From: Physcomitrium patens
Taxonomy: Eukaryota > Streptophyta > Bryopsida > Funariales > Funariaceae
DNA: 64,000 bases
Assembly: GCF_000002425.4 (NCBI RefSeq)
Contig: NC_037254.1
Span: 10,067,411-10,131,410, forward strand
Reading direction: 5' to 3'
The notes below the pieces were generated by a model, which was not told where the DNA came from, made no database searches, and saw only the letters and a program-made list of their open reading frames with translations. Shown piece by piece: positions 1-64,000 of the stretch; positions within the stretch are counted from its first letter, which is position 1, and each line of letters opens with the position of its first letter. The position numbers were made by a program, and so were the translations under genes.

Positions 1-1264
1 ATATCGGCGCTTCTCGAGGTAATTTCCCTTCTTGCATTGTAGAAATGGCAGAAGCCCAAAACTCACTAGTTTCCGTACTCCCACCAATTTCATCCTCTAC
101 TCTAGCACCATAACTTGCACTTTCTCGTACTACTGTTTCATGCTCTTTTAAGTAATCTTGAACCAATGCTCTCATTCCTCCCTTGCCAAAATTGGTTTGA
201 AGAAGATCCTCCCTATCTTTCAATGCTATCTTCCCATCTTTCCAGCAAATAATTCTCTGTCGTATCATATTATTAAATTCATTGCAATCTTTTCTAGTGT
301 GTGAAGCATCATCACACCAAATGCATCTTTGTACATATCCTTGTTTTGAAACATTCTTCGAATTGTTTATAGAAGTATTCTCTTTAAGTCTTGCCAATTT
401 GATTTAAAGATCTCGCATTCCTCGTATAATTTCTTCCATACCCATATCTGCTTTCTTTGACAAGGATGTCGAAGGTTGAACTGTAGGCATTGTCGGTAGT
501 GTTGTACGTACTAGAGCTTTGGGTGCTTGTACTGTTTTCGAAATATTGCTCCTATCCTTCCTCCTTTCTTTTTTTGTAAGCAACCCCACCGCATCTTCAA
601 CGTTCTTCCACTTCGTTGTCAATCCTTCATCTTCTTCTTTGTCTTCAAGAAGGGGTTCTAATTTCTCTTGCAATTCTCCATTAGCAGCTTGAAGGAATAG
701 ATCAACTTTGTTCGGCTCCAATGTCAATTTTTCTACCTTCGATAATTGAGAGTACTGCCTCTCAAATTCCCTTAGTAGCTCTGTTGCTTGCAAATTCTTA
801 TTGGGCCGTTCAATCCATCCCAGAAACAGCTTCTTAGTAACGCGATCAGCATCTTCCAAGAAATATTCGTCTTTCAATGCATGTGAAAAATCCTCCCATG
901 AATTCCCACAATGATCCGTAATTGATGTAATGTGGTCTCTTATCTCCGGTATCGTGGCAAGTCCAAATAGTGCAACCATTTTTTTCTCAGAAACCCGATT
1001 TAATTCCATTTCACGAACATAACATCTTAAATACTTTGAAATATTCCTCCCATCAAATTGATCAATTTTATGGACCACTGCTTGCAATGCTTTGGTTGCC
1101 AAAGCTTCCTTTCGATCATTGCTTTGCTGTTGCTGCATTGACAATGAAAAGGCTTGAAACAAACTAGCAATAGACGGATCCATGTGCATACCTTGTCCTT
1201 TAGAAGACTCCCCACTAGAAACTTCTCCCAAAAATCCTTCAAAATTTTTATTTTTGTTTTCCAT
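1..1264 (-). pseudogene. A1 gag polyprotein (broken by a stop)
   Basis: The start ATG lies at 1262-1264, about 50 nt inside the PBS, and the frame is open to 404. There a stop interrupts it. The same frame then continues to position 1 through a CCHC zinc knuckle of the form CX2CX4HX4C (CIWCDDASHTRKDC, about 295-340). The N-terminal part begins MENKNKNFEG, followed by a Q-rich stretch (MQQQQ) and a retrotransposon-gag-type helical region (GNSWEDFSHALKDEYF). The 286 codons before the stop contain no other lesion, so this is one of the better preserved gag copies. Its role would be the virus-like-particle capsid and nucleocapsid. The identification rests on position, zinc knuckle and match to A2. 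Confidence 0.85.
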
Positions 1265-1313
1265 AAAAATAAAGATAAAATCAACCGAAATCCAATACCT
1301 TCCACCTCAAGCT

Positions 1314-1331
1314 TTCACGTCGGGTTCACCA
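1314..1331 (-). promoter_or_regulatory. A1 primer-binding site, fits tRNA-Trp
   Basis: Read on the minus strand, the LTR ends ...TACGACA, then 4 nt (TAAG), then TGGTGAACCCGACGTGAA. These 18 nt are the complement of the 3' end of plant tRNA-Trp as I remember it (...TTCACGTCGGGTTCA plus CCA). The A2 copy differs by two C-to-T changes. The tRNA assignment is from memory. Confidence 0.7.
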
Positions 1332-1335
1332 CTTA

Positions 1336-2641
1336 TGTCGTATTACGTGCTTTCCTGCTCGAGAACGCGTCGGGCGTCTGGCTGTAGAAGGTAGTATGGA
1401 GATTCGCCGATAGTCAAGCAGTCTATCAGTTTTTGACTGCTGGAATATAAACGACTGCAACAATGTACCGTAAATCTATATGGATGCTCTTCAACTGCTT
1501 GTCGAAGTCTTTTTTTTTTTTTTTCCCTAGTCGATAGGTCTCTAGACGTTACAGAGAACCCCGAACAACCCAAACTGTTAATCTTCAATACCCCTTTGTA
1601 CTTACGATCTTGTATCCACTGACTGTCTTGTTAGATTAATCCAATAAATTTCATTCACTCCGCATACTCAATCCTATAGACACCCCTTTAATCCTTCAAT
1701 CACAGACGTAACTCGATTTTACAAAACAGTCAAGAGTATTCAACCCACTTCATTTAAAAATCCCGATTCACTATTACAACACTGACTTTAGCAGCGATTG
1801 CCTCAGTCTTCCCAAAACCCTACGAAGAAGAAAAATCCAAATTCTATGTCTTTCTTTCCCCGACCCGAAGCCTGAAGCTCCTCTCTCTAATTCCCTTGAT
1901 CTTCAAAAAACCTCCAAATGAAAAACCGAACTGGTAACCTTACAAAAGCTTAAAAACTCGCTCCCCTCCCGATTCCTTCCTAACCTTATCCTCTGAATTT
2001 CTTCAATCCTCTGTCTTAGATCCGGAATTGGCTCCCACCTCAAGCTTAGATCCGAAATTGGCTCTCGCCGTCAAGCTTTCTCCTCCGTTTTTACCTTTAA
2101 GAAATCCATTTACCGAAAACAACGTTCCTTGAAACGGCACAGAGAACAGGACAGCCCGAAACAGAATCGAACCCCGTAATCGGGACCACATTGAGTCGCC
2201 TGACCAGTTCAGGTCCCATATTGGGTAAGATGCCCGTAGTAACCTGGATGCTCGCGTAATTGGGTCAAATTGGTCTTCACGTCAGACTGGCTGAGGCCCG
2301 TAGTAAGACCCGAATTTTCCTGTAATTAGACTGCATTGGGTTGCCCCACCAATACAGGTCTCATATTGGGTAAGAGGACCGGATTGGATTCTCGAAATTG
2401 GATCCAATTGGCTCTTCAAACCCGTCGTGTGAATTGGTCCTTCTCATCCTGCTAACTCCCGTTATTAGAATCGAATGGAGCATTTCAGTATGCCCCGGCT
2501 GACTGTAACGGGGTGACTGAACCTGACCACTCAGTATTTGTACTGGATTTGGTCGATGCTCCCAATATTTAAGGTAACTGAATATTAATAAAATTCCCCT
2601 TTCTTTTTATTTTCACTGTATACTCATGTTACAACACGACA
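1336..2641 (-). repeat. A1 5' LTR (1306 bp)
   Basis: On the plus strand it starts TGTCGTATTACG and ends ACAACACGACA, a short terminal inverted repeat with TG...CA ends. It aligns along its length with the A2 LTRs (2808-3939, 9921-11052). Relative to them it carries a tandem duplication of about 145 bp around 2185-2440, which holds two copies of the CATTGGGTTGCC...CATATTGGGTAAGA block. Confidence 0.9.
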
Positions 2642-2807
2642 GCGGAGAGAAATATATCTTTGTCACTACATCAATAAGGTGAACGGAATTTATTGGCAGT
2701 GGCTACCAATTCAAAGAATATAGTACACAAAATTGGGAAATTTACTTGTACATTAGCAAAGGAACCAAGTCTAGAAGTTGTACTAGAATCGACTTTGATT
2801 CATACGG
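2642..2807 (+). pseudogene. Decayed coiled-coil protein gene, 5' fragment
   Basis: This 166-bp strip lies between A1 and A2. From about 2678 one plus-strand frame is open to the A2 boundary (…NIVHKIGKFTCTLAKE…LESTLIHT). It continues in the same frame directly after A2 at 11053 (VVEEKNEVLILLDINQLAFL). The two pieces therefore were one coding stretch before A2 inserted. I do not recognise the protein. It could be a host gene or a coding part of another old transposon. Confidence 0.55.
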
Positions 2808-3939
2808 TGTCGTATTATGTACTTTCCTGCTCAAGAACGCACCAGGCGTTTGGCTGTAGAAGGTAGTATGGAGATTCGCTAATATTCAAGCAGTCTATCG
2901 GTTTTTGATTGTTGAAATATAAACGATTATAAGAATATACCATAAATCTATACAGATGTCCTTCGACTGCTTGCCAAAATCTTTTTTGTCCTAACCGATA
3001 AGTCTCTAGATGTTATAGAGAACCCCGAACAACCTAATTTGCTAATCTCCGATACCGCTTTATACTCACGACCTTGTATCCACTGACTGTCTTGTTAGAT
3101 TAACCCCAAAATTTTTATTCACTCCGCATATTCAATCCTATAGACACCCTTTTAATTCTTCAACCACAGACGTAACTTCGATTTTACAAAACAGTCAAGA
3201 GTATTCACACCTACTTCATTAAAACCCCAATTCACTAGTACAACATTGACTTCAGCAACGATTGCCTAAGTCTTCTCAAAATCCTATGAAGAAAAAAAAT
3301 CCCAATTCTCTATCATTTTTCCCCGAAGCATGAAGCTAGCTCTCCGACCCTTGAAAAAAAAACTATGATTCTCCCTTCTTTTCATTTCTTAATCTATCCT
3401 CCCCTTTAACCCTAATTCTTCCTCTTTCAAATCCTAGCCTCTGAATTTCTTCAATCTTCTATCTTGGATCCGGAATTGGCTCTGCCGTCCGAGCTTTCTC
3501 CCCCATTTTTACCTTTAAGAGATCCATTTACCTAAAAGACGTTTCCGAAACGGCACAAAGAATGGAACAGCCTGAAACGGAATTGGAGCCTCGTAATTGG
3601 ACCGCATTGGGTTGCCTGATCAAGTCAGGTCTCATATTGGCTAAGAATCCCGTAGTAAGACCTAGATGTTCCCGTAATTGGGTCAAATTGGTCCATCGCG
3701 TCAGGCTCGCTCAGTCATCAATTTAGTCCTTTCGATTCTGTTCACTCCTACTATTAGACTCAAACGGAGCATTTCGTTACTGGTAAGTATGCCCTGACCG
3801 ACTGTGATGGGGTGTCTGAATTGGTCCCTGAATATTGGCACTGAAATGGATCGTTGCTCCCAATATTCGAGGTAATTGAATATTAATAAAAGTCCCCTTT
3901 CTTTATATTTTTATAATATACTCGTATTACAATATGACA
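2808..3939 (-). repeat. A2 3' LTR (1132 bp)
   Basis: It starts TGTCGTATTATG and ends CAATATGACA on the plus strand. It has the same length as the right LTR and shares with it the lack of the internal duplication seen in A1. Confidence 0.92.
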
Positions 3940-3951
3940 TCGACCCCCTCT
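3940..3951 (-). promoter_or_regulatory. A2 polypurine tract
   Basis: Minus-strand AGAGGGGGTCGA directly abuts the 3' LTR. This is the expected plus-strand primer position. The decayed A3 copy keeps agaggaagtaga at the same place (29385-29396). Confidence 0.75.
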
Positions 3952-4001
3952 GAACTTGTGCATCCTCCGGTATGCACCAATTTATCCAATTGCTATTTGA
4001 T

Positions 4002-5260
4002 TTATAATATAATCTCTATGTCTTTGTCCAATTCATCTTCGTCACCTTCATTATCTAAATCACTTTTATCTTCTTGCTGCGGAATCTCTATACCTTCATT
4101 AAGGTCTTCCATATTCATCTCCACATGTCTTCGTTTAAATATTTTTACTTGCTTCCCTACAATTGGTATTTTCAATTTTGTACCATCTAACTCCCGTAAT
4201 GAGTAAATCGCATTATCATGAATAGTTGTTACTACATATGGTCCAAACCAACGTTTTAAAAACTTCCATAAAGTGTTATATTGGTTGTCAAGACTACTAT
4301 CATAAATAAGTACCCAATCACCTTCTTCAATTGCTTTAGGTCTCAATCGATGTCGCTTATCAAATCGCACCTTGTTTTGTAACCTTGCTCTTTTTAACCT
4401 TTGCAATGCTATCTGCACATCTTCCAATCTTTGCTCCAATTGTCAAATCCTAATAGCCAGAAGTTCTTCTCTTCTCAATCCATCTTCCCATGGTAGCATA
4501 CTCCAAGTAAGTACCTTTTTTTCAATCGGCATAATTGGTTTTCGACTTGTCATAAGTTCTACTAGCATATATCTTGTCACCGAACTATGTGTTGTTCGAT
4601 CAGCCCATAATACAAATGACAAAAGCCATGGCCACTCTCTAACTTTTCTATTACAAGCTTTAACTAATGCTTTTACAATTGGCGAGTGACTACATTCGCT
4701 TTTTGCATTCCCTTCCGAATTATAAGCAGTAGTCAGTGATAGTTTAACTCCACATCTTTCTAAGAACTTACGAGCTTCTTGTGCATTTAATTCTCCACGA
4801 TCTGCAGTGATTTTCCTACGCATCCGTAGCGACAAATGACATCTTCAAGCAAAAACCTACAAATCTCCTCTGTAGATTTTATCCTCAATGTTCTTTATTC
4901 TACTTGATTTGATAAATCTTCACGAGCTACGATCAAATATCTCATCTGCCATAATCCAACTGGCATAATAACCAAATCAACAACCCATTTAAAATGAATA
5001 GCTAGAGGATACGTAGGATGAAGACCATCTCAATGTCGGATATTAGAATACGATTGACAGATTTCACATGACTCTACAAATGAGAGCACATCTCGATACA
5101 TATTTTTCCACCAATATCGTTCCTTGAGTTTAGCAAAAGTAGCCCAGATTCCTCTATGCCCTGCCCATAAACTATCATGAAACTCCTTTAATAATTTTAG
5201 TTTTTCTTCCCTTTTGCCTATCACTCGTTGTGGCATCCCAATTCCTTTCTTCAGTCTCTT
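4002..5260 (-). pseudogene. A2 integrase part of pol
   Basis: The order on the minus strand is as follows. First a zinc-binding HHCC region (5030-5236: HRG..ATFAKLKERYWW…VESCEICQSY). Next the catalytic core (4443-4830), with the second acidic residue in TADRGE and the Glu in AKSECSHSPIVKALVKA. Last a C-terminal DNA-binding segment (4002-4439: RFDKRHRLRPKAIEEGDWVLIYD…KRWFGPYVVTTIHDNAIYSLREL). The protein ends in an acidic tail and has no chromodomain. Breaks are a stop near 5258, a stop near 5028, a 1-nt frameshift near 4815 and a stop at 4440. INT would insert element cDNA into the genome. The identification is firm from motif order. Confidence 0.85.
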
Positions 5261-7502
5261 TCATAAGAATCCATCTCGAAGCAAAAATCCATATGCTTTT
5301 TTTCTTATTTGTTTGAATTTTTCTATAGACCAATTTCCTTGCTTAGTCAAGGCATTCAAATAATGATCAATATCCAATAATTCTCCTTCATAAGATTCTT
5401 CAAGAAATAGCTTGTCTTCTCTGTTGAGAATTGATATTGAATAGAATTTCAATCCGACGTCATCAATGTCTTCAACCATTTCGTCCTCCTTTTCGTATCT
5501 TGCTCGAGATAACATGTCTCCTACTAAATTGTCCTTCCCAGTAACATGCTTAAATTCTGGATTTAGTGACTTAATAAAAGCAATCCATCTCAACATTGCA
5601 ATATCTGGCGTTGAACAGTTAGTAATCATTCCGAGCAATGGCAAGTAATCTGTTTCAATTACTACTACTGCCCCAATCAAATAGTCCTTTTCAGCTTTCA
5701 TAGCCAAAACGACTCCCCAAAGTTCTCTTTTGACTTGCGAATATGCACGCTGACGAATACTTAAAACTTTAGCCCCAAATCGAACTGCAAATCTACTCCC
5801 ATTCGAATCATCTTGACCCACCGCCCATCCAACGGCAATTGGACTAGCGTCTACAGTAAGAATCACTGGTCTATTGCACTTATAATCAACCTTCCTCAAT
5901 ATTGGAGGTGACATCAATAATTTCTTCAATCTTTGCATTGCCTGAATATGCCTTTCTTTCCATTCAAATCGGTAACCCTTACGTAACAGTTCATATAATG
6001 GATCTGCTATGTGAGCAAAATGAGGGATCCAGATTCGATAAAATACACATGCACCCAAAAACCTGCGAACCTCTGTTAAAGAACCACAATCCTCTTTCAT
6101 CCTTCTAATTGCATCAACTTTAGTCAGATCAGGTTTTCTTCCGTAAGATCCATATAAATGTCCAATAATCACAACCTCTTGTACTCCAAATACAAACTTC
6201 ATATCCGATAATGTAAGATGAACTTCTCGAAGTCGAGTTAAAATCTTTTCACAATCTTGTATATGATCAACAATATTTTTGCAACATCCCCTCTTATCTA
6301 AAGTTTCATCCTTGACTCCTTCTTTGCACCCTTTTATAGGAACATCATCCAGAAAAGGCATAGTCTTCTCCGGAATAAAATCTCTCAATACCTTATTCAT
6401 TCCAACCATCATATGCGCAACTGAGTTGGTCGCGCCTTGAAGAAGAGTGCACATTCTAACCAATCCAAGTGGTGTCCTCATTGTTGTCATATCTCTACTT
6501 CCTTTGGCAAGTTGAAATTGATCATAACCTGAATATAAGTCACCCATTGAATAGATCGCCCTTCTTGCAAACGCCTTAGCAAATTCATCCACAATAAATC
6601 CAATTCCTGCATTCCTGACAGTTACTACATTCACCGGTTAAATATCTTGAATCAACCGTAGTGACCCATTCTTCTTAGGTACCGTAAACCATCGATTAGA
6701 ATACGACGCAAATGACGGTTCCAATATTTTTATCTTCATCATTTCTTTTAATACTTCTACCAATTTAGGTAAATGTGCCCTCGGTACTAGAATTGGTCTT
6801 AGATTCCAAGGTACATGCGGTACAGTGAAGATAACCATATGTGTTATAATATTCGGATCTACACACTCAATTTCATAAGATTCGAAGGCAAACGATCTAC
6901 CTTGTTTAGCCAACATCTTTTTGAAGTAAGTAATTTCCTCCGGCAATAAAGAACCATCAGAACCAATCTTCAATTCTTCAAAAGTCTCTTTAGTAAACTG
7001 ATGTCCAATTCTCATTGGATCTCTTAAACTTGCTTCTTTTGATGCTTCTCCCATTTGTTCCTTAGAATCTTCTGGTAATGGTCCGGCAACAGGCTTTACT
7101 TTCTTATATGCCATTTTATATCTCGTCTCTACTGTGACTTCTGGTGCTTGAAAAGATTCAAGTATGGTATAAACCTCTCTCGAATGAATCTCAACAATCT
7201 TATCATTATCCCCTAACCCAATAGATGTAATCAATTCCAATGAATCTTCCAGCCCATTTTCTTCATAAACACCCAAAATCCTCTCATCATCTTGCAATGT
7301 ACCTATCTTGCATAATTGTCCTTCAATATCATATAATCTTTTTCTTTCTTTTCTTTTAAAATCATCAACTTTCTTATACATAATATTTCCATTCTCCAAA
7401 ATACCAATAAAACTCGCATCAAAGGCACCTTTATCTAGCGAGAGTACCTCCTCTTTTGTACCTCCATAATCTCACTTTATAGTGGTACCTTTCCAAAATC
7501 CT
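5261..7502 (-). pseudogene. A2 reverse transcriptase-RNase H part of pol
   Basis: An N-terminal linker (7399-6638) ends in the RT fingers (PWNLRPILVPRAHLPKLVEVL, RWFTVPKKNGSLRLIQDI). A stop follows at 6635-6637. The rest of RT then continues in frame (GDLYSGYDQFQLA, TPLGLVRMCTLLQGATNSVAHM). The active site reads FLDDVPIKG rather than the usual YLDDILI of plant Gypsy. RNase H follows (TVDASPIAVGWAVGQDD, KRELWGVVLAMKA, VIETDYLPLLGMI, GKDNLVGDMLSRARY). The frame changes by -1 relative to gag-PR at about 7496. I recall the DDVP-type RT with GQDD RNase H mostly from fungi and non-seed plants. Confidence 0.85.
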
Positions 7503-9849
7503 TAAATCCTTCAACAATCTTTGGCAATGGTTTCTCCTTCAACCTATCTCGATTCCGTTCATGGTTAGGAGGTACTGTTAGAAATTGTACAGCTTTCCTC
7601 CCATCTTTGCTACATACCCTTGCATAAGTAGAACCATCATCAAGTACTTTTGTTTCCATCCATGTTGCCGTAATATAAGGTTGTTCTAAAATCAATGGAT
7701 AAGACGTTGTATCTTGAACAAAGAAATGTTGCTCCGTCGCAACATCCCCAATCCGAATTTTGACATCTGGACAAGCTCCATATAATTCGCCTCGTGTGTT
7801 ATTAGTTGCTCGTATTGCCCATCCATGTTCCATATCAATTGGCCATTTTTGCTTCTTATAAAGATCTTTAGACATGAGATTTATTTCAGAACCATGGTCC
7901 ACCAAAGCAACTATTGGTTCTTCTATATCTCCTACCTTCACCAATACCTCAGTAGTTGCCCTTGCCCAATGCTTTCGAGTATAATGGCTCAAAGTTTCCA
8001 TTTCCTTATCACTATAATCTTCGAAATGTACTCGTTGATTATACCCATTCTTTTCATTTGTTGGTTGTTTGTAACCAATATCAACCTCTTCTTCATCTTT
8101 ATATATTCTTGCATCAATAGCATGACTCATTCCAGTTTTATCCATTAATTGCCTCTTTCGCTTAATGCTGTCAATGATAACATCATGAAACTCCTTCTTT
8201 GCAATTCCCAAAACTTCTTTCAATGTGAATTCTACCTTAGCATTTAATATACATTCTTCCAACACTCCTTTCAAATTTGTTGCCGCTTCAATGTCAGAAA
8301 GTAGCTTATAAGCAATTGATTTGCCCTTATCTTTTGTTTCCCTTGTTTTTTCTTCTAATGATGCTGAGGTATCCTTTACATGCAATTCTTGTAAAGTTGC
8401 CTTTCGAGCTTTGTCTCCTCGAGTTTGCGTCTTAGAAGAATTTTCTTCTCTTGTATCATCAAAATTTCCTCGTCTCTTTTCTTCCATCAAAGCTTCATGT
8501 TGGCTTTTAGCAATATATGCATGAACTGAAAGAGATTCATCAGGATCCTCCCAACCTGTTGCACCTCGTATTGTAGCTGCAGTCCTCAATAACGCTTCTC
8601 GAGGTAATTTTCCTTCTTGCGTTGTAGAAATGGCAGAAGCCCAAAACTCGCTAGTTTTCATACTTCCACGAAGGTCATCATCTATTCTAGCACCATAACT
8701 TGCACTTTCTCATGCTGCTATTTCATGCTCTTTTAAATAATCTTGAACCAATGCTCTCATTCCTCTCTTGCCAAAATTGGTTTGAAGAAGATCCTCCCTA
8801 TCTTTGAATGCTATCTTTCCATCTTTCCAGCAAATAATTCTTTGCCATATCATATTATTAAATTCATTGCAATCTTTTTTAGTGTGTGAAGCGTCATCAC
8901 ATCAAATGCATCTTTGTACATATCCTTGTTTTGAAACATTCTTCAAATTATTTGTAGAAGTATTCTCTTCAAGTCTTACCAATTTGATTTGAAGATCTCG
9001 CAATCCTCATATTATTTCTTCCATCCCTATATCTGCTTTCTTTGATAAGGATGTCGAAGGTTGAACTGTAGGCATTGTTGGTGGTGTTGTACGTACTGGA
9101 GCTTTGGGTGCTTATACTGTTTTCGAAATATTACTCCTATCCTTCCTCCTTTCTCTTTTTTTAAGCAATCCCACAGCATCTTCAACGTTCTTCCACTTTG
9201 TTGTCAATCCTTCATCTTCTTCTTTGTCTTCAAGAAGGAGTTCTAATTTTCCTTGTAATTCTCCATCAGGAGCTTGAAGAAATAGATTAACTTTGTTTGG
9301 CTCCAATGTCAATTTTTCTACCTTCAATAATTGAGAGTACTGCCTCTCAAATTCCGTTAGTAGCTCTGTTGCTTGTATATTCTTATTAGGCCGTTCAATC
9401 CATTCCAGAAACAACTTCTTAATAACGCGATCAACATCTTCCAAGAAATATTCATCTTTCAATGCATGTGAAAAAACCTCCCATGAATTCCCATAACAAT
9501 CCATAATCAATGTAATATGGTCTCTTATCTCCGGTATCGTGGCAAGTCCAAATAATTCAACCATTTTCTTCTCAGAAACCTGATTTAATTCCATTTCAAG
9601 AACATAACATCTTAAATACCTTGAAATATTCCTTCCATCAAATTGATCAATTTTATTGACCACTGCTTGCAATGCTTTGGTTGCCAAAGCTTCTTTTCAA
9701 TCAATGCTTTGTTGTTACTGCATTGATAATGAGAAAGCTTAAAACATACTAGCAATAGATGGATCCATGTGCATACCTTGTCGTTTAGAAGAACCTCTGC
9801 CAGAAACTCCTCCCAAAGATCCTTCAAAATTTTTATTTTTGTTCTCCAT
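7477..9849 (-). pseudogene. A2 gag-protease ORF
   Basis: The ATG is at 9847-9849 (MENKNKNFEG). One frame runs through gag, a CCHC knuckle (about 8870-8915) and the protease to 7477. The intact parts are 9112-9687 and 7477-8661. Stops interrupt at about 9738, 9110, 9010, 8910 and 8712. The aspartic protease region is at about 7850-7960, with a DHG motif (VALVDHGSEINLMSKDLYKKQKWP) in place of the usual DTG/DSG. Protease would mature the polyprotein. Because gag and PR share one frame here and RT does not, the frameshift point lies between PR and RT, unlike families B and C. Confidence 0.8.
7496..7502 (-). promoter_or_regulatory. Candidate -1 frameshift heptamer, A2
   Basis: Minus-strand GGATTTT sits just before the gag-PR stop. 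The RT frame is open in -1 from a few codons upstream. The same heptamer is a known slippery site in red clover necrotic mosaic virus (from memory). A3 also keeps GGATTTT at 12935-12941, but with a 1-nt length difference after it. A simple mutation cannot be excluded. Confidence 0.3.
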
Positions 9850-9898
9850 AAAAATAAAAATAAAATCAAACAAAATTCAATATCTTCCACCTTAAGCT

Positions 9899-9916
9899 TT
9901 CACGTCGAATTCACCA
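9899..9916 (-). promoter_or_regulatory. A2 primer-binding site (tRNA-Trp type)
   Basis: It has the same 18-nt site and 4-nt spacer from the LTR as A1. It reads TGGTGAATTCGACGTGAA, with two C-to-T changes. Confidence 0.65.
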
Positions 9917-9920
9917 CTTA

Positions 9921-11052
9921 TGTCGTATTACGTGCTTTCCTGCTTGAGAACGCATCGGACATTTGGCTGTAGAAGGTAGTATGGAGATTCACTAATATTC
10001 AAGCAGTCTATCAGTTTTTGATTGTTGAAATATAAACGATTATAAGAATATACTATAAATCTATACAGATGTCCTTCGACTGCTTGCCAAAATCTTTTTT
10101 GTCCCAGTCGGTAAGTCTCTAGACGTTACAGAGAACCTCGAACAACCCAAACTGCTAATCTTCGATACCACTTTATACTCATGATCTTATATCCACTGAC
10201 TGTCTTGTTAGATTAACCCAATAAATTTCATTCACTCGGCATATTCAATCCTATAGACACCCTTTTAATTCTTCAACCACAGACGTAACTTCGATTTCAC
10301 AAAACAGTCAAGAGTATTCACACCCACTTCATTAAAATCCCGATTCACTAAGACAACACTGACTTTCAACAATGATTGTCTCAGTCTTCCCAAAACCCTA
10401 TGAAGAAAAAAACCCCAATTCTCTATCTTTTTTCCCCGAAGCATGAAGCTAGCTCTCCGACCCTTGAAAAAAAAACTCTGATTCTCTCCTCTTTTCATTT
10501 CTTAACCTATCCTCCCCTTTAACCCTAATTCTTCCTCTTTCAAACCCTAGCCTCTGAATTTCTTCAATCTTCCATCTTGGATCCGAAATTGGCTCTACCA
10601 TCCGAGCTTTCTCCCCCATTTTTACCTTTAAGAGATCCATTTACCTAAAAGACGTTCCCGAAACGGCACAAAGAATGGAACAGCCTGAAACGGAATTGGA
10701 GCCTCGTAATTAGACCGCATTGGATTGCCCGACCAAGTCAGGTCTCATATTGGCTAAGAGGCCCGTAGTAAGACCTGGATGTTCCCGTAATTGGGTCAAA
10801 TTGGTCCATCGCATCAGGCTCGCTCAGTCATCGATTTAGTCCTTTCGATTCTGTTGAATCCCACTATTAGACTCAAACGGAGCATTTCGTTACTGGTAAG
10901 TATGCCCTGACCGACTGTGACGAGGTGTCTGAATTGGCCCTTGAATATTGGCACTGAAATGGATCGTTGCTCCCAATATTCGAGGTAACTGAATATTAAT
11001 AAAAGTCCCCTTTCTTTATATTTTTATGGTATACTCGTGTTACAACACGACA
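9921..11052 (-). repeat. A2 5' LTR (1132 bp)
   Basis: It starts TGTCGTATTACG and ends TTACAACACGACA on the plus strand. It aligns to 2808-3939 without large gaps. Most differences seen by eye are C/T or G/A. Confidence 0.92.
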
Positions 11053-11884
11053 ACAGTAGTAGAAGAAAAAAATGAAGTCTTGATTTTATTAGATATCAAT
11101 CAATTGGCATTTCTATAGGACCAACTATGGGAAGGCGCTTACCTTAAGAATACTTTATTGAAGTACATTTCACAAATATATTGCATGGTACAAGCATTAG
11201 ATGTGAAAGGCAGTGTCAAATAGGAATTGGAGGCAAGCAAAAAGGTGATATTGGAGCAAAACCAAAGAATTGCAAAGAAAGAACAAATCATCCAAGAGAA
11301 TGCAGAATCCAAGTTGACATTATAGCAGAGGTATTTACAAAAATAAGAAGCTTGGACAAAAGAAAAAGAATACATCTTACAAATCGTGGAAGGTCAATCA
11401 AAAGAATTGCTCCAAAATTGCCAGATATGGGATTTGGAACGGAAAAAAAGTCAAGTACCAATTGCAAGCAAAACAAGAAAAGGCACAGTTATTGATGCAA
11501 AAAAAAGTGGTATTGAGTGACGAATACAAATGTAAAATGGAGCACTTGAAGGCTGAAATTGAGGCCTTGAATGTTGAGGTGACAAAATTGGCAAATGATT
11601 TATTCAATATTGGTCAGTCATAAGTATTAATGATGCCAATTTTTGAAGTTTTAGAATAGATGAATTAGCATGAGTACTAATTGGAATTGAGAGATGCCCA
11701 GATCTTGAAATTAGATGCTCAAGTCCATGAATTGGGAGAGTACAATGAAGACCTTTCAACCCAATTGAAGAAAGAGCGGATAGAAAGATTGAAGGAGGAT
11801 GAAAGTTTGTATTTGGAATTAGAATCAGTAGAACCAACAATAGATAATATGGAAGTTGATCGATTGGGTGGACCAAGGGGATAG
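11053..11884 (+). pseudogene. Decayed coiled-coil protein gene, main part
   Basis: It continues the frame interrupted by A2. Frame 1 runs from 11053 (TVVEEKNEVLILLDINQL) to about 11450. A 1-nt indel then moves the frame, which carries on (KAQLLMQKKVVLSDEYKCK, EIEALNVEVTKLANDLF) to a final TAG at 11882-11884 after DRLGGPRG. The composition is heptad-like and rich in K, E, Q and L (EASKKVILEQNQRIAKKEQI; ILKLDAQVHELGEYNEDL), so a long coiled coil is likely. Six or more internal stops are TAG or TAA, each explainable by C-to-T in a Gln codon. I do not recognise the family. Confidence 0.55.
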
Positions 11885-12735
11885 CAATTTTGTAGAGTTT
11901 TGTTAAATAGTTTTTCTTAGATATGTATCAATTCTATATTTGTGAAGATGCTATACAGTTAGAAGTGGGGCTATATAGAATGGATAGAAATTTATTTTTA
12001 TAAGGTATTGGTAAAGTAGATTAAGCATTTCTAGGGTAGTCAATTCAGTAGGTCGGATGATTGAATTAGTTGTGAAAAATGGTTTAATAAAGAATGACAG
12101 TTAGAATCTGGAATTTCAAGGATAAGTATACAACAATTGAAGAAGATATTGGAGACGCCAGACCGTGATAGTCATGAGCGAAGCTAAGCTTGGTGCTATC
12201 TCTTGTTTCTTATTTATTTTATTATTTTAGGTTTTGATCACTGTGAAGTAAATCTATGGAATAAATCAGAGATTGATTTATAAGATATTGAGTATAGAAT
12301 TGGAATACTATGTGATTGAATTATTATGAGAAGATATTGAGAGTTTGTTATCAGATAATAAAAGATTGTTTATGGATAGAAGATTATGATTGTTGCTTAT
12401 TGAGAGTTGTGTATGTTTTGACAGAAGAAGTTTGTAATTACAAAAATTATATGAAGCCAGATTAATTGGAGTGGAATTTTGTTATTTGTAGTATTGGATG
12501 GAATTTATATGTTTTGAGCAGTCTTTTGAAAGTACAAGGTTGTACTTTGTTGTTATCAGTTGATGAAAGAGTATTGTTAAAAGGAGAAAATATTGTAGTA
12601 TTTTTTGGTATTTTTAGTAGTTTGGAATACGATTAATTATATGATCCTAACATGTAAGCTCATGTGGTTAGTCTTTACCTGCATTTGAATCCCTCCTATA
12701 GAGATTTATTTTGAAAGGAATTTGTAGAATAAGTA
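11885..12735. other. AT-rich stretch without a gene
   Basis: This lies between the coiled-coil remnant and the truncated start of A3. I see no ORF of note, no tRNA-like fold and no LTR end. It could be the 3' flank of the coiled-coil gene or an older decayed element. Confidence 0.5.
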
Positions 12736-15700
12736 AAATGATAACCACAAGACAACTATATATTATTGCAACTTAGATTGAAACAAAAGCACTTGATAAT
12801 ACTTCAATTTATATATAAATTTGTAGTAAGGATAGAACAGAGGTAGTACAATTTTTAATTGTGCTTTCGAATCATGAGCAAAATCAAGGTAAAATGAAAA
12901 AAAAATCATTGCTGAGGATTGTTGAAGAATTCAAGGATTTTTGGGAGTACCACTAAAAAGCAAGATTATAGAGGTATAGAAGGAGAGATACTCTTACAAA
13001 ATATAAGTACCTTTGATGCAAGATTTACTGATATTTTTGAAAATAGAAGTATTATATATAAAAAGATTACAGGCTTAAAAAGAAAAATAAAATAAAATAA
13101 TAATTTTATATTATTCAAAAAGAATTATGTGGATTAGAAATATTAAAAGATAATGAAAAGATTACTAGTATTTATGAAGAAAATAGATTGAAAGATCTTT
13201 TGGAATTAATTACATCTATTGGATTAAGTAATGATGATAAAGTTATAAAAATTTATTTAAGAGAAGTTTATGATATGATTGAATCTTTTAAAGCACTAGA
13301 AATTATAGTTGAGAGAAAATATAACATAATAGATAAGAAGGTAAAATCCATTGCTGAACCTTTGCTAGAAGATTCTAAAGAACAGATAGATGAAGCATCA
13401 AGGAGAAAGATCTTAAAGGATTTAAAGAATATTGGACACAAGTTTATTTAAGAGACTTTTGAAGAATTAAAGATTGATTTTGATGGTTCTTTGTTACAAG
13501 AGGAAATTATTTGTTTCAAAGAAATGTTAGCAAAATAAGATATATCATTTGTATTTAAATCTCACAAAATTGGGTATATAGATCTAAATATTATAATACT
13601 TATGGTTGTTTTTACTATACCATATGTACCTTGGAATTTAAGGCCAATTCTAGTACCAAAGGCATATTTTCCAAGCTTGGTGGAATTATTGAAAAAGAAG
13701 ATAAATATGAAGATTTTAGAGCTTTTTTTTGCACTATACTTTAGTCGATAGTTTATAGTGCCTGAGAAAAATAGATCATTACAATTTATTTAAGATATGC
13801 AGCTAGTGAATGTGGTAAATATCAAGAATACAAAAATTGAATTAATAATGGATGAATTTATTGAAGCATTTGTAAGAAGGGCAATCTATTCAATAGGTGA
13901 TTTGTATTTGAGCTATGATCAACTTTAACTTGCAGAAGAGAATAGAGATATGACAATGACGAAAATACTACTTGAACTAATTAGAATATGTATTCTTTTT
14001 CAAAGTGCAACTAACTCAGTTGCACATATAATGAATGGAATGAACAAGGTGTCGAAAGTTTTTATTCCTGAAAAGACTGTCTTTTTTAGATGATGTTTTT
14101 ATAAAGAGGTTTAAAAAAGAAGACAAGGATGAAATTTTAGATAAGAAGGGATATCATAAATATGTTACTAATTATATACAAGATTGTAAAAAATTATTGA
14201 CCTCTCTTGAAGAAGTTCATCTTACATTATTACATACAAAATCCATATTTGGAGTATAAGAGGTCATGATTGGTAGAAATTTACATGAATTTTATAAAAA
14301 AAAGAAACTAAATCCAATTAATATTGATACAATTAGAAAAATAAAAGAATATTTAAATTATTTAATATGGATTTTTAGGTATATTTTTATTTTATTTTAT
14401 TTAAATTCTTTATTATATTTATATAACAGATCCATTATATGACTTGACATACAAAGGCTATCTATTTAAATGAAAAAAAAAAAAAACATATTAAAGTAGT
14501 ACAAAGATTAAAAAATTATTGACATTACTTCTAGTATTTAAAAAAAATTGATTAAAAGTATAATAGATTAGTGATTCTTACAATGGATATTAATTCAATT
14601 GCCATTAGATGTGTTGTAGGTCAAGATGATTCAAATGGACACAAATTTTTTGTGCAATTTGGAGCTAAGATTTTAATTACTTGCCAACGTTCATATTTAC
14701 ATGTAAAAAATGAACTATAGGGAGTTGTTTCAACTATAAAAGATTATTTGATTGAATTAATGGAGGAAATTAAAATAGATTGTTTGCCTTTACTTGGAAT
14801 GATTTATAATTGTAAAATATCAGATATTACAATATTGAGATAGATTGCTTAAATCAAGTCATTAAATTTGGAATTTAGGCACATTGTGAGAAAAGACAAT
14901 TTGATAGCAGATATGTTATCTTGAGCAATATATGATAGAAAAGATGACATAATTAAAGATATTGATGATGTGGATACAAAATTTTATTTGGTTGTACAAT
15001 TAAATAAAGAAGATAAGTTATTTAATGAAAAAATTTATGAAGAAGACTTATTAGATATTTGACATTATTTGAAAATATTAACCAAGAATACTAATTGGTC
15101 CATTGAGAAATTTAAACAAATAAAAAAAAAACATATAGGTTTATATTATGAGAAAGAATTTCTATGGAAGAGGCCAAAATCAAATATTGAAATGCTATAA
15201 TGAGTAGTAGGTATCAAAAAAGGTCAATAAAGACTACTCAAGGGATTTTATGATAGTCTGTGGATAGAGCATAGAGGAATTTGGACTACTTTTGCTAAAT
15301 TGAAGAAATAATATTGGTAGAAGAATATGCATTAAGATATAGCTTCATTTGTAGAATCTTGTGTAACTTATTAAATATATTCAAATATACAACATCAAGA
15401 TAGTTTACATCTCACATATCTTTTGGCTATTCATTTTAAATGGGTTGTGGATTTAGTTATGATTTCAATAAAACTATGAAAAATGAAATATTTAGTTTTG
15501 GCTTCTGAAGATTTATCAAACCAAATAGAATAAACTGCACTAAGAATCAAGTCCACAAAAGAAATTTGCAAATTTTTACTTGAGGATGTTATTTGTTGCT
15601 ATAGATGTGTGAAAAAGATCATTGAAAATCGTAAAGAATTGGATGCACATGAAGCTTGTAAATTCTTTAAAAGATATAGGATTAAGTTACTATTAAATAT

Positions 15701-16049
15701 TACTTATAATCTAAAGGAGAATACAAAAAGTGAACATGGACATCCACCAATTATAAAAGCCTTGGTTAAAGCTTACAATAGAAGAATGAGAGAATGGCGT
15801 CAACTTTTGTCTCATGCATTATGAGTTGATTGAACAATACAAAGTTTAGTAAAAAGATATATACTAGTCAAACTTATGATAAGTCAAAAATCAATTATGC
15901 AAATAAAAAAATACGAGACAACTTGGAGTATGCTACCATTAAAAGATGGATTGATAAAAGAAGAATTATTGGCTATTAGAATTTGGCAGCTTGAACAAAG
16001 ATCAAAAGATGTGAAACTAGCATAAGAAAGGTTATAAAAGGTGAGGTTA
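12736..16049 (+). pseudogene. A3: decayed family-A pol, first part (PR tail to INT core)
   Basis: This is a plus-strand copy of A2 pol, heavily mutated. It begins inside the protease tail (QPYITAT-like at about 12740) and continues through the RT linker (13188-13451, LELITSIGLSNDDKVIKIYLREVYD), RT, RNase H and the INT core (15609-15824, NTKSEHGHPPIIKALVKAYN). It stops at 16049, where B1 is inserted, and resumes at 28964. It has dozens of stops, most of the CAA/CAG/CGA to TAA/TAG/TGA type, and TGG to TAG or TGA. Gag and the 5' LTR are missing, so the copy is 5'-truncated or recombined at about 12735. Confidence 0.85.
16045..16049. repeat. Left target duplication of B1 (GGTTA)
   Basis: GGTTA immediately precedes the B1 LTR. 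It is repeated exactly at 28964-28968 after the other LTR. Confidence 0.9.
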
Positions 16050-16601
16050 TGTCAAGGACAAAGACTCGATGAGGGAAAATATACACAAAAAGGCTATCTT
16101 GATATAATAAGTCAAAATATAAACAAGTAGGTATATTAAAAGGAAACTGGAATGGCTATTGCCACAAGACAAGAAACTAAAGACTCTTGAACCTGGACTA
16201 GAAGCAAGAAAGGAGTTGACAAGAGTGAAGAAGCCTTCACTCTTGTCTCTATATATACTATCTAACTAGGGGCTACGTGGCGACGTCCTATAGGACCTCC
16301 AATATGTGTTTACTTTGTAGGACACATGCCTTGACTTACAAGGCAAGTTTTTCTACGTGTGGGCCACATAGTTAGCTTAATCTTCAAGTTAACAACATGT
16401 GTGGCACATGGCCAACTTGTTGACCACGTTTCTAATCCAAAAAGTCAATTAAAGACACCTATGAAGTCAAAGCAGTGTCTAGGAAGTTTCTAGGAAGCTT
16501 CTATATTAAATATTATAGAATTAACTTACTTTTATCTACTTTTACTTACTTCTACCTATTCCTATATGTAATTATTAGCTTACATGATTATGGACGTGAC
16601 A
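16050..16601 (-). repeat. B1 3' LTR (552 bp)
   Basis: It starts TGTCAAGGACAAAG and ends TATGGACGTGACA on the plus strand. It has the same length as 28412-28963 and is nearly identical to it. Confidence 0.95.
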
Positions 16602-16618
16602 TTACCCCCCCTTCTAGA
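16602..16618 (-). promoter_or_regulatory. B1 polypurine tract
   Basis: Minus-strand TAGAAGGGGGGGTAA adjoins the 3' LTR. Other B copies keep a purine run in the same place (for example 63500-63514). Confidence 0.75.
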
Positions 16619-16642
16619 GACGAGTTCCACGAGGAGCGGTCA

Positions 16643-16848
16643 TCATATGTTGAGGAAATCTATGATGCGACGAATTGTATTTGCCACATACTCTGATCTC
16701 TGTTCTCTTCGAAGATGATTGATAGGGCCTCTCAACCATCGGTAGTATCCCATACCAGGGCGGGAAGACCACCCAGTTATTTGATCATTGTTGAGGCCTT
16801 CGTAACTTCCTTCGAATAGAATATTTGGAACACCATCTGGAGTTGTTT
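16643..16848 (-). pseudogene. B1 extra 3' ORF, C-terminal part (split by C1)
   Basis: This is the second half of a small ORF between pol and the polypurine tract. The first half is at 23390-23606. Counting the duplicated target site once, the two pieces total exactly 423 nt (140 codons plus stop) with no internal stop. The C-terminal half includes DGVPNILFEGSYEGLNND and a block GYYRWLRGPINHLRREQRSE that has a counterpart in C1. It is in the place where some Gypsy lineages carry an env-like gene, but no signal peptide or membrane segment is visible. The function is unknown. The same ORF recurs in B3, B4, B5 and B6. Confidence 0.75.
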
Positions 16849-17320
16849 TGTCACGGACACAAAATACAGACTTGAAATCTAACAAGAAGTTCAAGAAGAA
16901 GTGGCAGAACTAGATTAAACAGATGAGTACAAGAACAACACCAGAAAGGTGAGCTAGAACTCCAAGAGATGTGTTGTCGAGACTGAAGAACTCTTCAGCC
17001 TCGACTCCTATATATACTACTGGCCTATGGTTCTAAGGAAGCGCATCAAGAAGCTTCCCAAGAACTATGAAGCTTCTCGAGCAACTATCCAAGAGCTAGG
17101 AAGCTTCTCAAGTAACTTCCTAGAATCTACTAGAATATTATAAGAATCTTCTAGAGCCTTCTAAGGGAATCTTTAAGGAATCTTCAAAGAATCTTTAGGG
17201 AATCTTTGAAGAATATTCTAAGAGAATATTCAAGGAATCTTCTGGAAGTTTCTAGAGACTTCTTTCTAGAAGGTTCTAGAAACTTGTCTCTAGAAAGGTC
17301 TAAGGACTATGTTCCTAACA
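16849..17320 (-). repeat. C1 3' LTR (472 bp)
   Basis: It runs TGTCACGGACAC to TTCCTAACA on the plus strand. It is the same length as the right LTR. It holds short repeats of the AGAATCTT / TTCTAGA type at about 17100-17300. Confidence 0.93.
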
Positions 17321-17334
17321 TGACCTCCTCCTTT
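17321..17334 (-). promoter_or_regulatory. C1 polypurine tract
   Basis: Minus-strand AAAGGAGGAGGTCA abuts the 3' LTR. Confidence 0.75.
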
Positions 17335-17370
17335 AGCTTCGAGGTCTCCGAGAAGCAATGTTATCGTCAG

Positions 17371-17718
17371 TCAATACCAACGCAAGAAAATGAAGATCTG
17401 TTGCATAACCTCTGCTATGAACTCCAATTGTTGTTCACGAGGCAAGTGATTCAATGGTCCTTGAAGCCAATGGTAGTGGCCCACGCCTTCAACTTCTGAC
17501 CAAGCATGAACCTCCGTGTCTTCATTGTGAAATTGTCCTGCAAACACTCCTTCTGGCTGACCATTGTAGGCAGGCTCGACCTCAAATACAATCACCAGCG
17601 ATCTGTTGCTCGGAATCCTTCGACGTCATCGTGGTGCAGGCGGTTCTTCATCTCGCGGTCGTCTTCGTGAGCTAGTTGCTTGAGATGACATGACAAGTGT
17701 AGTATCTTGGCTATCCAT
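17371..17718 (-). pseudogene. C1 extra 3' ORF (115 codons, one stop)
   Basis: The ATG is at 17716-17718 and the frame runs to a stop at 17371, broken only by a TGA at codon 31 (17626-17628, CGA-type). The N-terminus is S/T/Q/R-rich and probably disordered (MDSQDTTLVMSSQATSS). The C-terminus contains GHYHWLQGPLNHLPREQQLE and a predicted helix FIAEVMQQIFIFL. It matches the family-B ORF over the HWLQGPLNHLPREQ block, although the rest has diverged. It lies 145 nt after the pol stop and before the polypurine tract. The function is unknown. It has no transmembrane segment strong enough to call an envelope. Confidence 0.7.
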
Positions 17719-17863
17719 ATTCAAAGGCTAAAATAATAAGAACAAACTTGGGCTACTAACAAAGTTCTACACTATTTTGGAGAGAATGACTCCATCAACT
17801 ATGGATTTTGGTGGTGCTCTCTCGTCTTTTCTGTTTTCTGGATGAGCAAGCTTCAGTAAGAAG

Positions 17864-20800
17864 CTATCGTTGAACCGGCTTGGGTTTCTCAGGATATCGT
17901 CGATGAAACTCCTGTACCTTTTGCGGCGCATTCGCGAAATTTTTGGTCGGCTCCCTTGTTCGTTCATTAATATCGTAACCGCTCCAATGCACAAAGTATT
18001 CTAATTTACTCCGACTTTGCCGTGAATCTAGGACCTTTTCCACCTCGTATTCTTTGTAGTTCTCTATTTCTATGCTAGGTGGTGGACATTGTACTCTTCC
18101 AGGAAAAGACGATTCTCGATAAGGCTCCAACAAAGAAACATGAAAGACAGGATGTACCTTCATAGTAGCTGGTAACTCCAAACGATACGCTACAGGATTG
18201 ATCTGCTTCTGGATAACAAATGGTCCCAATCTTCAATAGTTCAATTTCTCACATGGCTGCTTGGTCTTAATATTTCGTCGAAGCAGCCAAACTTTGTCTC
18301 CAATCGTGAATTTAGGTGCCTGATTCCGAAATTTGTCCGTGGACGCCTTGTAAGATTCTTGGGCAGTTTGCAATTGAAGCTTCAATATAGTTTATAGTTG
18401 CGAAAGCTCCTTCACCAATCCTTCAGCTGCCGGATTATTAATCGTTGACGAACTCCATAAGTCAAGCTTCGGATGGTATCCATAATTGGAAAAGAATGGC
18501 GTTTGTTGAGTTGACGCATGAAGGGTGTTGTTATATGCAAACTCGACTAGCAGTAGATATGCGGCCCAATCATCTTGTTGATAGTTGATGGTGCAACGTA
18601 AATATTGCTCTAAAACTTGATTCACTCGATCTATTTGGCCGTCCGTTTGAGAATGAAATGCTGAAGAAAGCTTGATATCCACCTTCAATATCTCAAAAAG
18701 AGATTTCCAAAACTTTGACACAAACTGGGTTCCTCGATCCGATACGATATCATCTGGTAGACCATGATATCGATACAAATTATCAAGAAAGAGTCTTGCT
18801 GTATCTTTGCTTGACGATGTCTTCTTACAAGGGACAAAATATGCCATCTTTGTAAGCCGATCTACGACAACAAAAATGCTGTCAAATGAATTCGATGGTG
18901 GTAGATCCGTAATAAAGTCCATGGAAACCGAAGACCATGGTCGGCGCGGAATAGGCAATGGCTGTAGAAGTCCATAAGGCCGATGTCGAGGGTTTTTGGA
19001 TCTTGAACAAATGTCACAAGATACAACAAAATCTTTCACATCCTTCCATATTTGAGGCCACCAGAAATCGCGGGAAATAAGTTCCAAGGTCTTATTGAAT
19101 CCAAAATGTCCTACAGCTGGAAAGTCATGACAAGATTGAAGAACTCGGAGTCGTGTTGGCCCTTTTGGGATATACAACCGCTCTTCGAAATATACTAGAT
19201 CTCCTTCCATCTTGAATTTATCATCACTAGCATGTTGCTTGATATCAAGGGCTAGAGAATCTTCAATGGTTGCGGCCCGTACCTGGTCGAGGAAGTCAGC
19301 ATCAATTGGTACAATAGCTGCGTTGAATCGAAATTTCTCTGGCTTCAACAATGTCGTGCACTGTTGATCAAATGCTGCATCTCCAGCCTTTGGCGCGAGA
19401 TATGATCTCCTTGATAATGCATCGGACAACCCTTGTTGCTTCCCAGGCCGATAAGTAATAACAAAGTCAAACCTGGATAGCGACATACTCCACCAAGCTT
19501 GATGCCGATTCAAAACCCGAGCCGACATAAAATACTCCAAATTCTTGTGATCCGTATATACGGTCACTGGATGTGCAGTTCCTTCGAGAAAGTGGTGCCA
19601 CTCTTGGAAAGAATTTACTATAGCAAGGAGTTCCTTATCGTGGATCTCATAGTTGATCTCAGCAGCAGAGAATTTTCGAGAATAGAACGCAACTGGATGG
19701 AGCTTCTCATCTACGCCCATCTGTGAAAGTACAACTCCCAAAGGAAAATCCGAAGCATTTGTCTCCAAATAAAAGGCCTTTATAAAGTCCGGATGTACCA
19801 AGATTGGAGCTGTAGTAAATACCATCTTCAAATCTTGGAATGCTTTTTCTGCGATAGGTCCCCATTCGAGCTTGTCCTTGCACGTTAACCGAGTGAGGGG
19901 GGCAGCAACTTGAGAATAATTCTTGATGAAGATCCGATAGTAGTTAGCAAATCCAAGAAAACATTGTACGTCCCTAACCGTCTTCGAAACTTCCCAAGAC
20001 ATGATTGCTTCCACCTTCTTTGGATCCATCTTCAATCCTTCCGTAGTCGCGATGAATCCCAAAAATTCCATCTCAGTTTGGTGAAATAAGCACTTCTCCA
20101 ATTTGGCATAGAGTCCTCGCTCCCGTAGTTTTTTGAGTACCAGACGAACGTGCTTCTCATGTTCTTCTTCATTCTTAGAAAATATCAAAATATCATCTAG
20201 ATAGATGACAACAAAATCGTCTAGATGCTCTCGAAAGATGTCATTCATCATGTGTTGAAAGACCGCTGGAGCATTAGTAAGACCAAATGGCATGACATTG
20301 TATTCAAAATGGCCATACCTTGTTCGAAAAGCTGTCTTCCATTCATCTCCTTCCTTGATTCGCACAAGGTTGTAAGCTCCCCTTAGGTCAATCTTTGTAA
20401 AGATCCTTGCACGCCCAAGTTGTTCTAGAAGACCAGAGATCAAAGGCAGTGGATAGCGATTCTTTTTTGTCACCTTGTTGAGACCTCGATAGTCCACGCA
20501 CATCCGTAGTGAGCCATCTTTCTTCTTCACAAATAAGATTGGTGCCCCAGCTGGCGACTTCGAATGACGGATGAAGTTCTTGGCTAGATTCTCGTCAATG
20601 TACTTCCGCAACTCAGTCAACTCCGTCTGCGACAAATTGTAGATTGGTCCAAAAGGTGGTTGTGCTCCTTCTTGCAATTCAATGATTCAGTCATAGGGTC
20701 GATGCTCTGGCAGCATATCAGCATTCTTCTTTTCAAAGACATCTTTGAATTCTTCATACTGCTTTGGAATAACCAAAGTCGGAGTTGCATCTTCTCGAGT

Positions 20801-21424
20801 CGGAGTTACGAAGATGACAAGAGGTGTATTTTGCTTGGCTTCCTTCATGAAAGCCCTTGCACCTATAAACAAGGATTTGTTTCTAGACATTGTCTTGGCA
20901 GATTCCACCTTCAAGGAGTTTGTTGAAAATGTCACTTTCCGCAACTTCCAATCTATCAATGGATTATATCTATCAAACCAAGATAGTCCCAAAATGATAG
21001 GACATGAAGGGGTCTTGATAACATTAAACACAATATTGCTCTCATGGTTTTCAAGACGTACCTTCAATGGTTTAGTTTCATGGATAACATTGCCCGAAGA
21101 CAATGGTCGTCCATCTATGACTTCTACATGGACAGGCTTAAGTTTCTTTACAAGAGAAATATTGTGAAGCTTGGCAAACTCTTCATCTATAAAGCAAGCG
21201 GATGCACCCGAGTCTAATAAAGCATCGACTTGTATTTCTTGAATACCCAGATGTAAAGGTACCATAAAACAATCTGAAAGTTGAGCTGAGAGAAAGGGAC
21301 CTTGATTAATTTTGGATGTTGAGATGTCCAGCCGCACGGTCCCTATTGTGGCTGGGCGTCCTTGTTTTCCTCCATGCTTGTACTCTTGAGTCTTGTTGTT
21401 TGAGGCTTCTGTTTCTTCCGACAA
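17864..21424 (-). pseudogene. C1 pol: protease, RT, RNase H, integrase, chromodomain
   Basis: This is one frame of 1187 codons, in -1 relative to gag and overlapping its end. The order is protease (DSGASACFIDEEFAKL, about 21230-21180), then RT (KKDGSLRMCVDYRGLN, TPFGLTNAP-type block, YLDDILIFSK at about 20190), and RNase H (LETNASDFPLGVVLSQ, YTDHKNLEY). Next are the INT zinc finger (HFGFNKTLELISRDFWW…CDICSRSK), the INT core (SMDFITDLPPS, SDRGTQFVSKFW, VNQVLEQYLR) and the GPF/Y region (LGPFVIQKQINPVAYRL). A chromodomain ends it (EVEKVLDSRQSRSKLEYFVHWSGYD). Stops interrupt only at about 20688, 18390 and 18233. The canonical WEP of the chromodomain reads REP. It is otherwise full length for a chromovirus. 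Confidence 0.93.
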
Positions 21425-22392
21425 TCTACAGCTTTATGGCTCGCTTCTCCGCAATATAAACACAAGTTTTGTTCAAACCGTCGCTTCCTTTCTTCAGCTG
21501 TGAGGGGTTTGAAACGTACCGCATCAATTTGCATGGGTTCAGGATCTGTGGAGTGATTCTCTGGACCTTTTGAAAATGTAGCAAATGCTCCATCATTTCT
21601 CCAGCCTGATCGTCTTTCTTGTCGTAATTCAAAGAGGCGGTTGTCACAAATAATTGCTTGAGATATAAGTTCTTCTAAAGTATCCGCCTTAGGCATGGTG
21701 ATCAATAAGTTCTTGACATCATCTCTCAGTCCATATCAAAATCGTGTCATGAACGCCTTATCATTCCAATCAAGATCACATGTAAGCTGTTGAAATTCTG
21801 CAGCATAGATTGTAGCAGAACGTGATCCTTGTCGCAGATTTTGTATCTTTCTTTCAGCCACTCTTTCTCGATCGCTATCTCCAAACGCAGCAGTAAGTCT
21901 CTCTATGAAAGCCTCTAGGTCGTACAATATTGGAGAATCCTTCTCTAATAGTGGAGCAAACCAAGAGCGAGCATTTCCTGATAGAAGAGTACCTATGAAA
22001 GCAACCTGGGTAAATCCATTCGGATAACGAGAAGGATATAAGCATAGGTAAAGCCGTACTTGTTGCACAAAACCTCGAAAGTTGGCTCTTGTTCCATCAA
22101 ACTTATCTGGCATATTCGCTTTTGGTTCTTTCGTACTAATCATTGAAGTATCTATAGGGGTCGTATGTGACACATGTCTTGCTTCTCTCAGTCGAATAAT
22201 CTCTTGTTGTAGGCTATGAATTTCGCGTCTAGCTTCTTCAGTCGCTAGATCAATTTGAGGTTTTTTACTTGGATTGCGAAGAAATATAATCTCCTTTCGT
22301 ACACTATTCATAAGAGCTTGAAGATCTGCAAGAGTTGCCACTCTATTGTCTACTTGTGGAGATGCACTGTCTATGACCTGGTCTACTTCCAT
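21343..22392 (-). pseudogene. C1 gag
   Basis: The ATG is at 22390-22392. There are 350 codons with one stop at 21733-21735. The N-terminal region has a predicted coiled coil (RREIHSLQQEIIRLREAR). The retrotransposon-gag core follows (PDKFDGTRANFRGFVQQVRL, FIGTLLSGNARSWFAPLLE, FQQLTCDLDWND). A CCHC zinc knuckle is near the C-terminus ([18 protein letters not shown]). The last 80 nt overlap the pol frame. The heptamer GGAAAAC (21364-21370) six codons before the stop is a candidate slip site. It would form the particle shell. Confidence 0.92.
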
Positions 22393-22504
22393 ATTTAGAG
22401 AATAGATGGATTAAAATTTTGAGAGAAGAAGAAATTGCTAAGTCTCTTGGAGAAAATTGTAGCACTACCTGTCACTAAAACCTACTCGGAGAAAAGGAAA
22501 AAAA

Positions 22505-22625
22505 AAACACTAAACGATTTCAGTTTTAGAGGAGGGTAATCCGCAACTTCTAAAAATGCCTCAATGCTTTCGAGAAGAGGGGTAATCCGCACTCTATCAA
22601 GAAGGCAAAGCTCTGAAATCGATGT
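22505..22625 (-). repeat. C1 leader unit 1: three-arm fold
   Basis: An outer stem CGATTTCAG (22515-22523) / CTGAAATCG (22613-22621) closes two hairpins. The first has TTTTAGA-type arms. Both present GGTAATCCGC (plus strand) in the loop. Relative to the B1 unit the outer stem differs at two base pairs, and both are compensated. Confidence 0.7.
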
Positions 22626-22667
22626 TAACAGTCTTTTCTATTAGCTATGCTAAACTAAAAGAAGGAA

Positions 22668-22775
22668 TTAATATCAGTCCAAGAGAGGGTAATCCGCAAC
22701 CCTTAGAATGCTCGAGTATCTCCAAAGAAAGGGGTAGTCCACTCTCTGCCTCAAAGAACTAAGCTCTGATATTGT
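22668..22775 (-). repeat. C1 leader unit 2: three-arm fold
   Basis: The outer stem is AATATCAG (22670-22677) / CTGATATT (22766-22773). The inner hairpins again carry GGTAATCCGC and the variant GGTAGTCCAC. It is the middle copy of the tandem triplication. Confidence 0.7.
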
Positions 22776-22782
22776 GATTGAG

Positions 22783-22890
22783 AAAATATCAGTTTAGAGG
22801 AAGGTAATCCGCAACCCCTAAAGCGCTAGAATACCTTCAAGAAGAGGGGTAATCCGCTCTCAAACAAGAAGGATTCAGCTCTGATATTAA
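22783..22890 (-). repeat. C1 leader unit 3: three-arm fold, next to the 5' LTR
   Basis: The outer stem is AATATCAG (22785-22792) / CTGATATT (22881-22888). Inner hairpins show GGTAATCCGC twice. The 3' arm, read on the minus strand, contains TATCAGAGC. That equals the core of the usual tRNA-iMet primer site but lacks its leading TGG. Confidence 0.7.
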
Positions 22891-22899
22891 GATAAAGGT

Positions 22900-22910
22900 A
22901 GTCTCGACAA
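22900..22910 (-). promoter_or_regulatory. C1 candidate self-priming PBS
   Basis: Minus-strand TTGTCGAGACT begins 2 nt after the 5' LTR. It is the exact complement of AGTCTCGACAA inside the LTR (23038-23048), which lies 32 nt downstream of the TATA box and is the predicted transcript start. Confidence 0.7.
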
Positions 22911-22912
22911 AC

Positions 22913-23384
22913 TGTCACGGACACAAAATACAGACTTGAAATCTAACAAGAAGTTCAAGAAGAAGTGGCAGAACTAGATTAAATAGATGAGTACAAGAAC
23001 AACACCAGAAAGGTGAGCTAGAACTCCAAGAGATGTGTTGTCGAGACTGAAAAACTCTTCAGCCTCGACTCCTATATATACTACTGGCCTATGGTTCTAA
23101 GGAAGTGCATCAAGAAGCTTCCCAAGAACTATGAAGCTTCTCGAGCAACTACCCAAGAGCTAGGAAGCTTCTCAAGTAACTTCCTAGAATCTACTAGAAT
23201 ATTATAAGAATCTTCTAGAGCCTTCTAAGGGAATCTTTAGAGAATCTTCAAATAATCTTTAGGGAATCTTTGAAGAATATTCTAAGAGAATATTTAAGGA
23301 ATCTTCTGGAAGTTTCTAGAGACTTCTTTCTAGAAGGTTCTAAAAACTTGTCTCTAGAAAGGTCTAAGGACTATGTCCCTAATA
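22913..23384 (-). repeat. C1 5' LTR (472 bp)
   Basis: It runs TGTCACGGACAC to TCCCTAATA on the plus strand (terminal CA mutated to TA). The minus-strand promoter inside has TATATATA at 23073-23080 and a predicted start at about 23048. Confidence 0.93.
23038..23080 (-). promoter_or_regulatory. C1 LTR promoter: TATA box and start region
   Basis: On the minus strand TATATATA is followed after 32 nt by AGTCTCGACAA. An imperfect hairpin (GTCGAGGCTGAA / TTCAGTCTCGAC) spans the interval. Confidence 0.65.
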
Positions 23385-23389
23385 TGTTC

Positions 23390-23606
23390 CTCCTTCTAGC
23401 AAAATCACCAAACATCGGGAGTCCCTTCCCAAATCATGATACCAAACGCGTTGTATCTCACCATCTATTCGAGGAAGAACATGTCGTTCTTGAAGATGTT
23501 CATCTCGATTGCGTTGTCTTGAAGGTTGTAACAATTGTAATGTCTCGTCCGGCAGGTTAGCAAACGAAGGTTCTTGAGTTGAATCCGCTGGTTGTTGGCT
23601 CTCCAT
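23390..23606 (-). pseudogene. B1 extra 3' ORF, N-terminal part (split by C1)
   Basis: The ATG is at 23604-23606, 94 nt after the pol stop (23701). It begins MESQQPADSTQEPSFANLPD, followed by a Q/R-rich stretch and LGRDSRCLVILLEGG, and then runs into the C1 insertion. It joins in frame to 16643-16848. See that entry for the whole ORF. Confidence 0.75.
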
Positions 23607-23700
23607 CTAATTAGCGTCACAAATGCAAAGAAGTTACAAACAAAGATAAGAAATTGAATGTTAGCTTGCCTCAATCTTGTCTCTTTTATAAGAGAGATTT

Positions 23701-26700
23701 TCATCTTGGTTTCGATGGATGTCGTTGATGAAAAACTTTGACTTTAGCTGATGCATTTGCTAGATTCCTGAATGGCTCCCATGTGCATTCACTAATATCA
23801 TATCCGCGCCAATGAACAAGATATTCCAGCTTATTTTGGCGCCACCTTGAGTCTAATATCTCTTCCACCTCAAATTCTTCATTATTATCTACTTCTATAG
23901 GAAGCGGTAGCATTTGTCTTCTTCCTTGTATATCCACTGTCTTATATGGTTCAAGAAGAGACACGTGGAATACAAGATGGATCTTCATTGACTCCGGTAG
24001 ATGTAACCGATATGCAACTGGGTTGATCTGTTCAGAAACAGAAAAGGGGCCAAGCCTACGATAGTCCAACTTGTCACAAGGTCGAGTAGTCTTGATATTG
24101 CGACGAAGTAGCCATACCTTATCACCCACGTTGAGTTGTGGTTGCTCCTTACGATATAGATCTGCGTTTATCTTTTGTCGTTCTTGAGCTTCCTTCAATT
24201 GTGTCTTCATTATTGCATGTAACTCTGACAACCGATTTGCCATATCTTCTGCTGCAGGATTATCAACTTTTGAAAAATCAAAAGTATCAAGTCGTGGATG
24301 ATAGCCATAATTGGCAAAGAAAGGTGTTTGTTGCGTGGAAGAATGTACCGTATTATTATAAGCAAACTCTGCCAATGGTAGAAGGGTTGTCCAATCATCT
24401 TGTTGGTAGTTGATAGTACACCTTAAATATTGCTCCAAGACTTGGTTTACGCGCTTTGTTTGTCCATCAGTTTGAAGATGGAAAGCCGAAGATAGCTTTA
24501 TGTCCACTTTTAAAATCTTGAAAAGGGTCCTCCAAAATCTTGACACAAATTGAGTTCCCCTATCCGATATGATATCTTTAGGTAATCCATGATAGCAATA
24601 GATATTATCAATGAAAAGCTTAGCTGTTTCTTCACCTGTAATAGATTTTGTATATGGCACAAAATGTGCCATCTTGGTGAAACGATCTACTATCACAAAT
24701 ATAGAATCATAAGATCTTGAACTTGGAAGATCTGTGATGAAATCCATAGAAACAGAAGACCATGGTTGTTCTGGTATAGGTAATGGCTGAAGAAGTCCGT
24801 AAGGTCGATGACGAGGAATTTTTGAGCTTGAACAAATATCACATGATTGTACAAAGTCTTTGACTGACTTCCACATTTGTGGCCACCAAAAATCTCTTGA
24901 TATGAGTTCCAAAGTCTTATTATATCCAAAGTGCCCTGTTGCTAGAAAGTCATGACGTGCTTGAAGAACACGTAAACGTGCTTCTCCTTCTGGAACATAT
25001 AGGCGTCCTTCAAAATATAATAGATTATTCTTGAACTCGAACTTAGAAGGATCATGAGACTTCGAAGAATTATTCTCGATATCATAAACAAGAGGGTCTG
25101 AGGACATACTGGACTGGATTTGCTTGAGAAAAGTTGAATCAACAGTCAATGTTGATTTCATTACTCGGAGATGAAATTGCTCCGGTTTCAAGAGGACCGT
25201 TCTTTGTTGCTCAAAAGCTGCATCTCCTTCTTTTGGTGCAAAATAAGAACGTCTAGATAGGGCATCAGACAAACCTTGTTGTTTTCCTGGTCGATAAGTG
25301 ATAATGAACTCGAATCTTGACAAAGACATCCTCCAACGAACTTGACGACGATTCAACACGCGTGCTGACATGAAATACTCGAGGTTCTTGTGATCTATAT
25401 ACACAGTGACTGGACTAGAAGCACCTTCTAGATAATGACGCCATTCTTGAAAGGAATCCACGATCGCAAGAAGTTCTTTATCGTGGATCTCATAATTGAT
25501 CTCGGCTGCTGAGAATTTTCTTGAATGAAAAGCTATCGGATGAAGTTTGTCATCTGTTTCCATTTGTGATAAAACTGCACCCAAGGCTAAATCTGATGCA
25601 TCTGTTTCCATAAAAAATGCCTTGGAAAAGTCAACATGATATAAGACTGGTGCAGAGACAAACGATGTCTTCAAAGCTTCAAATGCTACTTCCGCTTCTT
25701 GATTCCATTGGAATTTATCTTTACTAGTCAAGCGTGTAAGTGGAGCTGCAACTCATGAAAAATCTTTGATAAAGATCCGATAATAATTGGCAAATCCCAA
25801 GAAACATTGAACATCTCTTACTGTCCTTGGAATCTTCCAATTCATGATTGTTTGGACTTTCTTAGAATCCATCATGAGACCATCATTTGAAATGATGTAT
25901 CCTAAAAAGTCAACTTGAGTAGTGTGAAATACACACTTTTCCATCTTGGCGTACAATCCTGCATCTCTAAGTTTTTGTAATACTTGATGAACATGTATTT
26001 CATGTTCTTCGACGTTCTTAGAATAGATCAGGATATCGTCTAGATAGCAGACGACAAAATTGTCTAAGAATTCACGAAATACATCATTCATGAGATGTTG
26101 AAAAGCAGCTGGTGCATTCGTGAGTCCAAAGGGCATGACATTATATTCGAAATGTCCATACCTGGTTCGAAACGCAGTCTTCCATTCATCTCCTTCTTTG
26201 ATCCGTACTAGATTATATGCTCCTCTTAGATCTATTTTTGTATAGATCTTAGCTTGATTCAACTGGTCAAGGAGTCCTGATATCAAAGGTAATGGATACC
26301 TGTTCTTGATTGTGATCTTATTGAGTCCTCGATAATCAACACACATTCGTAAAGATCCATCTTTTTTCTTTACAAATAGAATTGGAGCTCCTATTGGAGA
26401 TTTTAAATGGCGTATGAAATTCTTCGCTAAATTCTCGTCAATATATGTCTTGAGTTCAGCCATCTCATCTTGCGATAAACTGTAAATTGGTCCAAATGGT
26501 GGCTGAGTTCCTTCCTTGAGGTCGATTGAACAATCATATGGGCGATGCTCAGGAAGAATATCTGCATTCTTTTTCTCAAAAACGTCTTGATACTCCTGAT
26601 ATTGACTTGGAATGCTACTTGAAGTCTTTACGTTTTCAGAAATAGGTGCAGCATAAATAGCAAAAGTTGATCCTTCTTTTGCTGCGTGTATAAATGCTTT

Positions 26701-27222
26701 TGCACCTATCAGTACGGGTTTTACTATACTAGACTTATAATTTTTTACTTGGTTGGTAGAACTATTAATAACACTTTGGGAAAAGTCAAGTTTACGCAAA
26801 TTCCAATCTATTCGAGGGTTATATTTTTCTAGCCAGGATAAACCTAAAATAACTGGATTGGACGGGGATTTAATTATGTTAAAAGCTATGTAGCTATCAT
26901 GACCGTCTATTGTTACTTTTATAGGATGAGTTTCATGAGTGACATCTCCAGAAGACAAGGGACGACCATCTATGACTTCTACATGTACTGGTTTAGGTTT
27001 CTGTACAAAGGGTATTTTACGACTTTTAGCAAATTGTTCATCTAAAAAACATGCTGAGGCTCCCGAATCTAATAAAGGAGAGGCTTTGTAATTCTTAGGT
27101 CCTAAATATAAGTCTATTATAAAACAAGGAGAGGGTTCTGAGGAGAAGATAGGACCTTCATTAGGAATTGTACAAGGTTCCAGCTGCACGGTCCCTATTG
27201 TAGCTGGACGAATCCGTTTTCC
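23701..27222 (-). pseudogene. B1 pol: protease, RT, RNase H, integrase, chromodomain
   Basis: This is a single frame broken by one TGA near 25750. It contains the protease (LLDSGASACFLDEQFAKS), then RT (KKDGSLRMCVDYRGLNKI, GHFEYNVMPFGLTNAPAA, YLDDILIYSK at about 26040). RNase H follows (METDASDLALGAVLSQ; YIDHKNLEYFM). INT has a HFGYNKTLELI…CDICSSSK zinc finger, a core with SMDFITDLP, SDRGTQFVSRFW and VNQVLEQYLR, and LGPFSVSEQINPVAYRL. It ends in a chromodomain (FEVEEILDSRWRQNKLEYL…YDISECTWEP). It overlaps gag in the -1 frame and has the full length expected for a chromovirus. A small ORF follows. Confidence 0.94.
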
Positions 27223-28199
27223 GATATGTTGTCTTCTTTGACCGTCGTACCCCTCATTTTATAGTTGCGTCTTTTCTTTGGACAATGTTGAGCAGTGTGC
27301 TTAGGTTCTCCGCAATATAAACATAATCCTTCTTGATGACGACGAATCTTTTCTTACTCAGTTAGGGGTTTAAAACGTACCGCGTCAATTTGCATGTCTT
27401 CTACTTCCGAATGTACGTTTGGCAAAGATGTTGATGTTGCCATTGAGTAATAACGTTGAGATTCCCGTGAATGATTCTCGGATCGAAATTCGAAAAGTCG
27501 ATTATCACATTTTACCACAAAATCGATTGCTTGACTCAAAGTTTGAGGATCAGGTAAGTTGAGCATCAATTTCTTTACTTCGTATTGCAATCCATAAAGA
27601 AATTGACTGATGAGTGCAGCATCATCCCACTTGATGTCAATTCCAAGTTGTCGAAATTGTGAAGCATACACTGTTACTGAGCAATTTTCTTGTCGCAGAA
27701 TTTGGATCTTATTTGTTGCAACACGAGTTGCATCGTATTCACCATACATAGATCGAAACTCCGCCAAAAAAGCTTCCAAATTGTCCAATATTGGATTTCG
27801 TTGTTCAATAAAAGATGAAAACCACGATAATGCAGAACCAGAAAGTAGAGTGCCAATAAACCTGACTTGTGATCCTGGAGTTGGATAGCTTTGCGGTTGA
27901 AGTTCAATTGCCAATTGTATTTGATTGATAAACCCTCAAAACTTTGATCTCGTACCATCAAATTTCTCGGGTAAGGCAATTCTTGGTTCTCTAGTGCTTA
28001 TAGGGTGTTGTACAATTGGAGAAAGAACGTGATTTGTTGTAGATGTTGAAGCAGCTCCGATCATCTCTATATCCCCACTTTCTGCTATTCTTGTTCTTTC
28101 CTGTGTTGGTGAATTGAGTTGATGCATCGCAAGCATTAACTCCCTCATTTGCTCTTGCATTTGTGCCATTGCACTCTTCATTTCAACAAGCTCTGCCAT
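27195..28199 (-). pseudogene. B1 gag
   Basis: The ATG is at 28197-28199 (MAELVEMKSAMAQMQEQMRE, a predicted coiled coil). There are 335 codons ending at 27195, with stops near 27933 and 27352. The gag core includes RIALPEKFDGTRSKF, FIGTLLSGSALSWFSSF and IKWDDAALISQFLYGL. The zinc knuckle CLYCGEPKHTAQHC lies at about 27285-27330. GGAAAAC at 27216-27222, six codons before the stop, matches the place of the same heptamer in C1, where pol would be entered by a -1 shift. Confidence 0.9.
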
Positions 28200-28282
28200 A
28201 ATGACACTAAGAAGAAAAATTTGTTTGATATTGCTCAAGACAAAAGAAAAGAAAGACTTGATAACAAAGAAGATACTAAGAA

Positions 28283-28391
28283 CAATATCAGTTTAGAAGT
28301 GGGTAATCCGCAAACTTCTAATACGCTTATGTCTTGTCAAGAGAAAGGGGTAATCCACTCTTACTCAAGAAAAAACAAAGCTCTGATATTG
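28283..28391 (-). promoter_or_regulatory. B1 leader three-arm fold
   Basis: The outer stem is CAATATCAG (28283-28291) / CTGATATTG (28383-28391), 9 bp and perfect. Hairpin 1 is TTAGAAGT (28293-28300) / ACTTCTAA (28314-28321), 8 bp and perfect. Hairpin 2 is AAGAG (28339-28343) / CTCTT (28358-28362). Both loops hold GGTAATCC (GGATTACC in the RNA). It has counterparts in C1 (three copies), B4 and B6. Confidence 0.75.
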
Positions 28392-28398
28392 TAAGTGC

Positions 28399-28409
28399 AC
28401 TCTTGTCAA
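28399..28409 (-). promoter_or_regulatory. B1 candidate self-priming PBS
   Basis: Minus-strand TTGACAAGAGT begins 2 nt after the 5' LTR. It is the exact complement of ACTCTTGTCAA in the LTR (28578-28588), 31 nt downstream of TATATATA. The match extends to 12 nt. Confidence 0.7.
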
Positions 28410-28411
28410 TC

Positions 28412-28963
28412 TATCAAGGACAAATACTCGATGAGGGAAAATATACACAAAAAGGCTATCTCGATATAATAAGTCAAAATATAAACAAGTAGGTATATTA
28501 AAAGGAAACTGGAATGGCTATTGCCACAAGACAAGAAACTAAAGACTCTTGAACCTGGACTAGAAGCAAGAAAGGAGTTGACAAGAGTGAAGAAGGCTTC
28601 ACTCTTGTCTCTATATATACTATCTAACTAGGGGCTACGTGGCGACGTTCTATAGGACCTCCAATATGTGTTTACTTTATAGGACACATGCCTTGACTTA
28701 CAAGGCAAGTTTTTCTACGTGTGGGCCACATAGTTAGCTTAATCTTCAAGCTAACAACATGTGTGGCACATGGCCAACTTGTTGACCACGTTTCTAATCC
28801 AAAAAGTCAATTAAAGACACCTATGAAGTCAAAGCAGCGTCTAGGAAGTTTCTAGGAAGCTTCTATATTAAATATTATAGAATTAACTTACTTTTATCTA
28901 CTTTTACTTACTTCTACCTATTCCTATATGTAATTATTAGCTTACATGATTATGGCCGTGACA
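28412..28963 (-). repeat. B1 5' LTR (552 bp)
   Basis: It runs TATCAAGGACAA (TG mutated to TA) to GGCCGTGACA on the plus strand. It is followed by the duplication GGTTA. Confidence 0.95.
28578..28619 (-). promoter_or_regulatory. B1 LTR promoter: TATA box and start region
   Basis: On the minus strand TATATATA (28612-28619) is followed by a perfect 13-bp inverted repeat, GACAAGAGTGAAG / CTTCACTCTTGTC. The predicted transcript start ACTCTTGTCAA lies 31 nt downstream of the TATA box. Confidence 0.65.
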
Positions 28964-29396
28964 GGTTAAGAAATAAGACTTGATTTGATAAGCAAAATCA
29001 ATTGAAGCCTAAAGCAATTGAAGAAGGTGATTAGGTATTTGTTTATGACAATAGTTTGGATAACCAACATAGTACTTTGTGAAAGTTTTTAAAACATTGA
29101 TTTAGACCATATGTGGTAATAACAGTTCATGATAATATTACATATTCATTAAGGGAGTTGGATGGTACGAGGTTGAAGATACGCGTTGCTGAGAAATTTT
29201 AAAAGACAAATTAGAGAAATCAATGTAGAAGATTATACTAAAAATATTAATATTTTTGAAGATAATTATTTTAAAATAGATGGTGAAAATAGTAATAAAA
29301 GATTTGATGCAAAAATGAAGAAATGGCGTGATGCCAATTATGACATATGATTCATTTGGCACATATCAAAAGATGCACAACTTTAGAGGAAGTAGA
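28964..29396 (+). pseudogene. A3: decayed integrase C-terminus, after B1
   Basis: It begins with the second GGTTA and resumes the A3 INT. It matches A2 over KRHRLRPKAIEEGDW, YNTLWKFLKRWFGPY and the SLRELDGTKLKI region, with several stops. It ends at the purine run agaggaagtaga, directly followed by an LTR start. Confidence 0.85.
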
Positions 29397-30530
29397 TGTC
29401 ATGTTGTAACTTAACTACATGATAAAAATATAATCAAAAATTAATTTTTAATTAATATCTAATTATCTTGATTCAATAATAATTCAAGATATTTAAACAT
29501 GACTTTTATAAAAGTCTATGATTTATTTTCTTGTCTTAATAGTTAATAGGTTAAAGGTTGGTTAATAATTTTATCTTCCATATTACAAAGACTCTTTTAC
29601 TACCTTAGAAAGACCATAAATTAATAAAATTAGATTAAAAGAAATAAATAATTAATATGGTTGATATTAAGATTAAATTGAGCATAGAATTGGACTAAAA
29701 AATCCCTAAGATAGATTAAATTGATATCTGGGGATCAATCGTTTGTAATACACGATCAAAATCAAACCTTCAACAACTAAAATGACGACCTAAGGCAAAA
29801 TAGGGAGGCATTTAAAGATCAATGATTAAGATTAGAGAGCTAGCTTGGAGTTTGTTTTAGAGACATAAGACTTATTTTTGTAGAGTTTGATTTGACTTTG
29901 TAATTGTTGCTCAAAATTAGAATTTTTATTGGAAACTTGGAATTTATGCAATACAATTAGGGCTAGCACTCTTAGCTAGTTTGTTAAATTGATATTACAT
30001 CTATGGTTCAAAATTTGATAGTACCTGTGCTAAGTTTATTTGAAATTTTGTAATAATCTAATAATACAGTTGAAAGATATGTGGATTTTGGCACAAGAAG
30101 GTATCAAAAGTTGGTAGTTTAAAGTTGGATAGGATTTTGTATGATATCTAAAGATCTATTAGTTAGATCAAGGTGAAATTTGGCATGGTATTAGAAGACT
30201 TCAAGATCAGGCTACACACCAATTTTGAATTAAAGTTAATAGTTGAAGAAGAAAAAATCATTGCTAGAATATTTGCATCAACTTTCAAGTTCATAGTTAA
30301 ATAACATCAGTGTGGTTTTTGGGCATTTTTTCACAATTTTTAAGTTAGATTATAGTGAATTCTTCTTAAGCACATAAAAGACTTATAGTGGTATTTATAT
30401 GCAAATTTTTTCTCCAAATAGTATCATGATGTAAAACAGCTAATAGGTGAAAGGATGAAGAAAATATCATATTTTTAAAGATCTTATTTCAAATATATTG
30501 TAATAAATTATCTTAGAAAAATAGATAATA
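29397..30530 (+). repeat. A3 3' LTR, decayed
   Basis: It starts TGTCATGTTGTAAC right after the polypurine tract. It aligns in order with the solo LTR at 56004-57325 read in reverse (for example the ATTAAATTGATATC and TTGGCATGGTATT blocks). The far end is too diverged to place exactly. Confidence 0.7.
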
Positions 30531-30539
30531 ATCAAGGAA

Positions 30540-31330
30540 TAAAAAAATTAAAAGTACTAATGCTACTTTTTTTGTAAAATAAGCTTCTACTCACTTTGTA
30601 GGAGCACAAATAGAGCAAAATAAGGTAGACTAGAAAAATAAATAATATAAGTGCTATTAGAAAGAATTTAATAGTAATTTGTAGCAAAAATTATCTTAGA
30701 AACCTAAGAGTTGATACCCAGAGAGGACTGGTTATTAACTAGGATCAAAATCAGACCCTAAGGCACAAAACCAAGATTCAACGATAATTTTGGGATTCTT
30801 TTGGAGATCAAAGAGTAGAATTTGAGAGTTGACTTGATGGAGCTTTTTTGAGCATTAATTTGGAGTGATTTGAGTATGTATTGACTTTGTAAGAGCTTTA
30901 CAAAGTTGGAGTTTGTTTTAGGTGACTCTAAATTTGTGAAATAAAATAGGTGATACTTTTTGGAGAATTTTGTAAGTTTGGCAGTAGATCTAGAAGTGAA
31001 ATTTTTTAGATTTGTGAATGCAATTGTGCTTGATGTGAACTACGAATTTTAATTTGATCGAACAGTTTGACTAAAAGGCATGAAGGTTTTTGTAGGTAAT
31101 GGTCTCGAAATTAAGGATTTTGAGGACCAGTGAGGTTTTCTTAGATATCTATCAATTTCCTAATTAGATTGACATAATTTTTTTTATAAAGATAGTCAAT
31201 TTGATTTCTAATAAGTATGTAAAGTTTGGAAGCATAGTAATAATTAGTTAGGAGTAATTGGCTCTAGAAAATTGGCATTAAGGTCAGAAAAGGAGGTCGG
31301 CCAACACCCAAGCATATTTTTGAGGTTATT
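30540..31330 (+). repeat. Old family-A-like LTR fragment
   Basis: It shares with 48240-48918 the blocks AGCTTCTACTCACTTTGTA, GTTGATAC and AACTAGGATCAAAATCAGA. It also has the general block order of the A3 LTR. No internal element sequence remains beside it. Confidence 0.5.
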
Positions 31331-31439
31331 GTTTATTTGATAATTTTGATTATTTTCAATCTGTTTTTTGTGCTTATTTTCAACTTAATTATTAAGAAGT
31401 GTGTAAATTTTGAATTAAAATCAATGGTTCATTTATTAG

Positions 31440-32060
31440 TTATTGAGGCCTAAATTTATTGTAGGAATTATTTAGAATTGATTAGAATTTGATTAGGATT
31501 TAGGATTTGATTTAGGATTTGATTTAATTAGAATTTAGTTAAAATTTATTTAAGATTTTATTAAAATTCAATTAGGATTTGATTAGGATTTATTTAGGAT
31601 TTGATTAGAATTTGATTAGGATTTGATTAGATTTTGTCTAAGATTTTTTTAGGATTTGGTTAGAATTTTTTTAGGATTTGATTAAGATTTATGTAGGATT
31701 TATTTAGGATTTGATTAAGGTTTGATTACAGTTTGATTAGGATTTGTCTAAGATTCTATTAGAATTTGGTTAGGATTTGGTTATAATTTGTTTAAGATTA
31801 TTTTAGTATTTGATTAGAATTTGACTAGGATTTATTTAGGATTTGTTTGGAGTTTGATTGGGACTTATTTAAGATTTGTCTAGGATTTGATTAGGATTTA
31901 TTTAGGATTTGATTAGAATTTTATTAGTATTTTTTTGGAATTTGATTATAAATTGTCTATGATTTGATTAGAGTCATTTAGAATTTGAGTAAAGTTTGAC
32001 TAAGATTTGACTAGGATTTGACTAAGGTTTAATTAGGTTTTGATTAAGATTTAATTAAAA
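31440..32060 (+). repeat. Degenerate GATTTGATTAG-type tandem repeat array
   Basis: About 50 degenerate units of 10-17 nt follow the pattern ATTTGATTAGGATTTATTTAGG. A purine-rich/T-rich strand bias persists through the array. No coding potential is seen. Some units read TTTAGGA, close to the plant telomere unit TTTAGGG, but none is exact. Confidence 0.75.
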
Positions 32061-32765
32061 TTTAGATTTTAATGTTTTATTAATATTTCTATTTTAGTAT
32101 ATATATTTTTTGAATTTCTATGTTATTTCTTTATGATTTCTTAAAAGGATTTTTAAGAATTCTTTGTGTTTTTTATATAATTCCTTTGAAATTTTAATTA
32201 AATTTCATTGATGTTTGATTGTATTTGCTAATCTTAAATTATAATTAAATTAAGAATCTATTACAGTTGTTAGGACTTCTTGTAGCAATTTTTTTTTTAT
32301 CTTCCACAGCTAGATGTTCGATGTATTTTCAAGCCAAATGCCATGTAATACAACAACAGATGATTAGATTAGATGCTATAGCTCACTAAAGCTTGATGAT
32401 TAGGATTAATGCTTACAAAGAAAAATTAAAATTATCTAATTTTGAAAGTAATAAGGTAATTGGAGTTTATGTATGGTTGAAACTACTAAGAAGATTATTT
32501 TTGAGTACTTTGTATTAGATTTTTAGTACTTTTGAATAAAAATTGAAATTATATTTTTCTTATAAAGGTAAAATATGTTAAGATTTTTGGATACTTGTAA
32601 AACATAATTCCACTTTCTACAGTCAAATGCCAGATTCATTTTTAAATAGGATGATATATAACATAACATTGATAATTTCATCTACTCCAAAATTGGAGTT
32701 ATCAATGAATAAGATTAGAACCAATTCTTAAACATTCTTCAAAATCTTCTCTATATCTTTAATGT
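32061..32765. other. AT-rich stretch without a gene
   Basis: I see no ORF, LTR end or RNA gene. The composition resembles the flanking decayed elements. Confidence 0.5.
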
Positions 32766-32899
32766 GATCCTTCATAAATCTTTCACATCCATTAGCATCT
32801 TGTTTCTTTTACAGTCTTTAATGTTATCATCTTTAATGTTATTTCTTGATCTTATTTCTTTTATAGTAAAGATTTACTATTTTTTATCTAGTTTTGATA

Positions 32900-35800
32900 G
32901 TTATCATTGATAAGAAGTCTCTACCTTTTTTAATGCATTTGCAAGATTCTTTGTTAACTCCCATGTGCGTTCACTAATATCATATCTATACCAATGAATA
33001 AGATATTTCAACCTATTTCATTATCAATTTGAATCTAAGACTTCGTCTACCTCAATTTTTTATTATTATCCACTTCTATAAGAATAAATGGCATTTATTT
33101 TCTTCTTGGTATGTTCATTGTCTTATATGGTTCAAGAAGAGATATGTAGAATACAAGATGAATTTTTATTGACTCCAATAGGTATATTTGATAAACAACT
33201 AGATTGATTTATTTAAAAATAAAAAAAAAAGATCCAAGCTTATAATAGTCCAACTTGTCACATAAGCAAGTAGTCTTGATATTATGATAAAATAACTATA
33301 CTCTATCATCCACATCGAATTGTGGTTGTTTTTTATAATAGACATCTATAATATTTTTTTTTGCATGATTATTAACTCTTAAAAAGTCAAAAGTATCAAG
33401 TCGTAGTTGATAATCATAATTAGTAAAAAAAAAGTATTTAATAAATAGAAAAATATACTATGTTATTATAGAAAAAAATTACTAATAAAAAAAGAATCCT
33501 CCAATCATCTTATTGGTAATTGATGATTAATCTCAAATATTTCTTCAAAACTTGATTAATATGCTCCATCTATCCATTAATTAGAAGATGAAAGGTTGAA
33601 ATTAATTTTATATCTATCTATAAAATTTTCAAAAGAATTTTTTAAAATTTTAATATAAATTGAGTTCCCTTATTTGGTATAATATCTTTAGATAATCCAT
33701 GATAGTGATAGATATTTTCAAGAAAAAGTTTAGTTATTTTTTTACTTGTAGTAGATTTTATACATGGTACAAAATATGCCATCTTGATAAAATGATCTAC
33801 TATCACAAATATAACATCTTACAAACTTGAGATTAGAAGATCTATAATAAAATCCATAAAAATAGAAGACCATGGTTGTTTAGATATGGATAATAGTTGA
33901 AAAAGTCTATAAGGTCAATGACAAAGAATTTTTGACTTTGAACAAATGCCATATGATTAGACAAAGTCTTTCACTCCCTTCCATATATACAACCACTAAA
34001 AATCTATGGATTTAAGCTTCAAAGTCTTATTATATCCAAAATGTTTAGCCATTAGAAAGTCATGACATCCTTGAAGTTAATATAAACATGCTTCTTCTTT
34101 TAGAATATACAGGTGTCTTTTGAAATAGAGTAGGTTGTTATTGAACTTGAACTTAAAAGAATCATGAGACTAAAAAGAATGATTTGTAATATCATAAATA
34201 AGAAGATTAGAGGACATACTTGATTGAATTTATTTAACAAAAGTTGAATCAATGGTCAATATTGATTTTATTACTCAAAGATGAAAATGCTTCAACTTCA
34301 AGAGAATCATTCTTTATAAATTAAAAGATGCATTTTTTTTCTTTTGGTGTAAGGTAAGAATGTTTAAAAAAGGTGTTTGACAAACCTTATTGTTTTTTAA
34401 ATCCATAAGTGATTTTGAAATCAAATCTTAATAAAGACATGCTCCAATAAACTTGGCAATAATTAAAAACCCAAGTTGACATAAAATATTCAAGCTTCTT
34501 ATAGTTTATATAAATAGTGAATAGATTAGAAGCACCTTCTTGATAATAGCATCATTTTTGAAAAAAATCCACAATTATAAGAAGTTATTTATCATAAATC
34601 TTATAGTTGATTTCAGCTATTAAATTTTTTTTGAATGAAAATATACTCAATGAAGTTTATCATTTGTTTCTATTTGAGATAATATGGCCTTTAAAGCAAT
34701 GTTTGATGCATCTTTTTCTATAAAGAATAGCTTAAAAAAGTTGATACAATATAAGATTGGTGCAAAAATAAAGGCTATCTTTAAAGCTTCAAATATTACT
34801 TATGCTTCTTGATTTTATTAAAGTTTACCTTTATAAGTCAATACATAAGTGGAGTTGTAATTTTGAGAGGAGTCTTTAATGAAGATCCAATAGTAGTTAG
34901 AAAATTTCAAAAAATATTGGATATCTTTTACCATTTTTGAAATCTTTCAATCCATAATAGTTTGAAATTTCTTAAAATCCATCATAAATCCATCATAAGT
35001 CCATCATAAGTCCATCGTTTGAAATGATGTATCATAAGAAGTCAACTAGAGAAATACAAAATACATATTTTTTTTTTATCTTAGCATAGAATCATATATC
35101 TTTTAATTTTTTATAACATACAATAAATATGAAGTTCATATTTTTTTATATTTTTAGAATAGATTAAGATGTCATTTAGATAACAAATAATAAAGTTATT
35201 TAAAAAATCTCAAAAGAAATCATTCATTAAATGTTGAAAAGTTGTCAATATATTTGTAAGTCTAAAAATCATAATGTTGTATTCAAAATGTTCATATCTA
35301 ATTTGAAACATAGTCTTTCATTCATCTCCTTCTTTGATGAGTACTAAATTATATACCTCTTTTAGATTTTTTTATAGATCTTAACTTGATTCAACTAATT
35401 AAAAAATCTATATATCAAAAATAGTGAGTACCTGTTCTTGATGGTGATTTTATTGAGTCCTCAATAATCAATATACACCTATAATGATTAATCTTTTTTC
35501 TTCACAAATAAAATTAGAGCTCTTGTTGGAAATTTGGCATGGCATAAAAAATTCTTTTCTACATTCACTTCAATATACTCTTTGAGTTTAGTCGATTCAT
35601 TTTATAATAAATAATAGATTGATTCAAATGGTAATTCAGCACTTTCTTGAAGGTCAATTGAATAGTCATAGGAATAATATTCTAGAAGATTATTTGCATT
35701 CTTCTTCTCAAATATATCTTTAAAATCTTAATATTAGCTTAAAATGCCACTTAAAGTCTTTCCACCATTAGAAATAAGTGCAACATAAATGACACAAGGT

Positions 35801-37330
35801 ATTCCTTCTTTTGTACTATACAAGGAAGCTCTTCTACCTACAAATATAGATTTAGTTATATTAGACTTATGAATTACTATTTGATTAATTACACTCTTAG
35901 TTATACTTTAAGAAAAATCATGACTCTAAAAAATCTAATCTATTTTAGGATTATATATTTTTAATCATAATAGATCTAAAATAATTGGATTTGAAAGAGA
36001 TCTAATGACATTAAATATTACAAAGCTACTATGACCATTAGTTATTACTTCTATAGGAAGGATTTCATGAGTAATACTTATTAAAGACAATAGACGACCA
36101 ACTATGAATTCTATGTGAATAGGTTTAGTTTTCTTCACTAAAAATATGCTATGTTGTTTAGTAAATTCTTCATCTAAAAAACATTCTAAGGTTCTTTCAT
36201 ATAAAAAGATAGAAGCTTTGTGATGTTTAGATTATAAAATGATATTTATTATAAAATAATTAAAAATAAATCTAAGAAAAAATTAATACCTTCAATAGGT
36301 GTTGTACAAGATTCGAGTTGCATGGTTTCTATTATAATTGAACAAATTTGTCTTTTGCAATATTATCTTCTTGATAGTCATACATTTTATTTTTGTAGTT
36401 ACGTCACTTTTTTGAATAATATTGAGCAGTGCATTTAGATTCTCCATAATATAAGTACAATCTTTTTTGACAACAATGAATCTTTTCTTGTTCAATATGA
36501 AGTTTGAAACGTATCATATTAGTTTGCATATCCTCTACTTTTGAATGTATGTGTTCAAAAAACGTTGATGTTGCCATTGAATTATAATAACATTGAAGCA
36601 TATTTATATGTCTTTTAAATAAAAATTCAAAAAGTCAATTGTCATATTTTACAGTAAAGTCAATTGTTTGATTCAATGTTTAAAGATTAAATAAGTTGAG
36701 CATCAAGTATTTTATCTTATATTATAATTCATAGAAAAATTAACTAACAAATGTAGCATTATCTTACTTGATATTAATTATAAGTTGTTAAAATTGTAAA
36801 ATATATAATGTTATTAATTAATTATCTTATCACAAAATATAGATCATATTGGTTGCAACACAAATTGCATCATGTTTTCTATACATGAATTAAACTCTAT
36901 CAAAAAAAAACTCCAAAATATTTAATATTAGATCTTATTGTTCAAAAAAAGATAAAAACCATGATAATATTGAACTTAAAAGAAGTGTATTACTCAAACT
37001 AACTTGCTATCTTGGAGTTGGATAGCTTTAGAATTGAAGTTCAATCACAAGTTATACTTCATTGAAAAATCTTCAAAACTTAGATCATGTGCCATCAAAC
37101 TTCTCGGATAGTACATCTTTGATATACTAATATTGAAAAGATGTTTGGATATAAGAAAAATGACATAATTTGGTGCAGATATTGAAGCCACTCCAATCAT
37201 CTCTATATCTTTGTTCCATACCATTCTTGTTATTTTTTGTGGTGGTAAATTGAATAGATACATCACAAGCATTAACTTCATCAATTTTTCTTGTATTTAT
37301 ATCATTGCATTCTTTATTTTAAGAAGCTTT
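32900..37330 (-). pseudogene. B2 gag-pol remnant
   Basis: It aligns with B1 gag and pol throughout. Recognisable pieces are the gag segment with LYLYYGESKCTAQYYSKK (zinc-knuckle Cys codons mutated, about 36404-36480), the RT region at about 35100-35560, RNase H at about 34400-34780, INT at about 33480-34100 and the chromodomain at about 32900-33090. It is non-functional, with many stops and small indels. A short tandem repeat of CCATCATAAGT at about 34978-35012 is local to this copy. Confidence 0.8.
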
Positions 37331-37546
37331 GCTATGATAACACTTAAGGAAGAAAAAATGTCTAATATTGCTTAAGCCAAATAGAAGAAAAGACTTAAAA
37401 ATAAAGAAAGTATTAAAGATAATATTAATTTAAAAGAGGGTAATTGAAAACTTCTAATACACTTATGTCTTATCAAGACAAAGGAATAATCTATTCTTAA
37501 TCAAGAAAAGATAAAACTTTAATATTACAAGTATATTCTTGTAATT

Positions 37547-38116
37547 TCTTATGATGTCAATTTTTTAAGAATAATAATTTAATGAAAGAAAATAATCAAT
37601 TGAGACTTTTTTTTATAAAAGTATGATAAAATAGAAGTAAAAAAATATATTTATTAAAAAAAAAACTAGAATGACTAATGCCAAAAGATAAGAAAATTAA
37701 AGACTCTTGAATCTAGACTAAAGCAAGAAAGAAGTTGACAAGAATGAAAAAAGGTTCACTCATATCTCTATATACTATCTGCCTAAGAGCTACATGGTGA
37801 CATTCTATAGGACCTCCAATATGTATTGACTTTACAAGCCATATGACTTAACTTGTAAGATAAGTTTTCTTTACATGTTTTACATAATTAGCTTGTTCTA
37901 TAAGCTATCTATACATGTGATACGTGGCTAATTTATTGATAAAATTTCTAGACTAAATTTTAATTATAAATATGTATAAAATCAAAACCATATCTATAAA
38001 GCTTCTAAAAAGCTTTTTTAGAAGATATTATGAAATTATTTTACCTTTGTATAATTTTATCTACTTTTATTTAATTATAAAGATAATTACTAGACTAAGT
38101 ATGTATGTCCATGATA
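37547..38116 (-). repeat. B2 5' LTR
   Basis: It aligns with the B1 LTR, including the TATA region (ATATACTATCTGCC), and ends TGTCCATGATA. It starts near 37547, although the terminal TG is mutated. Confidence 0.75.
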
Positions 38117-38218
38117 GCTTCTCTCAAAATAAATTCTATCCCTCTTAATCTCCATTGATGTATCATAAGATTCGTTTTTATTATGCTCACTTATCACATA
38201 GGCCCAAATAGTAGTTGT

Positions 38219-40840
38219 ATCAATTAGAGACTCTTGAAACTTGATTAGAAGCAAGAAAAGAATTGACAAAAATGAAGAAGGCTTCATTTTTATTTTTATA
38301 TATACTATCTACTTAAGAACTATATGGTGACATTCTATAGGACCTCCAAAACGTATTGACTTTGCATGATCTATATCTTAACTTGCAAGGTAAGTTTTTT
38401 TTATATGGATGCCATATAATTAACTTATTTTGTAAGTTATCAACATATGTGATACGTGGTTAATTTTTTGACCTAATTTCAACCTATCAATCAACTACAA
38501 ATACATATAAAATCAAAGATATTATGAAATTAATTTATTTTTATCTATTTTTACATATTTGTATTACCTAAGTATCAATTATAATAAATATATTTCCATG
38601 ACATCCCTTCTTTTAGGAACGAGTTCTACAAGGAGTAGTGATCACATATTGAGGAAATTTAAGATGTGACTAATTGTATTTGCCATGTACTTTGATCTTT
38701 GTTTCCTTTGAAGGTAGTTGATATGTCTTTTGGCTATTGATAGTATTCCATTCTAGGACAAAAAGATCATATTATAATTTGATCATTCTTGAGACTTTTG
38801 TAACTTCTTTCAAATAAAATATTTATAATACCATAAAAAATCATTTTTATCTCCAATAAAATTACTAAACATTGAGACTTTCTTTTCAAGTCATGATATC
38901 AAACATGTTGTATCTTGCTATGTATTTGAAGAAGAACATGTCATTCTTGAAGGTCTTCATTCCTATTACTTTATCTTGAAGGTTGTGATAATTGAAATAT
39001 TTTTTTTTATAAGTCAACAAATGATGGTTCTTGAATTGAATCTATTAGTTATTGATTTTCTATCTCTTTAATACTATAATTATATAAAAATTATAAATAA
39101 GGATAGAAAGTAGAATGCAATCTTTTTTAAATTAAGTTTCTTTTATAGCAAAGGTTTGTTATCTTTTACCTTAGTTTTAATAGATGTTGTTGATAAAAAG
39201 TTTTAATCTTCTTTTCTATATTTGTAAGATGTCTTTGTTGGCTTCTATATACATTTGTTAATATTGTATCTATCCCAATGAATAAGATTTTCCAACCTAA
39301 GTCAGTGCTGCCTTCAGTCTAATACCTCTTTCACCTCAAATTCTTGATTTTTACTTACTTCTATAAAAAATAGTGGTATTTATCTTTTTCTTGAAAAGTC
39401 ATGAAGAGCTTGAAGAATATGTAATTAAGCTTCATCTTCTAGAATATATAAATGTCCCTTAAAATATAATAGATTGTTCTTGAATTCAAGCTTGGAAGTA
39501 TTTTGAAACTTAGAAGGATTTTTTTTAATATCATAAATAAGAAATTTAAAAGACACATTTAACTAAACTTATTTAATAAAAGTTGAATCAATATTTAGTA
39601 TTAATTTCATTGCTTAAAGATGGAAATTCTTTGGCTTCAAGAAAATTATATGTTCTTGAACAAAAACAACATTTTTTTCTTTTGATATAAGGTAAGATTG
39701 TCTAGAAAGAGTATTTGATAAATCTTATTTTTTTCTTTCTTGATAAGTAATCTTGAATTCAAATCTTAATAAAGATATATTATAGTGGTCTTGGCAACAA
39801 TTCAAAATGCATGTTGACAAAAAATACTCAAGATTTTTGTAATTTGTACATACAATAGCTAAATTAGAAGTATTTTCTAAATAATGGCATATTTTTGAAA
39901 TAAATCCACCATTGCAAGAAGTTTTTTTTATTATAGATCTTATATTTGACCTTGGCTAGTAAATTTTTTTTGGAATAAAAAGCTATTGGCTAAATTTTAT
40001 CATTTATTCCAATTTGTAACAATACGGCATTTAAAGCAAAGTTTGATGCATATGTTTCCATAAAAAAATAGCTTAAAATAGTCAATACAGTATAAGATTA
40101 GTACAAACACAAAGATTGTCTTTAAATCTTAAAATGATATTTTTGCTTCTTGATTCTATTAAAATTTGTCTTTACAAGTTACACATATAAGTAGAATTGC
40201 AACTTAAGAGAAGTCCTTGATGAAAATTCAATAATAGTTAGCAAATCCTAAAAAGTACTAAACATTTTTTATTATTTTTGGAATCTTCCAACCCATAATA
40301 GTATAAACTTTCTTAAGATCCATCATAAGTCCATTATTCAAAATAATGTATCCTAAGAAATTGACTTAAATAATATAAAATATATACTTTTTTACCTTGA
40401 CATAGAGTCTTGTATCTTTTAGTTTTTAAAACACACAACAAACATGAAGTTCATGTTTTTTTATATTCTTATAATATATTAAGATGTTGTTTAAATAATA
40501 AACAATAAAGTCATCCAAAAAATTTCAAAATACATCATTCATTAAATACTAAAAAGCTGTTGGTGCACTTGTAAGTCCAAAAGGCATGACATTATATTCA
40601 AAATGTCCATACTTGGTTTAAAACATAGTCTTCCATTCATCTCTTTTTTTGATATATATTAGATTATATGCCCTTCATATATCTATTTTTGTATAGATCT
40701 TAGCTTGATTCAATTGATCAAAAAGTCTAGATATCAAACGTAGTGGATATTTGTTCTTGATGGTGATCTTATTGAATCCTTAATAATTGATACGTATTTG
40801 CAATGATCCAAATTTTTTCTCTACAAATAAGTTACATTAT
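38219..40840 (-). mobile_element. B3: truncated, internally deleted family-B element
   Basis: On the left is a truncated 3' LTR (about 38219-38603, ends TTCCATGACA). Next come the extra-ORF remnant (38642-39063, 422 nt), the chromodomain (about 39170-39390) and a junction straight to INT/RNase H/RT sequence (39395-40840). INT core and C-terminal parts are deleted. It breaks off near 40840 in the RT fingers region. It is heavily decayed. Confidence 0.75.
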
Positions 40841-41090
40841 TATGCATTTTAACTACGACATAGGATCCAAATTCAATAACATACAAACTTATAAAGAATA
40901 GAATATTGGTGCATGAAACTACTATCATAAACCAAAATCCAATAATCTACTTTATTTATTTTAGGCTTTAATCTAGTCTTCTTGTCTTTAGTAATAGTTA
41001 TTCTAGACTTAATATTATTCCATCTTTGAATGATTATCTATACTTTTTTAGTGATACAAGTATATATTGGTCCTTTGGCTCTTTGTGATT
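40841..41090 (-). mobile_element. A4: fragment of family-A integrase
   Basis: The minus strand matches A2 at about 4220-4470, around the WVLIYDSSLDNQYNTLW segment (plus-strand ACTACTATCATAAA). It is strongly decayed and has no LTR beside it. Confidence 0.5.
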
Positions 41091-41975
41091 TATGTCCTTG
41101 ATATTAATTGTTGTTTTATTATATTACAAAACTTTAAAAAATTATAATTTTATTAAAATAGTAGAATTTTAATTAATTTTATATATATTCATAATAATTT
41201 ATATATATATATATATATTAATTAATTCTATATTATTATATTTTCTATATAAAAATTGAATGTTATTCTTGTTAAAAAAAATCATGAGATTATTATTATT
41301 ATCATTATTTTCTTAGATTAGTTGTAAGTTTTAAGATTTGGAAGTAGTAATAATCTATTTTTTTGTATATTTTTATTAAATATAACATTAAATACAAGCA
41401 TATTTTACAATAATTTTTTTTAAGATCAACTTATAATTCTTATTGTTCTTCAAATAACATCTTAAATTTTCTTTAATTTTATTTATATATTTAGATTTTT
41501 ATACCAAAAAAATAAATTAAAAAAATTATTTAATTTTTCTTTAATAATAATTATATTTAATATAATATCTTATTTTTAAAGATCCAAAAGAATCAAATTT
41601 AGATTCTATATTCATTTGGTGAACTTTGATTTTTGTATGTCTAAACGTAACAAATTGCATATTTTTATTGAATCCAACTTATTGATGTTGTGATTATAAG
41701 CCAAATGTTGGTATGCATTAATCTACCTCTTTACTTAAGTCTATCTAATTTCTAGCCTTACAATGTAGTACATTCTTATTAATGATGTATTATTAATATC
41801 TTGGATATATAGAATAGAAATTACTCTCTAAAATCTTATCTTAGAAAGTAAGTAAATAATCTTCCATGGCGTCATTCCACATCCTTAAATACAAAATAGA
41901 CTTATTCAAAGTACATTTGGCTTAGAAAGATTATTCCTTTGAAGTAATTTTGTTCTTCTTAAAATATTTTGGTTA
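41091..41975. other. AT-rich stretch upstream of RPS25
   Basis: It contains a short TA microsatellite near 41200-41218 and no ORF of note. GC content rises sharply at about 41980, where the RPS25 promoter region begins. Confidence 0.6.
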
Positions 41976-42246
41976 GTCGGTTCATTAGTCCGTCCGTCCG
42001 TCCGTTGGTTCGTCCGACAGTGTGTTGGGTGCATCGGCCTGCGTGGAAGAGGCGATGCGGGGTGAGAGAGAGAGAGAGCGAGGTATCTTCGTCAGTTAGG
42101 GCAACAGCGCGCAGAAAGGAAGGCTCTCCTTTCAGCTCTCCCTCGCTGCGTCCTGCTCGCCCCTCCCCTCGATAATAATAATACATCCCCCTTTCTGTCT
42201 CTGTTTCTCTCTCTCTTCTGCCCCACGCACCCCGTTCATCTGCATT
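41976..42246 (+). promoter_or_regulatory. RPS25 promoter and 5' UTR region
   Basis: This is a GC-rich block with a TCCG run (41990-42005), a GA run (about 42064-42078) and a CT-rich segment (about 42190-42225). The CT-rich segment is typical of ribosomal-protein 5' UTRs. I cannot fix a TATA box or exact start. The ORF seen on the opposite strand here is a shadow. Confidence 0.55.
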
Positions 42247-43089
42247 ATGGTATGTTCTCTGCCCGTATTCCTCTTTCGCATGCATTCTCCTCTGCCTTGT
42301 GTGCTCACCCACCTTGGACGGAGTGATTAACTGGCTCCTGTGCTTGTGCGTGCACAGGCTCCTAAGAAGAAGGAGGCGCCTGCTGCCGCCAAGCCGGCCA
42401 AGAGCGGCGGCGGCAAGCAAAAGAAGAAGGTATGGCATTGTGTCCACTGAGTTGCCGCAATTTGGTTGAAATTTTTGTTTTTTCGGGTCAGGGGTTTAGT
42501 TCATTTCGAGGCGCGAAGTGTGTGATCGTTGGAGGAACGGGTAGAGCCTTCGCTGAAAGCCGAGTGGGTTTGAGGATTTGTAGAAGTGGAGCAAGGGCAA
42601 GCAAAAGGAGAAGGTGAACAACATGGTGCTGTTCGACCAGGGCACGTACGACAAGCTGCTGTCTGAGGTTCCGAAGTTCAAGCTGGTGACCCCTTCCGTG
42701 TTGTCTGACCGTCTGCGGGTAAGCATTTGATGGAGTGGATGTGCAAGGGTGGATTGACGTGAATGTGTGGCGTGGGGTAGAGGAGGTTTTTGTGGGTGTT
42801 GCGCAAATGAGTCGGGGCAGCGGTTGTTGGTGTTGAATGGATCGAGGTGGATTTTGGAGGGCAATGAGGTGGAAGCCGAGACGCGGAGACATTGGCATGT
42901 TGAGGAATGATTAGTGAGGAGTGGGGTTATTATCGGGTGCGGGAAGCGGTGGAGCATGATGTGGAAGGGGATAGACGTGGTGGGTGTGGAGTTGTAGTGT
43001 GAGCGGCCGGGAAGGGTTGGTGGTAGGAGGGCAGGTAGGTTTGTTTGGAGGAGTGTGCAGGTTTAGAAGGCTGGAACCCCAACGATGCG

Positions 43090-43156
<67 letters not shown>

Positions 43157-43327
43157 ACGTAAAAGTTTGGGGTTGGAAGGGGCGACGTTGAGAAGCGGGT
43201 GGTGTGGGTGCAGATTACTGGATCGTTGGCAAGGAAGGCGATCAAGGAGTTGATGGCGAAGGGCACCATCAGACTTGTTGCGGCTCATGCCAACCAGCAG
43301 ATTTACACTAGAGCTACCAACACTTAG
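42247..43327 (+). CDS. RPS25: 40S ribosomal protein eS25
   Basis: Four exons encode 107 aa: 42247-42249 (only the ATG), 42358-42429, 42584-42718 and 43214-43327 (stop TAG 43325-43327). All three introns are GT-AG in phase 0 (42250-42357, 42430-42583, 42719-43213). The N-terminus is the usual Lys-rich tail ([20 protein letters not shown]). The conserved winged-helix body follows ([34 protein letters not shown]), and the end is [10 protein letters not shown]. eS25 sits at the head of the 40S subunit and is used in some internal-initiation and readthrough events. The frame and all splice sites are intact, so this is very likely the one functional host gene here. Intron 3 carries a GA microsatellite. 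Confidence 0.96.
43090..43153 (+). repeat. GT/GA microsatellite in RPS25 intron 3
   Basis: A (GT)n run of about 14 nt passes directly into a (GA)n run of about 50 nt, ending at 43153 before ATTACG. It lies 60 nt before the intron 3 acceptor. Confidence 0.9.
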
Positions 43328-44420
43328 GTCCTCAACAACGAAGGACTTTAGGCATCTAGTTGATTTCAATTTGTGCATGTGATATCTCATAGCTTGCAAA
43401 TGTTACATGGTCCAGTTTCTCATTCTCATTTCAGGCACTGAGTTTCGATGGTAATTTATTCATGGATAACGCTGATGATCGTGTCCTTTTCCATGTGTGT
43501 AGTTTTTTTATCGCTGATTCTATTGCATCGCTAGTCGCATGTCCTTAGTTGTTTTCTGATAGTAGCATACGGCATGAGTCTGAGGATGGATGGGTTCGTG
43601 GTTGAGACTGTAGTTAAACATTTCAAAGTTGTTTTCTAGGTGATGATTGAGGAACGACAATAGAGATGTTTATGGCTTTCTAGGGTTATAAACATATGGT
43701 TCAATAACCTCGTTCTGCAGAATAGTCGGGATTCAGCACAGGAAAGTTTGTCTTGTATTACAATGTGCCTTCCTAATTTACTGGATGAAAAGATTACACT
43801 TGAACAACTCATTGTTTATGAACAATCAACAGACAAAAAGTTAATATCAAGGATTGCATGAGGAGTAAACCTGGAGATGATACTTCTTCCATAACTCTTG
43901 CTGAAAGTGGCTCGCATGTGTTTGCCACACATCCTCAATGCAACCAGCATGCCCTCTACTAAGAGAAAGACAACCCTCTGGTTCATTCTTTGATGTGCAA
44001 CTGTTTTGGCGCCCAGTGCAACACCTCCCTCTGCAAAAATTGCATGACACATACGGAGAGTGGTACAAGAAGTCTCCCTATTCAGATTCTCCATGTTTCC
44101 TTTGAACAAGATAACGGTGCACCAGGGTTCAGGTTTGCCTGCATGTGATTCATTTTCACTTGTAGTTCTGACAGTTAAAATATTATCAGCGGCTTAATTA
44201 CAGTCACCACCTTAGGCATGGAAAACAACTGGTCTTCCAGTCCCCAATTCCTGAAACCTAATTAAGTGAAAACCAGCACTTCGCACAAGTGACAATCAAA
44301 GGCCTCTTGTAGAAATTCTGTAGAGGACATTAAAAATCTTTGCCACTCAAATCACATAACAAAAATCCAAGACATTTGCAGACAAGAATTCTTTTCATCC
44401 TCACATCCAAATATCTCCAA
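43328..44420. other. RPS25 3' region and intergenic sequence
   Basis: This is presumed 3' UTR followed by non-repetitive intergenic sequence. No canonical AATAAA stands out near the stop. On the minus strand, 43816-44109 is open for 97 codons, and a second frame is open at 43847-44068. Neither resembles a family I know, and the two overlap in different frames. I therefore do not call a gene. Confidence 0.5.
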
Positions 44421-44423
44421 TAA

Positions 44424-44797
44424 GGGGGGATTCAAACATGGCCTTTTAGGGTGATATTTCACTTGTGATGCAAGTTCAAGTTATCTTGTGATATTTTGAA
44501 ATATCATTTGATACCTCACCAAATCACCCACTGCACAAAATGGGTGATTTAGAAATCAAAATATCAATATCAAAAGCTGGGTAAGTCAATTATCAAAAAT
44601 TGTATTGCTTCCCTAATCTCTCTTCCCTCTTTGATTCCACATCAAGGGGGTAATAAAGTTTGAAGCAAGGTATAATATGAAGGGGTAATAAAGTTTGAAT
44701 GGTGATATTTTAGATTTGATATTTTAAGTGATCCTAGAAATATCAAGTATTGAATCTCAGTTATTTGGTTTTGCAAAAGTGTCATGTTTGAAATCCC
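44424..44797. mobile_element. Tourist-like (PIF/Harbinger) MITE
   Basis: This is a 374-bp element with terminal inverted repeats. The left end reads GGGATTCAAACATGGCCTTTT. The right end, read in reverse complement, starts GGGATTTCAAACATGACACT. TAA flanks both sides (44421-44423, 44798-44800), the 3-bp duplication typical of PIF/Harbinger. Subterminal GATATTT/AAATATC motifs are repeated in both orientations. No transposase ORF is present, so it is non-autonomous. Confidence 0.75.
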
Positions 44798-45243
44798 TAA
44801 TTGTCCAATGGTTCAAAACTACATAGATGGTGCTGGCCACATTTAATGTACCAATGCATCAACAACTCTCTAATCACTCTAAACAAATAAATTGATACAA
44901 AGTCTAGCTTTATTGCTATGTCAATGGAAGAATAGACATTTATGATACTTTTTAACAATTCATTCTTGATTTATGTTTTTGGAGAATTTAATATTCAAAT
45001 GGCAATATGTGTGAGATCAAAACTTTCAAAGTCTTTAATTGGTTGAAATCAAGAAGTTTCATTTGGTTGATTTTATACTTAGGAAAATCAACCAAAAGAT
45101 TATAAGAAGAAAAGATGAGGTGAAATGAATTTTTTACCTATATGGTATAAATAGTATTGTTTTTCAAACTTTATAATAGGGCCTTTTGAAAAAGATATTT
45201 TTTTTAATTAAAATATGAAAACTATGTCAATTTTTAAAATTTT

Positions 45244-45245
<2 letters not shown>

Positions 45246-45274
<29 letters not shown>
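45246..45274 (+). repeat. TA microsatellite
   Basis: About 14 TA units. Confidence 0.9.
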
Positions 45275-45277
<3 letters not shown>

Positions 45278-45449
45278 TGTAAATACACAAATGTGATTGG
45301 ATTCATTTCATAGATTCTTCTTACTTTTTACTCTCACCATAGGCTAAGGCTTTTAAAAGATAATTTCTCTTAATAAACAAGAGGTCTTTGTAGAGCTTTT
45401 ATACAATAGTTTTTTAAAAAGGATGTTTAGGTTTTAAGATATCCTTAAG

Positions 45450-45452
<3 letters not shown>

Positions 45453-45481
<29 letters not shown>
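45453..45481 (+). repeat. Poly-T run (29 nt)
   Basis: An uninterrupted T run, 37 nt before a CT microsatellite. No target duplication or SINE/LINE body was recognised next to it. Confidence 0.9.
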
Positions 45482-45484
<3 letters not shown>

Positions 45485-45515
45485 TAGAAGACTACTTTAA
45501 AAAGCCATGGTGTAG

Positions 45516-45518
<3 letters not shown>

Positions 45519-45555
<37 letters not shown>
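45519..45555 (+). repeat. CT microsatellite
   Basis: About 18 CT units, uninterrupted. Confidence 0.9.
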
Positions 45556-45558
<3 letters not shown>

Positions 45559-46130
45559 AAAAGTCTCTTTTTTAATAAAGATTTTTTTATATTTTATATT
45601 TTTTGTAAAGCCTTAGCTTTTGAATATAACATAAGACAAAAAGATGTATAAGAAATATATCAATCAATTTATTTATTATGAGTCTAAATTTACCAATTTT
45701 ATATCTTGATTACATAGATATAATAAATATAAAATATAATTTTATTTAAAATAAAGATTTTAAAAAATAATAATCTAATTTTTGGTTTTTCTAAAAAAAA
45801 CTTCTTTGGATGGAATCTTTAGAATTTTTTAGGAACAATACTACTATGTAAGAAAAAAATGCATTCTACCTCATCTTTACTTCTTAAGATCTTTTAGCAT
45901 GATTTTCTTAAGTACAAAGCCAATCCACCAAGGTTTCTTAATTTCAATCTATCAAATGATTTAGAAAGTTTTAGCCTCTCATTTTTATCTCTTAAAAATA
46001 AAGACATTCTTAAGTACTTCAAACATAAGCTTTTGTGTATAATAAAAAATATACTTGAAATTTATATTCTTACTTAAGTAACTATATATTACATTCATTT
46101 TCTAATTCTAAAATATTATGTCACATAACT

Positions 46131-46132
<2 letters not shown>

Positions 46133-46165
<33 letters not shown>
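46133..46165 (+). repeat. TA microsatellite
   Basis: About 16 TA units. Confidence 0.9.
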
Positions 46166-46168
<3 letters not shown>

Positions 46169-46792
46169 AAAGAAAAATTGCCAAAAAGAACACATAATTA
46201 AGATTTCAAGACAATAAGCTTTGGAAACTATTTCCAAAATATTAAGTTCTATCACAATGTAAATTTATAAGATACAAAGAAATAAAGTACCTCAATTTTT
46301 AAGGTTTTCATGCATTATTTGAAATCGTGATTTTAAACATGTAAATGTATAAATTACAATAAGATGTACTTATATCCACTCAAAAAAATCCATCAATCTT
46401 TTAAAAGTATAAACACATTAATTTGGTCTATTTATGCAAATAAATATATATAAAGAATAGACCTATATCTAAAGATTTTATAAGAATTTAAAAAAACTAA
46501 AATTCTTATAATAATTATATAAAATATCATATGAAATATGATTATATACATATCTGAAATAACATATTTATTATAGTATCTTTCTTATGAAGAAAATATA
46601 TGGCTATTTTTGAAAAATAAATAAAATTACATATATTGCTTAATAATCCTAAATGCACTTTCTTGTAATATTGGAGCTCAAATTATATAAGCAAAAACTG
46701 TCATGCAATAAACACATTTGTATAAGTCAACATTATTAGTTACAAGATATACATCATTATTCAAAGGATGTTTGATTTATTAGATCCTAAGT

Positions 46793-46816
46793 TATATATA
46801 TATATATATATATATA
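46793..46816 (+). repeat. TA microsatellite
   Basis: About 12 TA units. Confidence 0.85.
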
Positions 46817-47605
46817 ATCTATAAATATATTTTATTTATTTTTTGGTATTTCTATCTATGCATGCATCTATGAAAATATGTATAAATTAGAATTTAGAGC
46901 TAATGGTATTAAGTTTTATGAAATACAACTTGGAAATGCATTAGTTATTTATTTATACAAGAGATTTATCTAAAGATTAATTTATTTTAATTATTATCTA
47001 AAAATAAGGTATTTTATTTTATTTTATTTAATAAGATTAATATTTTTAAGAATTCTAAATCCAAGTAATTTTGAAATCTAAATTCTAAATCTTACATCGT
47101 AAATTCTAATAATCCTAAAATAAACTTTGAAAATATTCCAAATAATTTCTAAAGAAATCTTTTGAAAGTATTTAACAATATTAAAGAAAATTTTAGAAAA
47201 CTTAATTTGTTATTAAGAAATTCTAAAAAATCTCTAAAAATCCTACATTATAAGCATCAATTTTAATGAGCTATATCTTCTGATTACTTTATTAAATATA
47301 TTTTATTTTTTTATAATTTTAAACATGTTAATTTTAGATATATTCATAAAATTTAATAATAATTTATATTATTCATTAAATAATATTTTAATATTTTTTC
47401 CTTTAATAAAGTCTAAATCTCTAACTTGACACCAAAAAAAAACTCCAATAGCAATATCTTAGAACTTAGCCATTAAATTTTAATAAAAAATTTATTCTCC
47501 TTTAATTTTATATATTTTATTAACATATTTAAAATTTTATCTATTTAACGTTTTTATCTTTTGATATTAAGAAATAAGTTGGTAACCTTAATTTGTTCTT
47601 TTTTA

Positions 47606-47607
<2 letters not shown>

Positions 47608-47651
<44 letters not shown>
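47608..47651 (+). repeat. AT microsatellite
   Basis: About 22 AT units, the longest in the window. Confidence 0.9.
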
Positions 47652-47653
<2 letters not shown>

Positions 47654-48239
47654 ATATGTATAGACCAATAACTTATGATCTAATTGTCAAAATTATACCA
47701 AATTAAAAAAATTAAGTTTCTTGCTTGTATGCAAGTACATATATTATGATTTAATAATAGATTAATTCTTAAATTTCTAAAATTCTAGTTGGAAATCATA
47801 TTAAACTTTATTACCTTTTTAATTGTAATATTACAAATTTTGTTTTTTCTTTCTTCACAAAAGAGCTCTACAACATCAAAATTCTAAAACTTTTACATTC
47901 TTATATAATTTTAAAAACTTATTTTTAACCTAAAGCTCTAAGCTTCAAAATAATCTTTCTTTGTTGTTGGTCTTTTGTTTTGTACTTTGGAGTATAAATT
48001 TTGACCTTGTATGACAAATGATCTTCTTTAATTATCAATTTAAATTATATTTTACTTATTGACTATATGCAATAACTTCTTTAGGTATTATTTGTGTGAT
48101 TGCAAATCTTGTATAATTAATATTAATTTGGCTTTTATTATGCTTGTTATTTTTTTTATTATTTTATGAAAGAAAAAAATGAATTCTATTATAAAAGAGC
48201 TTAAGTAAAAAATAGGTGAAATATAATAAAATAGCAAAA

Positions 48240-48918
48240 ATATTTAATATTATTGATATATATATATATTTTTTAAAAAAAGACTTCTATTTACTTTGTA
48301 TGACTATAAATAAGGGAAAAAAAGTAGATAAAAAAAATACATAATATAAGCATCTTAAAGAAATAGTTAAAAATATTTTGTAATAATAATTAACTTAAAA
48401 AATTATAGATTGATACATGAAGACGATCAATTATGAACTAAGGTCAAAATCAAATTTTAAGGTACAAAATCATGTATCTATGGCAAAGTTAGGATTTTCT
48501 TGTTGATCAAAGGGAGGTTAGAGCCAAGACTTCAAAGATTTTGTTGAATAATTAATGATAAGTAATTTGGATTAATTTTAAATTATTGAGGGCTCTTCAA
48601 AGTCACAAATATTTTAAATAATTTTGGCTTTTGAAAAATTAAAGAAAGTTTATATATTTAAAAAAATTGTGAATATTATAGCAAATGGATAAGTGGAATT
48701 TTGTGAGATTGTGAATTTTCTTATCTAGAATATAATCTAAAAATTTAAAATCAATCAAGTAATGAAATTAAAGAATAGAATTTTTATTGGATTGAAGTAT
48801 CTTATATTTGATTTTTAGGATTAATAATCTTAAATAATTTGCCAATTGGATTGAAGAATTATTTTGCATATAGATATCAAATTAAATTTGCAATAATTTT
48901 CTTGATTTTGAGATTAAA
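48240..48918 (+). repeat. Old family-A-like LTR fragment
   Basis: It aligns with 30540-31330 in the same orientation (ACTTCTATTTACTTTGTA, ACTAAGGTCAAAATCA blocks). It is cut at 48919 by a family-B LTR. Confidence 0.5.
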
Positions 48919-49318
48919 TATCATGGACATACATATTTATCTAAATAAGAAGTCCTAGATAAAAAATAAATGTAAATAGTTTTGATATTATCTTATGGTA
49001 TAGCTTCTTAGAAGCTTTACAAATGCATATTTGACTTTATACATGTTTTAAATTGATTGGTAGGTTAGGTACTTGGCTAACAAGTTAGCCATGTGTTACA
49101 TATGTAAAATAGCTTGTGGTACAAGCTAATGATATGGCATATATATATGAAACTTATCTTATTAATTAAGATACATATCTTACAAATTTGACATGTATTG
49201 GAGGTTCTTTAAGATGTTATATAGCTCCTAGTTGAATAGTATATATAGAGCCAAGAGTAAAGCCTTCTTCACTATTATTAACATCTTTTTAGTCTTCAGT
49301 CTTGTTTCATAACTTTTT
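48919..49318 (+). repeat. Truncated family-B LTR, plus orientation
   Basis: It starts TATCATGGACATAC (TG to TA) and matches the first ~400 nt of the B6 LTR, through the TATA region and the GAGTAAAGCCTTCTTCACT segment. It stops at 49318, where the B4 LTR begins in the opposite orientation, so two B LTRs face each other head to head. Confidence 0.8.
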
Positions 49319-49877
49319 GTCAAGGACATGAACTAAAAGATGATACATAAACCAATGAAATTCGTATCAAAGAAAGAGTAAAAAAATAAAAATAAAGAAG
49401 TATGTACATTAAAAAGAAACTAGAATGGCTTATTGCTAAAAGACAAAGAAACTGGAGACTCTTAAAATTAGACTAGAAGTAAGAAAGAAATTGACAAGAG
49501 TGAATAAGGCTTCATTCTTATCGCTATATATACTATCTAACTAGAGACTATATGGCAATGTTCTATAGGACCTCCAATATGTATTGACTTTGTAGGACAC
49601 ATGCCTTGACTTACAAGGTAAGTTTTTTTTACATGTAGACCACATAGTTAGCTTTGTTTTTAAGCTAACAACATATGTAGTACATGGCCAACTTATTGAC
49701 CACTTTTATAATCCAAAAAGTCAATTATAGACACCTATAAAGTCAAAGCAGTATCTATGAAGCTTTTAAGAAGCTTTTATAGAAGGTATTATAGAATTAA
49801 CTTAATTTTATTTATTTCTACTTACTTCTATCTATTTATATAGGTAATTACTAGCTTATATGTATATTTTCATGATA
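49319..49877 (-). repeat. B4 3' LTR
   Basis: It runs TGTCAAGGACATGA to TTTTCATGATA on the plus strand, 559 bp. Confidence 0.88.
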
Positions 49878-49915
49878 TTACCCCTCCTAGGGATGAGTTC
49901 CACAAGGAACAATCA

Positions 49916-50338
49916 TCATATGTTGAGAAAATCTATGATGCGATGAATTGTATTTATCACATGCTCAGATCTTTGTTCTCTTTGAAGATGGTTGATAGGG
50001 CCTTTCAACCATCAATAGTGTCCTATATCAGGGTAGGAAGACAACCCTGTTATTTTATCATTATTGACGCCTTCATAACTTCCTTCAAATAAAATATTTA
50101 GAACATCATCAGGAGTTATTCTTACTTCTAATAAAATTACCAAACATCCGGAGTCTCTTCCAAGGTTGTGATACCAAACACATTGTATCTCGCCATCTAT
50201 TCAAGGAAAAACATATCGTTCTTGAGGATCTTCATCTCGATTGCATTGTCTTGAAGATTGTGACAATTACAATGCCTTGTCTGATAGGTCAACAAATGAA
50301 GGTTCTTTAGTCAAATTTGCTAGTTGTTGGCTTTTCAT
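49916..50338 (-). pseudogene. B4 extra 3' ORF remnant (423 nt)
   Basis: From the ATG (50336-50338) to the terminal stop (49916-49918) it measures exactly 423 nt, as in B1 and B6, although it now carries internal stops. It retains the RGPINHL-type C-terminal block as a decayed match. Length conservation without indels is the main evidence that it derives from the same ORF. Confidence 0.65.
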
Positions 50339-50449
50339 CTCTTTAGCATCACAACTACAAAGAAGCTACAAACAAGGATTAAAAATAAAATATTATCTTA
50401 CTTAGTTCTTGTTTCTTTTATACAAAAGGTTTTCATGTTGATTTTGATA

Positions 50450-53400
50450 GATGTCATCAATGATAAGCATCCACCGCCTTTACTGCATTTGTAAGTTTCT
50501 TTATTGGTATCCATGTATGTTCATTAATATCATATCTGTGCCAATGGATAAGATATTTTAATTTATTTTGGCTCAGCCTTGAATTTATGACTTCTTCCAC
50601 TTCAAATTCTTGTTTGTAGTATCTACTTCTATAGGAGAAAGAAGATCTTGTCTTCTTCTTGGTATGTCCATTGTCTTGTATGATTGAAGAAGAGACATCT
50701 GAAATATTGGATGGATTTTCATTGACTCCGATATGTATAAATGATATGCAATTAGATTAATTTGTGCAGAAATAGGAAATGGTCCAAGCCTACAATAGTC
50801 CAACTTGTCACAAGGACAAGTGGTCTTGATATTGTGACAAAGTAACCATACCTTATTACATATATAGAATAGTCATTGTTCCTTGCGATAGACATCTACA
50901 TTGAGCTTTTGTTGTTCTTGAGCTTCTTTTAACTGTGCATTTATTGTTGCATGTAGCTTTGACAAATGATTTACCAAATCTTCCACCATAGGATTATCAG
51001 CTTTTAAAAGTCAAAAGTATCAAGTCGTGGATGATAATCATAATTAGCAATGAAAGGTGTTTGTTTTGTAGAAGAATGTATTGTGTTATTATAAGCAAAC
51101 TCTATCAATGGCAAAAGAATTATCCAATCATCTTATTGGTAGTTGATGGTACATCTTAAATATTTCTCCAAAACTTGATTAACATGCTCCATTTATTCAT
51201 TAGTTTGAGAATGGAATGTGGAAGATAGTTTTATATCTACTTTTAGAATCTTGAAAAGAGTCTGCCAAAATCTTGATACAAATTGAATTCCCCTATTAGA
51301 TATAATATCCTTGAATAATCCATAATAGCGATAGATGTTATCAAGAAAGAGTTTAGTTATTTCTTCATATGTGATAGATTTTGTATATGATACAAAATAT
51401 GCAATCTTAGTAAAACGATCTACTATCATGAATATAAAGTCATATGAACTTGAGATTAAAAGATCCATAATAAAATCTATAGAAACAGAAGACCATGGTT
51501 GTTTTGGAATAGGTAATAGTTGAAGAAGTTTGTAAGGTTGATGACGAGGAGTTTTTGATCTTGAATAAATGTCGCATGACTTAATAAAGTCTTTCACACC
51601 CTTTCACATTTGTGGCCACCAAAAACCTTTGGATATAAGATCCAAAGTCTTTTTGTATTAAAAATATCTTGCTGCTGGAAAGTCGTGACGTGCTTGAAGA
51701 ACATTTAATTGTGCTTCTCTTTTTGGAATATATAATCAACCTTCAAAATAGAGTAGGTTGTTTTTAAACTCAAACTTAGAAGTATCTTGGGACTTAGAAT
51801 AAGGATTCTTGATATTATGAATAAGAGGATCAAAAGACATACTTGATTGGATTTGTTTCACAAGGGTCGAATCAACAATCAATATTGATTTCATTACTCA
51901 AAGATAAAAATACTCTGGCTTCAAGAAAATCATTCTTTGTTGATCAAAAGATGCATCTCTTTCTTTTGATACGAGATACAAATGTCTAGAAAGGGCTTCT
52001 GACTAAACTTGTTTTTTTTTTTGGATCAATATGTGATCTTAAAATCAAAACTTGATAAAGACATGCTGCAATGCGCTTGGTGACGATTTAAAATATGTAC
52101 TGACATGAAATATTTGAGATTCTTATGATTTATATATACGGTGAATGGATTAGAAGCGCTTTTTAGATGATGATACCATTCTTAAAATGAATCCACGATT
52201 GCAAGAAGTTCTTTATCATGGATTTCATAGTTAATCTCGGCTATTGAAAAAAAAAATTGAATGAAAAGCTACTAGGTGAAGTTTATCATTTGTTCCCATT
52301 TGTAATAATATGACACCCAAAGCAAAGTTTGATGTATTTTTTTCCATAAAAAATGCCTTAAAAAAGTTGAAGCGATATAAGATTGGTGCTAAAATAAAGG
52401 TTGACTTCAAAGTTTCAAAAGATACTTTAGTTTCTTTATTTCATTTAAGTTTGTCTTTGCAAGTCAAACATATAAGTGGAGTTGTAATTCAAGAGAAGTC
52501 TTTGATGAAGATGCAATAATAGTTGGCAAAGCCCAAAAAGCATTGGAAAACTTTTATAATTTTTAGAATCTTCCAATTCAAAATTGTTTGAACTTTCTTA
52601 GGATCCATCATAAGTCCATCATTTAAAATGATGTATCCTAAGAAGTTGATTTGAATAATGTGGAATATACACTTTTCTATCTTGGCATAGAATCTCGTAT
52701 CTTTTAATTTTTGTAACACACAACAAACATAAAGTTCATGTTCATCTGTGTTTTTAAAATAAATCAAGATGTTGTCCACATGACAAATAATAAAATCATC
52801 TAAAAAATCTTAAAAGACATCATTTATTAGATGTTAAAAAGTTGCAGGTGTATTTCTAAGTCCAAAAGGCATGACATTGTATTCAAAATATCCATACTTA
52901 GTTCAAAATGTAGTCTTCTTTTCATCTCCTTCTTTAATATGTACTAGATTGTATGCTCTCCATAGATCTATTTTTGTATAGATCTTAGCTTAATTCAATT
53001 GATTGAGAAGTCTGAATATCGAAGGTAGAGGAAACCTATTCTTGATGATGATCTTATTGAATCCTTAATAATCAATACACATCTGCAATGATCTATCTTT
53101 CTTCTTCACAAATAAGATTGGAGCTCCTGTTGGCGATTTGGAATGGCATATGAAGTTTTTGGCCTAATTCTCTTCAAAATATTCCTTGAATTCAATCAAT
53201 TCATTTTGTGATAAACTATAGATTGGTCCAAATGGCAGTTGCTCCTTCTTGAAGATCAATTAAGCAGTCATAGGGGTGATGTTCTGGAAGAGTATCTACA
53301 TTCTTCTTCTCAAATACATTTAGAAATTTTTGATATTGGTTGAGAATGCCTCTTGAAGTCTTTGCATCATTAGAAACATTTGTGGCATAAATGATAAGAA

Positions 53401-53930
53401 GTGATTCTTCTTTTGTAACATGCAAAAAAGCTATTGCACCTACAAACATAGGTTTAATTGTACTAGACTTATGACTTTCTATTGGATTAATTTCACTCTT
53501 AATTATACTTTTAGAGAAGTCAAAGATACGAGAAATCTAATCTATACAAAGATTGTACTTTTTTAACTATGATAAATCTAAAATGAATGGATTAGAAGAA
53601 GATCTAATTATATTAAAGATTATGCAACTACTATGACCATTTATTGCTACATCTATAGGAAGTATTTCATGAGTAACATCTCCAAAAGACAATAGATGAT
53701 CATCTAAGACTTCTACATGAACATGTTTGATTTTTTGTATTAACGATATTTTATGACTTTTAACAAATTTTATGTCTAAGTAACAAGCTGAGGCTTTTGA
53801 ATCTATCAAGGTGGAGGCTTTATAATTATTAGATCCTAAACATACATCTATTATAAAAAAAAGAGAGGGTTTTGAAAAGAGGATAGGACCTTCATTAGAA
53901 ATTATATAAGATTTTAGCCGCACGGTCTCT
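50450..53930 (-). pseudogene. B4 pol remnant
   Basis: The chromodomain (about 50460-50620) and GPF/Y region (50585-50803: RLGPFPISAQINLIAYHL) come first from the left. INT (51193-51597: SIDFIMDLLISSSYDFIFMI, SNRGIQFVSRFW with D to N in the catalytic DRG) and RNase H (about 51980-52350) follow. Next are RT (52489-53200, IDNILIYFK-like active site mutated) and PR (53567-53923: LIDSKASACYLD with DSG to DSK). Many stops and small indels are present. Loss of catalytic residues confirms it is dead. Confidence 0.85.
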
Positions 53931-53999
53931 ATTGTAGCTAAACAAATTTATTTTCTGACACATTGTCTTCTCTGACAGATGTACTCATCATTTTGTGAT

Positions 54000-54940
54000 T
54001 TTGTTGCTTCTTTGGATAATATTGAGCAATATATTTAGCTTTTCTAGAATATAAGTATAATCCTTCTCAACGGCAATTAGTCTTTTCTTGTTCGGTAAGA
54101 GGTTTAAAACATACCACATCAATTTGCATATCTTCTACTTTTGAATGTATGTGTTAAAGAGATGTTGGTGTTGCCACCAAATTGTAGTAACGTTGAGGCC
54201 CATTTGTATGAATCTCAGATCAAAATTTAAAAATTTGATTGTTAAATTTCACAACAAAGTCAATTATTTGACTCAATCTTTGAGGGTTAGGTAATTTAAG
54301 CATAAATTTCTTTACTTTGTATTATAATCTATAGAGAAATTGGCTAATAAGTGCAACATCATCCCACTTGATATCAATTATAAGTTGTCAAAATTGTGAA
54401 GTATATAATGTTACAGATCGATTGCTTTGCTGCAAAATACAAATCTTGTTGGTTGCAATAAGAGTTGCATCATGTTCTCCATACATGGACTGAAATTCTC
54501 CCAAAAATGCCTCCAGATTATCTTATATTAGATCTCATCATTCAAAAAAAGATAAAAACCATGATAGTGATGAACCTGAAAGAAGTATATCAATGAATCT
54601 AACTTGTGATCTTAGAGTTGGATAGCTTTGAGGTTGAAGTTCAATCACAAATTTTACTTTATTGATAAATTCTCAAAATTTGGATCTTGTACCATCAAAC
54701 TTCTCAAGCAAAGCAACTCTTGATTTTCTAATACTTGAAGGATGTTCTACCATAAGTGGAGGAACATGTTTTGGTGCAGATGTTGAAGCTGCTCTAATCA
54801 TCTCTATATCCTCACTTTCTGCCATTCTTATTGATCCTTGTGGTAGTAAGCTAAGTTGATGCATCATAAGTATCAACTCTCTCAATTTTTCTTGCATTTA
54901 AGCCATTGCATTCTTCATTTCAACAAGTTCTACCATAATA
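54000..54940 (-). pseudogene. B4 gag remnant
   Basis: It aligns with B1 gag. 54673-54897 is open (MQEKLRELILMMHQLSLLPQ, VALLEKFDGTRSKF). The initiator ATG is at about 54935-54937. The zinc-knuckle region (about 54040-54080) has mutated Cys codons. Confidence 0.8.
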
Positions 54941-55014
54941 ACACTCAAAAAAATATCTAATACGACTGAAGACAAATAAAAGAAAGAACTTGAGGATAAA
55001 GGAAATATTAAGAA

Positions 55015-55122
55015 CAATATCAGTTTTAAAGAAGGTAATCTGCTACTTCTAATATGCTTATATTTCATCATGAAAAAAGGGTAATCGACTCTTAATCAAG
55101 ACAAAATAAATCTTTGATATTG
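55015..55122 (-). promoter_or_regulatory. B4 leader three-arm fold, decayed
   Basis: The outer arms are CAATATCAG (55015-55023) and TTGATATTG (55114-55122). The inner GGTAATC motifs persist (GGTAATCTGC, GGTAATCGAC). Confidence 0.6.
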
Positions 55123-55129
55123 TAAGTAT

Positions 55130-55140
55130 ATTCTTGTCAA
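55130..55140 (-). promoter_or_regulatory. B4 candidate self-priming PBS
   Basis: Plus-strand ATTCTTGTCAA ends 2 nt before the LTR. It is one transition away from the B1 site. Confidence 0.55.
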
Positions 55141-55142
55141 TT

Positions 55143-55695
55143 TGTCAAGGACATGAACTAAAAAATGATGCATAAATCAATGAAATTCGTGTCAAAGAAA
55201 GAATATCAAAATAGAAATAAAGAAGTATATATATTAAAAAGAAACTAGAATGGCTTATTGCCAAAAGACAAGGAAACTTGAGACTCTTGAAACTAGACTA
55301 GAAGTAAGAAAAGAGTCAACAAGAGTGAAGAGGGCTTTATTCTTGTCTCTATATATACTATCTAACTAGGGACTACATGGTAATGTTCTATAGGACTTCC
55401 AATATGTGTTGATTTTGTAAGACACATGTCTTGACTTACAAGGCAAGTTTTTCTATATGTGGGCTACATAGTTAGCTTGATCTTCAAGCTAAGAATATGT
55501 GTGACACATGGCCAACTTGTTGATCAATTTTCTAACCTACCAATCAACTACAAATACATGTAAAGTTAAGCAATGTCTACAAAGCTTCTAGAAAGCTTTT
55601 TTAAAAGGTCTTATAAAATTAATCTACTTTTATCTACATTTATCTATTTCTATATAATCATATAAGTATTTACTAGAATATCTATGTATGTGACA
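55143..55695 (-). repeat. B4 5' LTR, also the 3' LTR of B5
   Basis: It runs TGTCAAGGACATGA to GTATGTGACA, 553 bp. The left side is a B leader and the right side a B polypurine tract and extra ORF, so one LTR serves two element bodies. Confidence 0.88.
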
Positions 55696-57691
55696 TTATC
55701 CTTCTTTCTAAAGATGAGTTCTTCAAGGAGAAATCTTTATATGTTGAAAAGGTCCAAGATACAACAAATTATATTTGTTACATATTTCGATATTTTCTCT
55801 CTTCAAAGATGGTTGATAGGCCCTCTTAGCCATCAATAATATCACATATGAGGGTGAAAAGATCACCCTATTATTTGGTTGTTGTTGAGGCCTTCATAAC
55901 TTCTTTCAAATAAAACATTTGGAACATTGTCAAGAATTGTTCCTACCTCTAATAAATCACGAAACATTGGGAGTCTCTTGTAAAGTCCTGATACCAAAAA
56001 TATTGTCATATTATGTATTGTCTGGCTTAGAAATGCATCAGGCACCTAACTATAGAAGATGAGGTTGTGTTTCACAAACATCCAAGAAATCTTAATAGGT
56101 TTCATCTATACGAGAAGAATATAATCTAAATACCAATTCAAAATTACTAAAGAACACTCTTTTTAGTAGCCTCATTTACACACAAACCTCAATTATCTTG
56201 TTACTTTTATATTTAAGCAATTTAGATTTTTTTTATATGCCCCAATTGTAATCAATGAGCTTTGACAAGCTGTAGCTTCTAATTTGACCATCCACTTGAT
56301 GTGAAATTTTGTATGAAATTGTCATTGTAAGTCTTCTATATACTCAAGAATTTTCAGCCCAATCCAACTTATAGCTTGTGAAAAAACCTCCAAAAATTGC
56401 ACTAATAGCACTTGACTGCCAACTTGAATGGTGAAGCAAAACTTCCAGCAATGATTTCTCCTTCTTTAACTATTAACTATGACTCAAAATTGGTTTGCAC
56501 CTTGATCTTCAAGTCTTTCAATATCATGCCAAATTTCACCTTGATCCAATTAGTAGATCTCCAAATATCATAGAAATCCTATCCAAGTGTAAACTACCAA
56601 CTTTTGATATGTACTTGTATCAAAATCTATATATCTCTTAATTGCACCATTGGATTGCCACAAAGTTTTACATATACTTAGAACACCTAACTATCCAAGT
56701 ATTTTCAAAATTTTAACTATAGATATAATGCCAATTTTATAAACTAGCCAAGCGTGCTAGCCCTAATTTCATTGTATAAATTCCAAATTGCCAATACAAA
56801 CCTTGACTTCCAACAACAATTTCTAATTCTCCTCAAATCCTACCAAAACTAGCCTTACATCTTTGAAACAAGTTCTAACCTAGCTCTCAAATCCTAACCT
56901 TTTATCTTTGAATAAAATCCTATTTTTTCCTAAACAGTCATTTTAGTAGCTAAAGGTCTGATTTCGACCTTGTTTCACAAATAGTCGACCCCCGATATCA
57001 ATTTAATCTATCCTAAGGATTTTTTAGTCCAATCCTATCTTTAACTTAATCTTAGTATCAACTATTCTAATTATTTGTCTCTTTTAATCTGATTTTATCA
57101 ACTTGTGGCATTTTTAAAGCAATAAAAGAGTTTCTATATCATAAACGGTAAAATTACTTATTAAATTTTATCTATTTGCTATTAAGATAAGAAAATAGGT
57201 CAAGAGGCTTTCATAAAAGTCTTATTAAAATATGTTGAATTCTTATTGAACTAATATAATAAAATATTAATTAAAAAATTATTTTTAGTCATATTTTCAA
57301 TATGTAAACATGTGACAATATGACAATGTTGTATCTTGGCATTGATATGAGAAAGGACATGTTATTTTTGAAGGTCTTTATTTTGATTTCATCATCTTGA
57401 AGGTGGTAACAATCGCAATGTCTCATCTAATAAGTCTGCAAAGAAAAGTTCTTGAGTTAAATCTGTTGATTGTTGGTTCTCCATCTCTTTAGCATCACAA
57501 ATATATAGAAGCTACAAAGAAAGATAAAAGATAGAATGTTATCTTCTTTTGATCTTGTTTCTTTTATAGTAAATATTTTCTATTCTTTATCTTAGTTTTA
57601 ATGGATGTTATTAATGAAAGGTTTCAATTATCTTTGCTATATTTACAAGATTCTTTGATGGCTTCCATTTGCATTCACTAATATCATATCC
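55696..57691 (-). mobile_element. B5: partial family-B body, twice interrupted
   Basis: It has the polypurine tract and extra ORF (about 55737-56003, continuing 57330-57484) split by a solo family-A LTR (56004-57325). The first part of the chromodomain region (to 57691) follows, and B6 then interrupts it. The rest of B5 lies beyond the window, past B6. It shares the LTR 55143-55695 with B4. Confidence 0.8.
56004..57325 (-). repeat. Solo family-A LTR (1322 bp) in B5
   Basis: It starts TGTCATATTATGTA and ends CAATATGACA on the plus strand. The first 100 nt align with the A1/A2 LTRs (GGCTTAGAAATGCATCAGGC against CTCAAGAACGCACCAGGC). The rest aligns in reverse with the A3 LTR. The flanks are ATAT (56000-56003) and ATGT (57326-57329), consistent with a 4-bp duplication and one transition. 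No internal sequence remains, so it arose by LTR-LTR recombination. Confidence 0.82.
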
Positions 57692-58251
57692 TGTCATGGA
57701 CATACTCATATAAGCCAGTAATTACATATACAAATAGGTGGAAGTAGGTAAAAGTAGATAAAAGTAAGTTAATTCTATAGTATTTAATATGGAAGCATCC
57801 TAAAAGCTTCATAGACACTGCTTTGACTTCATAGGTGTCTTTAATTGACTTTTTGGATTAAAAACGTAGTCAACAAGTTGGGCATGTGCCACACATGTTG
57901 TTAGCTTGAAGATCAAGTTAACTATGTGGCCCACATGTAGAAAAACTTGTCTTGTAAGTCAAGGCATGTGTCCTACAAAGTCAACACAAATTGGAGGTAC
58001 TATAGAACATCGCGACATAGTTCGTAGTTGGATAGTATATATAGAGACAAGAGTGAAGCCTTCTTCACTCTTGTCAACTCCTTTCTTGTTTCTAGTCTAG
58101 TTTCAAGGGTTTTTAATTTTCTTGTCTTTTGGCAATAGCCATTCTAGTTTTTCTTTCAATATACATACTTGTTTATTTATATTTTGTTACTTTTTTTCAA
58201 GTGAAGGCTCACTTGTTTGAATTTCTTTTTATCGAGTTCTTGTCCTTGATA
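57692..58251 (+). repeat. B6 5' LTR (560 bp)
   Basis: It runs TGTCATGGACAT to GTCCTTGATA. TATATATAG at 58036-58044 is followed by the GACAAGAGTGAAG / CTTCACTCTTGTC hairpin, and ACTCTTGTCAA (58067-58077) starts 31 nt downstream. Confidence 0.93.
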
Positions 58252-58253
58252 GA

Positions 58254-58264
58254 TTGATAAGAAT
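58254..58264 (+). promoter_or_regulatory. B6 candidate self-priming PBS
   Basis: TTGATAAGAAT starts 2 nt after the LTR. It is two transitions from TTGACAAGAGT of B1. Confidence 0.55.
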
Positions 58265-58271
58265 ACACCTA

Positions 58272-58379
58272 CAATATTAGACCTTTGTCTAATCTTGATT
58301 AAGAGAGGGTTACCCCTTTTTCTTGATAAGATATAAGCATATTAGAAGTTGCAGATTACCTTCTTCTAAACTGATATTG
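58272..58379 (+). promoter_or_regulatory. B6 leader three-arm fold
   Basis: The outer stem is CAATATTAG (58272-58280) / CTGATATTG (58371-58379), where the one change still allows a G-U pair. The inner hairpin is TTAGAAG (58342-58348) / CTTCTAA (58363-58369), with GCAGATTACC in the loop. The second hairpin holds GGGTTACCCC. Confidence 0.65.
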
Positions 58380-58463
58380 TCCTTAATATTTTCTTTGTTC
58401 TCAAGTCCTCTCTTCTATTTGTCTTCAGCGATATTAGACATCTTTTTTTTTTTAAGTGTTATC

Positions 58464-59461
58464 ATGGCAGAACTTGTTGAAATGAAGAGTACAATGGCAC
58501 AAATGCAAGAGCAATTGAGAGAGTTAATACTTGCGATGCATCAACTCAATTTACCACCACAAGAAGCAATAAGATTGGCAGGAAGTGAAGATATAGAAAT
58601 AGTTAGAGCTGCTTCAACATGTGTACTAAATCATGTCCTTTCTCCTATGGTAGAACGCCCTTCCAGTGTTGGAGAACCAAGAATTACCCTACCCGAGAAG
58701 TTTGATGGCACTAGATCCAAGTTTCGAGGATTAATCTATCAAGTGCAACTTATGATTGAACTTCAACCCAAAGCTATCCAACTCTAGGATTGCAAGTTAG
58801 ATTCATTGGTACGCTTCTTTCAGGTTCAGCACTATCATGGTTTTTATCTTTTTTTGAATGACGAGATCCAATATTAGATAATTAAGAGGCTTTTTTGGCA
58901 GAGTTTTGATCCATGTATGGAGAACATGATACAATTCGTGTTGCAACCAATAAGATCCATATTTTATGGCAAGGCAATTGATCAGTAATGTTGTATGCTT
59001 CAAAATTTCGATAACTTGCAACAAATATCAAGTAGGATGATGTTGCACTTATTATTCAATTTTTCTATGAATTATAATATGAGGTAAAAAAATTAATGCT
59101 CAACTTACCTGATCTTCAAACATTGAGTCAAGCAATTGACTTTGCTGTGAAGTGCAACAATCGCCTTTTTGAATTCCGATCTGAGAACTGACCTCAACGT
59201 TACTATAATTCAATGGCAACACCAACACCTCTTCAACACATACATTTGGAAGTAAAGGATATGCAAATTAATGCAGTACGTTTCAAACCTCTTAATGAGC
59301 AAAAAAAGACTCGTCGTCGTCAAGAAGGATTATGTTTATATTGTGGAGAACCAAAGCACACTACTCAACATTATCCAAAGAAATGACGTAATCACAAAAT
59401 GAGGAGTATGGCTGTGAAAGAAGCTAATATGTTAGAAAACAAGTTTGTCCAGCTACAATAG
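58464..59461 (+). pseudogene. B6 gag
   Basis: The ATG is at 58464 (MAELVEMKSTMAQMQEQLRE). It is open to 58787, then shifted and interrupted. The zinc knuckle is readable (LYCGEPKHTTQHYPKK, last Cys mutated to Tyr, about 59335-59385). It ends CAATAG at 59459-59461. AGAAAAC (59434-59440) marks the likely gag-pol slip site, at the same distance from the stop as in B1 and C1. Confidence 0.85.
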
Positions 59462-62400
59462 GGACTGTGCAGCTGGAATCTTGCACAACATCTAGTAAAG
59501 GTCATATTCTCTCCTGAGAGCCTTCTCCTTGTTTTACATTAAATGTTATTTTAGGACCTAAATATTACAAAGCCTCTATCTTGTTAAATTCAGGAGCCTC
59601 GGCGTGTTTCTTAAATGAAGAATTTACTAAAAGACATAGCATATCTTTAGTAAAGAAAACTAAACTTGTTCATGTAGAAGTCATAGATAGTCGTCCATTA
59701 TCTTCTGGGGATATTATTCACAAAATCCTTCCTATAGAAGTAATAATCAATGGTCATAATAGCTTTATAGTATTTAATATCATTAGATCTTTCTCTAATC
59801 TAGTCATTTTAGGTTTATCGTGATTAGAAAAATACAACCCTCAAATAGATTGGATTTCTCGAACTCTTACTTTCTCTAAAAGTATAACTAACAGTGTAGT
59901 TAATCAAGTAGAGAGTCATAAGTCCAGTTCAATTAAACTCGTATTTATAGGTGCAAAAGCTTTCTTGCATGCTGCTATGAAAGAATCACCACATATTATT
60001 TATGCCACATTTGTTCTTACTGGTGAAAAGACTTCAAGTAGCATTCCAAGCCAATATCAAGAATTTCAAGATATATTCGAAAAAAAAAATGTAGATACAC
60101 TTCCGGAACATCGCTCCTATGATTGCTCAATTGACCTTCAAGAAGGAGCACAACGGCCATTTGGACCAATCTATAGTTTATCACAACATGAATTGACTAA
60201 ACTCAAGGAGTATATTGAAGAAAATCTAGCCAAGAATTTCATATGTCATTCTAAATCTTTGGCTGGAGCTCCAATTCTATTTGTGAAGAAAAAAGATGGA
60301 TCATTGCAGCTGTGTGTTGATTATCGAGGACTCAACAAGATTACCACCAAGAACAGGTATCCACTACCTTTAATATCTAGACTTCTTGATCAGCTTAATC
60401 AAGCTAAGATCTATACAAAAATAGATCTTCGGGGAGCATACAATCTAGTATGCATCAAAGAAGGAGATGAATGGAAGACTGTGTTTCGAACAAGGTATGG
60501 ACATTTTGAATACAACGTCATGCCTTTTGGACTTACAAATACACCAGCAGCTTTTCAACATCTAATGAATGATGTTTTTCGAGAGTTTTTGGACGATTTT
60601 GTGGTCTGTCATCTAGACGACATCTTGATCTATTCTAAGAATCCAGAAGAACATGAACTTCATGATCGTTGTGTGTTACAAAAATTAAGAAATGTAGGAC
60701 TCTATGCCAAGATAGAAAGGTGTATATTCCATACTACTCAAGTCGATTTCTTAGGTTACATCATTTCAAATGATGGACTTATGATGGATCCTAAGAAAGT
60801 TCAAACTATTATAGATTAAAAGATCCCAAAAATGGTAAGAGATGTTCAATATTTTTTGGGATTTACCAACTACTATCGAATCTTCATGAAAGACTTCTCT
60901 CGAGTTGCAGCTCTACTTACATGTTTGACTTGTAAAGACAAACTCCAATGGAATCAAGAAGCGGAAGTTGCTTTTGAATCTTTAAAGACAATGTTTGTTT
61001 GTGTACCAATCTTGTATCGTGTTGATTTTTTCAAAGCATTCTTTATGGAAACAAATGCATTAGACTTTGCTCTCGGTGTGATTTTATCAAAAATGGAAAC
61101 AGATGATAAATTTCATCCAATAGCCTTTCATTCAAGAAATTTCTTAGCAACAGAAACCAATTATGAGATCCAGAACAAAGAACTTCTTGCAATTGTGGAT
61201 TCTTTTCAAGAATGGCATCATTATCTAAAAGGCGCTTCTAGTCCAGTCATCGTATATATGGATCACAAAAACCTCGAATATTTTATGTCAACACGAGTAT
61301 TAAATCGTCGTCAAGCTCGTTGGAGCATGTCTTTATCAAGATTCGAGTTCATCATCACTTATCGGCCAGGAAAACAAGAAGGTTTGTCCGATGCCTTGTC
61401 TAAACATTCTTATCTTGCACCAAAAGAAGGAGATGCAGCTTTTGAGCAACAAAGAACGGTTCTCTTGAAGCCGGAGCAATTTCATCTTCGAGCAATAAAA
61501 TCAACATTGACTGTTGATTTAACTTTTCTTAAGTAAGTCTAGTAAAGTATGTCTTCAGACCCTCTTATTTATGATATCAAGAATAATTCTTTTAAATCTC
61601 ATGATCCCTCTAAATTTGAATTCAAGAACAACCTACTCTATTTAGAAGGATGCCTATATGTTCCAGAAGGAGAAGCACGTTTACGTATTCTTCAAGCTCG
61701 TCACGACTTTCCAGCAACATGACATTTTAGATATAATAAGACTTTGGAGTTAATATCTAGGAATTTTTGGTGGCCTCAAATGTGGAAGGCAGTCAAAGAT
61801 TTTGTACAATCATGTGATGTTTGCTCAAGATCAAAAACTCCTCGTCATCGATCTTTTGGACTTCTTTAGCCATTATCCATTCCAGAACAACCATGGTCTT
61901 CTGTTTCTATGGACTTCATCACAGATCTTCCAATCTCAAGTTCTTACGACTCTATATTCGTGATAGTAGATCGTTTTACCAAGATAGCACATTTTGTATC
62001 ATGTACAAAATCTATCACATGTAAAGAAACAGTTAAGTTCTTTCTTGACAATATCTATCGCTATCATGGATTACCTAAGGATATTATATGAGATAGGAGA
62101 ACTCAATTTGTATCAAGATTTTGGCAGACTCTTTTCAAGATTCTTAAAGTGGAAATAAAACTATCTTTGGCATTCCATCCTCAAACTAATGGACAAACAC
62201 AGCGTATTAATGAAGTTTTGGAGCAATATTTAAGATGTACCATTAATTACCAACAAGATGATTGGACAACTCTTTTATCATTGGCAGAGTTTGTTTACAA
62301 TAACACGGTACATTCTTCTACAAAACAAACACCTTTCTTTGCTAATTATGACTTGATAGTTTTGACTTGATACTTTTGACTTTTCAAAAGTTGATAATCC

Positions 62401-62959
62401 TGCTGCGAAAGATTTGGCAATTCATTTATTAGAGCTACATGCAACGATGAAGGCGCAATTAAAAGAGGCTCAAGAACAACAAAAGATCAATGCGGATGTC
62501 TATCGAAAGGAACAACCACCATTCCTCTTGGGTGATAAGGTATGGCTACTTCGTTGCAATATCAAGACCACTCGTCTTTGTGAAAAATTGGACTATCAAA
62601 GACTTTGACCATTTTCTATTTTTACACAAATCAATTCAGCTGCATATTGTTTATATCTACCGGAGTCAATGAAAATCCATCCAGTATTCTACGTGTCTCT
62701 TCTTGAATCATATAAGACAATGGACATACCAAGAAGATGACAAGCTCCACCTCCTCCTATAGAAGTGAACAATAATGAAGAGTTTGAAGTAGAAGAAGTC
62801 TTAGATTCAAGGAGACGTCGAAATAAATTGGAATATCTTGTCTATTGGCACGGATATGATATTAGTGAATGTAAATGGGCACCAATAAAGAATCTTGTAA
62901 ATGTAGCAAAGGCGGCGGAGGCTTTTCATCGACGACATCCATCAAAATCAAGATGAAAA
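59461..62959 (+). pseudogene. B6 pol
   Basis: One frame runs from the gag overlap to about 62370 with about seven stops (59824, 60817, 61534 and others). It contains PR (LNSGASACFLNEEFTKR, catalytic D to N), then RT (KKDGSLQLCVDYRGLN, HLDDILIYSK at about 60618). RNase H (METNALDFALGVILSK) and INT (SMDFITDLPISSSYD from 61906, VNEVLEQYLR-type block at about 62205) follow. A local duplication of about 15-20 nt at 62345-62385 then shifts the frame. The second frame carries the linker and chromodomain (FEVEEVLDSRRRRNKLEYLV…YDISECKWAP) to 62959. Confidence 0.9.
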
Positions 62960-63050
62960 TCTTCTTTATAAAAGAAACAACATCTAGGCAAGATAACATT
63001 CTACTTTCAATCCTTGTTCATAGCTTCTTTGCAGTAGTGACGCTCAGAAG

Positions 63051-63473
63051 ATGGAGAACCAACAACCAACGGATTCGACTCAAGAGCCTTCATTTGCTGA
63101 CCTGTTGGACGAGACATTACGATTGTCATAACCTTCAAGATAATGCAATCGAGTTGAAGATCTTCAAGAATGACATGTTCTTCCTTGAATAGATGGCAAG
63201 ATACAACGCGTTTAATATCACGATTTGGGAAGGGACTCCCGATGTTTGGTGATTTTGCTAGAAGTAAGAACAACTCCTGATGGTATTCCAAATGTTTTAT
63301 TCGAAGGAAGTTATGAGGGCTTCAATAATGATCAAATAACTGGGTGGTCTTCCCCCCCTAGTATAGAATACTGCAGATGGTTGAGAGGCCCTATCAATCA
63401 TCTTTGAAGAGAAGAAAGATTAGAGTATGTAGCGAATACAATTCGTCGCATCATAGATTTCTTCAACATATGA
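63051..63473 (+). pseudogene. B6 extra 3' ORF (423 nt, several stops)
   Basis: From the ATG (63051) to the terminal TGA (63471-63473) it is exactly 423 nt, the same as B1 and B4. It starts MENQQPTDSTQEPSFADL and later has DGIPNVLFEGSYEGFNND and RWLRGPINHL. Six stops interrupt it, all of them single-base changes relative to B1. No indel has occurred, so the ORF is recent or was kept until shortly before insertion. Confidence 0.75.
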
Positions 63474-63499
63474 TGACTGCTCCTTATGGAACTCGTCCC

Positions 63500-63514
63500 T
63501 AGAAAGTAGGGTAA
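63500..63514 (+). promoter_or_regulatory. B6 polypurine tract
   Basis: AGAAAGTAGGGTAA lies directly before the 3' LTR. Confidence 0.7.
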
Positions 63515-64000
63515 TGTCACGTACATACTCATATAAGCTAGTAATTACATATACAAATAAGTGGAAGTAAGTAAAATTAGGTAAAAGTAAGTTAATTCTA
63601 TAGTATTTAATATGGAAGCTTCCTAAAAGCTTCATAGACACTGCTTTGACTTCATAGGTGTCTTTAATTGACTTTTTGGATTAGAAACGTGGTCAACAAG
63701 TTGGCCATGTACCACACATATTGTTAACTTGAAGATCAAGTTAATTATGTGGCCCACACGTAGAAAAACTTGCCTTGTAAGTCAAGGCATGTGTCCTACA
63801 AAGTCAACACATATTGGAGGTATTGTAGAACATCGCCACGTAGTTCTTAGTTGGATAGTATATATAGAGACAAGAGTGAAGCCTTCTTCACTCTTGTCAA
63901 CTCCTTTCTTGCTTCTAGTCTAGTTTCAAGGGTCTCTAGTTTTCTTGACTTTTGGCAATAGCCATTCCAGTTTCTCTTTCAATATACATACTTGTTTATT
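63515..64000 (+). repeat. B6 3' LTR, cut by the window end
   Basis: It starts TGTCACGTACATAC and aligns with 57692 onward. It includes the TATA box and hairpin at about 63855-63900. Confidence 0.93.

Follow-up and report, generated by a model that had tools for sequence, protein, structure and literature searches.

Two LTR retrotransposons lie nested on the minus strand of the moss DNA analysed here (the window, a single stretch of 64 kb), with C1 inserted inside B1, and the locus raises the question of how such elements begin reverse transcription. An earlier note on this DNA had pointed out that an 11-mer situated 2 nt after each 5′ LTR exactly complements an 11-mer within that LTR, and that this LTR partner lies 31 or 32 nt downstream of a TATA box. 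Both statements are confirmed by coordinates in B1 and C1 (Table 1). The note had taken these features as signs of self-priming as found in Tf1/sushi elements, a proposal that appears well supported by the sharp 11-nt limits of the complementarity, the TATA spacing, the LTR ends placed by TSDs and the coupled changes between families. B1 and C1 are thus very probably Tf1/sushi-group chromoviruses (the plant ‘Tcn1 clade’) that would prime reverse transcription with nt 1-11 of their own RNA.

Two nested elements and their 11-nt pairs

The terminal CA of the B1 5′ LTR has become TA in this copy (the end reads TTGATA, 28412), and the 5′ LTR of C1 carries TA in place of its initial TG and ends in GTGACA (22913). 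The flanks of C1, GAACA and AAACA, agree at four of five positions as judged by eye, and the end of this element was not placed by the TSD script. Pfam matches in the downstream B1 frame to SH3_Tf2-1 (PF24626, E = 2.1e-20) and to a chromodomain (PF00385, E = 1.9e-15) indicate a C-terminal chromodomain integrase. No chromodomain was found in the C1 frame examined, which ends short of that region. A reverse transcriptase (RT) segment at 25756-26559 was considered as a part of C1 and rejected, because C1 sits nested within B1 and the segment belongs to the latter.

Table 1. Positions of the B1 and C1 features and of related copies in the window
Feature	Position	Strand	Basis or remark
B1 5′ LTR (TGTCAC...TTGATA)	28412..28963	-	98.5% identity to 16050-16601
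B1 3′ LTR (TGTCAC...TTGACA), then TSD TAACC	16050..16601	-	exact 5-bp TSD TAACC/TAACC
TATATATA box, B1 5′ LTR	28612..28619	-	sequence
B1 hairpin left arm GACAAGAGTGAAG, second copy of primer complement, upstream of predicted start	28597..28609	-	13 bp
B1 self-primer ACTCTTGTCAA, predicted RNA nt 1-11 (28588 = +1), also in hairpin right arm	28578..28588	-	complementarity, TATA spacing
B1 primer-binding site TTGACAAGAGT, 2 nt past LTR	28399..28409	-	exact complement of 28578-28588; 11 pairs in R-to-PBS MFE
B1 leader unit; TATCAGAGC at 28380-28388 in first strand	28283..28391	-	alignment, pair counts, covariance model
B1 ORF: protease and reverse transcriptase	25756..27189	-	Pfam RVP_2, RVT_1
B1 ORF: RNase H, integrase, SH3_Tf2-1, chromodomain	23704..25731	-	Pfam PF17917, PF17921, PF00665, PF24626, PF00385
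C1 5′ LTR, nested in B1	22913..23384	-	LTR pair 96.9% identical
C1 3′ LTR	16849..17320	-	LTR pair comparison
TATATATA box, C1 5′ LTR	23073..23080	-	sequence
C1 hairpin left arm GTCGAGGCTGAA	23058..23069	-	12 bp, one G-U as RNA
C1 self-primer AGTCTCGACAA, predicted RNA nt 1-11 (23048 = +1)	23038..23048	-	exact complementarity
C1 primer-binding site TTGTCGAGACT, 2 nt past LTR	22900..22910	-	exact complement of 23038-23048; 11 pairs in MFE
C1 leader unit 1; TATCAGAGC at 22878-22886	22784..22889	-	pair counts, covariance model
C1 leader unit 2	22669..22774	-	pair counts, covariance model
C1 leader unit 3; P1 altered to GATTTCAG/CTGAAATC, compensated	22515..22621	-	pair counts, covariance model
C1 ORF: RT, RNase H, integrase	18395..20677	-	Pfam
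Leader unit, old B-like copy	37420..37527	-	covariance model
Decayed B copy, primer site TTGACAAGAAT (one transition); leader unit 55015-55122	55130..55140	-	
B copy, primer site TTGATAAGAAT (two transitions); leader unit 58272-58379	58254..58264	+	

Counted from the first T of the TATATATA box to the first base of the LTR partner, the spacing is 31 nt in B1 (28619 to 28588) and 32 nt in C1 (23080 to 23048). The predicted primers of the two families differ at RNA positions 2, 6 and 8 (3 of 11), and every change is compensated in the site. This bears out the earlier claim that the primer site and the predicted RNA 5′ end have changed together between families. The duplexes that each primer forms with its own site, at -14.4 (B) and -16.2 (C) kcal/mol, are far stronger than the cross-family duplexes (-6.5 and -3.2 kcal/mol), and the B and C priming systems would therefore be nearly orthogonal. 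All 41 R-to-PBS RNAs that were folded contain the primer:site helix in their MFE structure, with 9-11 pairs.

With at most one mismatch, TTGACAAGAGT occurs 10 times in the window versus 2.08 expected and TTGTCGAGACT four times versus 0.70 expected, repeat copies being counted in both cases. Copies B4 and B6 were said to keep the site with one or two transitions, and two B copies with such changes are indeed present (Table 1). The window also holds an unrelated LTR element (2808-11052, minus strand; LTRs 93% identical) that has a TGG 4 nt past its LTR and a self-complement of at most 8/11, and that looks tRNA-primed. It served as a control, the best LTR complement at its junction being only 8/11.

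Occurrence in the genome and edges of the complementarity

Further copies were sought in the whole genome (470,438,890 bases in 101 contigs) by two routes, neither of which selected for the 11-mer. For the first sample, 40 chromodomain-anchored loci were drawn from 150 places among the matches listed (15,300 candidates). The pair is present in 32 of these loci, in 29 cases within the chromodomain-bearing element and in three within an opposite-strand neighbour; pairs on the opposite strand (L022, L034, L048 and a second row of L019) were assigned to the neighbouring element. The 32 tabulated rows, which represent 31 loci, comprise 23 pairs at 11/11 and nine at 10/11, and the exact pair of L023 was added to the count outside the table. 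No pair was found in the remaining eight loci (L011, L015, L029, L030, L040, L041, L046 and L047), where the junction lies beyond the piece or one partner was not found.

The second sample consisted of 40 pieces out of 97 places that a Cryptococcus RT had matched (45,613 candidates), and was scanned for a complement of at least 10/11 below a TATATA with no family sequence imposed. Thirty-nine pieces contain a pair, 37 of them exact and two at 10/11, and one (L060) has none. The R starts are B-type in 33 pieces, all with a TATA spacing of 31, and C-type in six, all with a spacing of 32. Because copies within each family are close relatives, the sampled pairs are not independent events. Seven additional B rows (L001-L006 and L008) were chosen by an exact-site pattern and are uninformative on frequency; L007 has no pair, and L003 and L070 are one copy.

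When two of 43 rows with spurious second anchors (L025 and L049, 6/11) were left out, the own matches of the 41 rows totalled 442, versus a mean of 390 and a maximum of 417 in 2000 shuffles, a comparison that mainly measures coupling between the families. Neither the 40 chromodomain-anchored loci nor the 40 RT-anchored ones revealed a primer class beyond B and C, and one compensated pair within a family was found, in L020. With two primer classes and close relatives within each, the independent part of the covariation that the earlier note had envisaged across many copies is limited. A tblastn search for relatives in viral contigs confirmed none. The places found in the genome are on large contigs with numbers up to C27 and on C100 and C101, two contigs that carry closely spaced tRNAs, like organelle genomes.

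The edges of the complementarity were examined in 37 of the 39 RT-anchored pairs, those passing a stricter pattern. In B (n = 31), each of positions 1-11 is complementary in 30-31 rows, position 12 in none and position -1 in three; in C (n = 6), the corresponding values are 5-6, none and three. Most positions outside these edges match rarely or never, and positions -3 and 16 match in all rows via a constant base. Complementarity confined to nt 1-11, with 0/37 rows matching at nt 12, is the pattern expected from an RNase H cut between nt 11 and 12. A cut after nt 11 would account for the stop at position 12, and transcription start at +1 for the stop at position -1; the predicted starts at 28588 and 23048 (minus strand) fit the 5′ edge.

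TSDs were sought as a guide to the LTR ends in 22 cases, 18 of which have an LTR pair, and several TG...CA/TA end placements were tried around the alignment ends. An exact 5-bp TSD accompanies 11 of the 18 pairs and shows that 2 nt separate the LTR end from the 11-mer. The LTR terminates in ...TGACA (...TGGCA in L026), and in the 5′ copy there follow 2 nt and the 11-mer, the sequence being mostly GT or GA and then TTG. Two 5′ junctions were read separately, that of L028, where the script was off by one base, and that of B1, where the script row gives the junction of C1. The 3′ LTR ends at TGACA or TGGCA in 16/18 pairs; L017 (a partial pair) and L021, whose alignment ends 2 nt beyond GACA, were misplaced by the script. 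Retroviruses lose 2 nt at integration, and the same loss here would put the cDNA terminus at the 11-mer.

A tRNA site starting with TGG at the LTR end, the mark of the tRNA-primed plant chromoviruses Tekay, CRM, Reina and Galadriel, is absent from these elements, and TGG occurs only in subfamily C″, from 23 nt past the LTR. Since tRNA 3′ ends are CCA, priming by a tRNA at the 11-mer was rejected: the site begins TTG, which cannot pair with CCA, and it changes together with the LTR. On the same grounds, a host RNA is unlikely to be the primer. As a separate observation, the LTRs of B and C both end in TGTC-N3-GACA, and in many of the R-to-PBS folds this sequence makes a small hairpin right next to the primer site. 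A parallel may exist with the U5-IR-like structure named in the title of Lin and Levin 1998.

A U3/R hairpin and a three-helix leader domain

Both elements contain a third copy of the 11-nt information. A left arm between the TATA box and the start pairs with TTC plus RNA nt 1-9, and the resulting hairpin, perfect or near-perfect, spans the U3/R border (28578-28609 in B1 and 23038-23069 in C1, both minus strand). At -20.3 kcal/mol in B1 and in C1, an energy as low as that of none of 300 shuffles, it is stronger than the primer duplex of either element. The 12-nt arm shows 12 matches in eight of the 41 rows, 11 in 19, 10 in nine, 9 in two and 8 in three. A match of at least 10/12 is therefore found in 36 rows and in two families, with 8-9 in the other five. 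Shuffled upstream sequence usually gives 6 matches, and reaches at least 10 in 16/8200 shuffles and at least 8 in about 12%.

The left arm is missing from the predicted RNA 5′ end, and the RNA 3′ end carries both arms. We hypothesize that the hairpin probably keeps the 3′ primer copy locked, leaving only the 5′-terminal copy to anneal. The hairpin may also have a promoter role.

Directly past the primer site lies a leader unit of 104-110 nt with three helical arms, P1-P3. B has one such unit, C′ and C″ have two each, and C has three. Two of the arms are capped by GGATTACC-type loops. In 26 units hand-picked from 78 extracted rows (69 + 9, with several truncated duplicates among the 69 and several units per element), whose extraction patterns fixed the allowed forms of each P1 strand and so favour paired ends, although not their combinations, 95.6% of 804 cells pair, versus 42.7-53.4% when the strands are slid by 1-3 columns. 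Two-sided changes are seen in 15/31 pairs (shuffled mean 10.0, reached in 3/500), and cells with double changes number 70 versus 22.3 in shuffles, none of 500 reaching that value. The gain of further pair types is a weak measure (36 versus 33.1, 38/500). P1 itself takes the forms TATCAG/CTGATA, TATTGG/CCAATA and TTTCAG/CTGAAA.

A covariance model built from the alignment finds seven units in the window, and two of these were outside the building set (E = 2.7e-16 and 6.7e-14). The leader unit has no match in Rfam, as searched in the window at the gathering threshold. A guess from its place is that the domain is probably a packaging or assembly signal. The old B-like copies are poor in G + C, their leader units at 37420-37527 and 55015-55122 having 20% and 27% GC versus 37% in B1, which is the pattern expected from methylation-driven C-to-T decay.

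The first strand of leader unit 1 carries a feature that was absent from the earlier note. It includes TATCAGAGC, 9 nt of the tRNA-iMet-type site TGGTATCAGAGC, and this stretch starts 23 nt beyond the LTR in B1 and 26 nt beyond it in C1. This tRNA-iMet-like sequence, found 23-27 nt past the LTR, is complete in one subfamily only: C″ reads TGGTATCAGAGC in all seven of its chromodomain-table rows and in five of six C-type RT-anchored rows, L080 having one mismatch. P1 of C″ remains paired, with one G-U, in the 26-unit alignment. The complete 12-nt site of C″, from 23 nt past the LTR and beside the self-primer site, was recorded in L032, L033, L035, L036, L038, L039, L048, L059, L071, L078, L082 and L088. 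The strand is apparently not used for cDNA initiation, since the LTR geometry counts against such a start. Its presence could reflect an ancestral relic, a part as structural cofactor, or chance.

Kinship, proposed priming route and rival explanations

The RT of B1 shares 64% identity with a Cryptococcus neoformans protein, the first fungal name among the matches listed. In an RT tree of 10 rows only, whose inner forks are partly open, B1 and C1 fall together with elements of fungi and amphibians, and a fork at 100/100 sets this group off from two Tanacetum rows, which align as two overlapping pieces and look chimeric. By RT and predicted priming, B and C are members of the Tf1/sushi group, plant Tcn1 clade, and B1 is so by its chromodomain as well. 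A record of the bacterium Kitasatospora herbaricolor contains an RT fragment 87% identical to that of B1, presumably a contaminant.

Extracts from Neumann et al. 2019 (PMC6317226) describe the Tcn1 clade chromoviruses of moss and club-moss as related to Tf1/Sushi and mostly devoid of tRNA primer sites, and predict self-priming for most of them, not for other plant chromoviruses, and also for the TAR lineage of plant Ty1/copia. The suggestion that self-priming would be unusual or new in plants therefore does not stand, the mechanism being already in print as a prediction. It is probably not universal in the Tcn1 clade, given that the excerpted account of Selaginella SM-Tcn1 (Novikova et al., 2010; PMC2864245) gives that element neither tRNA priming nor self-priming. 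Our elements resemble the plant Tcn1 clade in host type, RT, chromodomain (B1), the lack of a TGG tRNA site at the LTR and predicted self-priming, but the excerpts of both accounts are without sharp 11-nt limits, U3/R hairpin, leader domain or tRNA-iMet-like overlap. In the parts of the wider literature covered by our search, likewise, we found no description of a U3/R hairpin repeating the primer complement, of a leader RNA domain of this kind, or of a tRNA-iMet-like overlap in the leader.

B1 and C1 share with Tf1 of Schizosaccharomyces pombe (also Tj1, Tosmo and Tcry1) the complementarity of RNA nt 1-11 to the PBS, a chromodomain integrase (seen in B1) and, by prediction, self-priming. The Tf1 mechanism has been proven by experiment, that of B1 and C1 being predicted. 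Excerpts from PMC7175516 state that the first 11 bases of Tf1 RNA complement the PBS and that RNase H cuts between 11 and 12, and record that self-priming was proposed for Tcn1 of C. neoformans, a further likeness beside the RT match given above, whose protein is not equated with Tcn1 itself. A fission-yeast genome paper (PMC10085805) has, in the extracts seen, a phylogeny with an element from P. patens and an account of a three-duplex ‘pretzel’; no convincing counterpart of the Tf1 flanking duplexes, in which PBS flanks pair with the LTR, was found when the MFE folds of B and C were inspected by eye. The TAR lineage (Houba, Osr-1) is similar in its predicted self-priming in plants, according to the excerpted literature, and differs in belonging to another superfamily. 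Extracts from PMC7466625 report that RLG1, a P. patens chromodomain gypsy family not equated here with B or C, is transcribed in protonema.

In the route that we favour, Pol II would start at the A located 31-32 nt after TATATATA, and the 5′ 11 nt of the RNA, as folding predicts, would fold back onto the 11-mer 2 nt past the 5′ LTR. By analogy with Tf1, RNase H would cut past nt 11, and the new 3′ end would be extended via the 2 extra nt into U5. LTR elements regenerate their PBS by copying the primer. Plus-strand strong-stop DNA would here copy the 11-nt primer, and each cycle would thereby rewrite the site to match the RNA 5′ end. With the RNA 5′ end as primer, such rewriting would let site and start change together with no double mutation needed, and would produce the sharp ends of complementarity observed at nt 1 and nt 11. 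If true, the same model predicts that the 10/11 cases are post-insertion mutations. Integrase would trim the 2 extra nt to give the ...TGACA ends that the TSDs reveal, while the U3/R hairpin might lock the 3′ primer copy, with the structured leader domain following immediately.

Priming could instead be carried out by tRNA-iMet at TATCAGAGC or TGGTATCAGAGC, in which case the 11-mer pairing would be merely a leader fold. Copies of B, C and C′ do carry the former downstream of the 11-mer, mutated here and there, C″ carries the latter, and the string occurs alongside ‘tRNA’ in published papers. Such a start, however, would lengthen the LTR by about 21 nt, against the 16/18 pairs that end at TGACA or TGGCA, 11 with an exact TSD; B, C and C′ are without TGG, and TATCAG, as a strand of the covarying helix P1, has another role. 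We consider this explanation highly improbable. There is similarly very little to recommend the idea that the complementarity is a by-product of a start-site palindrome, a promoter or DNA-structure element unrelated to priming. An inverted repeat of 12-13 bp with the same sequence does occupy U3/R in B1 and C1 and extends to most of the rows compared, but this leaves unexplained why a third copy should sit exactly 2 nt beyond the LTR and cover no more than nt 1-11, whereas the palindrome continues across +1 into TTC.

Self-priming could also be the main route alongside tRNA binding at the tRNA-iMet-like site, the latter being left over from a tRNA-primed ancestor or helping in structure or packaging, but we regard this compromise as unlikely. 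The 9-mer persists at a near-constant place in all subfamilies seen, and its 12-nt completion in C″ includes some copies with long open frames. Nevertheless, P1 pairing by itself demands TATCAG, units 2 and 3 have diverged (TATTGG, TTTCAG), and it would not be surprising if one subfamily out of four had completed TGG by chance (about 4/64). Self-priming by RNA nt 1-11 thus remains our preferred reading. We add to it, tentatively and with some doubt, the possibility of a three-copy switch, wherein the same 11-nt information would serve as primer, as site and as the hairpin arm that hides the 3′ copy, so that only the true 5′ end starts cDNA. The repeated three-helix leader would then be coupled to priming, and its first strand, in imitating a tRNA-iMet site, would possibly be a relic of, or bridge from, tRNA priming.

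In plants, as far as the excerpted reports go, self-priming rests on sequence prediction, and this moss genome supplies predictions that are exact and testable. A way for a self-primed element to distinguish its two RNA ends is suggested by the hairpin together with the covarying leader, and the tRNA-iMet-like strand bears on the relation between self-priming and tRNA priming. Apart from the elements discussed, the window contains a long tandem array at 31449-31998 with an 11-bp period (GATTTGATTAG-like), which yields 34 overlapping 231-nt copies spaced by 11.
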